Source: Halostagnicola larsenii XH-48
GTDB taxonomy: Archaea > Halobacteriota > Halobacteria > Halobacteriales > Natrialbaceae
DNA length: 64,000 bases
NCBI RefSeq assembly: GCF_000517625.1
Contig: NZ_CP007055.1
Span: 62,001-126,000 of the forward strand
Reading direction: 5' to 3'
Position numbers and translations under genes: made by a program. Below are positions 1-64,000 of this stretch, piece by piece. Within the stretch, counting starts at the first letter, position 1. Each line of letters begins with the position of its first letter. The notes under the pieces were generated by a model. That model was not told where the DNA came from and made no database searches. It saw nothing but the letters and a program-made list of their open reading frames with translations.

Positions 1-413
1 TAGATGACCGCGGCCAGCAGGAAAGTGTACGCGACGTACGCGCGGAGTTTCGCGCGACCCGCGACGGCTCCCGACACGATGGTCGCGGCAGTCATCGCGA
101 ACACGGCACCGAACAGCCAGTCAACCCACGCGTTGGGATCGGCGGTATCGAACGCGAAGGCGAATCCCTCGCCGCCGGCCATCGACTCGACGCCCGCACC
201 GATGAGGAAAAACACCGTCACGCCGACGCTCCAGGTCAGCAGGTTCTTCGTCAGCTGGTTCGCGACGTTCTTCGAGCGTACCTGTCCCGCCTCGAGCATG
301 GCGAAACCGGCGTGCATGAAGAAGATCAGGAAGGTAGCCATCAACACCCACACGAGGTTGATCCCCTCGGCGACGACTTCCGGATCAGCTTGCAGTGGTG
401 CGGCTTCGATCAT
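1..413 (-). CDS. amt: Ammonium transporter Amt, N-terminal part (runs off the left edge)
   Basis: This is the first ~137 residues of an Amt/Rh-family ammonium channel, an integral membrane protein that moves ammonium into the cell. A first membrane segment is followed by the family hallmark FFMHAGFAMLEAGQ and then SKNVANQLTKNLL, a second hydrophobic segment, and a third beginning WLFGAVFAMTAATIVSG. The rest lies outside the window. The ATG at 413 is chosen because a purine-rich GGGGAG precedes it at about 6 bases. The start overlaps the stop of an upstream 25-codon ORF by ATGA, so translation may be coupled. Haloarchaeal amt genes are often followed by a GlnK gene, which cannot be checked here. 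Confidence 0.95.
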   Translation of the reverse strand, partial: MIEAAPLQADPEVVAEGINLVWVLMATFLIFFMHAGFAMLEAGQVRSKNVANQLTKNLLTWSVGVTVFFLIGAGVESMAGGEGFAFAFDTADPNAWVDWLFGAVFAMTAATIVSGAVAGRAKLRAYVAYTFLLAAVI

Positions 414-487
414 GCTAGCTCCCCCGTGTTGGTCACTATCTCGCTACTCCCCATACGTTCGTCCACATCGAATCGATTTTCACTCAT
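410..487 (-). CDS. 25-codon ORF overlapping the amt start (possible leader peptide)
   Basis: The ORF reads MSENRFDVDERMGSSEIVTN then TGELA. It has a strong GGAGG ribosome-binding site 7 bases before its ATG (plus-strand cctcc near 494-498), and its stop overlaps the amt ATG as ATGA. It is acidic and soluble, with no motif I recognise. It could be a real microprotein, a coupling leader that controls amt translation, or chance. The shine-dalgarno plus the stop-start overlap make chance less likely. Confidence 0.45.
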   Translation of the reverse strand: MSENRFDVDERMGSSEIVTNTGELA

Positions 488-524
488 GATTATCCTCCAA
501 ATCACGTTTGAGGTGCAGGCTCCT

Positions 525-536
525 GTATAATATAAG
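525..536 (-). promoter_or_regulatory. TATA box for the amt transcript
   Basis: On the minus strand this reads CTTATATTATAC, an A+T run in a GC-rich background. It lies about 40 bases before the leader ORF start, leaving room for a short 5' UTR that carries the GGAGG site. Confidence 0.6.
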
Positions 537-936
537 GGTTAGCGTTTACGAGCGTCCATTAATGAAGTGTAATAGTTCCATCCGTCCGAATCTAGAGGTG
601 ATTTAATCTGTATAAGGGTATTGAAGCGGCCAGATTTTTCGGCTAGTGGTTATACAGTGACCATTCGTCAACCGGATTTCGAGCCGGCCGACAGCGATGA
701 CGACGCCGATGCGGGCTAGAAACCCGGTTTTGCCGCCCGCGCGCGGCAGGTATTGCCACGACGTGTGCGATCGAATCTATCCGTGACTATCCGTCAAAAT
801 TGGTCGGTTCGAAACCGTCGTTCCGACTTCCTCGTGGCTACGTTAGACCCTGAATTCGATTAAACCGACGGAAGAAATTACCGTACGTATTGATATCGGT
901 GGTATTCCCCAAAAGTTGTGATTCCGAATGCAAAAC
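537..936. other. Intergenic region without a recognisable gene
   Basis: This stretch separates amt from hemB. I see no ORF with a plausible start, no tRNA and no strong repeat. A hairpin-capable segment, GAAACCCGGTTTTGCC, lies near 719-734. The A+T-rich stretches at 595-660 and 850-910 may hold further amt regulatory sites, but I recognise no specific operator. Confidence 0.5.
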
Positions 937-960
937 GTCGGTCGCTCGAGAGCGACCGAC
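937..960 (-). terminator. Hairpin just past hemB, likely terminator
   Basis: GTCGGTCGCT (937-946) and AGCGACCGAC (951-960) form a perfect 10-bp stem with a CGAG loop. On the minus strand it is followed by GTTTTGC. It lies 8 bases beyond the hemB stop, in the right place to end that transcript. Confidence 0.6.
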
Positions 961-968
961 TTAACCCG

Positions 969-1991
969 TCACCCCTGAAGGCGGGTGGCGACGTCCTCGG
1001 CGAAGTAGGTCAGAATCAGATCGGCACCCGCGCGTTTGATCGATAGCAGCGACTCGAGGGCGACTTCCTCGAGGTCCAGCCATCCCTTTTCGGCGGCGGC
1101 GTGGAGCATAGCGTACTCGCCCGAGACGTTGTACGCGGCGACGGGGTGATCGAACTCCCGGCGCAGATCGGCGACGATGTCGAGGTACGGGAGCGCTGGT
1201 TTGACCATCAGCACGTCCGCGCCCTGCTCGACGTCGAGTTCGACCTCCCGGATCGCCTCGCGCGCGTTCGCGGGATCCATCTGATAGTGACGGCGGTTCC
1301 CGAAGGAGGGCGCGCCGTCCGCCGCGTCGCGGAACGGCCCGTAAAAGGCGCTCTCGTACTTCGCGGCGTAGCTCATGATCGGGACGTGGTCGAACCCCGA
1401 ACTGTCGAGCGCACCGCGGATCGCCCCGACCATACCGTCCATCATCCCGCTCGGCGCGATCATGTCCGCTCCGGCCTCGGCGTGAGAGGTCGCGATATTC
1501 TCGAGGCTCTCGAGGGTCGCGTCGTTGTCGACCGTCGTGGTGGCGTCGTGCCCGTGGATCGGTTCGTCTACGCCGCCCTCCTCGTCACGAAGTTCCTCCT
1601 CGAGCGGGCCACAGTGGCCGTGGCTGGTGTATTCGCAGAGACAGACGTCGGTGATGACGTACGCGTCGGTCTCGCTCGTAATCCGTCGGGTCGCCTCCTG
1701 AACGACGCCGTCCTCGGCCCAGGCGCGGGTTCCGTCGGGGTCTTTCGACCGCGGAATGCCGAACAGCATGACGGCCTCGACGCCGGTCTCGAGGACCTCC
1801 TCGACGCGAGCGACCGCCTCGTCGATCGGGACGCGCTCGTGGCCCGGCATCGATTCGATCGGAACGCGCTCCTCGGTCGTCGCATCGACGAAGACGGGGG
1901 CGATGAAATCCGACGGCTCGAGACTCGTCTCGCTCACCAGCGGTCGAATTCGATCCTGGCGAAGCCGCCGCGGACGATGAGTAAGCTCCAT
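969..1991 (-). CDS. hemB: Delta-aminolevulinic acid dehydratase (porphobilinogen synthase)
   Basis: This 340-residue enzyme condenses two 5-aminolevulinate molecules to porphobilinogen in heme and siroheme synthesis, in the cytoplasm. The zinc-site cysteines are visible in [13 protein letters not shown] (C117, C119, C127). The two active-site lysines are in [12 protein letters not shown] (K211) and [11 protein letters not shown] (K264, the Schiff-base lysine). Length is normal for the family. A short acidic insertion at about 131-160 ([13 protein letters not shown]) is compatible with halophilic adaptation. It stands alone, with a terminator-like hairpin after it. Siroheme from this pathway is needed by the nitrite/sulfite reductase near 52 kb. 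Confidence 0.97.
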
Positions 1992-2102
1992 ATCTCACCA
2001 TTCGTCGGGTCGCGCAAAAGGGATGCGCTCGCCGCAGTCCGGAGGTTCCACACCGCGACTGGAGCCGCTGGTCTCACGCCACACATCGGCCTCACGTGGC
2101 GG

Positions 2103-2495
2103 TTACTCTTCGCGCCCGGGCGGCGTTCGACTCACGATCCGTCCGAACAGATCCCTGTTGTCCGCTACCCGTCGGTAGAGCGGTTCTCGGGCCCTTTCGG
2201 TACCGGGAAGCTGTCTGAACGCCATCGCGAGGTGTCGAGAGGAGGTCTCGAGTCGCGTCCCTATCTCCTCGATGGCCTCGCCGCAGGAGTAGACGCCGTT
2301 CTGGGTAAGGAGGTGAGCGCAGTCCTCGTAGTCCTCGGGGAGGCGGGCCAGTTGATCGGGCGTAAGATCCTGAAAGCCGACGAGTTCGAACTCGCCGCGT
2401 TCGGCGGCGAACTCGGCACACCAGGTACAAAAGCCACAGTCGTCGTCGAAGACCAGCCGCGGCGGGGCCGATTCTGGCGCGGTCATACGGGACAT
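2103..2495 (-). CDS. DCC-family thiol-disulfide oxidoreductase-like protein (DUF393)
   Basis: This 130-residue protein begins with the DCC signature, a hydrophobic strand followed by FDDDCGFCTWC, which resembles a thioredoxin-type CxxC redox site. A second strand-like segment, FELVGFQDL, follows, and then a helical C-terminal half. The open frame continues upstream, but the family fold starts at this Met or at the next Met four codons inside. The upstream segment is not conserved-looking and lacks a ribosome site, so a leaderless start is likely. The substrate is unknown; the family is assigned a general redox role. It lies between hemB and a divergent ferredoxin gene. Confidence 0.85.
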   Translation of the reverse strand: MSRMTAPESAPPRLVFDDDCGFCTWCAEFAAERGEFELVGFQDLTPDQLARLPEDYEDCAHLLTQNGVYSCGEAIEEIGTRLETSSRHLAMAFRQLPGTERAREPLYRRVADNRDLFGRIVSRTPPGREE

Positions 2496-2672
2496 CGGAC
2501 TCGAATTACCAAAAGCGTTGAGCACCGACGGCCGCTCGAGCGCACTCGTTCGACAGTGTGTTTCTCCCGTCTGGTACCCGTTCCTCGTCGTTTGTCCGGA
2601 GGAACCATCGCCGACGCACGCCAGCGAATGCGTTCTCTTCTGACGATTCACGCGCGTGTATAGGAACATACA

Positions 2673-3031
<359 letters not shown>

Positions 3032-3053
3032 CTCGGTCTCTTTTCGCCTGTCC

Positions 3054-3218
3054 TCACTCGGCACGATCGACGTCGACGCGTTCTCTGAGCGTCTCGAGGC
3101 CGTCGGCCTCGGCGAGCTCCTGCAACCGCTCGCGGAAGTGTTCCTCACAGAGGCCCACCTTGAGTCCGTCGGACTCGGCCGCGAATGCGGCTTCGCGGTC
3201 GCAGTAGTGGCAATTCAT
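3054..3218 (-). CDS. Small zinc-finger protein, DUF6757-like
   Basis: This 54-residue protein starts MNCHYCDREAAFA and continues KVGLCEEHF. The C-x2-C ... C-x2-H spacing should bind one zinc ion. The rest is an acidic helix. I recognise it as a short protein widely conserved in Halobacteria with no assigned function. The open frame extends upstream, but the conserved protein begins at this Met. Its end faces the end of the ferredoxin gene, 22 bases away. Confidence 0.85.
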   Translation of the reverse strand: MNCHYCDREAAFAAESDGLKVGLCEEHFRERLQELAEADGLETLRERVDVDRAE

Positions 3219-3276
3219 AGTCCATCGTTTGGGCCGAGCGACATTGAAGCCTCCGCTCCCGGCTGCAAATCCCGTT

Positions 3277-4053
3277 TCAACGTGAGATTTCGAGCTCGTG
3301 ATACTCCTCGGCAGTGAGGCCGGCGACGCCCAACCGGTCGTCGTGGGCATCGGTCCCGCCGGTGATACGAAGATCGTTGGTCGATATCGCCCGCTCGACG
3401 GGCCCTATATCCACGGGAGCGCCGTAGGGATAATGCAACTCGACGGCGTCGAGATCTGCGGTCAGCTCGAGGGCTCGCTCCGAATCCGGGTAGCGAAGCG
3501 GGTGGGCCAGTGAAACGATCGTCGCAGCCTCCGAGAGGAGTTGTTGACCGCGCTCGAACGAGGGGATCTCCCGCGGAACGAAACACGGTCCGTCGCCGCC
3601 GATCAGTTGGTTGAACGTCGCCTCGTAATCGTACTCGGTGTCAGGGTGGTCCGCGACCGCGCGGGCGACGTGCGGTCGGCCGAAGCCGTCGTCGACGGTG
3701 ACGCCGAGGTCGACGCCGAGTCGGTCCTCCACGCGGTCGACGATCGCCTGCCCGCGCTCGCGGCGGTTCGTCTGGATCGCCTCGAGCGTCGACTCGAGTG
3801 CCGGCGTGGGCTCGAGTCCGTACCCCAACAGGTCGACACGCAGGCCGTCTGCCGTCTCGACGCGGAGTTCGATCCCGTGGACGATCGTCACGCCGTCGCG
3901 TTCGATTACCGACTCCTCGAAGGGCTGGCGTCGATCGTGGTCGGTGACCGCGACGACCTCGACGTCGTTACGGCGGGCGGCTTCGGGCACCGCCTCGAGT
4001 TCTAGTCCCCCGTCCGAGCGAGTCGTGTGGACGTGGAGGTCGGCGTATGGCAT
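3277..4053 (-). CDS. PHP-domain phosphoesterase
   Basis: This 258-residue protein has a PHP metal-dependent phosphoesterase fold. The N-terminal motif DLHVHTTRSDG supplies the first metal ligands. AVTDHD supplies the second set, HGIEL the third, SLAHP the fourth and TGGTDAHDD the C-terminal set. The length fits stand-alone PHP proteins, which hydrolyse phosphoesters such as histidinol-phosphate-like or nucleotide substrates. The substrate here cannot be told from sequence. It is followed at 59 bases by the DUF6757 gene on the same strand, so they may be cotranscribed. Confidence 0.9.
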   Translation of the reverse strand: MPYADLHVHTTRSDGGLELEAVPEAARRNDVEVVAVTDHDRRQPFEESVIERDGVTIVHGIELRVETADGLRVDLLGYGLEPTPALESTLEAIQTNRRERGQAIVDRVEDRLGVDLGVTVDDGFGRPHVARAVADHPDTEYDYEATFNQLIGGDGPCFVPREIPSFERGQQLLSEAATIVSLAHPLRYPDSERALELTADLDAVELHYPYGAPVDIGPVERAISTNDLRITGGTDAHDDRLGVAGLTAEEYHELEISR

Positions 4054-4182
4054 ACTCGTCTCGAGTCGGCCCGGTCCTAAAGCCGTTTCTCACGGCGGGC
4101 TCGAGCCATGCCTCGGTCGTGTTCTAGGATGTCTTAGGCATATAATCTCTATCGCCCTCCTAAAGAACGTTTATGGACAATG

Positions 4183-4190
4183 TTTATAAT
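4183..4190 (+). promoter_or_regulatory. TATA box for the DUF5789 gene
   Basis: TTTATAAT lies 33 bases before the ATG at 4216, in an A+T-rich stretch that also contains AATGTTTATAATTATCG. Confidence 0.6.
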
Positions 4191-4215
4191 TATCGTTCAC
4201 ACAGATTAGCGCGTA

Positions 4216-4503
4216 ATGCTGCTCAATGGCACCGGCGAGATGATCGACGCACACGAGTATCCCGCGACGACCGAAGAAATGATCGAGGCCTACGGGGACC
4301 GCACGCTCGAGCTCCCGAACGGCTCCGAGTCCGTCGAGGAGGTACTCGCGCGCCTCGATTCGGAAACGTTCGAGTCCGCCGAGGAGGTCCGCTTTGCGGT
4401 CTACTCCGCCGTGAGCCAGAAGGCGATCGGCCGCGTCGGCTACAGCGACCGCGACCCGACGCCGCTCGGAAGCCCGTACGCGCCAGAACAATTGTCGTTC
4501 TGA
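4216..4503 (+). CDS. DUF5789-family small acidic protein
   Basis: This is a 95-residue acidic protein. Its centre reads VEEVLARLDSETFESAEEV, followed by AVYSAVSQKAIGRVGYSDRD and a PYAPEQLSF tail. I recognise this pattern as the haloarchaeal DUF5789 family, distantly like DUF2795. No catalytic motif is visible and no function is assigned. It has its own TATA box, so it is probably monocistronic. Confidence 0.8.
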   Translation: MLLNGTGEMIDAHEYPATTEEMIEAYGDRTLELPNGSESVEEVLARLDSETFESAEEVRFAVYSAVSQKAIGRVGYSDRDPTPLGSPYAPEQLSF

Positions 4504-4726
4504 GACGAGCGATCTGCACTTTTTGCGGTTCGACGCTTCGGTTTCGTCGTTCAGCGTAGCGCCGTGACTCTAGATGATAGAGTGACTCGACTGGTTGCCG
4601 ATCTCTACAGTAGTCATCACAAACGTCGTGCAAGATACAGAGTATTGGATTCAGAGCGTTTCTACTGATCACTCGAGAAATCGTCGATAAACGCTGGAGA
4701 ACGCTTATTAGTGTCGGCGTGTTTGA

Positions 4727-5029
4727 ATGACTATGGACGGAGATGGTGGTGGCGGAATGGGGCTGCATGGTGATATAGGAGGTGATGTAAATGGAGATAT
4801 GGAAGCTAGAATGGAGAACGCAGACGGAGATTCCGGGACTTCAACCCTCCAGTCGATGGGATACATAGATAATGGAACTGGAATGGGTCGGAGGGATGGA
4901 GATTCTACGGATTCTGGACACTCAGTTCTCCAGTCGGTCTTACTGATAACAGTGGCATTATTGGTCGGGGGTTCTCTTCTGTACTTCCTCATAACGGGCC
5001 TATTGCTTATGTTTGGTGTGTCCCTGTAG
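4727..5029 (+). CDS. Hypothetical Gly/Asp/Met-rich protein with one C-terminal membrane segment
   Basis: This 100-residue ORF has a hydrophilic N-terminal part rich in Gly, Asp and Met, with a repeated pattern of GD pairs. A hydrophobic segment of about 27 residues (VLQSVLLITVALLVGGSLLY and onward) ends the protein, giving a C-tail anchor. The second Met (4733) is an alternative start. The A+T content here is higher than in neighbouring genes, which suggests transfer or loss of constraint. I do not recognise a family, and an opposing frame is also open. The clean membrane segment favours this strand. Confidence 0.5.
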   Translation: MTMDGDGGGGMGLHGDIGGDVNGDMEARMENADGDSGTSTLQSMGYIDNGTGMGRRDGDSTDSGHSVLQSVLLITVALLVGGSLLYFLITGLLLMFGVSL

Positions 5030-5272
5030 TGAGCCGTTCCACTGTGACTGCCGTCTGAAGAGTACGCTTTCAACAATACTCCTAATTTCAATAACTGCAA
5101 CTCCGGCGGTTGCAACCGCTGTTATCGTGCGGAGACTCTGCCGACAACCAATCTCGGATGAAGACTCGCCTTCCATACTCCTGGATAGGACACGGAACTG
5201 GTAATAAGCCGGTTAGGTCGAATACTCACTTTGGGGACGTACTTATCACGATTCGTTCGATCATCTACAGGT

Positions 5273-5431
5273 ATGGAATCCTCCCCGCCAACTATCTGTC
5301 CCCGTTGTGGCGAACGGGAGACGTACTCAGCCCGACATACGACACCGGGATGGCGAATACAGTTCTATGAGTGTGATAATTGCGGTCGAAGATATAACCC
5401 GTATCTTGACGAAGAATACAGTATAGACTAA
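5273..5431 (+). CDS. Small zinc-ribbon protein
   Basis: This 52-residue protein has two knuckles, TICPRCGERE and YECDNCGRRYNPY, 22 residues apart, which should bind one zinc as a zinc ribbon. The spacing is like that of small RNA/DNA-binding ribbons of the TFIIS/RPB9 type, but no other domain is present. A TATA-like ACTTATCA at 5241-5248 sits 32 bases before this ATG, which supports a leaderless start here rather than at the upstream in-frame codon. It lies in the A+T-richer island. Confidence 0.7.
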   Translation: MESSPPTICPRCGERETYSARHTTPGWRIQFYECDNCGRRYNPYLDEEYSID

Positions 5432-5539
5432 TGGGAAGTTCGCATCTGTACTGAAGGTGTGTCTCCTGTCCATACACAGCCAAAGAATGATTTTTCACTG
5501 GAATTCGAGACCAGTGATCGAAGCCCTCGAGCAGCCTCC

Positions 5540-5695
5540 TCAGAGATCGGGCGAGCCGACCTGACACCCACACGGCGAGCAGATGTGCTCTGTCGGCCCG
5601 CGGCTCGTAACCAGCGCAACCGGCGTGTCACACCGCGGACAGCGTGGCAGCGACGACGCTTCGCGCTCGTCTTCAGTTGGTGACTGGTCGCTCAT
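5540..5695 (-). CDS. Zinc-ribbon microprotein of PCGC type, divergent from RNA A
   Basis: This 51-residue protein has an acidic N-terminal tail and then a compact ribbon: C19-P-x-C22, H37, C39 and PC42-G-C44-x-V. A purine-rich GAGGGG lies about 4-9 bases before the ATG. The ribbon aligns without gaps to the C-terminal ribbon of the protein at 49934-50272 (C79, C82, H97, C102, C104), with 14 identities over about 30 positions. Both genes sit divergently next to a copy of the same RNA family. I recognise it as a haloarchaeal zinc-finger microprotein type. Its function is unknown; RNA binding is possible but unproven. Confidence 0.75.
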   Translation of the reverse strand: MSDQSPTEDEREASSLPRCPRCDTPVALVTSRGPTEHICSPCGCQVGSPDL

Positions 5696-5762
5696 CGGCC
5701 CCTCGAGTGCAGCTTTCGGGGAGCGCCGGCTAGTTGATAGCGGTACGGCTGTCGTGCGAGAC

Positions 5763-5770
5763 GTTTATAT
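5763..5770 (+). promoter_or_regulatory. TATA box of RNA A
   Basis: GTTTATAT begins 28 bases before the CATGG that opens the RNA. The same spacing is found for RNA B, so the initiation site is probably at or next to CATGG in both. Confidence 0.65.
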
Positions 5771-5790
5771 CTCGGTAGAATCAACGCAAA

Positions 5791-5895
5791 CATGGTTTCG
5801 AACCCTCGCGGGTTAGAAACCGCGCCTCGGGTGGTGCATCACCCGGGGCATTTCAGCGCATGCCCCTGGCGGCTGATTGAAGCGCGGTTTCTGTC
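5791..5895 (+). ncRNA. Structured RNA A (unrecognised family, two copies in the window)
   Basis: Three hairpins can be drawn. Hairpin 1 is AACCC 5801-5805 with GGGTT 5810-5814. Hairpin 2 is CGGGTG 5828-5833 with CACCCG 5840-5845. Hairpin 3 is GGGCAT 5846-5851 with ATGCCC 5860-5865. A perfect 10-bp outer stem, GAAACCGCGC (5816-5825) with GCGCGGTTTC (5882-5891), encloses hairpins 2 and 3. An alternative stem pairs GGTTTC 5794-5799 with GAAACC 5816-5821, excluding the outer stem. A T-rich tail follows from 5891. No gene follows on this strand. A 45-codon ORF from 5792 also crosses it. RNA B at 50374 shares the architecture. Confidence 0.6.
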
Positions 5896-6098
5896 TTGTT
5901 TGTTGTCGGGTAGTCACTTATACTATTGAGATTTGTGGCTGGCAGAACCGTAGCGGGTCACTCTTTTCGTGTGATGACTGACTGGAACCTCGAAGTTCTG
6001 CTGCAATTGTCCGGCGCAATCGTTGCCAGCATACACTCTCCAATTTCAGCGACAGCACGTGTCGAAATTTCTTCAAACTGGACTCCTCGAGAGCATGC

Positions 6099-7106
6099 TC
6101 AGTCCAGAAACTCGAGCGCGTCACCTAGCTCGAGCGGCACCGATCCCTTTTGGTAGCCCTCGACGTGGCCGTCCGGTCGGGCGCGGTAGACGACCGCGGG
6201 TCGGTGGCGAACGTCGGGTTGCTCGCCCCGAACCGCGTTCCAGCTATCGTCGCGGAAGCTCGAGCAGTCGACGAACAATACCGCGCCGCCGCCGTGTTCG
6301 GCGAGCTGGCCGTTCGTCTTGGTTTCTGCGGTATCTCGAACCGCGGCGACCGGTCCCGAGGCGGCCCTGTTTCCGGGCGGCTGCGGGCGGGTGACCTCGA
6401 CGAGGATGTTCGTCGACGCGTCCTTCGCGCGGTAGTCGAGCGAGTGTCCCGTCGTCACTTCGATTTCGGGAACCACCTCGTAGCCCGCGTCGACGAGGAT
6501 TTTCGCGGCGATGAACTCGCCCATCGACGCGCTCATGCGAACGCGGTCGACGTGATCGCTGGTACCGAGTTTCCCCGCCATGACGTGTCGGTACTCGTCG
6601 AGCGTGCCGGTGGTGAAAAACTCCTCGAAAAACCCCATCGCGTCCCGTCGGCCGGCGTCGGGAAAGCCACCGGCGTGCTCGCGGAAGAACGCTCGCGTGG
6701 ACTCCCGTCCGTCCTTGGACATGAACACGGGGAGGAAAAACCACGAGAGGTGGGGGTACGCCTCGAGCCACGGATCCTCCTCGTACAGCGTCTCGAGCAG
6801 TTCCCGCTGTGTCCACCGCGAGACATGATAGGGGACCTCGCCCCAGCCGAACTTGTCGGTTCGCCACAGCGCCGACGGCGTCTCGGTGTTGCCCATCCAG
6901 TAGGCCTCCTCGTCGTTCCGGGCGAACAGTGCGATATCGCCGTTTGCCATCTCGAATCGGTGGGTGTCCCACCCACCGTTGATATCGAATCGCGGGTTGA
7001 CGGCTCGAGCGCCGATGTTGTTTCGAAGCGGTTGCAAAATCTTCTGACGGACCCGTTGCTCGCTCCAATGAGCGGGCGAATAACGGAAGCGGAGCGGCCG
7101 TGCCAC
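6099..7106 (-). CDS. DUF5784-family protein
   Basis: This 335-residue protein matches my memory of the haloarchaeal DUF5784 family. The N-terminal half is rich in Trp and aromatic residues (HWSEQRVRQKIL, GGWDTHRFEM). The C-terminal half contains SLDYRAKD followed about 8 residues later by LVEVTRP, resembling the D...ExK core of PD-(D/E)xK nucleases, with Thr in place of Lys. Nuclease function is only a suggestion. The start is a GTG at 7106; no better ATG lies in frame nearby. It converges towards RNA A, leaving a gap of about 200 bases with no clear gene. Confidence 0.7.
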   Translation of the reverse strand: MARPLRFRYSPAHWSEQRVRQKILQPLRNNIGARAVNPRFDINGGWDTHRFEMANGDIALFARNDEEAYWMGNTETPSALWRTDKFGWGEVPYHVSRWTQRELLETLYEEDPWLEAYPHLSWFFLPVFMSKDGRESTRAFFREHAGGFPDAGRRDAMGFFEEFFTTGTLDEYRHVMAGKLGTSDHVDRVRMSASMGEFIAAKILVDAGYEVVPEIEVTTGHSLDYRAKDASTNILVEVTRPQPPGNRAASGPVAAVRDTAETKTNGQLAEHGGGAVLFVDCSSFRDDSWNAVRGEQPDVRHRPAVVYRARPDGHVEGYQKGSVPLELGDALEFLD

Positions 7107-7251
7107 GCGTCACAGTAGGTGCTGGTCTCGCATACGTCTTCCCTTCTGGCTCTCCTACCACTTTTCGTGAAATACTGCGTTTCCGATGCGTCTCCGCCCG
7201 ATTTAACCGTTACCTTGATATGAGAGAACTACCTACATGTGTGTAGTTACC

Positions 7252-7425
7252 ATGTCAATGGGTGCCTATGACGAAGACGAGCACGAGCGACGTGAAAAAC
7301 AAGCCTCCAAAGTCGACACCGACTTCGACGACGAGCGCACGATTCACCACGGAACGGTCGAGTACGACTCCGGCGATTCAGCCGAGGAACTCCTGAACAA
7401 GTTCGAGGAGATCAAATCGGACTAG
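7252..7425 (+). CDS. DUF5786-family small acidic protein
   Basis: This 57-residue very acidic protein starts MSMGAYDEDEHERREKQAS and ends SAEELLNKFEEIKSD. I recognise it as the short haloarchaeal DUF5786 family, which has no known function. An ATG 15 bases upstream is in frame, but the conserved family begins at MSMGAYDED. It has no visible metal-binding or membrane motif. Confidence 0.85.
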   Translation: MSMGAYDEDEHERREKQASKVDTDFDDERTIHHGTVEYDSGDSAEELLNKFEEIKSD

Positions 7426-7543
7426 TGGCGATCACCCCCTTTTCCGCCGCAATCTACCGCCGTACCGGCAGGACTGTCGAGCCGAAACGGGGGAACGACT
7501 TTGCCAGTTCCGTACCGAATGTTCGCTATGAATGCTGATCGCT

Positions 7544-7798
7544 ATGGGTACTGATTCGTGTGATGGCTGTGGCCGACCGATCTCGGTCGCGGGCGGCGTC
7601 GCTAACATCTGGACGTTCGGCGAAAACGACGGCAGCGACGGCACGGCGATGACCCTCGAGCTCATGGACGGCTCGAGTCACCTGCTTTGTTACCCGTGTC
7701 TCGAGGCGTTGCCCGAGAACCCGACGGTCGAGGACATCGAGAATTTGGAGCGAAGCGACGACGGCTCTGTTGTCGGCTCTGTCCGTTCCGATCGCTGA
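7544..7798 (+). CDS. Small zinc-ribbon protein (DUF7561-like)
   Basis: This 84-residue protein begins MGTDSCDGCGRPISVAGG and has a second pair at LLCYPCLEALP, giving C-x2-C ... C-x2-C, a likely single-zinc ribbon. The middle (WTFGEN, MTLELMDGSSH) is strand-like. It resembles a small haloarchaeal zinc-finger family, probably DUF7561. An earlier in-frame ATG at 7532 would add four residues; the start at 7544 matches the conserved beginning. Function is unknown. Confidence 0.7.
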   Translation: MGTDSCDGCGRPISVAGGVANIWTFGENDGSDGTAMTLELMDGSSHLLCYPCLEALPENPTVEDIENLERSDDGSVVGSVRSDR

Positions 7799-7881
7799 AT
7801 GTCGATACGGATCGGTTCCGTCGCCTCGAGACACTCTCGACTGATCGGCACCTGCGAGAACGTAAAGCGGTTCTGCGAGAA

Positions 7882-7968
7882 CGGAAGGGGTGGGATTCGA
7901 ACGCCACGAGGCCAGAGGGCCTCCGCGGGCAGGGTGCCCACGGTGCTCTTCCGCTGAGCGACCCTTCC
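7882..7968 (-). tRNA. tRNA-like sequence with abnormal anticodon and T arms (possible tRNA pseudogene)
   Basis: On the minus strand a perfect 7-bp acceptor stem forms between GGAAGGG (7968-7962) and CCCTTCC (7889-7883). A normal D arm follows (GCTC, loop AGCGGAA, GAGC). The next arm is an uninterrupted 8-bp stem, CCGTGGGC with GCCCGCGG, closed by a 5-base loop ACCCT, so no standard 7-base anticodon loop is possible without breaking pairs. A small GGCC/GGCC variable hairpin and a T arm with loop TTCGAAT follow, but the T stem needs a bulged C. If forced to 7 bases, the loop would show CCC with A33 instead of U33. No CCA is encoded. Confidence 0.5.
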
Positions 7969-8126
7969 ACGTTCAGGTACGATGGGGTATTTCGTATTTG
8001 TAATCGATCGCTTACCGCTCGGTAGGCGGCGATTTCGACGGCCGCTCGAGGACCGCTGTTCGCTCGATACCCGTCCCGATATTCACCGACGGCGACGGTC
8101 CGGAGCTTTTAGGACCGAGCCCCTCC

Positions 8127-9998
8127 GTGACTCGAACGGTGAACACCGAGCGGATCTTCGAGGAGTTTCCCGCGCCGAGCTACCGCGGAGCCCAGGAGGC
8201 GGCCCTCCGCGATATTCGCGACGCGTTCGAGGCCGGCAACGACGTGGTACTCGTGCGCGCGCCGACGGGAAGCGGGAAGTCCCTGCTGGCTCGAGCGATC
8301 GCCGGCTGTGCACAGACGATCGAGGAGGCAGATCCGAGCGAGCCGTCGGGGGCCTACTACACGACGCCGCAGGTGTCTCAGCTCGACGACGTCGCGGCCG
8401 ACGACCTGCTCTCGGATCTGAACGTCATCCGCGGGAAGTCGAACTACAACTGCATTCTTCCCCACGAGCGCGACACGCCGGTGAATCAGGCCCCGTGTGT
8501 CCGCGAACGCGGGTACGACTGCTCGGTCAAACATCGCTGTCCGTACTTTTCGGACCGGGCGATCGCATCGAACCGCGAAATCGCGGCGATGACGCTCGCG
8601 TATTTCATGCAAACTGCGGGGAGCGAGGTCTTTCGAACCCGCGACGTGGTCGTCGTCGACGAAGCCCACGGACTGGCCGAGTGGGCCGAAATGTACGCGA
8701 CGATCCGACTCGGCCCCCGCTCGATACCCATCTGGGAGGACCTTCGCGTTCCCGACATCGGCGGGGTCGACCGCGCCGCGCGATACGCCGAAAACCTCGC
8801 CCAGACGTGCACTCGCAGGAAAGACGAGTTGCTCGCCCAGGAGACGCTCACGCCTGCGGATGTCCGCGAGCGGGATCGACTTCAGGAACTCATCGGCGAA
8901 CTCGAGTGGTTCGTCTCCGACTACCGTGACCCGGAGAGTCCGACGACCTGGCTCGTCGATCAGGAACCGGCCAGTAAAACCGACGGGGGCGACGGCGAGA
9001 ACGCCGAACTCGGCGGCCCGCTGACGATCAAGCCGATGAACCCCGAGCGGTACCTCAGACACACCGTCTGGGATCGGGGCAACAAGTTTGCGCTCCTCTC
9101 GGCCACGATTCTCAACAAGGACGCGTTCTGCCGGCAGGTCGGGCTGAAGCCGGAGAACGTCGCCCTCGTCGACGTCGAGCACACATTCCCGGTCGAAAAC
9201 CGCCCACTGTACGACGTGACACAGGGGAAGATGACCTACGACGAGCGCGACGAAACCCTCCCCAAAATCGCCCGAATCATCGTCCGGATCATGCAGCAAC
9301 ACCCCGACGAGAAGGGGTTAGTCCACGCACACTCCTACGCGATTCAGGAGCGACTGGCCGACCTCCTCCGGGATTTCGGCGTCGGCGGGCGGGTTCGAAC
9401 GCATACGAGAGAGAGCCGGGACGTCGACCTCGAGGAGTGGAAGGCGAGCGACGACCCGGACGTGTTCCTCTCGGTCAAGATGGAGGAAGCGCTCGACCTC
9501 AAGGGCGACCTCTGTCGCTTTCAGGTTCTCTGTAAAGCGCCGTTTCTCAACACCGGCGATTCGCGGGTCGCCCACCGACTCGAAGAGGGACAGTGGGCCT
9601 GGTACTACCGCACGGCGCTGCGGACTATCATCCAGGGTTGTGGCCGGGTCGTCCGCGCGCCCGACGACTACGGCGCGACGTACCTGGTTGATTCGAGCCT
9701 GCTGGATCTCTTCGACCGTGCGCAGGCGGACATGCCCGACTGGTTCGAAGCGCAGGTCGACCGGATGGACGCGCCCTCGCTCCCGGCCTTCGACCCGCAG
9801 GCCGCGGTCGCCGGAACCGGCGGCGTGAACCACTCGTCGTCCGGCCGTTCGACCCCTAACTCGGCCACTGGTTCGGAGACCGGTTCGCGGTCCCAATCCG
9901 GGTCCGGTGGCCGCTCCTCGAGCGATCGCAACCGGTCGTCCGCGCGCGACTCATCGCGCTCGAGCCCGCTGGCGGACGTCTGGGATACTGACGGCTGA
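8127..9998 (+). CDS. XPD/DinG-like ATP-dependent DNA helicase with Fe-S cysteines
   Basis: This is a 623-residue superfamily 2 helicase of the XPD/Rad3/DinG group, probably acting in repair or transcription-linked DNA unwinding. Walker A is APTGSGKS (K51 from the first GTG). Walker B is VVVDEAHG. Motif VI is IIQGCGRVVRAPDD. Between Walker A and B, SNYNCILPHERD, APCVRERGYDC and KHRCPYFSDR give four cysteines, as in the 4Fe-4S domain of XPD. The last ~80 residues are Ser/Gly/Arg-rich and probably disordered. GTG at 8127 and GTG at 8142 are both possible starts, the second giving MNTERIFEEF. A TATA-like CTTTTAGG lies at about 8106-8113. Confidence 0.9.
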   Translation: MTRTVNTERIFEEFPAPSYRGAQEAALRDIRDAFEAGNDVVLVRAPTGSGKSLLARAIAGCAQTIEEADPSEPSGAYYTTPQVSQLDDVAADDLLSDLNVIRGKSNYNCILPHERDTPVNQAPCVRERGYDCSVKHRCPYFSDRAIASNREIAAMTLAYFMQTAGSEVFRTRDVVVVDEAHGLAEWAEMYATIRLGPRSIPIWEDLRVPDIGGVDRAARYAENLAQTCTRRKDELLAQETLTPADVRERDRLQELIGELEWFVSDYRDPESPTTWLVDQEPASKTDGGDGENAELGGPLTIKPMNPERYLRHTVWDRGNKFALLSATILNKDAFCRQVGLKPENVALVDVEHTFPVENRPLYDVTQGKMTYDERDETLPKIARIIVRIMQQHPDEKGLVHAHSYAIQERLADLLRDFGVGGRVRTHTRESRDVDLEEWKASDDPDVFLSVKMEEALDLKGDLCRFQVLCKAPFLNTGDSRVAHRLEEGQWAWYYRTALRTIIQGCGRVVRAPDDYGATYLVDSSLLDLFDRAQADMPDWFEAQVDRMDAPSLPAFDPQAAVAGTGGVNHSSSGRSTPNSATGSETGSRSQSGSGGRSSSDRNRSSARDSSRSSPLADVWDTDG

Positions 9999-10097
9999 CG
10001 GGTCGATCTGTATTTTCTTCGAGGAAGACTCGTCTCGAGGGCGATAGACCGGCGTAACCCGCTCGGAACGAACGTGACGCGTGACAGATGACTGCTA

Positions 10098-10187
10098 TTA
10101 GCTAAACAGGTACATCGCCGGCATCGCGATCATCGACGTTCCCATCAACACCGCGAACACGAGCGCGATGATCTGGTTTCTGGTCAT
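10098..10187 (-). CDS. 29-residue membrane microprotein
   Basis: This short ORF reads MTRNQIIALVFAVLMGTSMI followed by AMPAMYLFS: a positive N-terminus and one membrane-spanning helix. I have seen short haloarchaeal proteins starting MTRNQIIAL, which supports a real gene, but this is memory and not a search result. It lies between the helicase and taw2, downstream of taw2 in the same direction with a 113-base gap. Function is unknown. Confidence 0.55.
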   Translation of the reverse strand: MTRNQIIALVFAVLMGTSMIAMPAMYLFS

Positions 10188-10300
10188 GATACGTCGATTC
10201 AGGCCCGACCGGCATGAATGTCACGGCTACGTTTGGCACAGCCGCGTACGTTGCCGAGCGCCTGCTCCTCTCTCACCGTCGCTCGAGCGATGGCGCTCCG

Positions 10301-11461
10301 TCACTCCACCACGGCGTCGACGACGACGTGTTCGACGCCCGCGCTGTGGCTCTTGACCCGGCGGCACTCGAGGTCCTCGAGCGTTCGACCCGCGTCGTCA
10401 ACGGCCGCCTCGAGCCGACGGACGGGTCGATCCCACAGTAGCGACTCCGGCGTCGCCTCGTGGTAGTGGACCGTTCCGCCGGGGACGACCGCCTCGAGCG
10501 CGGCGGGCAGAAACTCGTGGGCTTCGTCGCTTCGAGCCGTTTCTTCGTCGGCAGCGCCCGATTCGGAAACGCCGTAGTAGCCCATCACGACGCGGTCGAC
10601 CTCGAGATCGGCCGCCAACTCGCGGCAGTCGGTCATGTAGGCCTCGAGGTCGCGCTGGACGTCGTTCAACATCGCGTTCTCGAGCAGGTAGCGAAACGCG
10701 GTCGGGTTGAGTTCGGTCGCGGTCACCCGCGCGCCGGCTCGAGCCATCGGCAGCGTGAAGTAGCCGATACCGGCGAACATGTCGAAGACGCACTCATCCG
10801 GGCTAACGACATCGCCCATTCGAACTCGCTCGGCCTGATTCCCCGGAGAGAACATCACCTCGGTCGGATCGAGTCCGTACCGCGTTCCGTCTTCGGTGTG
10901 TACCGTTTCGGTATCGCGGTGGCCCGCGAGCAGTCGCGTACGCGGCTCCCGATAGGTTCCCGCCGCTCCGTCGTTCGAGATGCCCTCGTCGGCGAGCACG
11001 CTGTCTGCCTCGCCGTGGATCTCGAGCAGTTCCTCCGCCAGCGCCGTCTCGTCGGGGCAGTTCTCGGGAACCGTCACGAGGATAACCGAGCCGACGACGG
11101 CCCACGATCCCGGTACGGCCTCGAGGTCTGCCTCACTCCAGCCCCGTTCGGCGAGTCGCCGCTCGAGGTCTGGACTCCGGTAGTCGGGATCGAGCTGTCG
11201 GATCACCTCGAGCACCGCCGTCTCGGCGGGGTGAGCAGAAATCGGCAGGGCGACCGTCTCGGCGTCGTACTCGCGAACCTGTCGCTCATCGTCGTAGACG
11301 CCTTCGGCCCGCAGGGATTCGATCGCCGCCTCCGCACGCGGCTTTTCGACGACGACCGCCAGCGGCGATTCGGTTCCCGGCTCGAGGCTCGGACTTGCTT
11401 CCGCAGAGACGAACGCTTCCGCATCGGGATTCGAACCCGTGTCGTCCGACTGTTCAGTCAT
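10301..11461 (-). CDS. taw2: Trm5/Taw2-family tRNA wyosine-pathway enzyme, probably aminocarboxypropyltransferase
   Basis: This 386-residue class I SAM-dependent enzyme acts on G37 of tRNA-Phe. The SAM site is FDMFAGIGYFTLPMA, and TELNPTAFRYLLENAMLN follows. Trm5 methyltransferases carry an NLP motif after the next strand. Here the sequence is DRVVMGYYG, which is closer to Taw2, the enzyme that transfers the aminocarboxypropyl group of SAM to 4-demethylwyosine. The C-terminal RRVKSHSAGVEHVVVD is typical of the family. The N-terminal ~30 residues are an acidic extension. The start overlaps the nmd3 stop by 8 bases, so the two form an operon. Confidence 0.85.
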   Translation of the reverse strand: MTEQSDDTGSNPDAEAFVSAEASPSLEPGTESPLAVVVEKPRAEAAIESLRAEGVYDDERQVREYDAETVALPISAHPAETAVLEVIRQLDPDYRSPDLERRLAERGWSEADLEAVPGSWAVVGSVILVTVPENCPDETALAEELLEIHGEADSVLADEGISNDGAAGTYREPRTRLLAGHRDTETVHTEDGTRYGLDPTEVMFSPGNQAERVRMGDVVSPDECVFDMFAGIGYFTLPMARAGARVTATELNPTAFRYLLENAMLNDVQRDLEAYMTDCRELAADLEVDRVVMGYYGVSESGAADEETARSDEAHEFLPAALEAVVPGGTVHYHEATPESLLWDRPVRRLEAAVDDAGRTLEDLECRRVKSHSAGVEHVVVDAVVE

Positions 11462-12623
11462 CGCCCTCTTCTGGAAGAATGTGCAATCCGGCGCGGCTCT
11501 TCAGGACGGGAACCGTCTCGGCGTCGGGGTCGAAGTAGTCCGGCCGGGCGACCGTCTTGGCCTGATACGTTTCGGGATCGAGCACCTGCACCGCGTTCTC
11601 GTCTTCGACGGTGACGACAGTCGTCTCCACGCCATCCTCGAGTTCGCCGAGCTTTCGAGCGTCGGGGGAGTTTCCCTCCTCGTAGTCCGCCTCGTAGTGT
11701 TCGCCCGTCGTAACGCGCGTTCCCTTGAGGTTCCCTCGAGCGCTCCGGACGAGGACCGGTCCGTCGTCGTCCTGGTCGCCCTCGAGTTCGATGATGTCGC
11801 CCGTCCGGTACGGCGGGAGGCGGACGGCGAACGTCACGCGGTAGACCTCGTTGCCGTCTTCGTCCTCCGTGACGAGCGTCTCGGCGTCGTTGACGGTCCC
11901 GCCGAACTCCTCGACCATCTTGTTCGAGATTTTCTTGCCGATCTTGTTGGTCGAGACCTTCATGTTCAGCCCGTCGGGCGTCTCGCTCACCTCGGTAATG
12001 AAGGCGTTGCGGTCGCCCGTCGCTTCCATCTCGGCGACGATGTCGTTCGCGATTGCTTTAGCCCGGTCGACCTCCTCGGTGACCGGCGTTCGGCCCTCGG
12101 CGCGGATCTGGACGATGCTCGCGTAGTAGTCGCCGGCGATCCGGCCGCAGCGAGTGCAGGTCTGTCGGGCGATCCTGACGGGTACGGTGACCTGCTCCTC
12201 GACGGGTTCTCCGCGGACGACGCCCGTGAAATAACAGTGCATCCGGATCGTGTTCTCGTCGACCTGTTCGGGTTCGACCTGCCAGGCGACGTCTTCGGCG
12301 TCGACGTGGACGCCGAGCGCGTCGCTTACCTCTTCGATTGCGACGTCGGTGTAGTCGTCCGCGCCGACGTCGACCCAGCGCTGGCCGCGGTGGACCGCTC
12401 CACACCGGGCACAGACACGAACGTCGACCTGCTGTGGCGCGTCGACGAACTCGAAGTCGTCGAAGTAACACGCTCGACAGAGGTCGGTCTCGCCTGTGGC
12501 CGGCTCGCGGATCTCCTGTGTACCCACACCCCCGTTCGATTCCGTGGATTCGGTCGCGTCGCTCCCGGATCGGTCCGCAATCGGATCCCCACAGCGGGGA
12601 CAGAACGCACGCGAGTCTGCCAT
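11454..12623 (-). CDS. nmd3: NMD3-family ribosome-associated zinc protein
   Basis: This 389-residue protein is an archaeal homologue of eukaryotic NMD3, the 60S export adaptor, and presumably acts in large-subunit assembly or quality control. Four CxxC zinc knuckles are visible: FCPRCGD, LCRACYF, VCARCGAVHRG and TCTRCGR. The middle RIAGDYYASIVQIRAEGR and FGGTVNDAETLV segments are characteristic. A GAGGGG ribosome site lies just before the ATG, which decides against longer in-frame starts. It overlaps taw2, linking ribosome and tRNA maturation. Confidence 0.92.
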   Translation of the reverse strand: MADSRAFCPRCGDPIADRSGSDATESTESNGGVGTQEIREPATGETDLCRACYFDDFEFVDAPQQVDVRVCARCGAVHRGQRWVDVGADDYTDVAIEEVSDALGVHVDAEDVAWQVEPEQVDENTIRMHCYFTGVVRGEPVEEQVTVPVRIARQTCTRCGRIAGDYYASIVQIRAEGRTPVTEEVDRAKAIANDIVAEMEATGDRNAFITEVSETPDGLNMKVSTNKIGKKISNKMVEEFGGTVNDAETLVTEDEDGNEVYRVTFAVRLPPYRTGDIIELEGDQDDDGPVLVRSARGNLKGTRVTTGEHYEADYEEGNSPDARKLGELEDGVETTVVTVEDENAVQVLDPETYQAKTVARPDYFDPDAETVPVLKSRAGLHILPEEGDD

Positions 12624-12711
12624 TGGCCCCTCTTTGGGGTTGAGCGAGTTAAACGGCGCGTTCTCGCAGTTGGGGCCAAAAACACGGCCCTTCGACTCAG
12701 TCTGTGAGAAC

Positions 12712-12778
12712 TCCACACGAAATAAGGGGGTTATCCTCGCGAGAACCGATCCGTGCGTCAGTCGGTTCCACACGAAAT
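12712..12778. repeat. Direct repeat between nmd3 and htpX
   Basis: TCCACACGAAAT occurs at 12712-12723 and 12767-12778, 55 bases apart. Each copy is followed by a G-rich run. Similar GAGAAC segments lie at 12706-12711 and 12741-12746. The repeat sits in the ~390-base divergent promoter region and could be an operator for either gene. Confidence 0.4.
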
Positions 12779-12876
12779 GGGGGCCTCGAGTCACCGGTTA
12801 ACCCGAGTGACCGATGCTGATTTTCCCTCAGTTCACCTCGATCGCCAGTGGAACTCTCACATGTCCCGTCTGCCAG

Positions 12877-12911
12877 CCGTCTGACAGCCGCCGGCTCGCC
12901 GCGTCAGACGG
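12877..12911. repeat. Inverted repeat upstream of htpX
   Basis: CCGTCTGAC (12877-12885) and GTCAGACGG (12903-12911) are perfect 9-base inverted arms around a 17-base GC-rich spacer. It lies about 75 bases before the htpX TATA box and may be an operator or a terminator-like structure. Confidence 0.4.
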
Positions 12912-13014
12912 ACTCGCGTCGGCGGTTCTCGATACGAAACGAGGGGGTTCCAGATACCCTTGCGTGGCCGCCGGTTTGAGGGAACTTATCTCCCTTCGAA
13001 CCATAGAGAGCCGC

Positions 13015-13929
13015 ATGGACTGGCAACCGGATTGGGGGCTTCGCGCGCGAATGGGACTGACGATGTTCCTTCTCTTTGCGGTGTATCTGATCTTCATCGC
13101 CGCACTCACGACCGCGTTCGGCGGTGGGGCTTTGAGTCTCCTCCTCGTGGCACTGCTATTCGGGAGCTTTTCGCTGATTCAGTTTTTCTACAGCGACAAA
13201 CTCACGCTGTGGAGCATGGGTGCCACGGAGGTCGAGTACGAGGAGTACCCGCAGTTACACGCCGCGGTCGACCGACTCTCCCAGCAGGCCGACCTGCCGA
13301 AACCGAAGGTGGCCGTCGTCGACTCGAAGGTTCCGAACGCCTTCGCGACCGGCCGCTCGCCGAGCAACGCCGTCGTCGCGGTGACCACCGGACTCCTCGG
13401 AACGCTGAATCAGGAGGAACTCGACGGCGTCCTCGCCCACGAACTCGCACACGTCAAAAACCGCGACGTCGCCGTGATGACCATCGCCTCCTTTCTCTCG
13501 ACCATCGCATTCCTCATCGTCCGTTTCGGCGGTCAGATGATGCTCTTTACCGGCGGCGGGCGGAGCCACGGGGGCGACAACGCAAAGGGCGCGGCGGGAC
13601 TTCTCGTCGCCATCCTGATCTCGCTGCTCGTCTGGATCATCAGCTACCTCCTCATCCGCGCGCTCTCGCGCTACCGCGAGTTCGCCGCCGACCGCGGCGC
13701 GGCCGCCATCACCGGCAACCCCGGCGCGCTCGCCGCTGCGCTCATGAAAATCTCGGGCGAGGTCGACAAGGTTCCCGACGAGGACCTCCGCGAGGAAGCC
13801 GAGATGAACGCCTTCTTCATCATCCCCCTGAAGTCCGGCATCGTCGGCCGACTGTTCAGCACCCACCCCTCGACGGAACGGCGGATCGAACAGCTTCGGG
13901 ACCTCGAGCGCGAAACGGCAACGGCGTGA
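13015..13929 (+). CDS. htpX: HtpX-family membrane zinc metalloprotease
   Basis: This 304-residue membrane protease of the M48 family has two N-terminal membrane segments (FLLFAVYLIFIAALT and LSLLLVALLFGSFSLI). The zinc motif is VLAHELAHVKNRD, and the third ligand is probably Glu in YREFAADR. Two further membrane segments lie between them. It should degrade damaged membrane proteins. An ACTTATC TATA element at 12984-12990, 31 bases upstream, fixes this start as leaderless; the open frame extends upstream without support. pspAB follows 92 bases downstream, a common haloarchaeal pairing. Confidence 0.95.
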   Translation: MDWQPDWGLRARMGLTMFLLFAVYLIFIAALTTAFGGGALSLLLVALLFGSFSLIQFFYSDKLTLWSMGATEVEYEEYPQLHAAVDRLSQQADLPKPKVAVVDSKVPNAFATGRSPSNAVVAVTTGLLGTLNQEELDGVLAHELAHVKNRDVAVMTIASFLSTIAFLIVRFGGQMMLFTGGGRSHGGDNAKGAAGLLVAILISLLVWIISYLLIRALSRYREFAADRGAAAITGNPGALAAALMKISGEVDKVPDEDLREEAEMNAFFIIPLKSGIVGRLFSTHPSTERRIEQLRDLERETATA

Positions 13930-14021
13930 TTTACGGGGAATTATCGCACGGGCACAACCGTCTTCGTTCGAGCCCGACACAAATGGATGACTTCTAAGGT
14001 AGTTCCCACGACAATACTGGT

Positions 14022-14642
14022 ATGGGACTGCTGGATGGACTTCGGTCCGTACTCGGAATGCGCGCCGAGTCCGACGCCAAGCGAGACGCCGACCCCGACG
14101 ACCTCTTCGGGATGAGCACGGCCTACTTCACCATGGAGGCCGAACTGGGCTACGACTCGGCGGGCGTCGGCGCGCTCTGTTTTTCCGGCGTCGACTCGAG
14201 CACCTTCCGCGAGGCCGTCTCGGAGGTCGAGGCGATCCTCGAGGCGGGCCGCGAGGAGACGGGAACCGAGTTCGAGGTCGCCGAGGACGACCACGGCTAC
14301 AGGTGGGTCATCCTCGAAGAGGACGACCCCGAAGACCTCATCACGAGCATGCACTTCGCGGCGGACACGTTCATCGAGCACGGCTACGGCTCGCGACTGC
14401 TCGCCGCCGTCTTCGCCTACGAGGGAACCGCTGCTAGCGACAGTGGTGGCCCCGTCTACTGGATCTATTCGTTCCGACGAGGGCGATTCTACCCGTTCGC
14501 CCCCCGATCCGGCCGCGAACGCGACTCGAGCGCCGAGTTCAAACTCGAGTCGGTGCTCGACGGCGAACTCGAAATCGAAGACGAGAAGGAGTACTGGTAC
14601 CCGCTCTGGCCGAGTTCGTCCGGAACGCATCCCTGGGAGTAG
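14022..14642 (+). CDS. pspAB: PspA-associated protein PspAB
   Basis: This 206-residue soluble acidic protein starts MGLLDGLRSVLGMRAESDA and contains CFSGVDSSTFREAVSEVE, with WIYSFRRGRFYPFAP near the end. I recognise it as the family named PspAB, found with phage-shock-like membrane stress genes. It has no catalytic motif. It follows htpX on the same strand, consistent with a joint role in membrane stress. No pspA gene is visible in this window. Confidence 0.8.
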   Translation: MGLLDGLRSVLGMRAESDAKRDADPDDLFGMSTAYFTMEAELGYDSAGVGALCFSGVDSSTFREAVSEVEAILEAGREETGTEFEVAEDDHGYRWVILEEDDPEDLITSMHFAADTFIEHGYGSRLLAAVFAYEGTAASDSGGPVYWIYSFRRGRFYPFAPRSGRERDSSAEFKLESVLDGELEIEDEKEYWYPLWPSSSGTHPWE

Positions 14643-14731
14643 GCGGTCGCAGGTTGCTCGTCCGCCGAATCGACCAATTCGGTCGATACGTGTCGCACCT
14701 ATTATGTCCTGCGAGCGGCTATGCTGGCCCA

Positions 14732-16057
14732 GTGAGCGATTGGAACCAGTTCAGGCACGATCGGGAGAACTCGGGCCGCCGGACTGAGTCGACCGTCGAG
14801 GAGCTGGAGCGTCCCGAGCCGACCTGGGACGTCGCGGTCGACGGATCGATCGATGCACCGCCCGTGCTCGACCGCGATACCGTCTACGTCGGCTCGAGCG
14901 CGGGTACCGTGTACGCGTTCGACAGATACGGCGGTCGGCGGCGGTGGGTCTTCGAAACCCAGTTGACGATCGGGTCGTCGCTCGTCGTCACCGACGACTC
15001 CCTGTTCGCCGTCGCGACCGACGGCACCGTATTCGCACTCGAACCGGAAACCGGCGCACTCCGGTGGCAGGAGACGGTTTCCGGTCACGTCGAAGCGCCA
15101 CCGACGCTTTCGCGGGGCGTTCTGTTCATCGGTCACGCAGATGGCGTCTCGGCGCTCGAGGCTTCCACCGGCGACCCGCTGTGGGTTCACGAAACGGAGG
15201 CCGGTGTCGTCGGTGCGCCCGCCACACTGTCCAGGACCGACTTCAAGTACGTCTACGTCGGCACGTCCCAGAACCGAGTCGGCGCGCTCGAGGCGGAGAC
15301 GGGCGAGGAAGTCTGGACGACCCCGATCAAGGGTTCGGTCGTCGGCGGACCGACGGTCGTTCCCGGCACCGAGACCCCAAGAGATGCTGGGACAGCGGGG
15401 ACTGGCGACGACCGAATCGGCGTCACCGATCGCGTTCCATCCGCTCTCCGCTCGAGTGACGATCCGAAGAATGACAGCTCGAAAACCGACTCGTCGGCCG
15501 AATCAGGCCTCGAGCTGGGCGGAACCGATCTCGAACCCGACGAAAGCCACCAGGAGCCCCTCGCAGTCGAGGGCGACATCGACGCGGGCGAGGGCGACCG
15601 CGTCTACGTCGCCGACGACGGCGGACTCCTGCTGGCGTTGAACGCCCGAACTGGACAGTCGTGGTTCACCTACCGGATCGACGATCCGTTCACGACCGCG
15701 CCAACGGTTACCGACGACAGCGTCTTCGTCGGCGCCGGGGACGGCTACCTCCACGTCACCGACACGATGTTCGGCAATCGGAAACTCCGCGGCTGGCTCT
15801 TCTCGAAGAAGGGCGTCAATCTCGACGGAACCGCACGCACGGAGCCAGCCATCGTCGGTGACACGCTCTGTCTCGGCGATTCGAGTGGCTCCCTCTACGG
15901 GATCGACGCCGACGATCCGGACTTCGGGTGGCACTACCCGCTCGAGAGTGGCGTCTCGAGCGGTCCTGCGATGTCGGACGGCTCGCTCTACGTCGTCACG
16001 GACGATACCCGACTCCACTGTCTCTCCTGGCGGGACGAGACGAGCAGTTGGGATTGA
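14732..16057 (+). CDS. PQQ-type beta-propeller repeat protein
   Basis: This 441-residue protein is made of repeated propeller blades of the type VYVGSSAGTVYAFD, RWVFETQL and ALEPETGALRW. At least six such units can be counted. Blades 4 and 5 are separated by a ~75-residue acidic low-complexity insertion (about residues 205-290). No signal peptide is visible from this GTG, so it is probably cytoplasmic. A CCTATTATG TATA-like element at 14698-14706 lies about 30 bases before the GTG, which supports this start over the longer frame. The ligand is unknown. Confidence 0.85.
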   Translation: MSDWNQFRHDRENSGRRTESTVEELERPEPTWDVAVDGSIDAPPVLDRDTVYVGSSAGTVYAFDRYGGRRRWVFETQLTIGSSLVVTDDSLFAVATDGTVFALEPETGALRWQETVSGHVEAPPTLSRGVLFIGHADGVSALEASTGDPLWVHETEAGVVGAPATLSRTDFKYVYVGTSQNRVGALEAETGEEVWTTPIKGSVVGGPTVVPGTETPRDAGTAGTGDDRIGVTDRVPSALRSSDDPKNDSSKTDSSAESGLELGGTDLEPDESHQEPLAVEGDIDAGEGDRVYVADDGGLLLALNARTGQSWFTYRIDDPFTTAPTVTDDSVFVGAGDGYLHVTDTMFGNRKLRGWLFSKKGVNLDGTARTEPAIVGDTLCLGDSSGSLYGIDADDPDFGWHYPLESGVSSGPAMSDGSLYVVTDDTRLHCLSWRDETSSWD

Positions 16058-16182
16058 CGCTGCCCTTTCCGACGATTGACTCACGCTCGCTGATTCTCTC
16101 TTCACGGATATACTCTCGGACTCGTGATCGTCCACCCCAGCGTCGTCCCGTACTTTCACTTTCACTCTCCTGTTAACGAGGC

Positions 16183-16189
16183 TTTATAC
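16183..16189 (+). promoter_or_regulatory. TATA box of radA
   Basis: TTTATAC lies 30 bases before the radA ATG. The transcript would begin within a few bases of the start codon, so it is essentially leaderless. Confidence 0.65.
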
Positions 16190-16212
16190 GGGTACCGGCA
16201 CAACGACTGACT

Positions 16213-17244
16213 ATGGCAGACGTAAACCTCGAAACGCTCCCTGGCGTCGGACCGGCAACCGCAGACAAACTCTACGACGCAGGCTTTGATTCCTTCCAGA
16301 GTCTGGCCGTCGCCTCTCCTTCCGAACTCTCGAACACGGCCGACGTCGGCGAATCCACCGCGAGCGATATCGTTCGCGCGGCCCGCGACGAAGCCGATAT
16401 CGGCGGCTTCGAAACCGGATCGACCGTCCTCGAGCGACGGAACGAGATCGGGAAACTCAGCTGGCACATCGACGAGGTCGACGAATTGCTCGGCGGCGGA
16501 ATCGAGACCCAGTCGATCACCGAAGTGTACGGCGAGTTCGGTGCCGGGAAGTCCCAGGTAACCCACCAGATGGCCGTCAACGTGCAACTGCCGAAGGAGG
16601 TCGGCGGCCTCCACGGGAGCGTCATCTTCGTGGACTCCGAGGACACGTTCCGTCCGGAACGGATCGACGACATGGTTCGTGGCCTCCCGGACGAGGCGAT
16701 CGAAGCCGCCCTCGAGGACCGCGAAATCGAAGGCTCGGCCGACGACGAAACAGCCCTCGAGGCCCTCGTCGAGGACGTCCTCGAGAAGATCCACGTCGCG
16801 AAGGCGTTCAACTCGAACCACCAGATGCTGCTGGCCGAGAAGGCGAAGGAACTCGCGAGCGAGCAGGAAGATTCCGAGTATCCGGTTCGACTGCTCTGTA
16901 TCGACTCGCTGACCGCCCACTTCCGTGCGGAGTACGTCGGTCGTGGCAACCTCGCCGACCGACAGCAGAAACTCAACAAGCACCTCCACGACATCGACAA
17001 GGTCGGCAACCTCTACAACGCCGCGGTCATCGTCACCAACCAGGTCGCCTCGAACCCCGATTCGTTCTTCGGCGACCCGACCCAGCCGATCGGTGGCAAC
17101 ATCCTCGGCCACAAGTCCACCTTCCGCATCTACCTCCGCAAATCCAAAGCCGACAAGCGGATCGTCCGACTGGTCGATGCGCCGAACCTCGCCGACGGCG
17201 AGGGCGTGATGCGTGTCCAGGATGAGGGACTGAAGCCGGAGTAA
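16213..17244 (+). CDS. radA: DNA repair and recombination protein RadA
   Basis: This 343-residue archaeal RecA/Rad51 homologue forms filaments on single-stranded DNA and drives strand exchange. The N-terminal helix-hairpin-helix is [20 protein letters not shown]. Walker A is GEFGAGKS. Walker B is [12 protein letters not shown]. The loop containing [20 protein letters not shown] and the C-terminal [13 protein letters not shown] are typical. The length is normal and there is no intein. It stands alone with its own promoter and is followed by a toxin-antitoxin pair. Confidence 0.98.
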
Positions 17245-17315
17245 AAATCGGAAAAATACTACTATTGTAAGGAGAATTCTTTTATTCACTTACTGCGTAT
17301 CGAGTAGTGCGAACT

Positions 17316-17558
17316 ATGTCGCACGAATCGACCGTTACGTCAAAGGGACAAGTGACAATTCCGAAAGCGATTCGAGAGCGGATGGGTCTCGAGGCGGGAG
17401 AGACGGTGCTTTTCCGACTCGATGACGACGGCGGCGTTCGAATGGTTCGCGTTCCATCCGATCCGCAAGCACGACTCGAGGCCGCTCGAAACCGAGGTTC
17501 GACAGCCGACATCGATGCGACGGCGGCCCTAGAGCGAGAACGCCAACGGTGGTCGTGA
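17316..17558 (+). CDS. vapB: VapB-type antitoxin (AbrB/SpoVT domain)
   Basis: This 80-residue protein begins with a swapped-hairpin AbrB DNA-binding domain: STVTSKGQVTIPKAIRERMG followed by LEAGETVLFRL. The C-terminal tail is a charged helix that would bind and neutralise the toxin. The next gene starts directly after its stop (TGA GTG), so the pair is translationally coupled. A TTTATT element at 17281-17286 is a candidate promoter, and such antitoxins normally repress their own operon. Confidence 0.88.
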   Translation: MSHESTVTSKGQVTIPKAIRERMGLEAGETVLFRLDDDGGVRMVRVPSDPQARLEAARNRGSTADIDATAALERERQRWS

Positions 17559-17966
17559 GTGCACTATCTCGATTCGTGGGTCTGGCTCGAGTACGTCTTC
17601 GGCGGTGACGCCGACGCGGAGGCGGAAACTGCCCTCGAGAACGCTCGCGAAGATGATGGTCTCACCTCCACGATCGCGCTCACGGAAATCGATTACATTC
17701 TCCGACGCGATCTCGATACCGAGACGGCAGATTACGTCACGAGCTCGATCGAGGACGACGATTCAGTTCGAGTCGTTCCCGTCTCGAGCGAAATAGCACT
17801 TCACGCCTCGAATATCCGAAGCAAATATTACCAGCGCCGGGAGCGCGAACTGTCGTACGCCGACGCGCTGCATATTTCGACGGCGATCATCACCGAGTGT
17901 GACGTGATTCATACGGGAGATTCCGACTTCGAAGCCCTCGAGGAGATCGAGACGGTCGTCTACTGA
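17559..17966 (+). CDS. vapC: VapC-type PIN-domain toxin ribonuclease
   Basis: This 135-residue PIN nuclease has the acidic residues expected for metal binding: MHYLDSW near the start, TEIDY, SYADALH, and TGDSDFEAL near the end. Such toxins cut tRNA or rRNA and are held inactive by their antitoxin. It starts with GTG immediately after the vapB stop. Its last 7 bases overlap the end of the convergent membrane-protein gene. Confidence 0.9.
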   Translation: MHYLDSWVWLEYVFGGDADAEAETALENAREDDGLTSTIALTEIDYILRRDLDTETADYVTSSIEDDDSVRVVPVSSEIALHASNIRSKYYQRRERELSYADALHISTAIITECDVIHTGDSDFEALEEIETVVY

Positions 17967-18373
17967 TAGGTGCCGTTCGCCCCATCGAGCGCCTCGAGGG
18001 CCGCCCGGCGTTTTTCGACTACCGATTCGATCCGTTCTTTCTTGTCTTCGGGATCCTCGAGTCCTCGCAGCCAGTACAACGAACTGTAAAATGCCACCAG
18101 TTTGCCGATCTCGGATTCAGTGAGGAGGCCGAGATCACCCGCGGCGGACTCGTAGATAACGGGCGTTTCGACGCTGGTCGTCACCCGCTCGTAGCCCCCG
18201 TCGTCGACGATTTCGTCGACGTGTTCGTAGGCCCGAAGCTCCTGTCTGAACGCCTGTCGGAGCCGCCTCGTCGCGTCGCGTTCGCGCTTCCAGTAGAGCA
18301 GGTACGAGCCGGCTGCTGTGGCTATCGCACCGATGACTGCACCGAGGACGAACCCGACGGCCGTTTCGACCAT
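17960..18373 (-). CDS. Single-pass membrane protein of unknown function
   Basis: This 137-residue protein has one N-terminal membrane helix (VGFVLGAVIGAIATAAGSYLLYW), then a basic RERDATRRLRQAFRQE segment and a helical cytoplasmic domain. That domain includes GLLTESEIGKLVAFYSSLYWL. The pattern suggests a membrane-anchored coiled helical domain. I do not recognise a named family. It ends within the vapC stop region, tail to tail. Confidence 0.7.
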   Translation of the reverse strand: MVETAVGFVLGAVIGAIATAAGSYLLYWKRERDATRRLRQAFRQELRAYEHVDEIVDDGGYERVTTSVETPVIYESAAGDLGLLTESEIGKLVAFYSSLYWLRGLEDPEDKKERIESVVEKRRAALEALDGANGTYQ

Positions 18374-18563
18374 AGCGGACGAACGGTCGTCTCGAGGGTA
18401 AGTGGCCGGGTTGCACCTCGAGAAGCGACCGGATCGGATTCCATATTCGACGGTCGATCCGGCGACTCTCAGGCGAGCAACGAATCACCGTCGCTCGAGC
18501 GCGAGTAGAACCGAGTAATCGTCGGTACTCAGTACCGGTCTCGAGAGCCGCTACGGGCTGAAA

Positions 18564-18980
18564 TCAATCTTCAGTCGAGGTCTTCGATTTGTCCAGTTCG
18601 CCGCGATAGATTTTCGCCCCGTCCTGTGCGACCTTTTCGGCGAGGACGGCGCACTTAACCCGCATCGGGGAAATGTCGACGCCGAGCATGTCGATGATGT
18701 CGTCGCGATTCATCTCGAGCAGTTCGTCGACGGTTTTCCCGGTGAGCTTTCCGGAGAGCATGCTCGCGGAGGCCTGACTGATCGCACAGCCGTCGCCGGA
18801 AAAGGCGACGCGTTCGATCGTCCCCTCGTCGTCGAGTTTGACGTCCATGCGAATCTCGTCGCCGCACATCGGGTTCTCCCCGACGTGCGTGAAGGTCGGA
18901 TCCTCGAGTTCCCCGTAGTTTCGGGGACTCTTGTAGTGATCGAGGATCTGCTGTCGATACATATCCGAGCCCATTCCCAT
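18564..18980 (-). CDS. sufU: Fe-S cluster assembly scaffold, SufU/IscU type
   Basis: This 138-residue protein carries the three conserved scaffold cysteines in NPMCGDEI, SGDGCAISQAS and RVKCAVLAE, with the neighbouring aspartate of MCGDE. It receives sulfur from a cysteine desulfurase and builds or transfers Fe-S clusters or zinc-dependent sulfur. MYRQQILDHYKSPRNYG is the typical N-terminus. Starts at 18980, 18974 or 18962 are all possible; 18980 gives MGMGSDM. A long open frame continues upstream in a different-looking composition and is rejected. It lies in the same direction as sufS. Confidence 0.93.
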   Translation of the reverse strand: MGMGSDMYRQQILDHYKSPRNYGELEDPTFTHVGENPMCGDEIRMDVKLDDEGTIERVAFSGDGCAISQASASMLSGKLTGKTVDELLEMNRDDIIDMLGVDISPMRVKCAVLAEKVAQDGAKIYRGELDKSKTSTED

Positions 18981-19138
18981 AATTGGATCCGAGTACGGCT
19001 GTGCGCTGTAAAAGGATTCCGGGGCTACGTTCGACGCCTGCCGATCGCGAATTCGTTTCCGGTACGAAGCGCCGGCACTCGAGCGCCGTTCGTAGCTGGT
19101 GGTGACGCTCGAGTTCGCGGCGAAAAACGGTTGATGGT

Positions 19139-19399
19139 CTATGCTGTGTTCGAACCCTGGTCGGGATCGACCGGCGGGTTCAGGTAGCAGACGTCGGCGA
19201 CGACCATTGCGCCGACGATTGCAGCGGGCAGCAGTGCGTACTGTACCGGAATTCCCAGTACGGACGCGGCGACCAGCGCAACCGCGAACGCACCCAGGAC
19301 GATCCCGAGTGCGAAGTCGTATCGGGTCGCCGCGGTGAGAACGTCGACCAGGGTCTCGAACGGATCCCGTTCGGGAACGTCTCGTGGTGTCTCGTACAT
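19139..19399 (-). CDS. Small membrane protein with two predicted helices
   Basis: This 86-residue protein starts MYETPRDVPERDPFETLVDV, has a first helix (FALGIVLGAFAVALVAASVL) and a second (YALLPAAIVGAMVVADVCYL), and ends in a short acidic tail. A GAGGTGAG ribosome site lies about 5 bases before the ATG and fixes the start. It sits between sufS and sufU on the same strand. I recognise no family, and a role in Fe-S assembly is only suggested by position. Confidence 0.75.
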   Translation of the reverse strand: MYETPRDVPERDPFETLVDVLTAATRYDFALGIVLGAFAVALVAASVLGIPVQYALLPAAIVGAMVVADVCYLNPPVDPDQGSNTA

Positions 19400-19519
19400 T
19401 GTTCTCACCTCGGCGATACCGAGTAGGTGACTGAAAGTGAAAAATCCAGTGTGGGGGAGAACCACACACGGAAAGACTGTTCGGCGAGACTATTTGTGGG
19501 CTTCTTTCCAGTCATTCGC

Positions 19520-19658
19520 TTCGCTTACGTGAACAACTGGCGGTCTGGCGAGACGCACTGCGTCTCGCTGAGTGTCACTCGTTCGCCTCGCTCACTCGTG
19601 ACACCTCCGTCGATGAATCTCCTCGCACGCCGCTGTTCGCTTACGCGAACAACTGGCG
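19520..19658. repeat. Duplicated sufS 3' end flanking two hairpins
   Basis: A 23-base segment covering the last codons and stop of sufS (19636-19658) is repeated at 19520-19542 with one mismatch. Between the copies are two perfect inverted repeats: GCGAGACGC/GCGTCTCGC around 19548-19568, and GTGTCAC/GTGACAC around 19573-19602. These probably act as transcription terminators for sufS and may mark a small tandem duplication. Confidence 0.6.
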
Positions 19659-20885
19659 CGCGTCGTCGATTGCCGCAATCAACTTGTCGACCTCCTCGCG
19701 CGTGTTGTAGACGTAGAAGGACGCTCGAGCGGAGGCCGCGACGCCCAGTTTGTCGTGCAGCGGCTGGGTACAGTGATCGCCGGCCCGGATCGCGACCGTG
19801 TGGTCGTTCATGATCGAGGCGAGGTCGTGGGCGTGGACCGACTCGAGGTTGAACCCGACGAGCCCGCTTCGATCCGGTCCCGGCTCGGGGCCGTAGATTT
19901 CGATGTCGCCTTCGGCCTCGAGCCGTTCGTAGGCGTACTCGGCTAACTCCTCTTCGTGGGCCTGGATGCGTTCCATTCCGATCTCCTCGAGGTAGTCGAT
20001 CGCAGCCTCGAGGCCGACGGCTTCGGCGATCGGCGGCGTACCGGGTTCGAACTTCCAGGGGAGGTCCGCCCAGGTCGAATCCTCGAAGGTGACCTTGCGG
20101 ATCATGCCGCCGCCGTAGAGGTACGGGTCCATCTCCTCGAGCAGGTGTTGTTTCCCGTAGAGGACGCCGATACCGGTCGGCCCGGCCATCTTGTGCCCGG
20201 AGAACGCGTAGAAGTCGGCGTCGATAGCCTCGACGTCGACGGGACGGTTCGGAACGGCCTGCGCGCCGTCGATAAAGGAGAGCGCGTCGTGTTCGTGGGC
20301 GAGTTCGGTCAGTTCGGTGACGGGGTTGACGGTGCCGAGCGTGTTCGAGACGTGGACCGCGCTGAGGATGGCGGTGTCGTCGGTGATGCACTCGCGTGCG
20401 TGATCCATGTCGAGACGGCCGTCCTCGTCGATCCGGATGTATTTCACGTCCGCGCCCGTCTCGTGGGCGATCTGCTGCCAGGTGACCAGCGAGGCGTGGT
20501 GTTCCATCTCGGTGAGCACGACTTCGTCGCCGGGGCCGAGTTCGGACAGGCCCCACGAGTAGGCGACGAGGTTCTCGCTTTCGGTCGTGTTTTTCGTGAA
20601 GATGACCTCCTCGCGGCCGCTCGCGCCGATGAAGTCGGCGACGCGATCGTGGGCTCGTTCGTAGGCCTCGGAGGCCTCCTGACTGAGGTGGTGGATGCCT
20701 CGGTGGACGTTCGAGTTCGTCTGCCGGTAGTAGTCGCTCATCGCGTCGATAACCGGGTCGGGCGTCTGGGTTGTCGCGGCGTTATCGAGGTAGACCACCT
20801 GCTGGTCGTCGAACTCCCGCTCGAGGATCGGAAAGTCCGACCGAATACGCTCGATATCGAGCGTGCCGACGTTTTGTTGGCTCAT
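19641..20885 (-). CDS. sufS: Cysteine desulfurase SufS
   Basis: This 414-residue PLP enzyme removes sulfur from cysteine for Fe-S cluster assembly. The PLP lysine is in FSGHKMAGPTGIGVLYG. TEMEHHASLVTW and SAVHVSNTLGTVNPV are cofactor-contact motifs. The active cysteine is in RAGDHCTQPLHDKL. Length matches group II desulfurases. The start at MSQQNVGTLDIERIRSDFP is chosen because the upstream open frame has no conserved content. The gene ends at TTCGCGTAA, whose surroundings are repeated 116 bases downstream. Confidence 0.96.
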   Translation of the reverse strand: MSQQNVGTLDIERIRSDFPILEREFDDQQVVYLDNAATTQTPDPVIDAMSDYYRQTNSNVHRGIHHLSQEASEAYERAHDRVADFIGASGREEVIFTKNTTESENLVAYSWGLSELGPGDEVVLTEMEHHASLVTWQQIAHETGADVKYIRIDEDGRLDMDHARECITDDTAILSAVHVSNTLGTVNPVTELTELAHEHDALSFIDGAQAVPNRPVDVEAIDADFYAFSGHKMAGPTGIGVLYGKQHLLEEMDPYLYGGGMIRKVTFEDSTWADLPWKFEPGTPPIAEAVGLEAAIDYLEEIGMERIQAHEEELAEYAYERLEAEGDIEIYGPEPGPDRSGLVGFNLESVHAHDLASIMNDHTVAIRAGDHCTQPLHDKLGVAASARASFYVYNTREEVDKLIAAIDDARQLFA

Positions 20886-21077
20886 TAGTGGATTGGAGGG
20901 ACCGAAGACAAAACACTCCTTCGGTCCCACCCGTTTCTGCAGGCTTTCCCAACGGAACGGTGCGTGGCTCGAGCCGTGACCGAGGTATCGATTTCCCACG
21001 AAACGGTCCCTTTCTGCGATCGCGCGGACTAACCCCACCGTCTAACTGTCTCTGCTACTGAAACCCCGGCTGTCGAA

Positions 21078-21107
21078 CTATAAAAGACAATGTGGTAGAT
21101 AGTCCAC
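21078..21107 (+). promoter_or_regulatory. TATA box and imperfect palindrome before the ABC operon
   Basis: CTATAAAAG at 21078-21086 is a strong TATA box 23-31 bases before the ATG at 21109. Directly after it, 21092-21107 reads GTGGTAGATAGTCCAC, an imperfect palindrome covering the likely start point. It could be a repressor site. Confidence 0.55.
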
Positions 21108-21108
21108 G

Positions 21109-22101
21109 ATGGCTGCGATACGTACGTCCGGTTTGACGAAGCAGTATGGTGATCTGACCGCAGTCGACGACCTCGATCTCGAGGTCAGAGAGGGGGAGGT
21201 GTTCGGCTTTTTGGGGCCGAACGGCGCCGGCAAGTCGACGACGATCAACACGCTGTTGGATTTCACGCGACCGACCGCGGGGTCGGCGACGGTGCTCGGC
21301 TACGATTCACACGAGGACGCCGACGAGATCAGTCCCCGCGTCGGCGTCCTTCCGGAGGGATTCGATTGCTACCCGCGACTGACCGGCCGGCGTCACGTCG
21401 AGTTCGCGATCGAGACGAAAGACGCCGCGGACGATCCCGACGAACTCTTAGCGCGCGTCGGGTTGGATCCCGAGGACCGAAGCCGGCGAGCGGGGGAGTA
21501 TTCGACGGGAATGCGCCAGCGGCTCGCGACGGCGATGGCGCTCGTCGGCGATCCGGACCTGTTGATCATGGACGAACCATCCTCGGGGCTCGATCCACAC
21601 GGCATCCGCGAGATGCAAGACCTCGTCCGGAACGAGGCCGATTCCGGGACGACCGTCTTCTTCTCGAGTCACATCTTAGAACACGTCGAGGCGGTCTGTG
21701 ACCGCATCGGGGTGTTGAACGACGGCACTCTCGTCGCCGTCGACACGATCGAGGGACTGCGCGAGTCGATCGGCGGCGACGCGACGATGCGCCTGACGCT
21801 CGCAGCACCCGACGAGCGCGCCCGGGAGGTCGTTGGGTCGACCGAGGGGGTGACTTCGGTGTCCGTCTCCGGCCAGACGCTCGAGTGTTCCGTCGTCGAT
21901 CCGGCGGCGAAGGCGACGGTCATCGTCGAACTCGAACGAGCGGGCGCGACGATTCGCGACGTTCGGATCGAGGAAGTCTCGCTCGAGTCGCTGTTTACGA
22001 CGTTGACGAACGCCGATGGAGGACGGGAGAACCCCGGACGGAACCCGGAAACCCCCGCCGGTCCCACGTTGGAGAGCCCTGACAGTGGGGTGGCAGAATG
22101 A
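21109..22101 (+). CDS. ABC transporter ATP-binding subunit
   Basis: This is a 330-residue ATPase of the ABC-2 exporter type. Walker A is GPNGAGKST, the signature is YSTGMRQRLATAMAL, Walker B is LLIMDEPSSGLDP, and the H-loop is SSHILEHVEAV. About 80 extra C-terminal residues include a regulatory-looking domain and a disordered Pro-rich tail. The stop overlaps the permease start as ATGA, so both are coupled. The substrate is unknown; export of lipid, drug or peptide is typical of the class. Confidence 0.95.
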   Translation: MAAIRTSGLTKQYGDLTAVDDLDLEVREGEVFGFLGPNGAGKSTTINTLLDFTRPTAGSATVLGYDSHEDADEISPRVGVLPEGFDCYPRLTGRRHVEFAIETKDAADDPDELLARVGLDPEDRSRRAGEYSTGMRQRLATAMALVGDPDLLIMDEPSSGLDPHGIREMQDLVRNEADSGTTVFFSSHILEHVEAVCDRIGVLNDGTLVAVDTIEGLRESIGGDATMRLTLAAPDERAREVVGSTEGVTSVSVSGQTLECSVVDPAAKATVIVELERAGATIRDVRIEEVSLESLFTTLTNADGGRENPGRNPETPAGPTLESPDSGVAE

Positions 22102-22979
22102 CCTCTCATATCGGGACCGTCGCGCGAAAGGACTTCGCCGATGCCGGCCGATCGAAACTCCTCTGGATCCTGATCGGGCTGCTCGTCGTCATCGCCGGTG
22201 TGGGCTACGTGGCTATCTGGGCGACCGTCGAGGACGTCGCCGGCGCCGAGGTGCTGGGATTTCTCGGGTTTCCGTTACAGGTAGTCCTCCCGGTCGCCGC
22301 GCTCATCGTCGGCTACATGGCCGTCGTCGGCGAACGACGGTCGGGAAGCATCAAACTCTTGCTCGGCCTGCCACCGAACCGGTCCGACGTCGTCTTCGGG
22401 AAGTTACTGGGTCGAACCGCCGTCGTCGTCGTTGCGGTCGCGCTCGCGTTCCTCGTCGCCCTCGTCCTCAGTCTGGCGCTTTTCGGCACCGTCCCGCTCG
22501 TCGACTGGCTCGCCTTCGGGGCGCTGACCGTGCTGTTCGGAATTACCTTCGTCGGGATGGCGGTCGGCGTCTCCGCGAGCGTTTCGTCGCGGGGTCGTTC
22601 GATGGCTATCGTCGTTGGAATCTACATGGTGTTCGTCGCCCTCTGGGAACTCCTTACCGCCGGCTCGTACTACCTCCTCTACGACGAAGGGCCGCCGCTC
22701 GAACCGGAAACCTGGTATCTGCTACTCGATCAGTTCAATCCGATCTTCGCGTACACGAACCTGGCGAGTTCCGTCGTCGAAGGTAACATCTTTCCCTTCC
22801 AGTTCCAGTACGGCCTCGAGTCGATCGAAGCCTACCAGCTGACGCCGGCCGAACGCTACGCCGGATCCGGCGACGCCCCGTTCTTCCTCCAGGAGTGGTT
22901 TGGGCTCGTCGTCCTCGTCTTCTGGCTCGTCGTCCCCGTCGCTATCGGGTACTATCGTTTCCAGCGAGCGGAGTTGTAA
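22098..22979 (+). CDS. ABC-2 type permease subunit
   Basis: This 293-residue membrane protein has about six hydrophobic segments, the first being LLWILIGLLVVIAGVGYVAIW. It is the membrane partner of the ATPase whose stop it overlaps. Conserved haloarchaeal features include ERRSGSIKLLLGLPPNRSDV after the second helix and an aromatic-rich extracellular loop containing QFNPIFAYTNLASSVV. No substrate can be deduced. Confidence 0.93.
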   Translation: MTSHIGTVARKDFADAGRSKLLWILIGLLVVIAGVGYVAIWATVEDVAGAEVLGFLGFPLQVVLPVAALIVGYMAVVGERRSGSIKLLLGLPPNRSDVVFGKLLGRTAVVVVAVALAFLVALVLSLALFGTVPLVDWLAFGALTVLFGITFVGMAVGVSASVSSRGRSMAIVVGIYMVFVALWELLTAGSYYLLYDEGPPLEPETWYLLLDQFNPIFAYTNLASSVVEGNIFPFQFQYGLESIEAYQLTPAERYAGSGDAPFFLQEWFGLVVLVFWLVVPVAIGYYRFQRAEL

Positions 22980-23006
22980 CCCTGCGACATTCCGCAGGCT
23001 CCTGTC

Positions 23007-23315
23007 CTACATCCGCAATAACTGCGCGTGAACCGTCTCGCCGACCTCGAGCACGTTCGCCTCGTCGACGATACCCTCGTCGACCGCGAGGTCGACTGCC
23101 TTTTCGCCGACGATGTTGGCGACGGTCGCTCGAGCGAGACTGTTCGTGACCTCCTGCTCGCCGGCGTCGTCCCCGCCGTAAAACTCCTCGGTGACCGTCA
23201 GCGAGAACTCGCCGCTCTCGAACGTCTCCCCGAGGACCTCGCGGTCGCAGACGGCGACGAGCAACCCCTCCGGCGTTTCGCGTTCCGCGACGATCATGTC
23301 CCTCTCAGATGTCAT
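23007..23315 (-). CDS. DUF424-family protein
   Basis: This 102-residue acidic protein matches the archaeal DUF424 family: ETPEGLLVAVCDREVLGETF, then ATVANIVGEKAVDLAVDEG and VGETVHAQLLRM. The family is often encoded beside translation genes, but its role is not established. The ATG six codons inside has a purine-rich GAGAGGGAC just before it, so the true start may be MIVAERETPEG. It follows the TPR gene by 11 bases on the same strand and is likely cotranscribed. Confidence 0.85.
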   Translation of the reverse strand: MTSERDMIVAERETPEGLLVAVCDREVLGETFESGEFSLTVTEEFYGGDDAGEQEVTNSLARATVANIVGEKAVDLAVDEGIVDEANVLEVGETVHAQLLRM

Positions 23316-23326
23316 CGCTACTCACG

Positions 23327-24088
23327 CTACTCCTGTAGCTGCTGGCGCTCTTCGACGAGTCGCTCTTCGGCGTTCTCGCGCATTTCGTTGGCCTCCTCGG
23401 CGATCTCCTCGGCCTCGTCGTACTCGCCGAGCTCCTCGAGAATCCGCGCTTTTTCCTCTAGAACTTGCGCGTTTCGGAGTCCGAGTCGAATCGCGTTGTC
23501 GATGCAATTGTGTGCCTCCTCGGCGAGGCCGCGTTCCGCGAGGAAAAACGCCCGATTGAACCAGGCCTGGGCGAACCGCTCGTCGATCTCGACGGCGCGT
23601 TCGGCGTGCTCGAGCGCCTGTGCGGTCTCGCCGAACTCCCAGAGCGCGTACGCGAGGTTCGTCTCCGCGCTCGCGGCGTGTTCGCTCGAGTCGTCGATGC
23701 GAAGGGCCTCCTGGTGTGCGCCGATCGCCTGATCGTACTCCTCGAGTTCGGCGTGGGCCACGCCCTTGTTCACCCACGCCTCCTGCTCGACGAGGTCGTC
23801 CTCGGCGAAGTTGGCCGCCCGTTCGAAGGCTTCGGTCGCCTGCTCGTGGCGATTGATCCGCATGTAGCTTAGCCCTACCTCGAGCAGTTCTTCTGCGTCG
23901 ACCTCGTCGCTCCCGATATTTCGCTCGTCCAGCAGATCCGTAACGGCGCGGGAGTCGACCGGGTCGACCTTCGTCGGATCGACGCCGAGTTCCGGCGGAT
24001 CGAGATCGAACTCCTCGTACGACTGATCGATCCCCTCCCCCTCGGAGAACTGGTGTTCGTCCTCTCGCTCGTCCTCTCGTTCGGTCAT
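23327..24088 (-). CDS. Tetratricopeptide-repeat protein
   Basis: This 253-residue soluble protein has an acidic N-terminus of about 65 residues, then about five helical TPR units. Examples are EQATEAFERAANFAEDD, DQAIGAHQEALRIDD and QALEHAERAVEIDER. The C-terminal ~40 residues form a charged coiled helix ending ERLVEERQQLQE. TPRs mediate protein contacts and no catalytic domain is present. A TCTTAACA element at 24106-24113 lies about 20-25 bases before the ATG, indicating a short leader. It heads an operon with the DUF424 gene. Confidence 0.9.
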   Translation of the reverse strand: MTEREDEREDEHQFSEGEGIDQSYEEFDLDPPELGVDPTKVDPVDSRAVTDLLDERNIGSDEVDAEELLEVGLSYMRINRHEQATEAFERAANFAEDDLVEQEAWVNKGVAHAELEEYDQAIGAHQEALRIDDSSEHAASAETNLAYALWEFGETAQALEHAERAVEIDERFAQAWFNRAFFLAERGLAEEAHNCIDNAIRLGLRNAQVLEEKARILEELGEYDEAEEIAEEANEMRENAEERLVEERQQLQE

Positions 24089-24294
24089 TAGTATTTTTTG
24101 GCGGCGAGGACTGTTAAGACCTGCGACCGACTAGAGTCGGTGGTTTGCTGCCTGCCTTCCGTGGTCCGTTGTCTCGCTCTTCGATCGGTGGCTCCCCGCA
24201 CTTCGGCCTCCGCTGTTCCCGTTGGTAGTCCGCTGTCTCTCGAGCGGCTTGGTTCTCCCGTCCGTTGAATACCGTCGCGCTCGAATCACCGCCC

Positions 24295-24852
24295 ATGCGA
24301 CTGTTCGTCAGCGTCGACCTCCCCGAGGACCTCGCAGAACCGATCGCAGACCTCCAGGCGACGCTCGAGGACGCAAGCGGATTGAAACTCGTCGATCCCA
24401 CGCAGGCCCACATCACGCTCACATTCCTCGGCGACGTCGCCGAGGCTCGAGTGCCGGCACTCGAGTCCGAACTCGAAGCTGCCGTCGCGGATGCGGATCT
24501 CGACCCGTTTCCCGCCCGATTCGGCGGGCTCGGCGTCTTTCCGGACCTCGAGTACATCACCGTCGTCTGGCTCGGCGTCGAAACCGGCGGGGAGCAACTT
24601 CGACAGTTACACGAGGCGATCGAAGCCAAAACGACGGCGATGGGCTTCGAGGCAGCGGAACACGACTTCACGCCACACGTCACCCTCGCCCGGATGGAAC
24701 ACGCCGGCGGAAAGGACCTCGTTCAGCGCGTTGTCAGCAATCGCGATCCGACCGTTGGAGAAACGCGCGTCGAGTCGGTTCGCTTGACCGAGAGCACGCT
24801 CGAGACTGATGGTCCCGTGTATTCGACGGTGCGACGAATACCGCTGCGGTAA
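24295..24852 (+). CDS. thpR: RNA 2',3'-cyclic phosphodiesterase
   Basis: This 185-residue member of the 2H phosphoesterase family has two catalytic HxTx motifs, AHITLTFLG and PHVTLARME, about 85 residues apart. It starts MRLFVSVDLPEDL, typical of ThpR/LigT, which opens 2',3'-cyclic phosphates left by RNA cleavage such as tRNA intron removal. An upstream in-frame start would add 10 residues without similarity and is rejected. Confidence 0.93.
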   Translation: MRLFVSVDLPEDLAEPIADLQATLEDASGLKLVDPTQAHITLTFLGDVAEARVPALESELEAAVADADLDPFPARFGGLGVFPDLEYITVVWLGVETGGEQLRQLHEAIEAKTTAMGFEAAEHDFTPHVTLARMEHAGGKDLVQRVVSNRDPTVGETRVESVRLTESTLETDGPVYSTVRRIPLR

Positions 24853-24974
24853 CCGATCTGTTCGTCCGAACCCGTTTAGCTCGCGAACTCGACCCGTCTC
24901 GTCGGTGATCGTCTTTCGAACGTGTGCGGGAGCGCAAGCGCGTCTTTGATTACCGTCGCCAGTTTAGGTCGCGT

Positions 24975-25736
24975 ATGGATCCGGCGGTCTTACGAGAGGA
25001 TATGGTCGACGGACTCGAGTCCCCGGCCAAAGGAATCCTCACCGACGAGGATATCGGCGTCGCGATGCGTGACGTCTCTCGCCACGAGTTCTTCGACGAC
25101 GAGCGATTGGCCTACGCCGACCGGGATACCGACTGCCTCGGAACGCGCGTCCTCGCACCCAGCGTGGCCGCTCGCTTGTTGCAGTTCCTTTCGCCGACCG
25201 CCGACGACGACGTTTTGATCGTCGGTGCCGGCGTGGGCTACACGGCGGCCGTCGCCGCCGAACTCGTCGGCGAGGCGAACGTCCACGCCATCGATATCGC
25301 TAGACCGATCGTCTACGAAGCGCGAGCGAACCTCGAGAACGCCGGATACGACGGCATTCTCGTCGACTGCGCCGACGGCGCGTCCGGACTGCCGGAGTAC
25401 GCCCCGTTCGATCGCATCCTCCTCGAAGCGACCGCGATAGCGCCGCCGGAGGCGCTCGTCCGCCAGTTGGCCGACGGCGGTCGATTGGTGTACCCGCGAG
25501 GCGGCCATCCACAGCGACTGACGGCAGTTGCGCCGGACGGCACCGCGACCGCGGTCGAACGCGGTGTCGTCTCGTTCGATCCGCTGTTAGTCGAGGGTGA
25601 ACAGTCCGGGGCCGTCGAACGAAACCGGACCGCTCGAGAGGACCGCGAGCATGCGGTCCGGCACGCACAGTCACGGCGGGGCTGGGAACAGGAGTGGATC
25701 GAATGGGAGGGAACGATCAGCTCTCGGTCACGATAA
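24975..25736 (+). CDS. pcm: Protein-L-isoaspartate O-methyltransferase family protein
   Basis: This 253-residue SAM-dependent methyltransferase has the repair-enzyme layout: an N-terminal region with VSRHEFFDDERLAYAD, the SAM site LIVGAGVGYTAAVAAEL, and FDRILLEATAIAPPEALVRQL. It would methylate isoaspartyl residues in damaged proteins. The usual catalytic threonine/serine region near GTRVLAPSVAARLL is altered compared with bacterial Pcm, so substrate may differ. The C-terminal tail of ~50 residues is basic and Arg-rich. The last 20 bases overlap the convergent gene. Confidence 0.85.
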   Translation: MDPAVLREDMVDGLESPAKGILTDEDIGVAMRDVSRHEFFDDERLAYADRDTDCLGTRVLAPSVAARLLQFLSPTADDDVLIVGAGVGYTAAVAAELVGEANVHAIDIARPIVYEARANLENAGYDGILVDCADGASGLPEYAPFDRILLEATAIAPPEALVRQLADGGRLVYPRGGHPQRLTAVAPDGTATAVERGVVSFDPLLVEGEQSGAVERNRTAREDREHAVRHAQSRRGWEQEWIEWEGTISSRSR

Positions 25737-26169
25737 TCTCGTTGTTGCCCTGTTCGTCCACGTAGTCGGTGCTCGTCGGCGGGTGGACGTCGATCTCGAG
25801 CGTTCCCGTTCCCTGTCCCTGTCTGATTTCGGGCTCGAGATCGACCGAAGCGATCCCGTCGCTATCCGTTTCCGCGTCTTCGGTTTCGGTTATCGATGCG
25901 CTCCCGCTCGAGACGATGACGGTTGCGTCTTCGACCTCGTTTCCGTCGTCGCCGACCACGGTGATGTTGACCTCTTCTTGGGTTTCGGCGGGAACCGTCG
26001 TCGGCTCTATCTCGACGTCGACTTCGGTCTGTGAGAGCGTTCCGATGCCGCTGAGCATGTTCATCATAATTCCGAGGCAGGCGACGCCGACGACGAGCGC
26101 GATGACGAGTCGAATCGGGAGTCCTTCGATCGCTCGCTCGTCCTCGTGAAATCCTCCGGGAGTTCGCAT
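25717..26169 (-). CDS. Membrane-anchored Ig-like/carboxypeptidase-regulatory-like domain protein
   Basis: This 150-residue protein begins with a short charged head, then RAIEGLPIRLVIALVVGVA, one hydrophobic helix resembling a pilin-like or uncleaved anchor. An extracellular beta domain follows (EEVNITVVGDDGNEVEDATV, DSDGIASVDLEPEIRQG), of the type found in Ig-like adhesins. The prepilin-like look of the N-terminus is suggestive only. It ends tail to tail with the pcm-like gene, overlapping by 20 bases. Confidence 0.75.
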   Translation of the reverse strand: MRTPGGFHEDERAIEGLPIRLVIALVVGVACLGIMMNMLSGIGTLSQTEVDVEIEPTTVPAETQEEVNITVVGDDGNEVEDATVIVSSGSASITETEDAETDSDGIASVDLEPEIRQGQGTGTLEIDVHPPTSTDYVDEQGNNEIIVTES

Positions 26170-26324
26170 ACGGCGTTTGGCCGACCCCTCGTATATAAAC
26201 TCCCGTCCGAAATCCGTATTCGGGTTATCCCGTTGCTCGTAACGCTCGTTCGATCGGCCCGCTTCCTATCGGTTTCCAAAATGTAGACCGCTCGAGAGAG
26301 CAAAATAGCTACTCACGGGGTTAA

Positions 26325-26406
26325 ATTGTGAAAAGCGCCCGAGGCGGGATTTGAACCACAGTCGTTTCGCTCACTGGTTCAAACCCTTCATGCCGCTTTT
26401 CACAAT
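26325..26406. repeat. Palindromic element containing the 3' end of tRNA-Asp (copy 1)
   Basis: Positions 26336-26357 are identical to the 3' 22 bases of the tRNA-Asp genes, as read on the minus strand. An inverted partial copy follows (TGGTTCAAACCC at 26375-26386), and the whole is bordered by perfect 12-base arms ATTGTGAAAAGC (26325-26336) and GCTTTTCACAAT (26395-26406). It resembles an integration scar or a small palindromic mobile unit rather than a functional tRNA. Confidence 0.65.
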
Positions 26407-26461
26407 GTAGGTGTTCGCAACACAGCAAGCTGGTTGCTCACGAGTTTGAATTGTGAGAAAG

Positions 26462-26534
26462 CGCCCGAGGCGGGATTTGAACCCGCGTCACAACCGTGAC
26501 AGGGTTGTATGATGGGCCACTACACCACCCGGGC
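26462..26534 (-). tRNA. tRNA-Asp (anticodon GTC), copy 1
   Basis: This 73-nt gene has a 7-bp acceptor stem (GCCCGGG with CTCGGGC), anticodon stem CAACC/GGTTG with loop CTGTCAC giving anticodon GTC, and a T loop TTCAAAT. The discriminator is G and CCA is not encoded. It is identical to copy 2 over its whole length, plus ten bases of upstream flank. Confidence 0.97.
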
Positions 26535-26803
26535 ACCCTGCATCAGTTCGTTTCCCGGTGACGGTATTAAGGCTTTCCAATCGATGGCTGCGTGGGAACC
26601 CGAACCGGGGAGACCACTCGAGCGGATAGCAGGATTTTGCGACGGCCATCGATCGCCGCTATGTTCGAATTGTGTACGGGCTGTCTTGGATCGATTGTGT
26701 CTCGAACTCGTTGTAGACTTCGTGCACGTGGGTCGTTCGATTCTCGGGAACTTCCTCGAGTCGGGATGTATACCCGAACTCGTGACGTAGCGTCAGTAGA
26801 AAG

Positions 26804-26873
26804 CGCCCGAGGCGGGATTTGAACCACGGTCGCTTCGCTCACTCTGTTCGCTTCACTCCCTGATTCAAATCCC
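26804..26873. repeat. Palindromic tRNA-Asp 3' fragment (copy 2)
   Basis: Positions 26804-26825 repeat the last 22 bases of tRNA-Asp. GGGATTTGAA (26814-26823) is mirrored by TTCAAATCCC (26864-26873), with a TCGCTTCGCTCACT-like spacer. It is built like copy 1 and precedes the second intact tRNA-Asp at the same kind of distance. Confidence 0.6.
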
Positions 26874-26880
26874 TGTTTGG

Positions 26881-26946
26881 GTTTTCCGCCGTTCAGTCTT
26901 CGCTCGTCGCAACCGCTCCTCGCTCAGAAATTGAACGGCGGAAAAC
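26881..26946. repeat. 15-bp inverted repeat abutting tRNA-Asp copy 2
   Basis: GTTTTCCGCCGTTCA (26881-26895) is the exact reverse complement of 26932-26946. The second arm ends on the tRNA discriminator base. It may end the tRNA transcript or belong to the palindromic element. Confidence 0.55.
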
Positions 26947-27018
26947 GCCCGAGGCGGGATTTGAACCCGCGTCACAACCGTGACAGGGTTGTATGATGGG
27001 CCACTACACCACCCGGGC
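26946..27018 (-). tRNA. tRNA-Asp (anticodon GTC), copy 2
   Basis: This 73-nt gene is identical in sequence to copy 1, with anticodon GTC in loop CTGTCAC. The upstream flank (ACCCTGCATC on the plus strand) is also shared, while further flanks differ, so the duplication is recent and compact. Confidence 0.97.
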
Positions 27019-27240
27019 ACCCTGCATCCATCCATTTCGTGGTGGCACTCTTAAGGATTCTCACTCGAGCGTCGTGTGGTACTTCTCACCGGGGAAAGCT
27101 CTCGCCGGCTAAACATAACTCGTGTATTACACTTCCCATAAGGGATTTAACTGATAACGGGGTATTTTACAATGTGAACGGATGCTCCGGTCAGGTTGGG
27201 CCGGCCGGATAGCGCTACGCTTGCGTCCGACTTAGAAACG

Positions 27241-27246
27241 CTTAAC
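27241..27246 (+). promoter_or_regulatory. Candidate promoter of the RNA polymerase operon
   Basis: CTTAAC preceded by GAAACG has a BRE/TATA look and lies 76 bases before rpoH, leaving a leader of roughly 45-50 nt. The ~220 bases further upstream (27019-27240) hold A+T-rich stretches and a GGGCCGGCCGG segment but no gene that I can see. Confidence 0.4.
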
Positions 27247-27316
27247 TTCCTCCCGCCGATACGTTACTGTAGTATCTCGTGACAGCAGCTTCTCTCCCCA
27301 TAGCCCAGCACAACCC

Positions 27317-27544
27317 ATGGTAGACGTAAGCCAACACGAACTCGTTCCAGAGCACACCGTCCTCGAGGATGAGGTCCTCGACGAGGTGCTCGACGAGTAC
27401 GACATCGACCGCACAGACTTACCGAAAATCAAACGCAACGATCCTGCACTGCCCGACGAGGCCGAGATCGGAGACGTAATCAAGATCGTTCGGGACTCTC
27501 GGACGACCGACCAGGCGGTAATTTACCGACTCGTGGTGGAATAA
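27317..27544 (+). CDS. rpoH: RNA polymerase subunit H
   Basis: This 75-residue subunit, an Rpb5 C-terminal-domain homologue, contains [19 protein letters not shown] and [11 protein letters not shown], and ends AVIYRLVVE. It sits at the jaw of archaeal RNA polymerase. It is the first gene of the polymerase operon, and its stop is immediately followed by rpoB''. Confidence 0.97.
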
Positions 27545-29125
27545 ATGGCAACAGAACTTAACAGATCCAAACGACGGGACATTTCGCGCGAATATTTTTC
27601 GAAGGAACGGCTCGCAGAACACCACTACCGTTCGTTCAACTCCTTTCTCAACCGGGGGATGCAACGCGTCGTCGACGAGAAGGAGACGATCGATACGGAC
27701 ATCGGCGACAAGGAAGGCGAAGAACCGGTTCACGTCGAACTCGGTGATGTCCGCGTCGTCACGCCACGCGTTCGAGAAGCAGACGGTTCCGAGGAGCTGT
27801 TGTACCCGCAGGAGGCTCGACTCCGGAACATCACCTACTCCGCACCGGTCTTCATGGAGATGTCCATCGTCAAGGGCGAAGAGGGCGACCAGCGGGTCGT
27901 CGACTCCACGGAGACGAAGATCGGTCGAATGCCGGTCATGGTCGGCTCCGATAAGTGTAACATCGCGGGCTTTTCGGACCAGGAACTGATCGACATCGGT
28001 GAAGACCCCGCCGACCCTGGCGGCTACTTCATCGTCAACGGTTCCGAGCGCGTGCTCATGACCAGCGAGGACCTCGCACCGAACAAGATCCTCGCGGAGT
28101 ACGACACCAAGTACGGCGACGAGATTCAGGTCGCCAAGACGTTCTCCCAGCGCCGTGGCTACCGCGCGCTCGTGCTGTGTGAACGCACTCGAGACGGCTT
28201 GCTCGAGGTCTCGTTCCCGTCCGTTTCGGGCTCGATCAACTTCGTCACGCTCGTTCGCGCGCTCGGACTCGAGTCAGACGAAGAGATCGTCCACAAGGTC
28301 TCGAACGACCCCGAGGTCGTCAAGTACATGCTCGAGAACCTGGAGGAAGCGGAGGTCCAGACCGAAGAGCAGGCGATCGAAGAACTCGGAAAACGCGTCG
28401 CCTCCGGCCAGGGCAAGAACTACCAGCTCAAACGGGCCAACTACGTCATCGACCGATACCTGCTCCCGCACCTCCACGAGGACGGCGTCGAGGAGGAGGA
28501 CGTGCGAATCAACAAGGCACACTACCTCTGTCGGATGGCCGAGGCGTGTTTCGAACTCGCGCTCGACCGACGCGAATCCGACGACAAGGACCACTACGCG
28601 AACAAGCGCCTGAAGGTCAGCGGCGACCTGATGAAAGACCTGTTCCGGACGGCACTCAACAAGCTGGCCCGGGACGTGAAGTACCAGCTCGAGCGAGCTA
28701 ACATGCGAAATCGTCAGCTGTCGGTCAACACCGTCGTTCGATCGGACGTGCTTACGGAACGACTCGAGCACCCGATCGCGACGGGTAACTGGGTCGGCGG
28801 CCGGTCGGGCGTCTCTCAGCTAGTCGATCGGACCGACTTCATGGGAGTTCTTTCCCACCTTCGCCGCCTGCGTTCGCCGCTCTCTCGCTCACAGCCACAC
28901 TTCGAGGCGCGGGACTTACACGCGACCCAGTGGGGTCGCATCTGCCCCTCGGAGACGCCCGAGGGACCGAACTGCGGGCTCGTAAAGAACTTCGCACAGG
29001 CGATGGAACTCTCCCAGAACGTCGACGACGAGCAGGAACTCAAACGCGAACTGGCGTCGATGGGGGTAGAGGGCATTCCTGGCATCGAAGGTATCGAACG
29101 AACGACATCGCCGGCAGACGACTAA
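27545..29125 (+). CDS. rpoB2: RNA polymerase subunit B'' (N-terminal half of the beta-like subunit)
   Basis: This is a 526-residue subunit. In Euryarchaeota the large Rpb2-like subunit is split; this is the B'' part, ending in PSETPEGPNCGLVKNFAQAMEL. NGSERVLMTSEDLAPN and FPSVSGSINF are family motifs. It starts directly after the rpoH stop and lies 6 bases before rpoB', so the subunits are made in step. Confidence 0.97.
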   Translation: MATELNRSKRRDISREYFSKERLAEHHYRSFNSFLNRGMQRVVDEKETIDTDIGDKEGEEPVHVELGDVRVVTPRVREADGSEELLYPQEARLRNITYSAPVFMEMSIVKGEEGDQRVVDSTETKIGRMPVMVGSDKCNIAGFSDQELIDIGEDPADPGGYFIVNGSERVLMTSEDLAPNKILAEYDTKYGDEIQVAKTFSQRRGYRALVLCERTRDGLLEVSFPSVSGSINFVTLVRALGLESDEEIVHKVSNDPEVVKYMLENLEEAEVQTEEQAIEELGKRVASGQGKNYQLKRANYVIDRYLLPHLHEDGVEEEDVRINKAHYLCRMAEACFELALDRRESDDKDHYANKRLKVSGDLMKDLFRTALNKLARDVKYQLERANMRNRQLSVNTVVRSDVLTERLEHPIATGNWVGGRSGVSQLVDRTDFMGVLSHLRRLRSPLSRSQPHFEARDLHATQWGRICPSETPEGPNCGLVKNFAQAMELSQNVDDEQELKRELASMGVEGIPGIEGIERTTSPADD

Positions 29126-29131
29126 TCACTA

Positions 29132-30961
29132 ATGAGTAGCCAACAACGAGAAGCCAAGGTGTACGTGAACGGATCGCTGGTGGGGACCCACGACGATCCG
29201 CACGAACTTGCCGAACAGATCCGCGAAGCACGACGTCTCGGCGACGTCTCGGAGATGGTCAACGTCTCCGTCAAAGATCGCACGCGCGAAGTAATCATCA
29301 ACGCCGACGCCGGACGAGCGCGACGACCGCTGCTGGTCGTCGAGGACGGTGAACCGCGAATCACCGACGAGGAGATCGAAGCGCTCCGCAACGACGAACT
29401 CGAGTTCGAGGACCTCGTCGCCCACGGCTACATCGAGTTCATCGACGCCGAGGAGGAAGAGGACATCTACGTTGCGGTCGACGAGGACGATCTCAACGAA
29501 CGCCACACGCACCTCGAGATCGACCCGCAACTGATCTTCGGGATCGGTGCAGGGATGATTCCGTACCCGGAACACAACGCCTCTCCGCGTATTACGATGG
29601 GTGCGGGGATGGTCAAGCAGTCGCTGGGGCTGCCGTCGGCGAACTACCGAATTCGCCCGGACACGCGCCAGCACCTGCTGCACTACCCGCAGCTTTCGAT
29701 GGTCAAGACCCAGACGACCGAGCAGATCGGCTTCGACGACCGACCCGCCGCACAGAACTTCGTCGTCGCCGTGATGAGTTACGAGGGGTTCAACATCGAG
29801 GACGCGCTGGTCATGAACAAAGCCAGCGTCGAGCGCGCGCTCGCTCGCTCGCATTTCTTCCGGACCTACGAGGGCGAGGAACGACGCTATCCCGGCGGAC
29901 AGGAGGATCGATTCGAGATTCCTTCCCAGGATGTCCGCGGTGCTCGCGGCGAGGAAGCCTACACGCACTTAGACGAGGACGGACTGGTCAACCCCGAAAC
30001 GGACGTCGACGAAAACAGCGTCCTGCTCGGGAAGACGAGTCCGCCGCGCTTCCTCGAGGAGCCGGACGACATGGGCGGTCTCTCGCCACAGAAACGCCGT
30101 GAGACCAGTGTTACGATGCGCTCGGGAGAGAGCGGCGTCGTCGACACGGTCACGCTGATGGAAGGCGAGGACGGTTCGAAGCTCTCGAAGGTCTCCGTGC
30201 GCGACGAGCGGATCCCCGAACTCGGGGACAAGTTCGCCAGCCGACACGGCCAGAAGGGTGTCGTCGGCCACCTCGCACCGCAGGAGGACATGCCCTTTAC
30301 CGAGGCGGGCGTCGTTCCCGACCTCGTGATTAATCCGCACGCACTGCCCTCGCGGATGACCGTCGGGCACATCCTCGAGATGATCGGCGGCAAACTCGGC
30401 GCGATGGAAGGGCGTCGCGTCGACGGGACGCCGTTCCTCGGCGAGGACGAAGACGAACTTCGGGGCGGTCTCGAAGAGTCCGGCTTCGAATCGTCGGGCA
30501 AGGAGACGATGTATTCGGGCGTCACGGGAGAGAAAATCGAGGCCGAGATTTTCGTCGGAATCATCTTCTACCAGAAGCTCTACCACATGGTCTCGAACAA
30601 GCTGCACGCTCGCTCTCGCGGGCCGGTGCAGGTTCTCACCCGCCAGCCGACCGAGGGTCGCGCCCGCGAAGGCGGACTCCGTATTGGAGAGATGGAGCGG
30701 GACGTTTTCATCGGCCACGGCGCGGCCATGACGCTCAAAGAGCGGCTCCTCGACGAGTCCGACCGCGAGTTCATCAACGTCTGCGGACAGTGTGGAATGA
30801 GCGCAGTCGAGAACGTCGAGCAGCGTCGGGTCTATTGCCCGAACTGCGACGAGGAGACCGACATCCACGAAATCGAGATGAGCTACGCGTTCAAGCTCCT
30901 CTTAGACGAGATGAAGGCGCTGGGTATCGCACCACGACTGGAACTAGTAGACGCCGTCTAA
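29132..30961 (+). CDS. rpoB1: RNA polymerase subunit B' (C-terminal half of the beta-like subunit)
   Basis: This 609-residue subunit completes the Rpb2-like chain. [33 protein letters not shown] and [12 protein letters not shown] lie around the active centre. The C-terminal zinc site is visible in [10 protein letters not shown] and [11 protein letters not shown]. It is 3 bases from rpoA'. Confidence 0.97.
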
Positions 30962-30964
30962 CCC

Positions 30965-33928
30965 ATGCAAAACAGCACACCAAAAGACATCGGATCGATA
31001 AACTTCGGGCTCATGGAGCCCGAGGAGTATCGGGAGATGAGCGCGACGAAGATCATCACCGCCGACACGTACGACGACGACGGGTTCCCCATCGACATGG
31101 GGCTGATGGACCCGCGACTGGGCGTCATCGACCCCGGTCTCGAGTGCAAGACCTGCGGGAAACACTCCGGATCGTGTAACGGCCACTTCGGACATATCGA
31201 ACTGGCAGCGCCGGTCATCCACGTCGGCTTTACCAAACTCATTCGACGGCTCCTTCGCGGGACCTGTCGGGAGTGTTCGAAGCTCCTGTTGACCGAGGAC
31301 GAACGCGACGAGTTCCGCGACGATATCACGGAGTCGCGAAAACTCGGACGGGACTTAAACGACGTCACCAAGGCAGCGATTCGTCAGGCGCGAAAGAAGG
31401 ATCGCTGTCCCCACTGTGGCGAAATCCAGTACGACATCGACCACGAGAAGCCGACGACCTACTACGAGGTCCAGCAGGTTCTCACCAGCGAGTTCTCCCA
31501 GCGGATCGCGGGAGCGATGCAGGGCGACGAAGAGGAAGGCATCGAGCGAACGACGCCCGACGAACTCGCCGAGAAGACCGACATCGAAATCACTCGAGTC
31601 AACGAAATCCTTTCGGGGTCGTTCCGCCCGCGCGAGAGCCAGCGCAAGGCCATCGAGAAGGCCCTGGACATTGACCTCACCGAGGAGGATACGAACAAAC
31701 TGATGCCGAGCGACATCCGGGACTGGTTCGAGAACATTCCCGACGAGGATATTCAGGTACTAGGAATCGACGCCGACCGCTCCCGACCGGAGTGGATGAT
31801 CCTCACCGTGTTGCCGGTTCCGCCCGTGACGGCGCGACCGTCGATTACGCTGGATAACGGTCAGCGGAGCGAGGACGACCTCACGCACAAGCTCGTGGAC
31901 ATCATCCGGATCAACCAGCGATTCATGGAGAATCGCGAGGCCGGCGCGCCACAGCTGATCATCGAGGACCTCTGGGAACTGCTCCAGTACCACGTCACGA
32001 CGTTCATGGACAACGAGATTTCGGGAACGCCGCCGGCTCGTCACCGATCGGGTCGCCCGCTCAAGACACTCAGCCAGCGGCTGAAAGGCAAGGAGGGTCG
32101 ATTCCGCGGCTCGCTCTCGGGCAAGCGCGTGAACTTCTCCGCCCGAACCGTTATCTCGCCCGACCCGACCCTCTCGCTCAACGAGGTCGGCGTTCCGGAT
32201 CGGGTTGCCTCGGAGATGACCCAGACGATGCTCGTCACCGAGCGAAACGTCGAAGAGGCCAGACGGTACGTCGCGAACGGACCGAACACGCACCCCGGTG
32301 CGAACTACGTTCGTCGCCCCGACGGTCGCCGCCTCAAGGTCACGGAGAAAAACTGTGAGGCACTCGCTGGAATGACCGAAGAGTCCGATGCGGAAGGCAT
32401 CCAGACGGTCGGCCCGGGCTGGGAGGTCAACCGGCACCTCATCGACGGCGACATCATCATCTTCAACCGGCAGCCGTCGCTGCACCGGATGTCGATCATG
32501 GCCCACGAGGTCGTGGTCATGCCGTACAAGACGTTCCGTCTCAACACCGTCGTCTGTCCGCCGTACAACGCCGACTTCGACGGCGACGAGATGAACATGC
32601 ACGCGCTGCAAAACGAGGAGGCTCGAGCGGAGGCCCGGGTCCTCATGCGCGTGCAAGAACAGATCCTCTCGCCGCGCTTCGGTGAGAACATCATCGGCGC
32701 GATCCAGGACCACATCTCGGGAACGTACCTGCTCACCCACGACAATCCACGGTTCAACGAGACGCAGGCGCTCGACTTGCTCCGTGCGACGCGGATCGAC
32801 GAACTGCCCGAACCCAGCGGCATCGACGACGAGGGAGAGCCGTTCTGGACCGGACGCGACGTCTTCTCCGAACTGCTCCCGGACGATCTCGATCTCGAGT
32901 TCATCGGAACGATCGGCGAGGACGTGATCATCGAGGACGGACAGCTCGTTGAGGGCACCATCGCCGAAGACGAGGTCGGCGAGTTCGGCGGCGAGATCGT
33001 CGATACGATCACGAAGCAGTACGGAAACACCCGCTCTCGCGTCTTCATCAACGAAATTTCGACGCTGGCGATGCGTGCGATCATGCACTTCGGGTTCTCG
33101 ATCGGGATCGACGACGAGACCATCCCCTCGGAGGCTCAAGACCGCATTGACGAGACGATTCTCGATGCGAACGACCGCGTCGAGGAACTCATCGACGCTT
33201 ACGACGCGGGCGAACTCGAGAGCCTGCCCGGCCGGACGATCGACGAGACCCTCGAGATGAAGATCATGCAGACGCTCTCGCGGGCGCGTGACAACGCGGG
33301 TAACATCGCGGAGGAACACTTTAACGAGGATAACCCCGCGGTCGTCATGGCCGAATCCGGAGCGCGTGGCTCGATGCTTAACCTGACCCAGATGGCCGGC
33401 TGTGTCGGTCAGCAGGCAGTTCGGGGAGAGCGTATCAACCGCGGCTACGAAGACCGGACCCTCTCGCACTACGAACCGAACGACCTCTCCGCGGAGGCCC
33501 ACGGGTTCGTCGAAAACTCTTACACGAGCGGACTGACTCCGCGGGAGTTCTTCTTCCACGCGATGGGTGGCCGCGAGGGGCTGGTCGATACGGCAGTCCG
33601 GACCTCGAAGTCCGGATACCTCCAGCGCCGATTGATCAACGCCCTCTCGGAACTCGAGACCCAGTACGACGGAACCGTTCGCGACACGAGCGATACGATC
33701 GTCCAGTTCGAGTTCGGCGAGGACGGCACTTCGCCGGTCAAGGTCGGCTCCGACGAGGAACACGTTGTGGACGTCGAAGGGATCGCCGATCGCATCGTTG
33801 AAGCCGAGTTCGAGGACGACGCCGAGAAGGCGGCGTTCATCGGGCCGAAGCAGGAGACGACGAACCTCTCCGAGCACGCGGACAGTCGTCGACTGCCCGA
33901 CGGCGCGGAGGTGAGCTCCGATGACTGA
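30965..33928 (+). CDS. rpoA1: RNA polymerase subunit A' (N-terminal part of the beta'-like subunit)
   Basis: This is a 987-residue subunit. The catalytic Mg-binding loop is [15 protein letters not shown]. Zinc sites are visible in [17 protein letters not shown] and [24 protein letters not shown] and [15 protein letters not shown] (bridge helix/trigger-loop area) are conserved. The downstream subunit starts 8 bases before this stop. No intein is present. Confidence 0.97.
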
Positions 33929-35114
33929 GATCACCTACGACGTGAGCGAGGATACGATCGTGCTCGTCGAGGATTCGGACCTACCGCGACGGCTCAAAGA
34001 CAACGTCTACGAGACGATCGAGGCTCGAGACGCGCTCACGAACGAGCAGATCAACGACATCGTCACAGCAGTCGAGAACAAGTACGTCGATACGCGAGTC
34101 GATCCGCTCGACCCCGTCGGTACGGTCTCCGCACAATCGATCGGCGAACCCGGAACGCAGCTAACGATGAACACGTTCCACTACGCCGGTGTCGCAGAGA
34201 TCGACGTGACCCAGGGCCTGCCACGGCTCATCGAACTGGTCGACGCCCGGAAGACGCCGGATACGCCGATGATGACGGTGTACCTCGAGGACGAGTACGC
34301 CACGGAGCGAGAGAAGGCCCACGAGGTCGTCTGGAAGCTCGAGGCGACGAAGATCCTCGCGCTCGGTGACGTATCGACGAACGTCGCGGATATGCGCGTC
34401 CAGATCTCGCTGAACAAGGATACCCTCGAAGAGCGGATGATCACGGCCGAAGAGGTCGCAGAGATCATCGAGGATAACCTCGGCGTGAAGACGGTTCAGC
34501 AGGGAACGACGATCGAATTCGGTCCCGAAGAGCCCTCTTACCGCGACCTCTTGCAGCTCGTCGAAGAGCTTCGAGACATTACGTTCAAAGGCATCGAAGA
34601 GGTTTCCCGCGTCGTCATCCGCCGCGAAGAACTCGACGACGGCAGCGAGGAGTTCATCCTCTACACCGAGGGATCGGCCTTCGGCGACGCGCTCGCGATC
34701 GAGGGCGTCGACGCATCGCGGACGAAGTGTAACAATATTCACGAGATTCACCGAAACCTCGGCATCGAGGCCGCTCGTGAGACGATCATCGAGGAGACGA
34801 ACAACACCCTGGCCGAGCAGGGTCTCGACGACGTGAACGTTCGCCACCTAATGCTCGTCGCCGACATGATGACCAACGAGGGAACGATCGAGTCGATCGG
34901 TCGGCACGGCATCTCCGGATCGAAAGATTCCGTCCTCGCTCGAGCGGCGTTCGAGGTTACGGTCAACCACCTCCTGAACGCGGCGATTCACGGCGAGATC
35001 GACAAACTTGACGGCGTCACGGAGAACGTCATCGTCGGCAAACCGATCAAGCTCGGCACCGGAGACGTCGACCTGCGGATGGGATCGACCGGGCCGAGTA
35101 GCCAGGCCGACTGA
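33921..35114 (+). CDS. rpoA2: RNA polymerase subunit A'' (C-terminal part of the beta'-like subunit)
   Basis: This 397-residue chain completes the Rpb1-like subunit. [20 protein letters not shown] is the conserved trigger-loop-proximal motif, and [19 protein letters not shown] is near the end. It overlaps rpoA' by 8 bases, and its TGA overlaps the nusA ATG, so translation is coupled along the operon. Confidence 0.97.
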
Positions 35115-35533
35115 TGGGCGTTACCCTCGAGGACGAGGCACGTCGGTACCTCGCGGTCTTCGAAGACGTGACGGGGACGACGGGGCAGGATTGTCTCGTC
35201 AACGATGACAAACTGCTGATCGTCGTCGAAAGCGGCGAGATGGGCGAGGCGATCGGCCCCGGCGGACAGAACGTTACGCAGTTCGAAGAGCGGGTCGACA
35301 AATCCGTTCGACTCGTCGAGGACGCAGACGATCCCGAGGCCTTCGTCGCGAACGCGCTGGCGCCCGCGTCGGTGTACAACGTGACCATCAGCCAAAACGA
35401 CGACCTCGTCGCCTACGTCGAGGTTGCAGACCAAGACCGCGGCGTCGCGATCGGGTCGAACGGCGAAACAATCGAACGGGCGCGGACGTTGGCGGCTCGT
35501 CACTTCGGGTTCGATGACGTACAACTACTGTGA
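35114..35533 (+). CDS. nusA: NusA-like transcription factor (KH domains only)
   Basis: This 139-residue archaeal NusA consists of two KH domains. Their RNA-binding loops are visible as EAIGPGGQNVTQFEER and GVAIGSNGETIERARTLA. It lacks the N-terminal polymerase-binding and S1 domains of bacterial NusA, as is normal for archaea. It overlaps the rpoA'' stop as TGATG and probably ends the first transcription unit; an AGCGGT/ACCGCT inverted repeat follows at about 35555-35586. Confidence 0.95.
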   Translation: MGVTLEDEARRYLAVFEDVTGTTGQDCLVNDDKLLIVVESGEMGEAIGPGGQNVTQFEERVDKSVRLVEDADDPEAFVANALAPASVYNVTISQNDDLVAYVEVADQDRGVAIGSNGETIERARTLAARHFGFDDVQLL

Positions 35534-35780
35534 CGATATCCGCGATTTTTCGCGAGCGGTTGTGCACTTTCCCACTGAGCGACCGCTACACACACTCGTT
35601 GCCAATTGATCGACGATCCGATCGCAACTCGTGATCGCACTGAATCGCTCGAGAGGGGACCGCCTGTACTTACAGACCGCGTGCTCTCCGTACAGTTCGA
35701 ACCCCGAAACGCGCTCAGAATCCTCGAGGGGGGTACGTCGAGCGTTCTCGCGGCGTAACGCCGACTCCAAAGGGGGATGC

Positions 35781-35785
35781 TTAAG
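35781..35785 (+). promoter_or_regulatory. TATA box of rpsL-rpsG
   Basis: TTAAG in GGATGCTTAAGTGCC lies 29 bases before the rpsL ATG, so this transcript is nearly leaderless and separate from the polymerase operon. Confidence 0.6.
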
Positions 35786-35809
35786 TGCCTCCGTCGGATA
35801 GCGACGTGC

Positions 35810-36238
35810 ATGGCAAACGGCAAATATGCCGCGCGCAAGCTCAAGAAGGACCGCCAGAATCAGCGGTGGTCCGACTCTGACTACGCGCGCCGCGCACGTG
35901 GACTTCGAGAGAAGTCCGACCCGCTCGAGGGTGCCCCGCAGGCTCGCGGGATCGTCCTCGAGAAGGTTGGTATCGAGGCGAAACAGCCCAACTCGGCGAT
36001 CCGAAAGTGCGTCCGGGTCCAACTCATCAAGAACGGCAAGCAGGTCACCGCGTTCTGTCCCGGTGACGGTGCAATCAGCTTCATCGATGAGCACGACGAA
36101 GTGACCATCGCCGGTATCGGTGGCGCGAAGGGTCGTGCGATGGGTGACCTCTCGGGTGTCAACTACAAGGTCGACAAGGTCAACGGCGTCGCCATGAAGG
36201 AACTCGTTCGCGGAAACGCGGAGAAACCGGTGCGATAA
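35810..36238 (+). CDS. rpsL: Small ribosomal subunit protein S12 (uS12)
   Basis: This 142-residue uS12 sits at the decoding centre. [20 protein letters not shown] and [17 protein letters not shown] are conserved. The start [16 protein letters not shown] is fixed by the TATA box 29 bases upstream. rpsG follows after 2 bases. Confidence 0.98.
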
Positions 36239-36240
36239 TC

Positions 36241-36849
36241 ATGGCCGCAGAAGACCAACCAGATCCGGACGCCCCCGCCGGCGGTACCGATGTCTCGGCG
36301 CAACTGTTCGGCAAGTGGGACGTTACCGAGATCGAGTACGGCGACCCCTCGACGGAACGATACATCAACGCGACCCCGGTCGCTCACACCGCGGGCCGTC
36401 ACGCGAGCAAACAGTTCCAGAAGTCCCAGATCTCGATCGTCGAGCGCTTCATCAATCGGTTGATGCAGACCGAGGAGAACACGGGCAAGAAACAGCAGAC
36501 GCTGAATCTCGTTCGTGACGCCTTCGATATCGTCCACGAGCGCACCGAGGAGAATCCGGTGCAAGTGCTCGTCTCGGCCGTCGAAAACGCCGCGCCTCGA
36601 GAGGAGACCGTCCGCCTGAAATACGGTGGCATCTCCGTTCCGAAGGCGGTCGATGTCGCACCGCAGCGCCGTGTCGACCAGGCGCTGAAGTTCATCGCAG
36701 ACGGCGTTCAGAGCAACTCCTTCAAGACGCCGACGCCCGCTGAGGAGGCGATCGCGAGCCAACTCATCGGCGCTGCAGACTACGACGTCCAGACGTACGC
36801 GATCAGTCAGAAAGAAGAAAAAGAGCGCGTCGCGGCCGCCGCCCGCTAA
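36241..36849 (+). CDS. rpsG: Small ribosomal subunit protein S7 (uS7)
   Basis: This 202-residue uS7, an early 16S rRNA 3'-domain binder, carries an acidic N-terminal extension of ~25 residues typical of halophiles. HASKQFQKSQISIVERFINRL and the helical VSAVENAAPREETVRLKYGG are conserved. It is coupled to rpsL and followed by a T-rich terminator-like segment. Confidence 0.98.
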   Translation: MAAEDQPDPDAPAGGTDVSAQLFGKWDVTEIEYGDPSTERYINATPVAHTAGRHASKQFQKSQISIVERFINRLMQTEENTGKKQQTLNLVRDAFDIVHERTEENPVQVLVSAVENAAPREETVRLKYGGISVPKAVDVAPQRRVDQALKFIADGVQSNSFKTPTPAEEAIASQLIGAADYDVQTYAISQKEEKERVAAAAR

Positions 36850-36856
36850 CGCTCGG

Positions 36857-36875
36857 ATCGATCTTTTCGATTTTT
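36857..36875 (+). terminator. Putative terminator after rpsG
   Basis: ATCGA (36857-36861) and TCGAT (36867-36871) can pair and are followed by a T run to 36875. It lies 8 bases past the rpsG stop; archaeal termination depends mostly on the T run. Confidence 0.5.
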
Positions 36876-36962
36876 CACGTCACATAGCTGGCGCTCTCGA
36901 GTTAGCTCCGATCGATCTTCGCGAGCAAGTCGTCTCCGCGGATCGGTTGTGCAGACGTCGAA

Positions 36963-37718
36963 TTACTCTGCTGCCATCCGCTCGTCGCCGACGTAGGATC
37001 GAGTCGCGTCCACCAAAACCTGCTTGTATGTACTCGAGTCGGGTTCCTCGGCGAGTTCGCGAAAGCGCTGTCTGAATCCCTCGAAATCGACTCCCGGCGC
37101 GTCCATCGCGGCGGCGTGGGCGAGGTCGTACAGTCGGTGATCGGCCTCGAGGAGGTCGTGGCGCTCACCAAGTGCCAGCGCAAAGGCCGCGTTCACGGCC
37201 GTGATTTCGGGGTCCGCACTCGGCGAGATTCTCTCGAGGCCGGGTCTCGAGGGTGGGTTCGGCCGATCCGCGACCGCCGTCGCGAGCGAGGACTCGAGGA
37301 AGGCCAGCAGCTTCTTTCCGGGACCCACAGAGAGGGTGATATCGTCGGCGTAGATGTCTTTCATGTGATTTGCAATCTGGTAGCAGTGAGCGAGTTGTCG
37401 TCGCTCGACACGTTTGCCTCCGAGTGCAAGATAGAGTACCTCATCGATCGACTGGGTGTGTGAGGGGTGGGCTTGCTCGTGGCGGGCCATGTGGGCGAAC
37501 TCGTGGAGGGCGAGTTCGCTGGCCATCGCGCTCGAGGCGGCCTGTCTCGAGATGTTCAACACGTGGTAGTCGTCGTAGTGGGCGGCCCAGGTGCGTTCGT
37601 CGGGGTCGTCCTTGAGGCGAACGGTGACTGGCAGCGAGAGGTCGTGTTCGGTTTCGAAGCGGTCTTGGGCGCTGAGAAAGGGAGCGGCAGGGCCCGATCC
37701 GTGAACGCGGATATCCAT
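36963..37718 (-). CDS. DUF5781-family protein with an HExxH motif
   Basis: This 251-residue protein lies, reversed, between rpsG and the EF-2 gene. The central LALHEFAHMARHEQAH contains HExxH, the zinc site of many metallopeptidases. A later Glu-rich stretch, QSIDEVLYLALGG, could supply the third ligand. The start at MDIRVHGSGPAAPFLS matches my memory of the family; the open frame continues upstream to 37844 without a good signal. DUF5781 has no assigned role. Protease activity is inference from the motif. Confidence 0.75.
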   Translation of the reverse strand: MDIRVHGSGPAAPFLSAQDRFETEHDLSLPVTVRLKDDPDERTWAAHYDDYHVLNISRQAASSAMASELALHEFAHMARHEQAHPSHTQSIDEVLYLALGGKRVERRQLAHCYQIANHMKDIYADDITLSVGPGKKLLAFLESSLATAVADRPNPPSRPGLERISPSADPEITAVNAAFALALGERHDLLEADHRLYDLAHAAAMDAPGVDFEGFRQRFRELAEEPDSSTYKQVLVDATRSYVGDERMAAE

Positions 37719-37947
37719 GGGTACCAATAGCAAGGGCTGGCCGTGTATGTCTGTTTCGCCCGTTCGGTACCAATGGCTACCGTTCGATTCGACCGGGGTG
37801 GGATCCGAAGTAGAATCACAAAACTGTTCGTGCATGACATTCACTCACTAAAATGAGGGATTCACGCTATCCAGCGGGTTACTGTCTCGATTTCCGACGC
37901 CAGCGAAACACTACCCTTTTGACCCCGCTGCCGGTAAAGGTGGATAT

Positions 37948-40134
37948 ATGGGCCGACGCAAGAAGATCGTACAGGAGTGTGAACGGCTGATGGATAACCC
38001 GGAGAACATCCGGAACATCGCCATCGCCGCTCACGTCGATCACGGAAAAACGACGCTCTCGGACAACCTGCTGGCCGGTGCCGGCATGATCTCCGACGAT
38101 ACAGCCGGTGAACAGCTCGCGATGGACACCGAAGAGGACGAGCAGGAACGTGGGATCACCATCGACGCGGCGAACGTCTCGATGACCCACGAGTACGAGG
38201 ATACCAACCACCTGATCAACCTCATCGACACCCCAGGCCACGTCGACTTCGGTGGCGACGTAACCCGTGCGATGCGCGCCGTCGACGGTGCGCTCGTCGT
38301 CGTCGACGCCGTCGAGGGTGCCATGCCCCAGACCGAAACGGTCCTCCGGCAGGCGCTCCGTGAAGGCGTCAAACCGACGCTCTTTATCAACAAGGTCGAC
38401 CGCCTCATTTCGGAACTGCAGGAAGGTCCCGAGGAGATGCAACAGCGTCTCGTCTCGGTCATCAACGACGTCAACGAACTCATCCGCGGGATGACCCAGG
38501 ACATGGACGACATCGAAGATTGGACGGTTTCCGTCGAAGACGGTACCGTCGGCTTCGGCTCTGCGCTGTACAAGTGGGGCGTCTCCATGCCCTCGATGCA
38601 GCGAACCGGGATGGACTTCGCCGAGATCATGGAGCTCGAGCAAAACGACAAACGACAGAAACTCCACGAGAAGACGCCCCTGTCGGACGTCGTGCTCGAT
38701 ATGGTCTGTGAGCACTTCCCGAACCCCGTCGACGCACAGCCTCGTCGTATCCCGCGCGTCTGGCGTGGCGACGCCGAATCCGAACTCGCAGAGCAGATGC
38801 GCCTCGTCGACGAGTCCGGCGAAGTCGTACTGATGGTTACCGACATCTCGATGGATCCACACGCCGGCGAAGTCGCCAGCGGTCGTGTCTTCTCGGGAAC
38901 GCTCGAGAAGGGCCAGGAACTCTACGTCTCCGGTACTGCGGGCAAGAACCGCGTGCAGTCGGTCGGTATCTACATGGGTGGTGAACGCGAGGAAGTGGAC
39001 TCCGTTCCGGCGGGGAACATCGCGGCCGTCACCGGCCTGCGAGACGCCATCGCCGGCTCGACCGTCTCGAGCGTCGAGATGACGCCGTTCGAATCGATCG
39101 AACACATCTCCGAGCCGGTCATCACGAAGAGCGTCGAGGCCCAGACGATGGACGACCTGCCGAAGCTGATCGAGACGCTGCGACAGGTCTCCAAGGAGGA
39201 TCCGACGATCCAGATCACGATCAACGAGGACACGGGCGAGCACCTGATCTCCGGACAGGGCGAGCTCCACCTCGAGGTCATCACCCAGCGTATCGAGAAG
39301 AACCAGGGCATTCCGGTCAACACCGGTGAGCCGATCGTCGTCTACCGCGAGGCGATTCAGCAGCCGAGCGATCAGGTCGAGGGTATCTCGCCGAACCGCC
39401 ACAACCGCTTTTACATCTCCGTCGAGCCGCTCACGGAGGATCTCGTCGACACGATCAAGATGGGCGAGGCGTCGATGGACATGCCTGAGCAAGAGCGCCG
39501 CGAAGCGCTGCAGGAAGCCGGCATGGACAAGGACGACTCCCAGATCGTCGAACACATCCACGGCTCGAACATCCTGCTCGATGCCACGAAGGGTATCCAG
39601 CACTTGAACGAGACGATGGAGCTGTTCATCGAGGGGCTCGAGGACGCGCTGGACAACGGTCCGCTCGCCAACGAGCCCGTCCAGGGGACGCTCATCCGCC
39701 TGCACGACGCGCGACTCCACGAGGACACGATCCACCGTGGTCCGGCACAGGTCATCCCAGCAACGCGAAACGCCGTCCACAAGGCGCTGATCGACGGCCA
39801 GATCAAAATGCTCGAGCCGATGCAGGACGTCCGTATCGACGTACCGAACGATCACATGGGTGCCGCCTCCGGCGAGATCCAGGGTCGTCGTGGCCGCGTC
39901 GACGACATGTACCAGGAAGGTGACCTCATGGTCGTCGAGGGTATCGCGCCCGTCGACGAGATGATCGGCTTCGCCTCCGACATCCGCTCTGCGACCGAGG
40001 GACGTGCCTCCTGGAACACCGAGAACGCAGGCTTCGAGGTTATGTCCGACTCGCTCCAGCGGGAGAAGGTTATGGAGATCCGCGAGCGCAAGGGCATGAA
40101 ACTCGAGCTGCCGCCGGCGATCGAGTATATCTAA
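37948..40134 (+). CDS. fusA: Translation elongation factor EF-2
   Basis: This 728-residue GTPase translocates the ribosome. The P-loop is AHVDHGKTT, the switch II motif is DTPGHVDF and the guanine-specificity motif is NKVD. The diphthamide histidine is in [15 protein letters not shown], the site modified in archaea and eukaryotes. Domain order and length are normal. A GGTGG lies a few bases before the ATG. A T run (40154-40159) follows the stop. Confidence 0.98.
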
Positions 40135-40243
40135 GCGGCACCGTTCGGCTGACTTTTTTCTTCTCACGACCGCGTTGCTCCGTTCCAGCGGTTGGGTTGG
40201 TCTTCAATTCGATTAGCTGGCTGAAGGGTACGTTACGATTTCA

Positions 40244-40267
40244 GATGGGCACTTTATCGCGCCCATC
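40244..40267. terminator. Hairpin between the convergent EF-2 and serS genes
   Basis: GATGGGC (40244-40250) and GCCCATC (40261-40267) form a perfect 7-bp stem with a 10-base loop. It lies between the two convergent stops and may serve both, though without long T runs. Confidence 0.35.
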
Positions 40268-40360
40268 GTACCGAGTAAACAGTACTGGGCGCGCGAACAA
40301 TCGTTCGTCCACACGAACGCTCACGAAAACTATTCTGGCCGCACGATCAACGCTCGAGCG

Positions 40361-41740
40361 CTACTCGCGCTTGCCCGCACCGAGCGCCGCTTCGCCGACT
40401 TTCTCGTGGCCCTCGATGACCTCCTGTCCGCCCATGTAGGGCCGTAGCGCTTCGGGAATCGTCACGGTCCCGTCGTCGTTCTGGTGGTACTCGAGGACCG
40501 CGACCATCACCCGCGGGAGCGCGAGCCCGGAGGCGTTCAGGGTGTGGAGGTATTCGGCCGATTCGTGGCGCTCTGGCCGGTAGCGAAGCCCGGCCCGGCG
40601 GGCCTGAAACTCCTTGAAGTTCGAGGCGGAGGAGACCTCGAGCCAGCGCCCACCTTCCGCGGGTCCGTCGTCCATGTCGTCGCCAGGTGCCCAGACCTCG
40701 ATGTCGTAGGTCTTGGCCGAGGCGAAGGTGAGGTCGCCGGTGCAGAGTTCGAGGATCCGGTAGGGAAGCTCGAGTTTCCGAAGGACTTCTTCTGCTTCTC
40801 CCAGGAGGTCCTCGAGGCGCTCGTCGCTGGTTTCGGGGTCGACGAAGTTGACCAGTTCGACCTTGTTGAACTGGTGGACGCGGACGATACCCCGCGTTTC
40901 GGTGCCGTGTTCGCCGGCCTCGCGCCGGAAGTTCGGCGAGTAGGCCTGGTGTTTGAGCGGGAGGTCGTCGTTTAGCAGGATCTCGTCTGCGTACATGTTG
41001 GTGACCGAAACCTCCGCAGTCGGGCAGAGCCAGAGGTCGTCATCGTCGTGTTCGTCCCCGTTGTCGTCGCCGAGTCGGTAGGCATCCTCGGCGAACTTGG
41101 GAAGCTGTCCGGTTCCGCGCATCGATCGGCTGTTGACCGGAACCGGCGGGAAGATGTCGATGTAGCCTTGTTCGCGGTGGACGTCGAGCATGAACTGGAT
41201 CAGCGCGTGCTCGAGGCGAGCGCCGTCGCCTTTCAGGAAGTAAAAGCCCGATCCGGTCGTCTTCGCGCCGCGAGCCTCGTCGATGATGTCCAGCTCTTCG
41301 CCGAGGTCGTAGTGGGGGACGACCTCGTCCGGAAGCTCGCGGCGGTCGTCGAACCCCCAGCGCCGTCGTTCGACGTTGTCGGCTTCGTCCTCGCCGACGG
41401 GGACGCTCTCGTCGGGAATCTGCGGGATCTCGAGCAGCCGTTGCTCGAGTTCGTCCTCGAGGTTGGACGCCTCCGCTTCGACGTCCTCGATGTCGTCTTT
41501 GAGCGACTGGGAGCGCTCGATGGCCTCCTGGGCTTTCTCGTCTTTGCCCTCCTGTTTGAGTTCGCCGATTTGGGAGCTGATCTCGTTTCGCTCGTGGCGA
41601 AGTTCGTCGCCGCGGGCTTTGAGCTCGCGCCAGCGTTCGTCGATATCGAGGATCTCGTCGAAGTCGACGTCGGCCCCCCGGTTCTCGAGGGCGTCGCGTA
41701 CCGCGTCGGGATTCTCTCGTAGATAGGTCCGATCGAGCAT
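40361..41740 (-). CDS. serS: Seryl-tRNA synthetase
   Basis: This 459-residue class II synthetase charges tRNA-Ser. The N-terminal ~105 residues form the tRNA-binding coiled coil (RWRELKARGDELRHERNEIS onward). Motif 2 is NFRREAGEHGTETRGIVRVH and motif 3 is LALPRVMVAVLEYHQ. It is the common bacterial-type SerRS, not the methanogen form. The start MLDRTYLRENPDAVRDAL is canonical. Confidence 0.97.
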   Translation of the reverse strand: MLDRTYLRENPDAVRDALENRGADVDFDEILDIDERWRELKARGDELRHERNEISSQIGELKQEGKDEKAQEAIERSQSLKDDIEDVEAEASNLEDELEQRLLEIPQIPDESVPVGEDEADNVERRRWGFDDRRELPDEVVPHYDLGEELDIIDEARGAKTTGSGFYFLKGDGARLEHALIQFMLDVHREQGYIDIFPPVPVNSRSMRGTGQLPKFAEDAYRLGDDNGDEHDDDDLWLCPTAEVSVTNMYADEILLNDDLPLKHQAYSPNFRREAGEHGTETRGIVRVHQFNKVELVNFVDPETSDERLEDLLGEAEEVLRKLELPYRILELCTGDLTFASAKTYDIEVWAPGDDMDDGPAEGGRWLEVSSASNFKEFQARRAGLRYRPERHESAEYLHTLNASGLALPRVMVAVLEYHQNDDGTVTIPEALRPYMGGQEVIEGHEKVGEAALGAGKRE

Positions 41741-41866
41741 TGACCGGTGATTCTTCGTCGCTCGGCAAAACCGTGTCGGAAGGCCGCCTCGGTCCGTCAC
41801 AGCGACCGCCCCGAACAGCGGGTGGTTGCGGGAAACCCTTTTTTGCCGGGAGCGCGCTTCTCCGCT

Positions 41867-43075
41867 ATGGATCCGTTCGAGGGCGAGGCGTCGTCGCGGC
41901 CCGTCGAGTACGAGCCCGTGAGCGTCAAAGACGTCTTAGTCGAGATGAAAGACACCGCGGAGCTGTTGATCGATCTCTCGTACTCGGCGGTGTTACACCG
42001 CAACGAAGCGCTCGCGACGGAAGTGCTCAGGCTAGAAGAGCGGATGGACGTTCTCGAGCTTCGGGCGCGGATGAGCCTGATGATGGCCGTTCGAAGCCCC
42101 GACGAGGCGGAAAAGCTCGCCCCGGTGCTCGGAATCGTTACCGCGGCAGGACAGATAAGCGACGCCGCCGGCGATATCGCGAAGATCGTCCTCGAGGATA
42201 TCCGCCTTCCGGAGGCGATGCGCGCGGCGCTCCCCGAAGCCGTCGAGATGCTGGTCCGCGGCGTCGTCGACGCCGAGTCGGCCTACGAGGGACGAACGCT
42301 CGCGGATATCGACCTCGAGTCGGAGACCGGCGTGCGGGTCATCGCGCTCCGGCGCGGTGACGAGTGGCTTCTCAACCCCGGTCCCGACACGCGGATCGAG
42401 GTCGACGACGTCGCGTTTCTTCGCGGGCCCGAGTCGTCGATCGGCGACGTGTTTGGCCGGATGACGGGCAAATCCTACGACCCACCGGTTACCGACGCGC
42501 CGATGATCGATGATCTCGAGCGCGCCGTCGACACCATCGTCCACATGAAGAACCTCTCGGAACTAGCGGTCGATCTGGCCTACAGCTCTATTCTCTTCGA
42601 CAGCGAGGAACTCGCCGAGGAGGTCCGCAACCTTGAGGTCGAGGTCGACGCCATGGAGTCGCGCTTCGAAGCCTGGACGCTTCGGGCGGCCGCCGACGCC
42701 GACGACCCCGTCGCGCTGCGAGGCTTGATCCACCTCGGCAGCGCCACGGAGGTCATCAGCGACGCCGCGGTCGACATCAGTGAAGGCGTTCTCAGGGATA
42801 TCGACGTTCACCCGGTCGTTCACCTGGCGGTCCAGGAGAGCGACGAGATTCTCACCCGGGTGGAACTCGATGACGGGAGCGATCTGGACGGCACGTCCGT
42901 CACCGCGGGCGTTCCCGACGTCGACGCGACGATGTCGATAATCGCGATTCGTCGTCCCGGAGAAGGCTGGTTGCTCGTCGGAGAGGCCGGCGCTGAACTG
43001 CGCGGCGGGGACGTCCTGATCTCGAAGGGGACGCGAACGGCGGCGAGCGCGTTCGAAGAACTGGCACAGGCCTAA
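41867..43075 (+). CDS. Duplicated PhoU-like plus TrkA-C domain protein
   Basis: This 402-residue soluble protein consists of two similar halves. Each has a helical PhoU-like domain (MKDTAELLIDLSYSAVLHRN and MKNLSELAVDLAYSSILFDS) and then a TrkA-C/RCK-C-like ligand domain (GVRVIALRRGDEWLLNPGPD and MSIIAIRRPGEGWLLVGEAG). Such proteins regulate potassium channels or related transporters. No channel gene is adjacent; the Mg-type transporter genes downstream are convergent. Confidence 0.88.
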   Translation: MDPFEGEASSRPVEYEPVSVKDVLVEMKDTAELLIDLSYSAVLHRNEALATEVLRLEERMDVLELRARMSLMMAVRSPDEAEKLAPVLGIVTAAGQISDAAGDIAKIVLEDIRLPEAMRAALPEAVEMLVRGVVDAESAYEGRTLADIDLESETGVRVIALRRGDEWLLNPGPDTRIEVDDVAFLRGPESSIGDVFGRMTGKSYDPPVTDAPMIDDLERAVDTIVHMKNLSELAVDLAYSSILFDSEELAEEVRNLEVEVDAMESRFEAWTLRAAADADDPVALRGLIHLGSATEVISDAAVDISEGVLRDIDVHPVVHLAVQESDEILTRVELDDGSDLDGTSVTAGVPDVDATMSIIAIRRPGEGWLLVGEAGAELRGGDVLISKGTRTAASAFEELAQA

Positions 43076-43120
43076 CTCGAGGCGACACTGCTTTTTGCGA
43101 TAGCAATCAGGTGAGCGCGG

Positions 43121-43699
43121 TCACAGCGAGAGCACTGCCGTCGAGATTCCGATGAAGATGATCATGCCGAAGACGTCGACGATGTTCGTCACGATCGGAA
43201 TCGTCGTGTCGTCGGGGTCGATTCCGAGGCGAAACGAGGCGTACGTCGCGGCGAAGCTACAGACGATCGCAACAACTGCTACTGACATGCCACTGGAAAG
43301 CGAGATGGTCAACAACACCCAGAGCGGAAGGGTAGCTCCGATGATCTGCCCGATGAGCCACGCGCCGATCGCGAGTGCGGTAAATACCGTCGCGCCGAGT
43401 GCGAGGATCGCGAGGACGTTGGCCCACAGTTCCCGATCCCGCGGGTCGAACTCCGTCGTTCCCAGGTGAAGCCGCGTGGAGAGGCGCGAACTCAAGATCG
43501 CGCCGAGATTGCCACCCATGCCGACCATCGTCGGCACCATCACGGCGAGCAGGCCGTACTCGCCGAGCAGTTCCTGGGCGTCCTCGAGCGTGATACCCGC
43601 GATTAGCACGATTGCGCTGAGCAGCACCAATAGCGGAAACATGTTCCTGACGATGCGGTGGATGTCCCACGTCCCGACCGAACCTGACGGGACGCTCAT
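43121..43699 (-). CDS. MgtE-like magnesium transporter membrane domain, second half-gene
   Basis: This 192-residue protein has about five membrane helices and the motif VMVPTMVGMGGNLGAILSSR, like the MgtE/SLC41 pore signature. It lacks the cytoplasmic N and CBS domains of full MgtE. A GGAGGTGA ribosome site lies 9 bases before the ATG, inside an 11-codon mini-ORF. It pairs with the upstream half-gene, and the two together could form one divalent-cation channel. Confidence 0.87.
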   Translation of the reverse strand: MSVPSGSVGTWDIHRIVRNMFPLLVLLSAIVLIAGITLEDAQELLGEYGLLAVMVPTMVGMGGNLGAILSSRLSTRLHLGTTEFDPRDRELWANVLAILALGATVFTALAIGAWLIGQIIGATLPLWVLLTISLSSGMSVAVVAIVCSFAATYASFRLGIDPDDTTIPIVTNIVDVFGMIIFIGISTAVLSL

Positions 43700-43734
43700 C
43701 AGACGCTCACCTCCGGGCCGAGCGGAACGCTCAT
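43699..43734 (-). CDS. 11-codon mini-ORF bridging the two transporter half-genes
   Basis: The ORF reads [11 protein letters not shown]. Its start overlaps the stop of the upstream gene as TGATG, and its stop overlaps the start of the downstream gene as TGATG. Its first residues (MSVPLG) mirror the next gene's MSVPSG, so it looks like a 35-base tandem duplication of a start region. It also contains the downstream ribosome-binding site. Confidence 0.4.
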   Translation of the reverse strand: MSVPLGPEVSV

Positions 43735-44303
43735 CAGGCGATCACCTCGACGATGGCGATCGAGAACAGCAAGAACAGCATACCGAAGACGTCTCCGAGC
43801 GTGGTGACGATCGGTCCGACGAGGTTGTCGGGGTCGTAGCCGTACGTGTAGCCGACGAAGATCAGCGCCAGCAGCCCAAAGATCATGAGAATAGAGGTTA
43901 ACACGCCCGAGATGAGCATGATCCCGACGAACTCGGCGAGCGTCGCAGAGTCCCAGTCGAGGACCAACAGCGCGAGCCACGTGATGACGCCGATTACGAC
44001 CGAGATACTGACTCCGTTGATAAACGACGCGATGATCGCGTTTATCAGCCGATCGTTCTTCTCGAAGTGCGGTTCGATCAGCCCTTGATGGAGTCCGCTC
44101 GAGATGCGGCCGCCGAGTGCGCCGTAGACGTTGCCCCTCGTGGCCAGAAAGACGGGAACCATCACGAGCAACCCCGGAAAGCGCTCGGCCTGCTCGACCA
44201 TGCTATCGAGAACGAGTCCGGCGAAGAGGCCGCCGCCGAGGGCGACGAACAACACGGGGATCGCTTCGCGGTAGATCGACCAGACGTCACCGCGGACACT
44301 CAT
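43734..44303 (-). CDS. MgtE-like magnesium transporter membrane domain, first half-gene
   Basis: This 189-residue membrane protein has about five helices and the motif [22 protein letters not shown], equivalent to the GxxGN pore region of MgtE/SLC41. It ends [18 protein letters not shown], similar to the end of the partner gene (VFGMIIFIGISTAVLSL), so the halves are paralogous. A fused version of such halves is usual in SLC41-type transporters. Confidence 0.87.
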
Positions 44304-44456
44304 AGTTCGGAGTCACGCAGTATCCTGTTAAACCTAACGAGAAGGCATCTCGCCGGACAGTCCTCAAGCGATCGACGAGGACTGGGCGTTCCTGACGGCG
44401 CTGCGTGGGGACGGATGGACAAGATTTTAAGCCACCGCGGGCTACACCAGCCCACT

Positions 44457-44609
44457 ATGGGTAAAAAATCGAAGGGCAAGAAAAAACGTCTCGCCAAACT
44501 CGAGAACCAGAACAGTCGTGTTCCGTCCTGGGTTATGCTCAAGACCGACATGAACGTCCAGCGAAATCCGAAGCGGCGCAACTGGCGGCGTAGCGACACC
44601 GACGAGTAA
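44457..44609 (+). CDS. rpl39e: Large ribosomal subunit protein L39e (eL39)
   Basis: This 50-residue, strongly basic protein starts [18 protein letters not shown] and includes [10 protein letters not shown] and [12 protein letters not shown]. It lines the exit tunnel. It opens the rpl39e-rpl31e-eif6 group, with 8 bases to rpl31e. Confidence 0.97.
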
Positions 44610-44617
44610 GGATATCT

Positions 44618-44896
44618 ATGAGTGCAACTGATTTCGAAGAACGTGTTGTTACCGTTCCACTGCGTGATGTCAAGAAAGGTGCGAACCACGAAGCCGCCGG
44701 TCGTGCGATGACGATCGTCCGCGAGCACCTCGCGAAACACTTCGCGGTCGACGAAGACGTCGTCCGACTCGACCCCTCGATCAACGAGGCCGTCTGGTCC
44801 GAAGGCCGGGCGAACCCGCCGCGAAAGCTTCGCGTTCGCGCCGCGCGATTCGACGAAGAGGGCGAGGTCATCGTCGAAGCCGAGGTCGCCGAGTAA
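44618..44896 (+). CDS. rpl31e: Large ribosomal subunit protein L31e (eL31)
   Basis: This 92-residue eL31 contains [20 protein letters not shown] and [20 protein letters not shown]. It sits near the tunnel exit. Its stop lies one base before the TTG start of eif6. Confidence 0.97.
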
Positions 44897-44897
44897 C

Positions 44898-45563
44898 TTG
44901 CTACGCGCCTCCTTCACCGGGTCCTCCTATATCGGCGTCTTCGCCCGCGCGACCGACTCGTGTCTGCTCGTTCGGCCCGATGCCGACGACGACACCGTCG
45001 ACGGGCTGGCAGCCGAACTCGAGGTCGATCCGGTACGGACGACCGTCGGCGGCTCCTCGACGGTTGGAGCGCTCGCGACGGGCAACGAAAACGGCCTGCT
45101 CGTCAGCACGCGCATCCTCGAGTACGAACGCGAGGCACTCGAGGACGCTGTCGAGGTTCCCGTCGAGGAGCTTCCGGGGAGTATCAACGCTGCCGGCAAC
45201 GTCGTCCTGGCGAACGATTACGGTGCGTACGTCCACCCCGACCTGCCGCGAGACGCGATTCAGGTCGTCAAAGACACCCTCGAGGTGCCGGTCGAACGCG
45301 GCGACCTCGCGGGCGTTCGGACGGTTGGGACCGCCGGCGTCGCCAACAACACGGGCGTGCTTTGTCACCCGAAGGCGACGGACGCGGAACTCGACTTGCT
45401 CGAGGAGGCACTCGATGTCCGAGCCGATGTCGGGACGATCAACTACGGCGCGCCGCTGGTCGGTTCCGGGCTGCTCGCCAACGAGTCGGGCTACGCCGTC
45501 GGCGAGGACACGACGGGTCCCGAGCTCGGTCGAATCGAAGACGCGCTCGGCTACATCGACTGA
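44898..45563 (+). CDS. eif6: Translation initiation factor IF-6
   Basis: This 221-residue pentein-fold anti-association factor binds the large subunit and blocks premature joining. The repeated segments [11 protein letters not shown] and [11 protein letters not shown] are typical. It starts with TTG, supported because the family N-terminus is MLRASFxGSSYxGVFA and because it lies one base past the rpl31e stop. The gene order normally continues to rplX, but two reversed genes intervene here. Confidence 0.95.
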
Positions 45564-45646
45564 GTATCTGCATCAGCGCTGGCGTCGTCGACGTGCTGAC
45601 CGTTCGGTAGGTAAATTTTGTTTGCTGATCCGATACTGGTGAGAAT

Positions 45647-45958
45647 TCACCGCTTTTCGAATTCGTGCCGGACAACGTCGCTCTCCTCGTCCCACTCGAA
45701 GTGTTCGTGGGCTCGCTCGAGCATCGATCTGTAGGCCTCGAGATTCTCGAACCCCTCGGATCGTGCGTCCTCGTCGGTCAGGTCGTCGAGCGTTCGGTCG
45801 GTAATCTCGGCGACTTCGAACGTCGTCCCGTCGATGGTGAACGTATCGCCGGCGTCGGCGTACTGCTGCCCGCGGTGGATCTGCGTGATGTCCCCCTCGA
45901 GGACCTGTTCGCGCATTCGTTCGCTCGGCAGGAGTTCGTCGGGATCGATTTCGCTCAT
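45647..45958 (-). CDS. ASCH-domain protein
   Basis: This 103-residue acidic protein is of the ASCH (PUA-like) type. LPSERMREQVLEGDITQIHR and ADAGDTFTIDGTTFEVAEI are the recognisable parts. ASCH domains bind RNA or act on modified nucleosides. It is reversed within the eif6-rplX gap, which is unusual for this neighbourhood. Confidence 0.8.
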   Translation of the reverse strand: MSEIDPDELLPSERMREQVLEGDITQIHRGQQYADAGDTFTIDGTTFEVAEITDRTLDDLTDEDARSEGFENLEAYRSMLERAHEHFEWDEESDVVRHEFEKR

Positions 45959-46000
45959 AGCTCGTGTTCGCTCGCCAGCAGGAAAACTGTACGGCCAAAC

Positions 46001-46036
46001 GGATTCTGTCTGGCCAACGGATTCTGTCTAGCCGAC
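46001..46036. repeat. Two-unit 18-bp tandem repeat
   Basis: GGATTCTGTCTGGCCAAC (46001-46018) is followed directly by GGATTCTGTCTAGCCGAC (46019-46036), with two differences. Degenerate partial units flank it. It lies between the ASCH gene start and the AEC transporter stop, and could be replication slippage in an inserted segment. Confidence 0.55.
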
Positions 46037-46059
46037 GGAGTCCGTATCTGCGAGCGGTC

Positions 46060-46968
46060 CTAGCCGACCAGCGTGATGAGAACGAACAGGCTCGCGATGG
46101 AGACGAGCGTCGTCACGAACACGTTCAACGAGGCGAACTGCTCGTCGCCGCCGAGTTCGTTCGCGAAGACGAACGTCGAGACAGCCGTCGGCGTCCCGAA
46201 CATGACGACCGTCGCGGTGAACGTCGCGTCGTCGACGGCCAGCATCGAGAAGACTACCCACGCGAGCAGCGGCATGCAGACGATCTTGAGGGCGACGACC
46301 GCGCCGGATGCACCGAAATCGATCGCGGACAGGTCGACCTGGAGCGATGCGCCGACACACAGCAACGCGAGGGGCAGGGCGAACGCGCCGACGATGTCGA
46401 GACCGTTCACAGCGAGTGCGGGGACAGTAGTCGACGATGATCCCACGGCGAGTCCCGCGATCAACGCCAGAAGAACGGGGTTCTTGAGAAGCCCGACGAA
46501 TTCCCGGCGGATCCGTGTTTCCGACTCGTTGACTACCGCGAGGACAAGGACCGTAAGCGGCACCTGCGTCAGCGAGATGACGCCCAATACGACGCTGGCG
46601 ACGGCGGTTACGTCGCCGTTGAACGTCGCGTCCACGAGCGGCAGTCCGAGATATCCCAGATTCGAATGGTAAGACTGGACGACCGCGACGCTCTGGCGCG
46701 GCCTCGAGACCCGATTCCGGTGGACGAGCCAGGCGAGTCCCACCGTCGAGAACAGGACGAACAGCAAGCCGAAAAGTAGCGTCGGCGAGAGCAGGTCGCC
46801 GATCGCCCGATCGTACGTCGAGATGAAGATGAGCGCCGGTAACGCGACGTAGTAGGCGACGGCGTTCAGCCGTGCAGTCCTGTTCGTATCGAGCACGCCG
46901 CTCGCTCGCAATCCGGTTCCGACCAGCAACAACGCGAGCAGCCCCAGCAGCCGAGCGACGACCTCCAT
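46060..46968 (-). CDS. AEC-family auxin-efflux-like transporter
   Basis: This 302-residue membrane protein has about ten helices arranged as two repeats. Conserved features are QSYHSNLGYLGLPLVDATF and the matching GTPTAVSTFVFANELGGD late in the protein. Such carriers move organic anions or auxin-like acids. It is reversed relative to the ribosomal genes around it. Confidence 0.9.
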   Translation of the reverse strand: MEVVARLLGLLALLLVGTGLRASGVLDTNRTARLNAVAYYVALPALIFISTYDRAIGDLLSPTLLFGLLFVLFSTVGLAWLVHRNRVSRPRQSVAVVQSYHSNLGYLGLPLVDATFNGDVTAVASVVLGVISLTQVPLTVLVLAVVNESETRIRREFVGLLKNPVLLALIAGLAVGSSSTTVPALAVNGLDIVGAFALPLALLCVGASLQVDLSAIDFGASGAVVALKIVCMPLLAWVVFSMLAVDDATFTATVVMFGTPTAVSTFVFANELGGDEQFASLNVFVTTLVSIASLFVLITLVG

Positions 46969-47118
46969 GCTCCGGCACAGATGACGGGTGGCCTTTTGCC
47001 GTTCGGTTTGGGATTCGAGGACCAGCGCACCGATCCCATTCGAACTGACTGCTTCTCACTCGATCGAATCGGCGAATGGAAGGCAAGGTTCTTCCGACTC
47101 CCCGACGGATGAACGTGC

Positions 47119-47295
47119 ATGAGTGAATTCAGCGTCAGCGGTCAATTCAAGAACCGAGATGGCTACGCGTCGTTCGAGACGACGGTCGACGCCGAAAACG
47201 AGAACGTCGCTCGCGAGCACGTACTCTCCCAGATCGGGAGCCGACACGGCGTCAAACGGACGGGTATCGAACTTGAGGAGGTTACCCAGCGATGA
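47119..47295 (+). CDS. rplX: Large ribosomal subunit protein L18Ae/LX (eL20-like)
   Basis: This 58-residue protein starts MSEFSVSGQFKNRDGYASFE and includes EHVLSQIGSRHGVKR. It is the short archaeal LX protein. Its stop overlaps the prefoldin start as ATGA, which shows the rplX-pfdA coupling. Confidence 0.95.
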   Translation: MSEFSVSGQFKNRDGYASFETTVDAENENVAREHVLSQIGSRHGVKRTGIELEEVTQR

Positions 47296-47741
47296 GTAGT
47301 CAACAGGAACTCCAGCAGCTCTCCCAGCAGCTTCAGGAACTCGAGGAACAGATCGAAGCGCTCGAGGCGAACGTCGAGTCGATCCAGCAAGAGAAGACGG
47401 AGGTCGACGAGGCCATCGAAGCCGTCGAAACGCTCGAGACGGACTCGGTCGTGCAGGTTCCGCTCGGCGGCGGCGCGTACGTCCGTGCAACCGTCGAAGA
47501 CATCGACGAAGTGATCGTCGAACTCGGCGCGGATTACGCGGCGGAGTTCGAGCAGGACGGTGCGACCGAGACACTCGAGAACAAAAAGGAGAACCTCGAC
47601 GACGAGATCGACGAGGTCAACGCCCAGATCTCCGAGCTCGAAGCCGAGAGTACGCAGCTCGAACAGCAGGCTCAGCAGCTCCAACAGCAGGCGATGCAAC
47701 AGCAGATGCAGCAGATGCAGGGACAGGGTCCTGACGAGTAA
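47292..47741 (+). CDS. pfdA: Prefoldin alpha subunit
   Basis: This 149-residue chaperone subunit forms the alpha part of the hexameric jellyfish. Two long coiled coils (ELQQLSQQLQELEEQIEALE and the Gln-rich C-terminal helix) flank a beta hairpin, VQVPLGGGAYVRATV. The C-terminal tail is a Gln/Met run. It follows rplX with an ATGA overlap and precedes ftsY by 14 bases. Confidence 0.95.
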   Translation: MSSQQELQQLSQQLQELEEQIEALEANVESIQQEKTEVDEAIEAVETLETDSVVQVPLGGGAYVRATVEDIDEVIVELGADYAAEFEQDGATETLENKKENLDDEIDEVNAQISELEAESTQLEQQAQQLQQQAMQQQMQQMQGQGPDE

Positions 47742-47755
47742 GCCCCTTTCCACCC

Positions 47756-49135
47756 ATGTTCGATAACCTGAAGGAGAAACTCGGGAGCTTCCGGAAAGAC
47801 GCCGAAGCGGCCGCCGAGGAGAACGCCGAAGCCGTCGAGGACTCGGATGACGTGGTTGAGGAATCAGACGATGCAGTCGATGAGCCCGACGACGCGTCGC
47901 AGTCGCTCGAGGCAGACGAGGGTACCGAGGGCGTCGACGCGGCTGCAGATCTGGAGGCGACCGATCCACCCGCCGATATTGCTGACGCGAGTGGAGACGG
48001 TGCTCCGGCGGACTCAGCGACCGAAGCGGATCTGCAATCAGAGGCTGCAGGTGGCTCCGCTGTATCCGACGACGCCGCGTCGCTCCACGAGGAGTCGACG
48101 CCAGCAGATCGCTCGTCTCCGTCCGGAACGGCCGGGGTGACGGCGGGAACGGCCGCCGACGAACCGGTGACGGCGGAGCCGGATGCGACAGCGCCCGAGG
48201 AATCTTCGGACGACGAGGAGTCGGATGCGGACGACGACAACGGATCGACCGGCTTCGGCCGCAAGGCCAAATCGCTCGTCCGCGGGAAGTTCGTCATCGA
48301 GGAGGACGACCTCGAGGCGCCGCTTCAGGAACTCGAACTGGCACTCCTCTCGAGCGACGTCGAGATGGGCGTCGCGGAGGAGATCCTCGATAACATCCGC
48401 GACGAACTGATCGGCGAGACGCGGACGTTTACGACCTCGACGGGTGACGTCGTCGAAGAAGCCTTACGCGATGCGATCTACGACGTCATCAGCGTCGGCC
48501 AGTTCGATTTCGACGAGCGCATCGCCGTCGAGGACAAACCGCTCGTCATCATCTTCACCGGCGTCAACGGCGTCGGCAAGACGACGTCGATCGCGAAACT
48601 CGACCGATATCTCGAGGAGCGCGGCTACTCGAGCGTGATGGCCAACGGGGATACGTACCGTGCGGGTGCCAACGAGCAGATCCGCGAACACGCCGAGGCG
48701 CGAGATACCAAACTGATCGCCCACGATCAGGGCGGCGACCCCGCCGCGGTGTTGTACGACGCGGTCGAGTACGCCGAAGCACACGATATCGACGTCGTCC
48801 TCGGCGACACGGCGGGTCGGCTCCACACCGACGAAGGGTTGATGGACCAACTCGAGAAGATCAATCGAGTCGTCGGCCCCGACATGACGCTGTTCGTCGA
48901 CGAGGCCGTCGCCGGACAGGACGCGGTCAACCGCGCTCGAGAGTTCAACGAGGCCGCCGAAATCGACGGTGCAATCTTGACGAAGGCCGACGCCGACTCC
49001 AACGGCGGGGCGGCGATTTCGGTCGCTCACGTCACCGGGAAGCCGATTCTCTTCCTCGGCGTCGGTCAGGAGTACGACGACCTAGAGCCGTTCGATCCCG
49101 AGGAGATGGCGGATCGGCTGCTCGAGGACGAGTAA
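47756..49135 (+). CDS. ftsY: Signal recognition particle receptor FtsY
   Basis: This is a 459-residue SRP GTPase at the membrane. The first ~165 residues form a very acidic low-complexity A domain rich in Asp, Glu and Ser. The NG domain follows: the P-loop is GVNGVGKTTSIAK, the DTAGR motif is GDTAGRLHTDE, and TKADADSNGGA is the specificity loop. The NG part is of normal size. Confidence 0.96.
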   Translation: MFDNLKEKLGSFRKDAEAAAEENAEAVEDSDDVVEESDDAVDEPDDASQSLEADEGTEGVDAAADLEATDPPADIADASGDGAPADSATEADLQSEAAGGSAVSDDAASLHEESTPADRSSPSGTAGVTAGTAADEPVTAEPDATAPEESSDDEESDADDDNGSTGFGRKAKSLVRGKFVIEEDDLEAPLQELELALLSSDVEMGVAEEILDNIRDELIGETRTFTTSTGDVVEEALRDAIYDVISVGQFDFDERIAVEDKPLVIIFTGVNGVGKTTSIAKLDRYLEERGYSSVMANGDTYRAGANEQIREHAEARDTKLIAHDQGGDPAAVLYDAVEYAEAHDIDVVLGDTAGRLHTDEGLMDQLEKINRVVGPDMTLFVDEAVAGQDAVNRAREFNEAAEIDGAILTKADADSNGGAAISVAHVTGKPILFLGVGQEYDDLEPFDPEEMADRLLEDE

Positions 49136-49260
49136 TCGGTCTCGACCGAACAGGTCGTTCTTCGAAGGTAGTTTTCGAATAGATCCCTCTGCCGGCAACT
49201 ACGGATGCATACAGAACGGTCGTGGGAACACTGAAGTGACCGTCAGATGTCAACTTATGC

Positions 49261-49875
49261 ATGGATGAACGTCGGAGCGTGAAGGAAGCCTATGACGAGA
49301 TGGCAGAATACTACACAGACGTAGTGACTTCTGAGTCATCGTCGGAACTATCCAAACCAGTGAAGCGCTTTCAGAATGAACTCGGACCCGAAGACGAACT
49401 ATTGGACGCCGGTTGTGGACCGGGCAGATCGACATTACGGATGTCCGGGGAGAGCAGTGTCGGCCTCGATATTTCCCGTGAGCAGTTATCACTGGCCAAG
49501 GAGAGGGTTACGGCAAGACTCGTGCAAGGCGATATGACTGCACTTCCTTTCGCCAGCGATTCATTCGATGCCGTCTGCGCAATGTACTCGCTGATCCACG
49601 TTCCGGTGGACGACCACCGAACCGCCCTCGCAGAGTTCGCACGCGTACTCCAGCCCGGCGGGACGTTGCTGGTCACCGAAGGCGGTGTTGAGTGGACTGG
49701 ATCAAACCCCGATTGGCTCGACAGTGGGACCGAGATGCGCTGGTCAATGGCAGGTCCCGAAGCTACACGGAATGACCTGCAGGCCTGTGGTTTCGAGATA
49801 CGAGAAGTATGGGACGTACCGGATCCAACCACCGACGACGGAGTGAAGCCATTCTTCCTTGCTACTCTCGCATAG
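49261..49875 (+). CDS. Class I SAM-dependent methyltransferase
   Basis: This 204-residue protein has the Methyltransf_11-type fold: LLDAGCGPGRSTLRM is the SAM loop, GDMTALPFASDSFDAVCAMY the acidic and post-II motif, and FARVLQPGGTLLVTEGG motif III. Substrate unknown. Base composition is more A+T-rich than neighbouring genes, with less typical codon choice, suggesting recent acquisition. It lies just before the HalOD1/zinc-ribbon gene, which is on the opposite strand. Confidence 0.85.
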   Translation: MDERRSVKEAYDEMAEYYTDVVTSESSSELSKPVKRFQNELGPEDELLDAGCGPGRSTLRMSGESSVGLDISREQLSLAKERVTARLVQGDMTALPFASDSFDAVCAMYSLIHVPVDDHRTALAEFARVLQPGGTLLVTEGGVEWTGSNPDWLDSGTEMRWSMAGPEATRNDLQACGFEIREVWDVPDPTTDDGVKPFFLATLA

Positions 49876-49933
49876 CTGTTCAGTTCATCGCCTGTACTTA
49901 CTGCGGCGACAACCGGCATACCTCCGACGCCGA

Positions 49934-50272
49934 CTACTCGAGCAGATCACCACTAACCCGACACCCACAGGGGTACGCATTGTGACACTCTGGAACGAGT
50001 TGGACGACCGCGCTAACCGGGAGTTCACAGTGGGGACACTCGGGGCGGGCTGGCGGGTCTTCGTCGGTCACCCACACGCCCTGTTTCGTCACGACGAGCG
50101 AGACGTCGTGGATCTCGAGGCGAACCTCGACCGCGTCGCCGCCCGTCTCGAGTAGCCGGGCGAGCGCCTCAGGATCGAACTCCCTGCCGAGCTGGTAGGA
50201 CTCTCGAGGGATGCCCTCCTTCTCGAGGGTGCGGACGATGTCCACGACCAGACTATCGGTCGTTGCTGTCAT
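49934..50272 (-). CDS. HalOD1-like domain protein with C-terminal PCGC zinc ribbon
   Basis: This 112-residue protein has two parts. Residues 1-70 resemble the haloarchaeal HalOD1 output domain (FDPEALARLLETGGDAVEV, VSLVVTKQGVWV). Residues 76-107 form a zinc ribbon with C79, C82, H97, C102 and C104, ending PCGCRVSGDL. The ribbon aligns without gaps to the microprotein at 5540-5695. RNA B starts divergently 101 bases away. The pairing of this ribbon with this RNA occurs twice in the window. HalOD1 domains occur in signalling proteins; the role here is unknown. Confidence 0.7.
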   Translation of the reverse strand: MTATTDSLVVDIVRTLEKEGIPRESYQLGREFDPEALARLLETGGDAVEVRLEIHDVSLVVTKQGVWVTDEDPPARPECPHCELPVSAVVQLVPECHNAYPCGCRVSGDLLE

Positions 50273-50344
50273 GGTCTGTGGGCACCCTCGAGTGCGTTTA
50301 TCGTAGCTGTCGATCGTTGCGTTCGATTCGTCTGTCGGACGGGA

Positions 50345-50352
50345 TGTTTAAG
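50345..50352 (+). promoter_or_regulatory. TATA box of RNA B
   Basis: TGTTTAAG; its TTTA begins 27 bases before the CATGG at the RNA start, the same distance as in RNA A (5764 to 5791). Confidence 0.6.
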
Positions 50353-50373
50353 CCCGCGGAGAAGATATCCAAT

Positions 50374-50480
50374 CATGGCAACCGATCCTCTAAGGGGTTG
50401 GAAGCCACGTCTCGGGTGTCACTACCACCCGGGGCATTTCAATACGAGTGCCCCCTCCGTGGAGTTTTGGCTTCCATTTG
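50374..50480 (+). ncRNA. Structured RNA B (second copy of the unrecognised family)
   Basis: The layout matches RNA A. Hairpin 1 is AACC 50380-50383 with GGTT 50396-50399, with an inner CC/GG. Hairpin 2 is CGGGTG 50413-50418 with CACCCG 50426-50431. Hairpin 3 is GGGCA 50432-50436 with TGCCC 50449-50453. The outer stem is GGAAGCCA (50400-50407) with TGGCTTCC (50468-50475): different bases from A, pairing kept. TGGC 50376-50379 can instead pair with GCCA 50404-50407. GGGGCATTTCA is shared with A. A 43-codon ORF from 50375 also runs through it. No gene follows closely on this strand. Confidence 0.6.
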
Positions 50481-50519
50481 GTATCACGTTCTGTAGTGTC
50501 ATATAACTACTGTTTCTGG

Positions 50520-50935
50520 GTGGGAATAATGTCGTCTTGTGGCTTCGATGCTCGAGTTCTCCGACACGGATCGCTGCTATAGTCTTGAACACCACTATCG
50601 CTGGCAACACTGATTGCCACACCCTCCCCAACCGATTCGCTCGCTCGCAGGCTCACGGCGTCGCCGTTCGCTGTTCCGCGACGCTCCGCGTCGCGCTCCG
50701 CTCACTCATCCCTCGCACGGCTTTCTCTCGCGGATCGCTATCGCGACCCGCTCTCGAGCGCGCGCCACCGCACGTGGCTTCGCCGAGATAGTGAATGGCA
50801 GCAACTCCGTGCCCTGCCCGATCTATTGGGCCACAAGAACTCTCTATGCAGTTCGATGGTCCTCCTTTCGCTCGAGGCCGTGGTTGCAAGCGCTCGGCGT
50901 AGTTTCTTCCGCTCGAGTGGTGTAACCCGCCCGTC
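50520..50935. repeat. Intergenic region with a GC-rich repeat-like block
   Basis: No gene is visible. From about 50618 to 50795 the sequence is full of short TCGCTC/GCGAGC-type palindromic pieces, such as TTCGCTCGCTCGCAGGC and CGCGACGCTCCGCGTCGCG. Blocks of this kind recur in some haloarchaeal genomes in my memory, which suggests a dispersed repeat or decayed mobile element. The part before 50618 is unremarkable. Confidence 0.4.
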
Positions 50936-51787
50936 ATGGCTATCGACACAGTCCTCGTCGTGGGAGCGACGGGAACGCAAGGCGGTGCCGTCGCTCGGCA
51001 TCTCCTCGAGCAGGATTTCGAGGTCCTCGCGCTGACTCGAGACAAGGACAAACACGAGTCACACCACCTCGCCGAGCGGGGGGCCGAACTCGTCGAGGGG
51101 ACGCTCGCGGAGAAAAACACCATCGAGCCGCTGGTCGAGGAGGCTGACGGCGTCTTTTTGATGACCAACTATTGGGAGCACGGCTACGACGACGAGGTCG
51201 CCCAGGGGCGAAATGCGGTCGAGTTAATCGACGAGGTGGGCGTCGAGCACCTCGTCTTCTCCTCGGTCGGCGGGGCCGACCGCGACACCGGAATCTCACA
51301 TTTCGATTCGAAGTGGGAGATCGAGGGGTTGATCGACGACCACGGTATTTCAGCAACGGTCGTCCGCCCCGTCTTCTTTGCGCAGAACCTCGAGGGCTTT
51401 CACGACTCGATCGAGGAGGGAACGCTCGCGATGGGCCTCGAGCCCTCGAACCCGCTGCAAGTCCTCGATATCGAGGATCTGGGCGCGTTCGTCGCGCAGG
51501 TGTTTTCCGATCCAGAAGAACACGAGGATGAGTCCTACGAACTCGCGAGCGACGAACTCCCGCTTCGCGCGATGGCGGTTCGATTCGCCGACGCCCTCGA
51601 GCGGCCCGTTCGCGCCCAGCACCTCTCGATCGACGACGTCGAGGAGAGTCAGGGCGAGGAGTACGCCGTGATGTTCGAGTGGTTCAACGAGGCGGGCTAT
51701 GAGTCGCCGATCGACGACCTCCGGGCAGAGTTCGACGTCCCGTTCAATCGCCTCGAGACCTACCTCGAACGCGAGTGGGCCGAGTGA
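50936..51787 (+). CDS. NmrA-like NAD(P)-binding protein
   Basis: This 283-residue atypical short-chain dehydrogenase has the Rossmann motif VLVVGATGTQGGAVARHL. HLVFSSVGGADRDTGISHFDSK and TVVRPVFFAQNLE follow the NmrA pattern. NmrA proteins sense NAD(P) or reduce quinone-like substrates; many lack the classical catalytic Tyr-x3-Lys, and none is obvious here. It is monocistronic. Confidence 0.9.
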   Translation: MAIDTVLVVGATGTQGGAVARHLLEQDFEVLALTRDKDKHESHHLAERGAELVEGTLAEKNTIEPLVEEADGVFLMTNYWEHGYDDEVAQGRNAVELIDEVGVEHLVFSSVGGADRDTGISHFDSKWEIEGLIDDHGISATVVRPVFFAQNLEGFHDSIEEGTLAMGLEPSNPLQVLDIEDLGAFVAQVFSDPEEHEDESYELASDELPLRAMAVRFADALERPVRAQHLSIDDVEESQGEEYAVMFEWFNEAGYESPIDDLRAEFDVPFNRLETYLEREWAE

Positions 51788-52122
51788 CCGCTACGTACGT
51801 TGACGGACGTGTTCTCCGGACGGACCGTCTCTCGAGCCGACACCTCCGATCGTAGCATTTACCGGAAATTTGTGCCGACACTCGCTCTTCGTTCAGGGTA
51901 CCGGCTGTCACGACTAAACTCGTTGCGGACATCTCGAGGATTCGATTTGGTCACCCAGCAACCGGATGTGGCAAAAATTTCCTGATTACCCTAGCCCCGT
52001 CATGGTTCGCCTGATTACGGAAGGGTATAGGGATAGGGTGCTAGAATCCAGTAACCGATGAGCGCGACAGTTATCTCGAGTACGGTAGCGGCTACTCGTC
52101 TTTTGACACGGCGGTGGTTTGC
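51788..52122. other. Intergenic region upstream of the nitrite/sulfite reductase
   Basis: No gene is seen. CCTGATTAC occurs twice, near 51981 and 52012, 31 bases apart and about 110-140 bases before the reductase start. GGGTATAGGGATAG lies just after the second copy. These could be regulatory sites, but no known operator is recognised. Confidence 0.4.
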
Positions 52123-53823
52123 GTGAACACAACCGAACAGTACAAACAGAACAAACACCCCCTCGACGTCATCGACGACGTCTACGAGTACGCCGAGGAC
52201 GAGCTCACCTTCGAGGAGATCGAAGAGCGAGCGGGCGGCGGCGAGTGGGAGCGCCTGAAGTGGGCCGGCATGTACGCCCAGAAACAGGAGGGCTACTTCA
52301 TGATCCGGACGAAGGTCCCCGGCGGGAAACTCACGCCGGAGCAGGCCGAGGTCATCGGCGAGGTCACCGACGACCTCGCGGTCGCCCCCGAAGAGTACGG
52401 CGGCGAAGAGCAGAACGAACTCTGGGGCGACGCCTACCTCGACATCACGACCCGACAGGACATCCAGAAACACTGGATCCGCATCGAGGACGTCCCGGAG
52501 ATGTGGGACCGGTACGACGAGGTCGGCCTGACGACGGTTCAGGGCTGTGGCGACGGCGCTCGAAACGTACTCGGCTGCCCCGCGGCCGGACTCGACGATC
52601 ACGAATGCTTTAACGCGCAGCCGGTCATCGACGCGGTCTCGGACTACTTCACCGGGAACCGCGAGTACGCCAACCTGCCGCGGAAGTTCAAGATGACGAT
52701 CACCGGCTGTGCACACGACTGCGCGCAGTCCCAGATCAACGACATCGGACTCGTCCCCGCGAAAAAGGAGATAGACGGCGAGTACCTCTACGGCTTCCAC
52801 GCCCGCGTCGGCGGCGGCCTCTCCGACGGCCCGCGAATGGGTTCGGAACTCGACGCCTTCATCCGACCCGAAGACGCCGTCGAGTTCTGTCGCGCCGTCG
52901 CCCAGACGTTCAAGGAGATCGGCGACCGCAACAACCGCGGCGTCTGCCGCATGCGGTATCTGGTCCAGCAACTCGGCCCAGAGAAGTTCGAGGAAGCCAT
53001 CCGCGACCGCTGTACGATCGACCTGCCCGACGCCGGCGAGAACCTGACCGTCGGCTACAAGGGCGACCACGTCGGCGTCCACGACCAGAAACAGGACGGT
53101 CTGCAGTACGTCGGCTTCAACGTGATCGCCGGCCGCATGGGCGGCGACGAGTTCGCCGAAGCCGCCCGCGCCGCGAAAAAGTACGGTACCGACGAGGCCT
53201 CCGTCCGCCTCGCGACCGACCAGAACTTCCTCATCACGCACATCCCCGAGGAGAACGTCGATGACCTGCTCGCAGAACCGTTCGCCGAGGACTACCAGCC
53301 GGATCCCGGCCCGTTCTCCCGGGGCGCGGTCGGCTGTACGGGCAACGAGTTCTGTAACTACGCGATCATCGAGACCAAAAAGCGCACCAAACGCTGGGCT
53401 CGAGAACTCGACGACCGTATCAACACGCCCGACGACCTCGATGTCGTCCGGATGCACATGTCCGGCTGCTCGGCTTCGTGTGCACAGCCACAGATCGCGG
53501 ACATCGGCTTCCGCGGCGAGACCGTCAAACTCGAGGACGAAAACAGCCCGAACGAGGAAGGGGACAACCTCGTCGAAGGCATGGACTTCGGCCTCGGCGG
53601 TTCGCTCGGTGAGGACAACGAGTTCCTCGATTGGATCGAACACGCGGTGCCGGCCGACGCGGTGATTCCGGCGCTCGAGCGACTGTTCGACGCCTACGCC
53701 GACGAAAAGTACGACGACGAGCAGTTCTACGCCTGGTGTCGCCGCGTCGACAACGAGCGGCTTCGCTCGATCATGCAACAGGCCGATGCACCCGTTGCAG
53801 GAGGTGTTGCCCATGGGGATTGA
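52123..53823 (+). CDS. Siroheme nitrite/sulfite reductase
   Basis: This 566-residue enzyme performs six-electron reduction of nitrite to ammonia or sulfite to sulfide. The 4Fe-4S/siroheme ligands are C405-x5-C411 (CTGNEFC) and C449-x3-C453 (CSASC). The N-terminal half has the parallel SITGCAHDC-type segment (TITGCAHDCAQSQ) and TTVQGCGDGARNVLGCP. It resembles ferredoxin-dependent nitrite reductases of haloarchaeal nitrate assimilation. GTG at 52123, preceded by GGTGG, is the likely start; GTG at 52114 is possible. It overlaps the next gene by 11 bases. Confidence 0.9.
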   Translation: MNTTEQYKQNKHPLDVIDDVYEYAEDELTFEEIEERAGGGEWERLKWAGMYAQKQEGYFMIRTKVPGGKLTPEQAEVIGEVTDDLAVAPEEYGGEEQNELWGDAYLDITTRQDIQKHWIRIEDVPEMWDRYDEVGLTTVQGCGDGARNVLGCPAAGLDDHECFNAQPVIDAVSDYFTGNREYANLPRKFKMTITGCAHDCAQSQINDIGLVPAKKEIDGEYLYGFHARVGGGLSDGPRMGSELDAFIRPEDAVEFCRAVAQTFKEIGDRNNRGVCRMRYLVQQLGPEKFEEAIRDRCTIDLPDAGENLTVGYKGDHVGVHDQKQDGLQYVGFNVIAGRMGGDEFAEAARAAKKYGTDEASVRLATDQNFLITHIPEENVDDLLAEPFAEDYQPDPGPFSRGAVGCTGNEFCNYAIIETKKRTKRWARELDDRINTPDDLDVVRMHMSGCSASCAQPQIADIGFRGETVKLEDENSPNEEGDNLVEGMDFGLGGSLGEDNEFLDWIEHAVPADAVIPALERLFDAYADEKYDDEQFYAWCRRVDNERLRSIMQQADAPVAGGVAHGD

Positions 53824-55417
53824 TGGCGAGGACGAGCGAACGTTCCCGACCGTTCCCGAATCTAGCGGCGACGACGATGACGACGTTATCGTCCCCGAGA
53901 CCAGCGGCCACGCGCCGCGGTCGCGAGCCGATACCGACAACGCCCGAGAGGGAGCGATTCAGCCCGCCAGTACCGATTCGAACGGTGACGCCACCGCCGG
54001 CGACAGCTGTTCACCCAGTACCTGTACCTGCGGCGAGAAGACACAGGAAAAGACCGTCGCGACGGATGGAGCAGGTGTCGCGAACGTCGACGAGATGGGC
54101 GAACTCGGCGACCTTGAGTTCACCGAACCCGCGGAGGGTATCAGCCAGGATGTCGATAACGGCGCACCCGACGAACGGGTCGGGGTTCCTGACGGCGTCG
54201 ACCTCGAGACCCCCGAGTACTCGATCCGGTCGGAGATGAACAACATCGACACGCCGGACGACAAGACCTGGTTCATGGAACTGGACGAGGCCGTCATCGA
54301 CGACGGCCGCTGTATCCAGTGTGGGACCTGTGTCGCCGCCTGTCCGTCCGACTCCATCGGAATCGGCGACGACGGCAAGCCGGAACTCGTCAAGATGTGT
54401 ACCGGCTGTTCGCTCTGTTGGGACTTCTGCCCGCGCGGCGGACTGCGCTACGAGCGCCAGTGGAAGATCACCGGCGGCGACGACAACGTCAAAGGCGCCG
54501 GCGACCCGATCACGGAGTTCTCCGCGCGGGTCGACGAGGACTGGACGAAAGACGCCCAGGACGGCGGCGTCGTCACGACGGTCCTCTCGCACCTCCTCGA
54601 GGCGGGCGAGATCGACGGCGCGCTCGTCGCGACCGAAAGCGAGGAGGAACCGTGGAAGGCCGAGAGCTATCTCGCGACCAGTCACGAGGACCTGATCGAG
54701 AACGCCGGAACCATCTACAACCAGACGATGGCGCTCGGCAACCTGAATCTCGACCAGTGGGAGCACAAGCTCCCCGACAAACCGTTCGACGACATCAGTC
54801 TCGCGCTCGTCGGAACGCCGTGTGAAATCGAGGGCATTCGCGCCCTGCAGGACTTCGAGTGGGACTACCAGGCCCAGAACGAGGGCGTTCGCGCGATCGA
54901 CTACACGATCGCGTTGATGTGTACGAAGAACTTCAACTACTACAGCCTCATGGGCGAGCAGCTAGAGGACCAGCGAGGCATCTCGCTCGACGAGGTCGGC
55001 AAAATGGACGTCCTCCACGGGAAGCTCATGGTCTACGACAACGACGGAGAGATGATTCTCGACGAGGACATCGAGAACTTCCACGACGCCGCGCTCAAAG
55101 GCTGTGACGAGTGTGCGGACTTCACCGGCTTCTGTGCCGACCTCACCGTCGGCTCGGTCGGTTCCTCCGACGAGTACTCGAGCGTCATCGTCCGAACCGA
55201 GCAGGGCATGAAAGCCTGGGATATCACCGAACCCGACCTGGACTACCACGACCTAGAGGACAAGTCCGCGGTCGGCAAACTCCAGGGCTGGGACAAGAAG
55301 AAGGCCTTCGAAAGCCTCGAACGACCGTTCGATCCCGATGCACCTCGATTCATCGACTACACGGACCACGCCGAGAACTACGGCACGACGCTGAATCCCC
55401 ACGACGAGGGCCACTGA
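53813..55417 (+). CDS. FrhB-like F420 hydrogenase/dehydrogenase beta-subunit protein
   Basis: This is a 534-residue Fe-S flavoprotein of the FrhB/FpoF type. Residues 1-145 are an acidic linker containing C66, C71 and C73. Two 4Fe-4S motifs follow: C167-x2-C170-x2-C173-x3-C177 and C196-x2-C199-x2-C202-x3-C206. The FrhB domain shows LVGTPCEIEGIRAL, IALMCTKNFNYY and KGCDECADFTGFCADL. FrhB proteins move electrons between F420H2, FAD and Fe-S centres. GGAGGTG precedes the ATG and the start overlaps the reductase stop, so this is probably its electron donor. Confidence 0.88.
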   Translation: MGIDGEDERTFPTVPESSGDDDDDVIVPETSGHAPRSRADTDNAREGAIQPASTDSNGDATAGDSCSPSTCTCGEKTQEKTVATDGAGVANVDEMGELGDLEFTEPAEGISQDVDNGAPDERVGVPDGVDLETPEYSIRSEMNNIDTPDDKTWFMELDEAVIDDGRCIQCGTCVAACPSDSIGIGDDGKPELVKMCTGCSLCWDFCPRGGLRYERQWKITGGDDNVKGAGDPITEFSARVDEDWTKDAQDGGVVTTVLSHLLEAGEIDGALVATESEEEPWKAESYLATSHEDLIENAGTIYNQTMALGNLNLDQWEHKLPDKPFDDISLALVGTPCEIEGIRALQDFEWDYQAQNEGVRAIDYTIALMCTKNFNYYSLMGEQLEDQRGISLDEVGKMDVLHGKLMVYDNDGEMILDEDIENFHDAALKGCDECADFTGFCADLTVGSVGSSDEYSSVIVRTEQGMKAWDITEPDLDYHDLEDKSAVGKLQGWDKKKAFESLERPFDPDAPRFIDYTDHAENYGTTLNPHDEGH

Positions 55418-55633
55418 TTCACGCGACGGCCGCTGGCGATCCTGTCGACGCTCCGCTTTCGCGATTTTCGGTGCACGCCGTTCGATTCGATCGTGTCACG
55501 ACTATCGACCCGTGAGCACACGCTGTCGCCTCGGTCCACGAGCACTGGCATTGCGCTGCCGGCTCGAGACCGACGGTCAAACGGCAGTACCATTTTTCCG
55601 CGGACTTATTGATGAACGGCCGGAACTGCGACT

Positions 55634-56233
55634 ATGAAGTCCGAAATCCGAGTCGCGACGCCGGCGGACGCCGCCGAGATTCGAGACATTTACGCCCCGT
55701 TTTGCGAGGACTCGGCGGTGACGTTCGAGGAATCGGTCCCCACCGAAGCCGAGATGGCAGAGCGCGTCGAGGCGACTCTCGAGACCTACCCGTGGCTCGT
55801 CTGCGAACGCGACGGCGAAGTCGTCGGCTACGCCTACGCGAGCGCGTTGCGCCCGCGCCGGGCCTACGAGTGGGTCGTCGAACTCTCCGTCTACGTCGCC
55901 GAAGACGCCCGACAAGGTGGGATCGGCCGTGGGCTGTACGCGTCGCTGTTCGCGATTCTCGAGCGACAGGGCGTCTGTGACGCCTACTCCGTGACGACGC
56001 TGCCGAACCCGGAGACGGTCCGGTTTCACGAACGACTCGGATTCGAGCGATTCGCCGACTTTCCGCGGGTCGGCTACACGCAGGGCGAGTGGCACGACGT
56101 GCGCTGGTGGCGACGGGAAATCGCGACGAAGCCCGAGAACCCGTCGCGTCCCGATCCGTTCCCCGTCGTTCGCGACTCGCCCGACTGGAACGAACTGGTC
56201 GCGACGGGCGAACCCCACCTCGAGTCGTCGTAG
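55634..56233 (+). CDS. GNAT-family N-acetyltransferase
   Basis: This 199-residue acetyltransferase contains the acetyl-CoA loop RQGGIGRGLYASLF, with VVELSVYVAEDA before it and PETVRFHERLGFERF after. The layout resembles phosphinothricin/methionine-sulfoximine-type acetyltransferases (FCEDSAVTFEESVPTEAEM). The substrate is not certain. The C-terminal ~35 residues are a Pro/Asp-rich extension. Confidence 0.88.
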   Translation: MKSEIRVATPADAAEIRDIYAPFCEDSAVTFEESVPTEAEMAERVEATLETYPWLVCERDGEVVGYAYASALRPRRAYEWVVELSVYVAEDARQGGIGRGLYASLFAILERQGVCDAYSVTTLPNPETVRFHERLGFERFADFPRVGYTQGEWHDVRWWRREIATKPENPSRPDPFPVVRDSPDWNELVATGEPHLESS

Positions 56234-56314
56234 GCGACGCAGTTCGGACGCTCTCGAACGCTTTCGACCCGATCAGTCCAAAGCGATTTACTCGACCACC
56301 TCCTGGTATCTCCC

Positions 56315-57034
56315 ATGAATCCATCGACGTGGCGAACCTACCTCGTCACCCAGTCGTCACTATCCGGCGACCGGTCGACCCCCGAGATCGTTCGGGCGGC
56401 GATCGACGGCGGGATCGACGCCGTCCAGCTCCGAGACAAGGGCCTCGAGGCACGGGACCGATACGAGATCGGCCTCGAGTGCAAGGAACTCACCGACGCT
56501 GCGGGCGTCGATCTGATCGTCAACGATCGGGTCGATCTCGCGCGGGCGATCGACGCCGACGGCGTCCACCTCGGCCAGTCGGATCTCCCGGTCGCGGTCG
56601 CTCGAGACTTGCTCGGGCCCGACGCGATCATCGGCTGTTCGACTTCGACGGTGGCCGAGGCGACGCGAGCCGAAGCCGACGGCGCGGATTACCTCGGCGT
56701 CGGGGCGGTGTACGGCACGTCTTCGAAAGACGTCGAGGAGTCGAAAGACGGGATCGGTCCCGAGCGGATTCGAGAGATCGTCGACTCCGTGTCGATTCCT
56801 GTCGTCGGTATCGGCGGGATAACCGTCGAGAACGCGGGACCGGTCGTCCAGTCGGGCGCGACGGGCGTCGCTGTCATCAGCGCGATTACGGCCGCCGACG
56901 ATCCCTTCGAGGCGACGGAATCACTGGTCGAGGCCGTCGAATCCGTCCTCGAGGACGCTCGCGGTACGAACGGTCGACGCGTGACGACCGGGGAAACCGG
57001 GAAGGCCGTCGACGACGGAGGTGTACTCGAATGA
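56315..57034 (+). CDS. thiE: Thiamine-phosphate synthase
   Basis: This 239-residue TIM-barrel enzyme joins the thiazole and pyrimidine phosphates of thiamine. VQLRDKGLEARD, LIVNDRVDLARAIDADGVHLGQSD, and YLGVGAVYGTSSK are the substrate-binding loops. VVGIGGITVENA closes the phosphate site. Its stop overlaps the thiM start as ATGA. A disordered C-terminal tail of ~25 residues is present. Confidence 0.95.
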   Translation: MNPSTWRTYLVTQSSLSGDRSTPEIVRAAIDGGIDAVQLRDKGLEARDRYEIGLECKELTDAAGVDLIVNDRVDLARAIDADGVHLGQSDLPVAVARDLLGPDAIIGCSTSTVAEATRAEADGADYLGVGAVYGTSSKDVEESKDGIGPERIREIVDSVSIPVVGIGGITVENAGPVVQSGATGVAVISAITAADDPFEATESLVEAVESVLEDARGTNGRRVTTGETGKAVDDGGVLE

Positions 57035-57864
57035 TCGACTTCGACGCTGTATCTACCCGAGAATTCGAGACGGCGCTCGAGCAGCTTCGTGGGGAAGAAC
57101 CGCTCGTTCAGGCGCTGACGAATCAGGTGACGATGAACGACGTGGCGAACCTCATCCTCCACTGGGGCGGGCTCCCGGTGATGGCGGATTCGTTCGGCGA
57201 CGCCGGCGAGATGGCCGAAATCGCGGGGGCGATTCTCATCAATACCGGACAGATCGCAGACGACAACGTCGAGGCGATGCACGAGGCCGGGCGGATGGCC
57301 AACGATCGGGGGATCCCGGTCGTCCTCGATCCAGTTGGCGTCGGCTCGACTCCGTCCCGAAAGGCCGTCGCCGAGAGCCTGTTATCGGAGGTCGATTTCG
57401 CCGTCATAAAGGGTAATTACGGCGAGATCAGCGCGCTTTCGGGCGTCGAGGCTGACGTCAAGGGCGTCGAATCGATCGGCGACTACGACGAGATCGACGA
57501 GACGGCTCGTTCGCTCGCTGACTCGACCGGTTCGATCGTCGTCGCCTCCGGCGTCGAAGATATCGTCGCGGACGCCGATGGCGCGGTCTCCGTCTCGGCC
57601 GGCCACGAGATGATGGGCGAAGTCGTCGGCACCGGCTGTATGCTCGGTGCGACCCTCGCCGCGTTCTGTGGCGCACTCGAGGACGCCCGCACTGGAGCTG
57701 TTTACGGGACGCTCGCGTTCGGGCTCGCCGGTGAACGCGCGACCGACTTGCCATACAACGGCCCCGCGAGTTATCGGACGAACTTCCTCGACTCCGTCGC
57801 TGGGTTCTCCCTCGAGGTCGCCGGTGAGGTGGACCTCGAGGGGCGAGTGACCCGCCTCGAGTGA
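57031..57864 (+). CDS. thiM: Hydroxyethylthiazole kinase
   Basis: This 277-residue ribokinase-fold enzyme phosphorylates the thiazole alcohol for thiamine salvage. QALTNQVTMNDVANLILHWGGLP, VVLDPVGVGSTPSR and MGEVVGTGCMLGATLAAF (the anion hole with the catalytic Cys) are visible. A longer open frame extends far upstream through thiE and is rejected; the ATGA overlap fixes the start. Confidence 0.95.
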   Translation: MIDFDAVSTREFETALEQLRGEEPLVQALTNQVTMNDVANLILHWGGLPVMADSFGDAGEMAEIAGAILINTGQIADDNVEAMHEAGRMANDRGIPVVLDPVGVGSTPSRKAVAESLLSEVDFAVIKGNYGEISALSGVEADVKGVESIGDYDEIDETARSLADSTGSIVVASGVEDIVADADGAVSVSAGHEMMGEVVGTGCMLGATLAAFCGALEDARTGAVYGTLAFGLAGERATDLPYNGPASYRTNFLDSVAGFSLEVAGEVDLEGRVTRLE

Positions 57865-58048
57865 GCTGGTTCGCGTAACCTAACCCGAGCGAAACGACTG
57901 ACGCGCCCGAATGACCCGCCTCGAGCAACTTGGCTCGAGCAATTCTCGTCGACCGACCGAAGACTCGTTTCGTCGATCCAAAACCGGTTTCGACCGATCG
58001 AAGTCTCCAACAGCTATGTCCCTCGAGCGTGAACGCCAATCTGAACCT

Positions 58049-58321
58049 ATGACACGAACTGCGCTCGAAGACGCGGCCCAGTCACTGTCGGAAGCGGCGG
58101 AAGCAGCAGACAGTGACGAGGCTAGTGACCGACTCGAAACGCAATCGACCAAACTCGAAGAGCTCGCGACGGCCGGTCGCGGCCCCGATCACGGCCGACT
58201 CGCTCGCCACGAACACATTCTCAACGAAATCGCCGATGAGCAAGGCGGTGCGGTGGCGGATCGCGTCGAGGACGCCCTCGAGTCGATCCACGAGTTCCGG
58301 GAAACGCTCGAAGGCGTCTGA
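58049..58321 (+). CDS. DUF7553-like small helical protein
   Basis: This 90-residue acidic, fully helical protein starts MTRTALEDAAQSLSEAAEAA and has the conserved RGPDHGRLARHEHILNEIAD followed by EDALESIHEFRETLEGV. I recognise it as a short haloarchaeal family, probably DUF7553. No function is known. In-frame starts lie upstream at 58016 and 57911; the start at 58049 fits the conserved length. It is convergent with the ferritin-like gene. Confidence 0.75.
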   Translation: MTRTALEDAAQSLSEAAEAADSDEASDRLETQSTKLEELATAGRGPDHGRLARHEHILNEIADEQGGAVADRVEDALESIHEFRETLEGV

Positions 58322-58351
58322 GCGGACAAACCCCGTTCGGACCGTTTCGAA

Positions 58352-58981
58352 TCAACAGACGGGCTTCGGGTTCGCGCCCATCGCCTCGAGGCTCTCGACG
58401 TACTCGCCGTAGGCAGCCTCGATGGCTTCGGTCGCGGCTTCTTCTGCCCGTTCCCACTCGTCGTCACTGTCACACACTGCCTCGAGCAGGTCGCTTACGC
58501 GCTCGAGTTGGTCGTCTAAATCGTCGCCGAAATCGCGAAACAGCTGGGCGCTCTGTGGGTCCGCGTTACCGACGAAAAAGCCGACTACCTGCTCTTTCGA
58601 GCGCTTGCTCGCGAGGATGCGGCCGGCGAACGCGCCGACGCGGGGAACCGTCGACTCGAGTCCGCGAAGGTACTCGTGGAGCGCGGGGACATCGTCGGGT
58701 TCGTACTCGTCGAGTCGCTCGGAGACGGTTTCGTAGTGGCTTCGTTCCTCATCGGCCGTCGTTTCGAACGCCTCGCGAGCCTGTTCGTTCGACTCGTCTC
58801 CCGCCCATTCGTCGAAGGTTTGCCACGCGGCGTATTCGGCGTCGGCGGTCGCCTCGAGCACGGGCTCGGTGTCGATGTCGCCGTCCGTGCTCGCGTACAG
58901 TGACTTCGAGGACCCCAGTCGGGACAGGGCGGTCTGGTTGCTCTCGCGAACGCGGTCGAGGACAGTCTCGGCATCCGTCAT
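58352..58981 (-). CDS. Rubrerythrin/ferritin-like protein
   Basis: This 209-residue helical protein contains ATADAEYAAWQTFDEW and TTADEERSHYETVSERL, supplying the Glu and ExxH ligands of a ferritin-like diiron bundle. A second half has further helices but no rubredoxin domain, so it is not a full rubrerythrin. Related haloarchaeal proteins are annotated as rubrerythrin family; a role in peroxide or iron handling is inference. Confidence 0.8.
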   Translation of the reverse strand: MTDAETVLDRVRESNQTALSRLGSSKSLYASTDGDIDTEPVLEATADAEYAAWQTFDEWAGDESNEQAREAFETTADEERSHYETVSERLDEYEPDDVPALHEYLRGLESTVPRVGAFAGRILASKRSKEQVVGFFVGNADPQSAQLFRDFGDDLDDQLERVSDLLEAVCDSDDEWERAEEAATEAIEAAYGEYVESLEAMGANPKPVC

Positions 58982-59132
58982 GGACTCCGTTTCGACCGGC
59001 TTCGAGTTAGGTGTGTCGTGTCGATCTCACGCAGGCCACGTGAGCGTCGCCGTAGTTTTGCGGTCCCTACCGCTCGGTACGCGGTCCCTTCCGTTGGCTC
59101 CGAGGACAGTAACGACGCGATAACAATCACCT

Positions 59133-59153
59133 CATCCGAACTGTTCTCGGATG
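59133..59153. promoter_or_regulatory. Perfect inverted repeat next to the lipoprotein start
   Basis: CATCCGA (59133-59139) and TCGGATG (59147-59153) flank a 7-base spacer ACTGTTC, ending 4 bases before the ATG at 59158. It could be an operator, or a hairpin at the 5' end of the mRNA that limits translation. A GCGATAACAATC element lies upstream as a candidate TATA. Confidence 0.45.
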
Positions 59154-59157
59154 CACA

Positions 59158-60372
59158 ATGAAACGACGAACCTATCTCGTGACGGCGGCCGGTGCGGTCG
59201 CGCTTGCAGGCTGTGCGGGTTCGGGTGGAGACCCGGACGAAGAAGACGAAGACGATCCGAACGACGATACGCCAGAAGACCACGGTGGCGACGGCCCCGA
59301 CGACGAGACTGGGACCTTCGACGACTTCGAGGACCTCGATTACTGGTTCACCAAGGAAGGGTCCATGTCCGCCGACGAAGACCGATCGTTAGTCGGTTCT
59401 CAATCGGTCAAACTCGAGTCAGCCATGTCCGACGAGCGCGTGATGATCTCGCGCACGTTCGACTCCCCACAGGACTTCTCCGATCAGGTTCCCGGAATGG
59501 CGGTCGCTTCGGACATCATTTTGAATCCGATCATCCAGCTTTCGGACGACAGCGGTGACCGGATCGAGTATCGCGGTCGGGTCGACCCCGACCTGCCGTT
59601 GATGCGATACAACTTCGGCGTCAGCAAGATCGTCGGCGATCCGAACGTCTCCGAGATCACCTCCATTCAGATCACGACCTGGACGGGCACCGAGAAGGAG
59701 CGAACGTTCTGGTGTGACGACCTCTTCTTCGTTCCACGCCTCGAGACGGGGACGGTGATGGTGCAGTTCGACTACGGGCATGAGACGACCTACACCGAGG
59801 CCTACCCGGTCCTCGAGGAGTACGACATTCCGGCGACGGCGTTCGTCAACACCAACTACGTCGGGAGCGACTCCCGCATGGACCTCGAACAGCTCGAGGA
59901 ACTGCACGACGACGGCTGGACGATCGCCAGTCAGTCGGCGACGACCGCCGACCTGACCGAGTCCGACGATCCGGCCGCTCAGATCGAGGCCGGCGTCGAG
60001 TGGCTCGAGGACAACGGCTTCGAGGACGGTGCCGGCTACTTCGCGTACCCGCTCGGCCGGTTCGACGAAGCCGCTGTCGATGCCGTCGAAAGCCACCACG
60101 ACCTCGGATTCGCGAACGGGTACGGCGTCGGCGGCGAGATCGCGAACCCGCAACTCTGCCCGCGCGTCGGCAATCCGGATGCAGACGACGCAGCGCAGTT
60201 GCTCGAGCGAACCGCCGAGATGAACGGCCTCACGACGATTTACTACAACGAACTCGACGATGACCGTCTCGACTCCCTCGAGGAGACGATGGCAACGCTC
60301 AGCGAGATGGCGTCGGATGGCGACCTCGAGGTTGTTCTCCCGAGCGACGTCGAAGAAAAGTACGTGTTTTAA
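59158..60372 (+). CDS. Tat lipoprotein with a polysaccharide-deacetylase-like domain lacking metal ligands
   Basis: This 404-residue protein starts MKRRTYLVTAAGAVALAGC: a twin-arginine signal with a lipobox (LAGC), so it should be exported folded and lipid-anchored. A ~35-residue Asp/Glu linker follows, then a beta-rich carbohydrate-binding-like domain, then a NodB fold. In the NodB fold the usual FDDG is F204-D-Y-G, so the metal Asp is Tyr206. The usual SHxxxH is S258-Q-S-A-T-T263, so both His are lost. FAYPLGRFDEAAVDAV keeps the fold motif. It is probably a binding protein rather than a deacetylase. Confidence 0.85.
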   Translation: MKRRTYLVTAAGAVALAGCAGSGGDPDEEDEDDPNDDTPEDHGGDGPDDETGTFDDFEDLDYWFTKEGSMSADEDRSLVGSQSVKLESAMSDERVMISRTFDSPQDFSDQVPGMAVASDIILNPIIQLSDDSGDRIEYRGRVDPDLPLMRYNFGVSKIVGDPNVSEITSIQITTWTGTEKERTFWCDDLFFVPRLETGTVMVQFDYGHETTYTEAYPVLEEYDIPATAFVNTNYVGSDSRMDLEQLEELHDDGWTIASQSATTADLTESDDPAAQIEAGVEWLEDNGFEDGAGYFAYPLGRFDEAAVDAVESHHDLGFANGYGVGGEIANPQLCPRVGNPDADDAAQLLERTAEMNGLTTIYYNELDDDRLDSLEETMATLSEMASDGDLEVVLPSDVEEKYVF

Positions 60373-60415
60373 GCTTCACTGTTCCGCGGGTCACTTTTTC
60401 CCCGCTCGCTTTTCC

Positions 60416-60451
60416 GAAGCCGACTCTTCGCTTCGCTCAGTTGTCGGCTTC
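60416..60451. terminator. Inverted repeat between the lipoprotein and sulfurtransferase ends
   Basis: GAAGCCGAC (60416-60424) and GTCGGCTTC (60443-60451) are perfect 9-base arms. It spans the stop of the convergent sulfurtransferase gene and may form a bidirectional terminator. Confidence 0.45.
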
Positions 60452-61303
60452 GCCTGTCTCTACCGGCGCATTGACGAGATTACCCCACTCGGTCCAGGAT
60501 CCGTCGTAGTTGACGGCGTCCTCGTAGCCGAGTAGCTCGTGCAGTGCGAACCAGGCAACGGACGATCGCTCGCCGATTCGGCAGTAAGCGACGGTCGTCT
60601 CGTCGCCGTCGATGCCCTTCTCGGCGTAGAGTTCCTCGAGTTCCTCCTGGCTCTTGAACAGGCCGTCGTCGTCCGTGACCGCCGCCCAGGAAATGTTCTG
60701 GGCACCGGGGACGTGACCGCCGCGCTGGGCCGTCTCCTGGAGTCCTGGCGGCGCGAGGATGTCCCCGCGGAACTCCTCCGGGGAACGAACGTCGACGAGC
60801 GGAACGCCGCGTTCGATCGCGTTCTCGACGTCTTCGCGGTAGGCGCGGATGCTCTCGCGCGGTCCTGCCGCGTCGTACTCGACGGCCGGGAAGTCCGGCT
60901 CCTCGTCGGTCGTCGGATAGTCGTTCTCGAGCCAATATTCGCGGCCGCCGTCGAGCAGATAGACCTCGTCGTGGCCGTAGTACTTGAACTGCCAGTAGGT
61001 GTAGGCGGCGAACCAGTTGGAGTTGTCACCGTAGAGGACGACGGTCGAGTCCTCGGAGATGCCGTGGCTGCCCAGAAGGTCTTCGAAGTCTTCCTTCTCG
61101 AGGATGTCTCGTCGCGTCTGATCCTGAAGCTGGGTTTCCCAGTTGAATCCGATTGCGCCCGGTGCGTGGGCCTCGTCGTAGGCCTCCGTGTCAACGTCGA
61201 CTTCGACCAATCGGAGGTCGGAATCGTCACTTTCGAACTGGTCGAGTCGGTCTTCGACCCAATCAGCCGTTACGAGTACGTCGTTGGCGTAGTCTGTTGC
61301 CAT
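60437..61303 (-). CDS. Thiosulfate-type sulfurtransferase (two rhodanese domains)
   Basis: This is a 288-residue protein with two rhodanese domains; the N-terminal one is inactive-looking (VVLYGDNSNWFAAYTYW). The C-terminal active loop is VAYCRIGERSSVAWF, with the catalytic Cys in CRIGER. LVDVRSPEEFRGD begins that domain. It transfers sulfane sulfur from thiosulfate or mercaptopyruvate. It is divergent from a second, related sulfurtransferase. The start MATDYANDVLVTADWVEDRL is canonical. Confidence 0.93.
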   Translation of the reverse strand: MATDYANDVLVTADWVEDRLDQFESDDSDLRLVEVDVDTEAYDEAHAPGAIGFNWETQLQDQTRRDILEKEDFEDLLGSHGISEDSTVVLYGDNSNWFAAYTYWQFKYYGHDEVYLLDGGREYWLENDYPTTDEEPDFPAVEYDAAGPRESIRAYREDVENAIERGVPLVDVRSPEEFRGDILAPPGLQETAQRGGHVPGAQNISWAAVTDDDGLFKSQEELEELYAEKGIDGDETTVAYCRIGERSSVAWFALHELLGYEDAVNYDGSWTEWGNLVNAPVETGEADN

Positions 61304-61572
61304 ACCTACCCGTAGGAACCTGACACACATAGTTCCCCTTCTAACCGGATAATGCCGTCACCGCTTCATTTTATCGGATAATATTGCCTCATCGAAACGC
61401 GCTGACCAAACGATGGTGGCTGAACCCGGCGTTTATTGCAGTTTCAGCCTGTTTTTCGAATGTTACCCATTCAACGGTCGTTCGTCCGCACGGAGTGCCG
61501 GATATTTTTGCCACAACCTCGGCACCGACGAGAGCGGTGCCGGAACCGGTGCCCTCTCGAGGCTGCGTCGAG

Positions 61573-62379
61573 ATGGTCTCCCCAATGGACGACGCCTACG
61601 TCGTTTCGCCGGAGTGGACCGCAGCGCACCTCGAGGATCCGTCGATTCGTCTCGTCGACGTTAGAGACGCCTGGGAGTTCGACGCCATCGGACACATTCC
61701 GGGTGCGGTCAACGTCCCGTTCGACAGCTATCGCGACGAGACGAGCGACGAACCGGGAACGCTTCCGGACGCGTCGGCGTTCGCCGACCTGCTCGAGGGC
61801 GTTGGAATCGAACCCGACGACACCATCGTCGCCTACGACGACATGCACGGCGTGTTCGCCGCGCGGTTCGTCCTGACCGCGCGCGTCTACGGCCACGAAG
61901 ACGTTCGGCTCCTCGACGGCGATTTCAGCGCGTGGAATCGCGAGCGCGAGACGACGACCGACGAGCCCGAACTCGAGTCCTCGAGCTACGAGCCGGATCC
62001 GCTGTCCGCCGAGGAGAGCCCGCTGATCGATCTCGAAGGGGTCGAAGCCGCGCTCGAGCGCGACGCGATCTTCGTCGACACCCGCGAGCGAGACGAGTAC
62101 GAAGAAGCCCGCCTGCCCGGCGCGGTTCGGTTCGACTGGCGCGAGGTCGTCGACGACGAGACGCGCCGACTCAAACCCGAATCCGAACTCGAGGAACTGC
62201 TCGCCGAGCACGGAGTCACGCCCGACCGCGAAATCGTCCTCTACTGTAACACGGCGCGGCGGATCAGCCACACCTACGTCGTCCTCCGGGCGCTCGGCTA
62301 CGAGAACATCGCGTTCTACGAGGGGAGCCTCTCGGAGTGGATCGCGGCGGACGGCGTGCTCGAGACCGGCAGCGAGTAG
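61573..62379 (+). CDS. Second sulfurtransferase (two rhodanese domains)
   Basis: This 268-residue paralogue of the divergent neighbour starts MVSPMDDAYVVSPEWTAAHL, or at the second Met (61585). LVDVRDAWEFDAIGHIPGAV opens the first domain. The second has FVDTRERDEYEEARLPGAV and the active loop VLYCNTARRISHTYVV, with a Cys-Asn-Thr-Ala-Arg-Arg loop unlike the CRIGER loop of its neighbour. The substrate preference may therefore differ. The 269-base divergent region contains two GGATAAT boxes. Confidence 0.9.
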   Translation: MVSPMDDAYVVSPEWTAAHLEDPSIRLVDVRDAWEFDAIGHIPGAVNVPFDSYRDETSDEPGTLPDASAFADLLEGVGIEPDDTIVAYDDMHGVFAARFVLTARVYGHEDVRLLDGDFSAWNRERETTTDEPELESSSYEPDPLSAEESPLIDLEGVEAALERDAIFVDTRERDEYEEARLPGAVRFDWREVVDDETRRLKPESELEELLAEHGVTPDREIVLYCNTARRISHTYVVLRALGYENIAFYEGSLSEWIAADGVLETGSE

Positions 62380-62533
62380 CGTTTGCGGGCCGGATACTGG
62401 AGCCAAGCGCCGCTACTCTCAGTCGTGTCCGAGAGCGCTGGTCAGCAAAACCGGAGCACCGTGATCGTCGAGGAACCTTGCGTGGGCAGGCCAAGGGCGT
62501 TTTTCTGGGAGACGCTTTGGGTTACCCGAACCG

Positions 62534-62734
62534 ATGTCTACCACCGATACTCGAGCGGAGACGCTCAAGAAAGCGAGCACCGTCACGACAGTGATCGACG
62601 CGCTGGTCGAATTCGCGAAGGGACGGCGGGCCGGCGGCCTCCTACTGCTCGGTGCTGCCGCCCTCTCCTCGCGCGTTCCGGGGATCGGAACGGCGGCTTC
62701 GATCCTGCTCCGTGCGTCTCGCCGATTCCGCTAA
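62534..62734 (+). CDS. Small hydrophobic protein of unknown family
   Basis: This 66-residue protein has a helical N-terminal part (AETLKKASTVTTVIDALVEF) and a Gly/Ala/Leu-rich stretch (GGLLLLGAAALSSRVPGIG) that may be membrane-associated, ending in a basic ASRRFR. I recognise no function. It is separated from the sulfurtransferase by 154 bases, with no visible gene in the gap. Confidence 0.65.
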   Translation: MSTTDTRAETLKKASTVTTVIDALVEFAKGRRAGGLLLLGAAALSSRVPGIGTAASILLRASRRFR

Positions 62735-62893
62735 GTGCTGAGACACGCATCACCGGCCGCATTCGTCAGAACGGACGATGCGGTTGCTGTCGTTTTCTGC
62801 CGATTCATCGCAGTGAGAGAACAGGTTCTCGGGGATGTCGACGACCACCCCAGCGAACGCTGGGAAATCGAAACCGCGCGATCAGGACCACCG

Positions 62894-64000
62894 CTAGAGC
62901 CCGCTCACGTCCCGCCAGTCCGGCGTCGTCGAGTAGGGCCTCGAGGCGACCTCGTCGAACGCCGCGAGTACGACCTCGTTCAACGCCGGGTGGACGTGGA
63001 CCGTCTCGGCGATATCGGCCACCGTTCCGTCGCCGCGCTGGACGGCGACGGCGACCTCGTGGATCAGCGTCGAGGCCTGCGGACCGACGATGTGACAGCC
63101 CAGTATCTCCCCGTCGGGGGCCGCCAGCACCTTGACGAACCCGTCGTCGGCCTCGAGGACCATCCCCATCGGTGCGGTACCGTAGGGGACCGTCGCCGCG
63201 TCGTACTCCCGATCCGCCGCCGCGAGTTCGGACTCCGTGTGTCCCATGCTCGCGACCTGCGGTGACGTAAAAATCGCGTGGGGAACGCCGGTGTACTCGA
63301 CCGCCCGTTGCTGGTCGTCCAGCACGTTCGCCGAGACGATCTCCGCCTCGTAGTCCGCGATGTGTTTGAACGGGAACTGACCGGTGACGTCGCCGAGCGC
63401 CCAGATTCCATCCACGTCGGTCTCGAGGGTCTCGTCGACTGGAACCGAGCCGTCGTCGGCCGTCTCGAGGCCCGTCTCCTCGAGGTCGAGCGTGTCCGCG
63501 TTCGGTCGTCTCCCGGCCGCGACGAGGAGGCCGTCGGCCTCGAGTTCTTCCGTTGTGTCCCCGTTATCCCTATTTTCCGTCGGCTCGACGGTTACGGAGA
63601 CGCCCCCGTTTCGACTCGAGACGGCCGTCGCCTCGAAGCCCGTATAAAGATCGCAGTAGCGCTCGAGCGAGTCCGTGACGACCGCGCTCACGTCGTCGTC
63701 TTCCCGCGGGACGAGCTGATCGCTTCGCCCGACGATCGATACCTCGGTGCCGAGCGCGCCGAAGAAGTAGCCGAGTTCGGCTCCGATGTAACCGCCGCCG
63801 ACGATCACGAGCCGATCGGGCCGTTCCTCGAGGTACAGCGCGTCGTCGCTGGTCAGGTACTCGAGGTCCACGAGGCCGTCGATCGGCGGCTCCGTCGGTC
63901 TCGAACCGACGGCGACGATCACGTCCTCGCCCCGGATCCGCCGTCCGTCGGCGTCGGCACCGCCGTCCTCGCTTTCGGGATCGACGAGTTCGACCGTTCG
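62894..64000 (-). CDS. Pyridine nucleotide-disulfide oxidoreductase, partial (C-terminal part)
   Basis: The right edge cuts this gene; at least 368 residues are present, and the frame stays open to base 64000. The NAD-binding loop is LVIVGGGYIGAELGYFFGALG. The FAD loop is GIWALGDVTGQFPFKHIADYEA, and the C-terminal dimer/catalytic segment is HVHPALNEVVLAAFDEV, with the His-Glu pair. The redox CxxxxC is outside the window. It is of the dihydrolipoyl dehydrogenase or mycothione/glutathione-type reductase group; which one cannot be settled without the N-terminus. Confidence 0.9.
   Translation of the reverse strand, partial: RTVELVDPESEDGGADADGRRIRGEDVIVAVGSRPTEPPIDGLVDLEYLTSDDALYLEERPDRLVIVGGGYIGAELGYFFGALGTEVSIVGRSDQLVPREDDDVSAVVTDSLERYCDLYTGFEATAVSSRNGGVSVTVEPTENRDNGDTTEELEADGLLVAAGRRPNADTLDLEETGLETADDGSVPVDETLETDVDGIWALGDVTGQFPFKHIADYEAEIVSANVLDDQQRAVEYTGVPHAIFTSPQVASMGHTESELAAADREYDAATVPYGTAPMGMVLEADDGFVKVLAAPDGEILGCHIVGPQASTLIHEVAVAVQRGDGTVADIAETVHVHPALNEVVLAAFDEVASRPYSTTPDWRDVSGL

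Follow-up and report, generated by a model that had tools for sequence, protein, structure and literature searches.

Results

Two related elements in the window

The window, by which we mean the whole stretch of 64,000 nucleotides of Halostagnicola larsenii XH-48 that was analysed, contains two copies, A and B, of an element of about 103 nt that would specify a structured RNA on the plus strand. Each lies opposite the start of a small-protein operon on the minus strand. Within the element a middle strand can pair either with a 5′ strand (helix P1) or with a 3′ strand (helix P2), and a further hairpin is designated P3. The parts of copy A are the following.

5540–5695, minus strand: 51-aa zinc-ribbon protein (CPRC..CSPCGC)
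5692–5793, minus strand: 33-aa leader ORF, with its start at a conserved CATG and its end overlapping the following ORF by ATGA
5764–5769, plus strand: TATA box TTTATA (A/T fraction of 0.87–1.0 at −24 to −28 across 149 copies)
5792, plus strand: predicted 5′ end of the RNA at ATGG, placed from the TATA spacing
5792–5894, plus strand: putative RNA of about 103 nt, A subtype, recognised by homology to 13 other genomic copies and by a covariance model match
5793–5799, plus strand: P1, 5′ competitor strand (GGTTTC at 5794–5799)
5815–5824, plus strand: middle strand AGAAACCGCG (GAAACC at 5816–5821), with partners at 5793–5799 (P1) or 5883–5892 (P2)
5824–5849, plus strand: P3 hairpin GCCTCGGGTG / CACCCGGGGC, with the hypervariable loop GTGCAT at 5834–5839
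5883–5892, plus strand: P2, 3′ competitor strand CGCGGTTTCT (GGTTTC at 5886–5891)
5916–5928, minus strand: putative opposite promoter CAATAGTATAAGT, with a predicted start at the 3′ end of the element and reading through it

Near copy A there is also a 52-aa zinc-ribbon ORF, CPRCGERETYSARHTTPGWRIQFYECDNCGRRY, at 5273–5431 on the plus strand, a close relative of which is encoded at a locus in another genus (L026), at a distance of 490 nt from the start of the RNA. Copy B is built in the same manner.

49934–50272, minus strand: 112-aa HalOD1-like and zinc-ribbon protein
50269–50376, minus strand: 35-aa leader ORF, starting from the conserved CATG and overlapping the zinc gene by ATGA
50347–50352, plus strand: TATA box TTTAAG
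50375–50477, plus strand: putative RNA of about 103 nt, B subtype, recognised by homology to other genomic copies and by a covariance model match
50376–50379, plus strand: P1, 5′ competitor TGGC
50400–50407, plus strand: middle strand GGAAGCCA (GCCA at 50404–50407)
50409–50435, plus strand: P3 hairpin GTCTCGGGTG / CACCCGGGGC, with loop TCACTAC at 50419–50425
50468–50475, plus strand: P2, 3′ competitor TGGCTTCC (TGGC at 50468–50471)
50500–50513, minus strand: putative opposite promoter CAGTAGTTATATG

Elsewhere the window carries two tRNA-Asp(GTC) genes on the minus strand (26461–26534 and 26945–27019), about 480 bp apart and with an equal covariance score of 60.1 bits.

A many-copy family

The two elements appear to be members of a many-copy haloarchaeal family of RNAs of about 100 nt, apparently undescribed. 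The host genome has 14 exact occurrences of the 14-mer CCCGGGGCATTTCA, always on the main chromosome and never on the other four contigs, and all of these sites fall within the same element of about 103 nt with a conserved promoter upstream. A covariance model of the family was built from these 14 host copies, and the alignment-based counts given below lean on it. Of 392 order genomes searched with this model, 92 were found to carry family members, the genera in named records being Natrinema, Natrialba, Halovivax, Halopiger, Halostagnicola, Haladaptatus and Halocatena, among others. Copy numbers often reach at least 10 in Natrialbaceae, with a maximum of about 32 in one Halocatena relative. 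A GCATTTC segment is conserved in the RNA, and on plasmid records no annotation lies beneath the family matches. The homologue sets used here comprise 149 RNAs, or 140 distinct ones for per-pair counts, and are made of related, not independent, sequences.

Rfam 15 gave no match at gathering score over the element in the window and none at E ≤ 1 over four loci, and the pertinent parts of three open-access papers on haloarchaeal and archaeal RNA (PMC8155600, PMC7002113 and PMC2864571) describe no such family. Nothing similar to the element was present in the phage collection; the sole IMG/VR match was a chance match inside coding sequence, and a viral copy was consequently rejected.

Both competing helices are conserved

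The initial annotation described copies A and B as having a central word that can pair with identical words on its 5′ and 3′ sides, and all of the words it named are at the positions it gave. The 3′ pairing is real in both copies, but it is longer than had been described, AGAAACCGCG pairing with CGCGGTTTCT in A and GGAAGCCA with TGGCTTCC in B. The sameness of the two competitors, in turn, holds for A and B but does not extend to the family, where an exact word of at least 6 nt is common to both sides in only 20 of 149 homologues. The conserved trait, judged from these alignments, is the pairing to the middle strand and not the identity of the 5′ and 3′ competitors.

Among the 140 distinct homologues, P1 pairs 1 to 4 are canonical in 139, 140, 140 and 137, respectively, and pair 4 varies between CG, TA, GC and TG, while P2 is canonical in 80–100% of them at each pair. 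The best conserved positions are P1 pairs 1–4 and P2 pairs 5–7. When words were re-paired by permutation across 11 word clusters of related homologues, the duplexes of each middle word with its own 5′ word and with its own 3′ word were better than all 20,000 re-pairings. Furthermore, on the model alignment, 8 of 8 P2 pairs and 7 of 10 P3 pairs show double-sided changes, a result equalled in none of 500 shuffles. The count for P1 on alignment A4 is weaker (85% canonical, against 81% in shuffled data), because the Halocatena sequences are shifted by one column in it. Where the 3′ word is mismatched in Halocatena and Haladaptatus, the middle word still fits the 5′ word, and P1 is therefore not a by-product of the 5′/3′ identity. 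The initial annotation had proposed, as evidence against a switch, that homologues might retain one pairing only; both helices are kept, and their words covary between lineages, in Natrialbaceae, Halocatena, Haladaptatus and singletons, so that the proposal withstands this comparison.

The folded strand

Several observations indicate which strand is the folded RNA. P3 consists of CGGGUG/CACCCG plus a 5-bp extension whose pairs vary between TG, CG, TA, GC, AT and GT and are canonical in virtually all of the 149 RNAs. Read on the plus strand, this extension contains hundreds of G-U pairs and no A-C pair, which marks the plus strand as the one that folds. A symmetrically scored count, restricted to the inner part of P1 (registers being mixed in outer P1 and in P2, which were left out), gave 120 G-U against 39 A-C variants on the plus strand, and in every lineage group the plus strand gives a more stable 5′ hairpin than the minus strand. 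The variant pairs of P2, on the other hand, lean to A-C over G-U on the plus strand, so that P2 could act partly, or also, in a minus-strand RNA. A structure residing wholly on the minus strand was rejected for P3 and P1 in view of the G-U variants on the plus strand; for P2 the evidence is conflicting.

A coding function of the plus strand was considered since several copies can encode an 'HPGHF' peptide. It was rejected because the frame is not kept, the distance from ATG to the 3′ strand of P3 being distributed modulo 3 as 53/55/41. This distribution, over the 149 copies, also speaks against a leaderless small protein-coding mRNA on the plus strand.

Predicted folding

The whole of copy A has a predicted folding energy of −49.4 kcal/mol (z −3.15 relative to shuffles) and that of copy B one of −41.6 (z −2.31), and their isolated 5′ halves form the alternative hairpin with z values of −2.4 and −3.4, respectively. 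In the nascent chain the mean predicted probability of P1 is 0.89; at full length the means over the 149 RNAs are 0.46 for P1 and 0.47 for P2, the individual P1/P2 values being 0.04/0.96 for copy A and 0.40/0.56 for copy B. The strand-exchange switch put forward in the initial annotation is thus partly supported, in that both mutually exclusive helices are conserved, with P1 predicted to form early and the family mean to be close to 50:50 late. Copy A fits it less well, being strongly in favour of P2 (96% predicted) and by this model would by itself be hardly bistable.

Predicted promoters and the opposite operon

A/T-rich boxes flank the element at mirror positions, each 24–28 nt beyond its end, in all lineages among the 149 copies. 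The downstream box has an A/T fraction of 0.91–0.99 at about +24 to +28 beyond the 3′ end, and is predicted to act as a haloarchaeal promoter for the minus strand. The plus-strand 'TATA' region of Haladaptatus and Halocatena overlaps with coding sequence, and as a TATA box it is poor. The plus TATA box lies within a covarying palindrome (CGAGA-N8-TCTCG at 5757–5774 in copy A, 50341–50356 in copy B) whose arms co-vary between copies (GGGA/TCCC, GAGA/TCTC), and this is possibly the operator of a dimeric regulator. That the palindrome acts as an RNA hairpin was not retained, the evidence on strand being mixed.

On the opposite strand an ORF begins exactly at the CATG of the 5′ end of the plus RNA. 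Taken at any length, this leader ORF usually has an RTGA stop/start overlap with the next ORF (88/106 in Natrialbaceae, 17/19 in Halocatena). The leader peptides are mostly basic and 28–79 aa long, and their operon partners are zinc-motif proteins belonging to several unrelated families. In Haladaptatus the ORF started at CATG is usually itself a SWIM-type zinc protein; at three loci there (L062, L076 and L170) the SWIM gene adjoining the RNA is internally deleted or truncated and the RNA is retained. The 45–48-aa ORFs of Halocatena have an excess at third codon positions, as expected under codon-phase constraint; this signal is absent from the first 48 nt of the Natrialbaceae leader ORF.

ORFs with a zinc motif were found on the opposite strand at 94 of 108 loci in Natrialbaceae, 16 of 20 in Halocatena and 10 of 13 loci in the third set, against 6, 2 and 0 on the plus side. 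Since no other gene is consistently present downstream on the plus strand in the host copies either, a riboswitch acting in cis on that strand is not supported, and nothing in the data points to a ligand. Outside Natrialbaceae a co-directional helix-turn-helix protein often begins 50–180 nt past the RNA (L054, L058, L059, L063 and Haladaptatus). These proteins are of the ADWMxPxDExILE type, or winged-helix proteins followed by PIN-like ORFs, and the element looks as if placed between divergent operons.

The promoter-like boxes are opposed, and the overlap includes the start codon at CATG. The plus RNA is accordingly predicted to be a stand-alone transcript that is antisense to the 5′ UTR of the opposite small-protein operon, its start codon included.

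The P3 loop is hypervariable

The loop of P3 has 6–7 nt, nearly half of the loops having 6, and its hypervariability is the most striking feature of the RNA. Within a genome all loops are distinct in most cases (28/28, 21/21, 18/18, 14/14 in the host, 10/10 and 9/9), the exceptions being one genome with 3 distinct loops in 4 copies and one Haladaptatus with 4 in 7. The space of possible loops is large, and the absence of repeats is therefore in itself no proof of diversifying selection. The stronger argument is the contrast between the variable loop and the near-identical remainder: in syntenic copies whose remainder is 93–98% identical, the loops are often barely more alike than random pairs. 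YUNR occurs in 46% of loops, compared with 27% in shuffles, and among the 7-nt loops position 2 is a pyrimidine in 97% and position 6 is A in 74%. The composition of these 7-nt loops (CUNNNAN, anticodon-like) is reminiscent of anticodon or U-turn loops, but the large share of 6-nt loops led us to set an anticodon-like reading aside. Pairing of the loop with a sequence elsewhere in its own locus was considered and rejected, own loops doing no better than swapped ones.

Discussion

With its two conserved folds, its copy-specific loop and its place across from the beginning of a small protein gene, usually a zinc-binding one, the RNA is probably a private antisense switch for that gene. We give an even chance to the proposal that the family is a multi-copy, copy-specific cis-antisense RNA switch controlling the opposite small-protein operon. 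Its starting points are both helices, both promoter-like boxes, the plus-strand bias of P3 and of the 5′ hairpin, the hypervariable loop and the coupled operon on the other strand. In this proposal an element of about 105 bp would lie between two inward-facing promoters. The plus promoter would give the structured RNA, made of the P3 hairpin with its 6–7-nt loop and a three-strand exchange unit, and the minus promoter would give an mRNA of the leader ORF and, usually coupled to it through ATGA, the zinc protein. The whole 5′ UTR and the start codon of this mRNA would be complementary to the plus RNA. Early on, the 5′ end would pair with the middle strand in P1; once the 3′ end is made or the target is met, the 3′ strand may displace P1 by forming P2, which would free a 5′ strand complementary to the start-codon region of the mRNA. 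The variable loop of P3 would initiate contact, and with no mRNA but the cognate one; in this way each copy would control its own operon. The proposal presupposes that both transcripts are made, that the loop is the recognition site and that the helices do exchange, the presumed outcome being repression.

An RNA that acts in trans, or as part of a ribonucleoprotein, was also considered: a stand-alone plus RNA would be bound by the adjoining zinc protein, and its loop would target other mRNAs or hold a protein. This is unlikely in our view, even though the RNA has its own promoter-like box, a conserved structure and the conserved GCATTTC, and zinc-finger proteins of several unrelated families adjoin it. 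It does not account for the complete overlap with the 5′ UTR on the other strand or for the exact sharing of CATG with the start codon, the zinc partners are mutually unrelated while the RNA is conserved, and the loops diverge even in syntenic copies with a near-identical remainder.

Alternatively, the minus-strand 5′ UTR could itself be a translational switch in cis, its middle strand pairing either with the 5′ end of the mRNA (P2, leaving the start codon free) or with the strand adjacent to the start (P1, AUG hidden). The geometry is exact for hiding the AUG, the opposite promoter and a start codon at the end of the element are conserved in all lineages, and in most copies the minus strand gives the better fold of P2 and P3P4. 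The P3 extension, however, is canonical on the plus strand and many of its pairs would become A-C on the minus strand, and the greater stability of the 5′ hairpin on the plus strand in all lineage groups likewise makes this reading improbable. No higher a rank can be given to a static pseudoknot, in which nothing is exchanged and the middle word is shared, its 3′ half being paired to the 5′ UGG and its 5′ half to the 3′ CUUCC. The best conserved pairs, P1 1–4 and P2 5–7, do correspond to complementary halves of the middle word; yet P1 pair 7 (canonical in 119/140) and P2 pairs 1–4 (112–124/140) are well above chance, and a pseudoknot would not need them.

Finally, a selfish or mobile DNA unit of protein gene and hairpin DNA dispersed over the chromosome, with incidental RNA structure, seems very improbable as the full explanation: the copies are dispersed, similarity is confined to a unit of about 415–620 bp, some Haladaptatus copies are degenerate and three congeners lack the copy A unit at the syntenic site, but a non-systematic look revealed neither a transposase nor terminal repeats or target duplications, two congeners have about half of the copies in synteny, and the strand-specific covariation favours selection on RNA. 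The absence of copy A from those sites does show that units are gained or lost, and mobility is compatible with the antisense switch as the origin of the element.

If the antisense switch is correct, it would represent a large undescribed family of archaeal antisense RNAs with a built-in strand-exchange switch. The natural sets of up to about 28 distinct loops per cell would be ready orthogonal RNA regulators, and the family would help in understanding haloarchaeal zinc microproteins, whose functions are poorly known. That RNAs which are otherwise near-identical should have one 7-nt loop almost wholly replaced is unusual in itself. A more far-reaching form of the proposal, which we regard as rather unlikely, is an orthogonal, self-addressing control in haloarchaea. 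Dozens of paralogous operons per genome would each be silenced by their own bistable antisense RNA, with an address loop replaced far faster than the rest, perhaps by active diversification, and these units would possibly be the first archaeal modules resembling type I toxin-antitoxin systems.

The element shares with riboswitches and attenuators one strand contested by 5′ and 3′ partners, a co-transcriptional order and mutually exclusive conserved helices, but it has no downstream gene controlled in cis on the plus strand, no known ligand pocket and no Rfam match. Among haloarchaeal RNAs, s479 of Haloferax volcanii is linked to zinc physiology (PMC8155600); it is crRNA-like, has a CRISPR locus on one side of its gene and cas genes on the other, and acts on znuC1 mRNA. 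The dispersal of the element copies over the chromosome argues against membership of that type. A haloarchaeal counter-transcript acting on an overlapping transcript is the antisense RNA of halovirus PhiH1 (Stolt and Zillig 1993, as cited in PMC6210493). It is a single viral locus, whereas the present element is multi-copy and without a similar sequence in the phage collection.

Bacterial type I toxin-antitoxin systems such as Ibs/Sib combine a small ORF with a cis-encoded antisense RNA, and occur as multiple chromosomal copies with copy-specific recognition segments. In contrast to Ibs/Sib, the haloarchaeal partner proteins are mostly zinc-finger proteins and not hydrophobic toxins. A 2025 paper (PMC12390103) states that all type I systems known to date come from three bacterial phyla.

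The antisense RNAs of plasmid copy control (ColE1 RNAI/RNAII and the IncI-type Inc RNA) are similar in being complementary to a leader. In these RNAs the hairpin loop is the specificity determinant, and U-turn YUNR loops are found. Changes in the loop give orthogonal variants. Examples are the reported directed evolution of ColE1 compatibility (PMC9458437) and IncK1/IncK2 (PMC10724649). Unlike those systems, the haloarchaeal element is archaeal and chromosomal, has many paralogues per genome and is tied to no replicon; it also adds a conserved three-strand exchange, and its predicted target is a small-protein operon.
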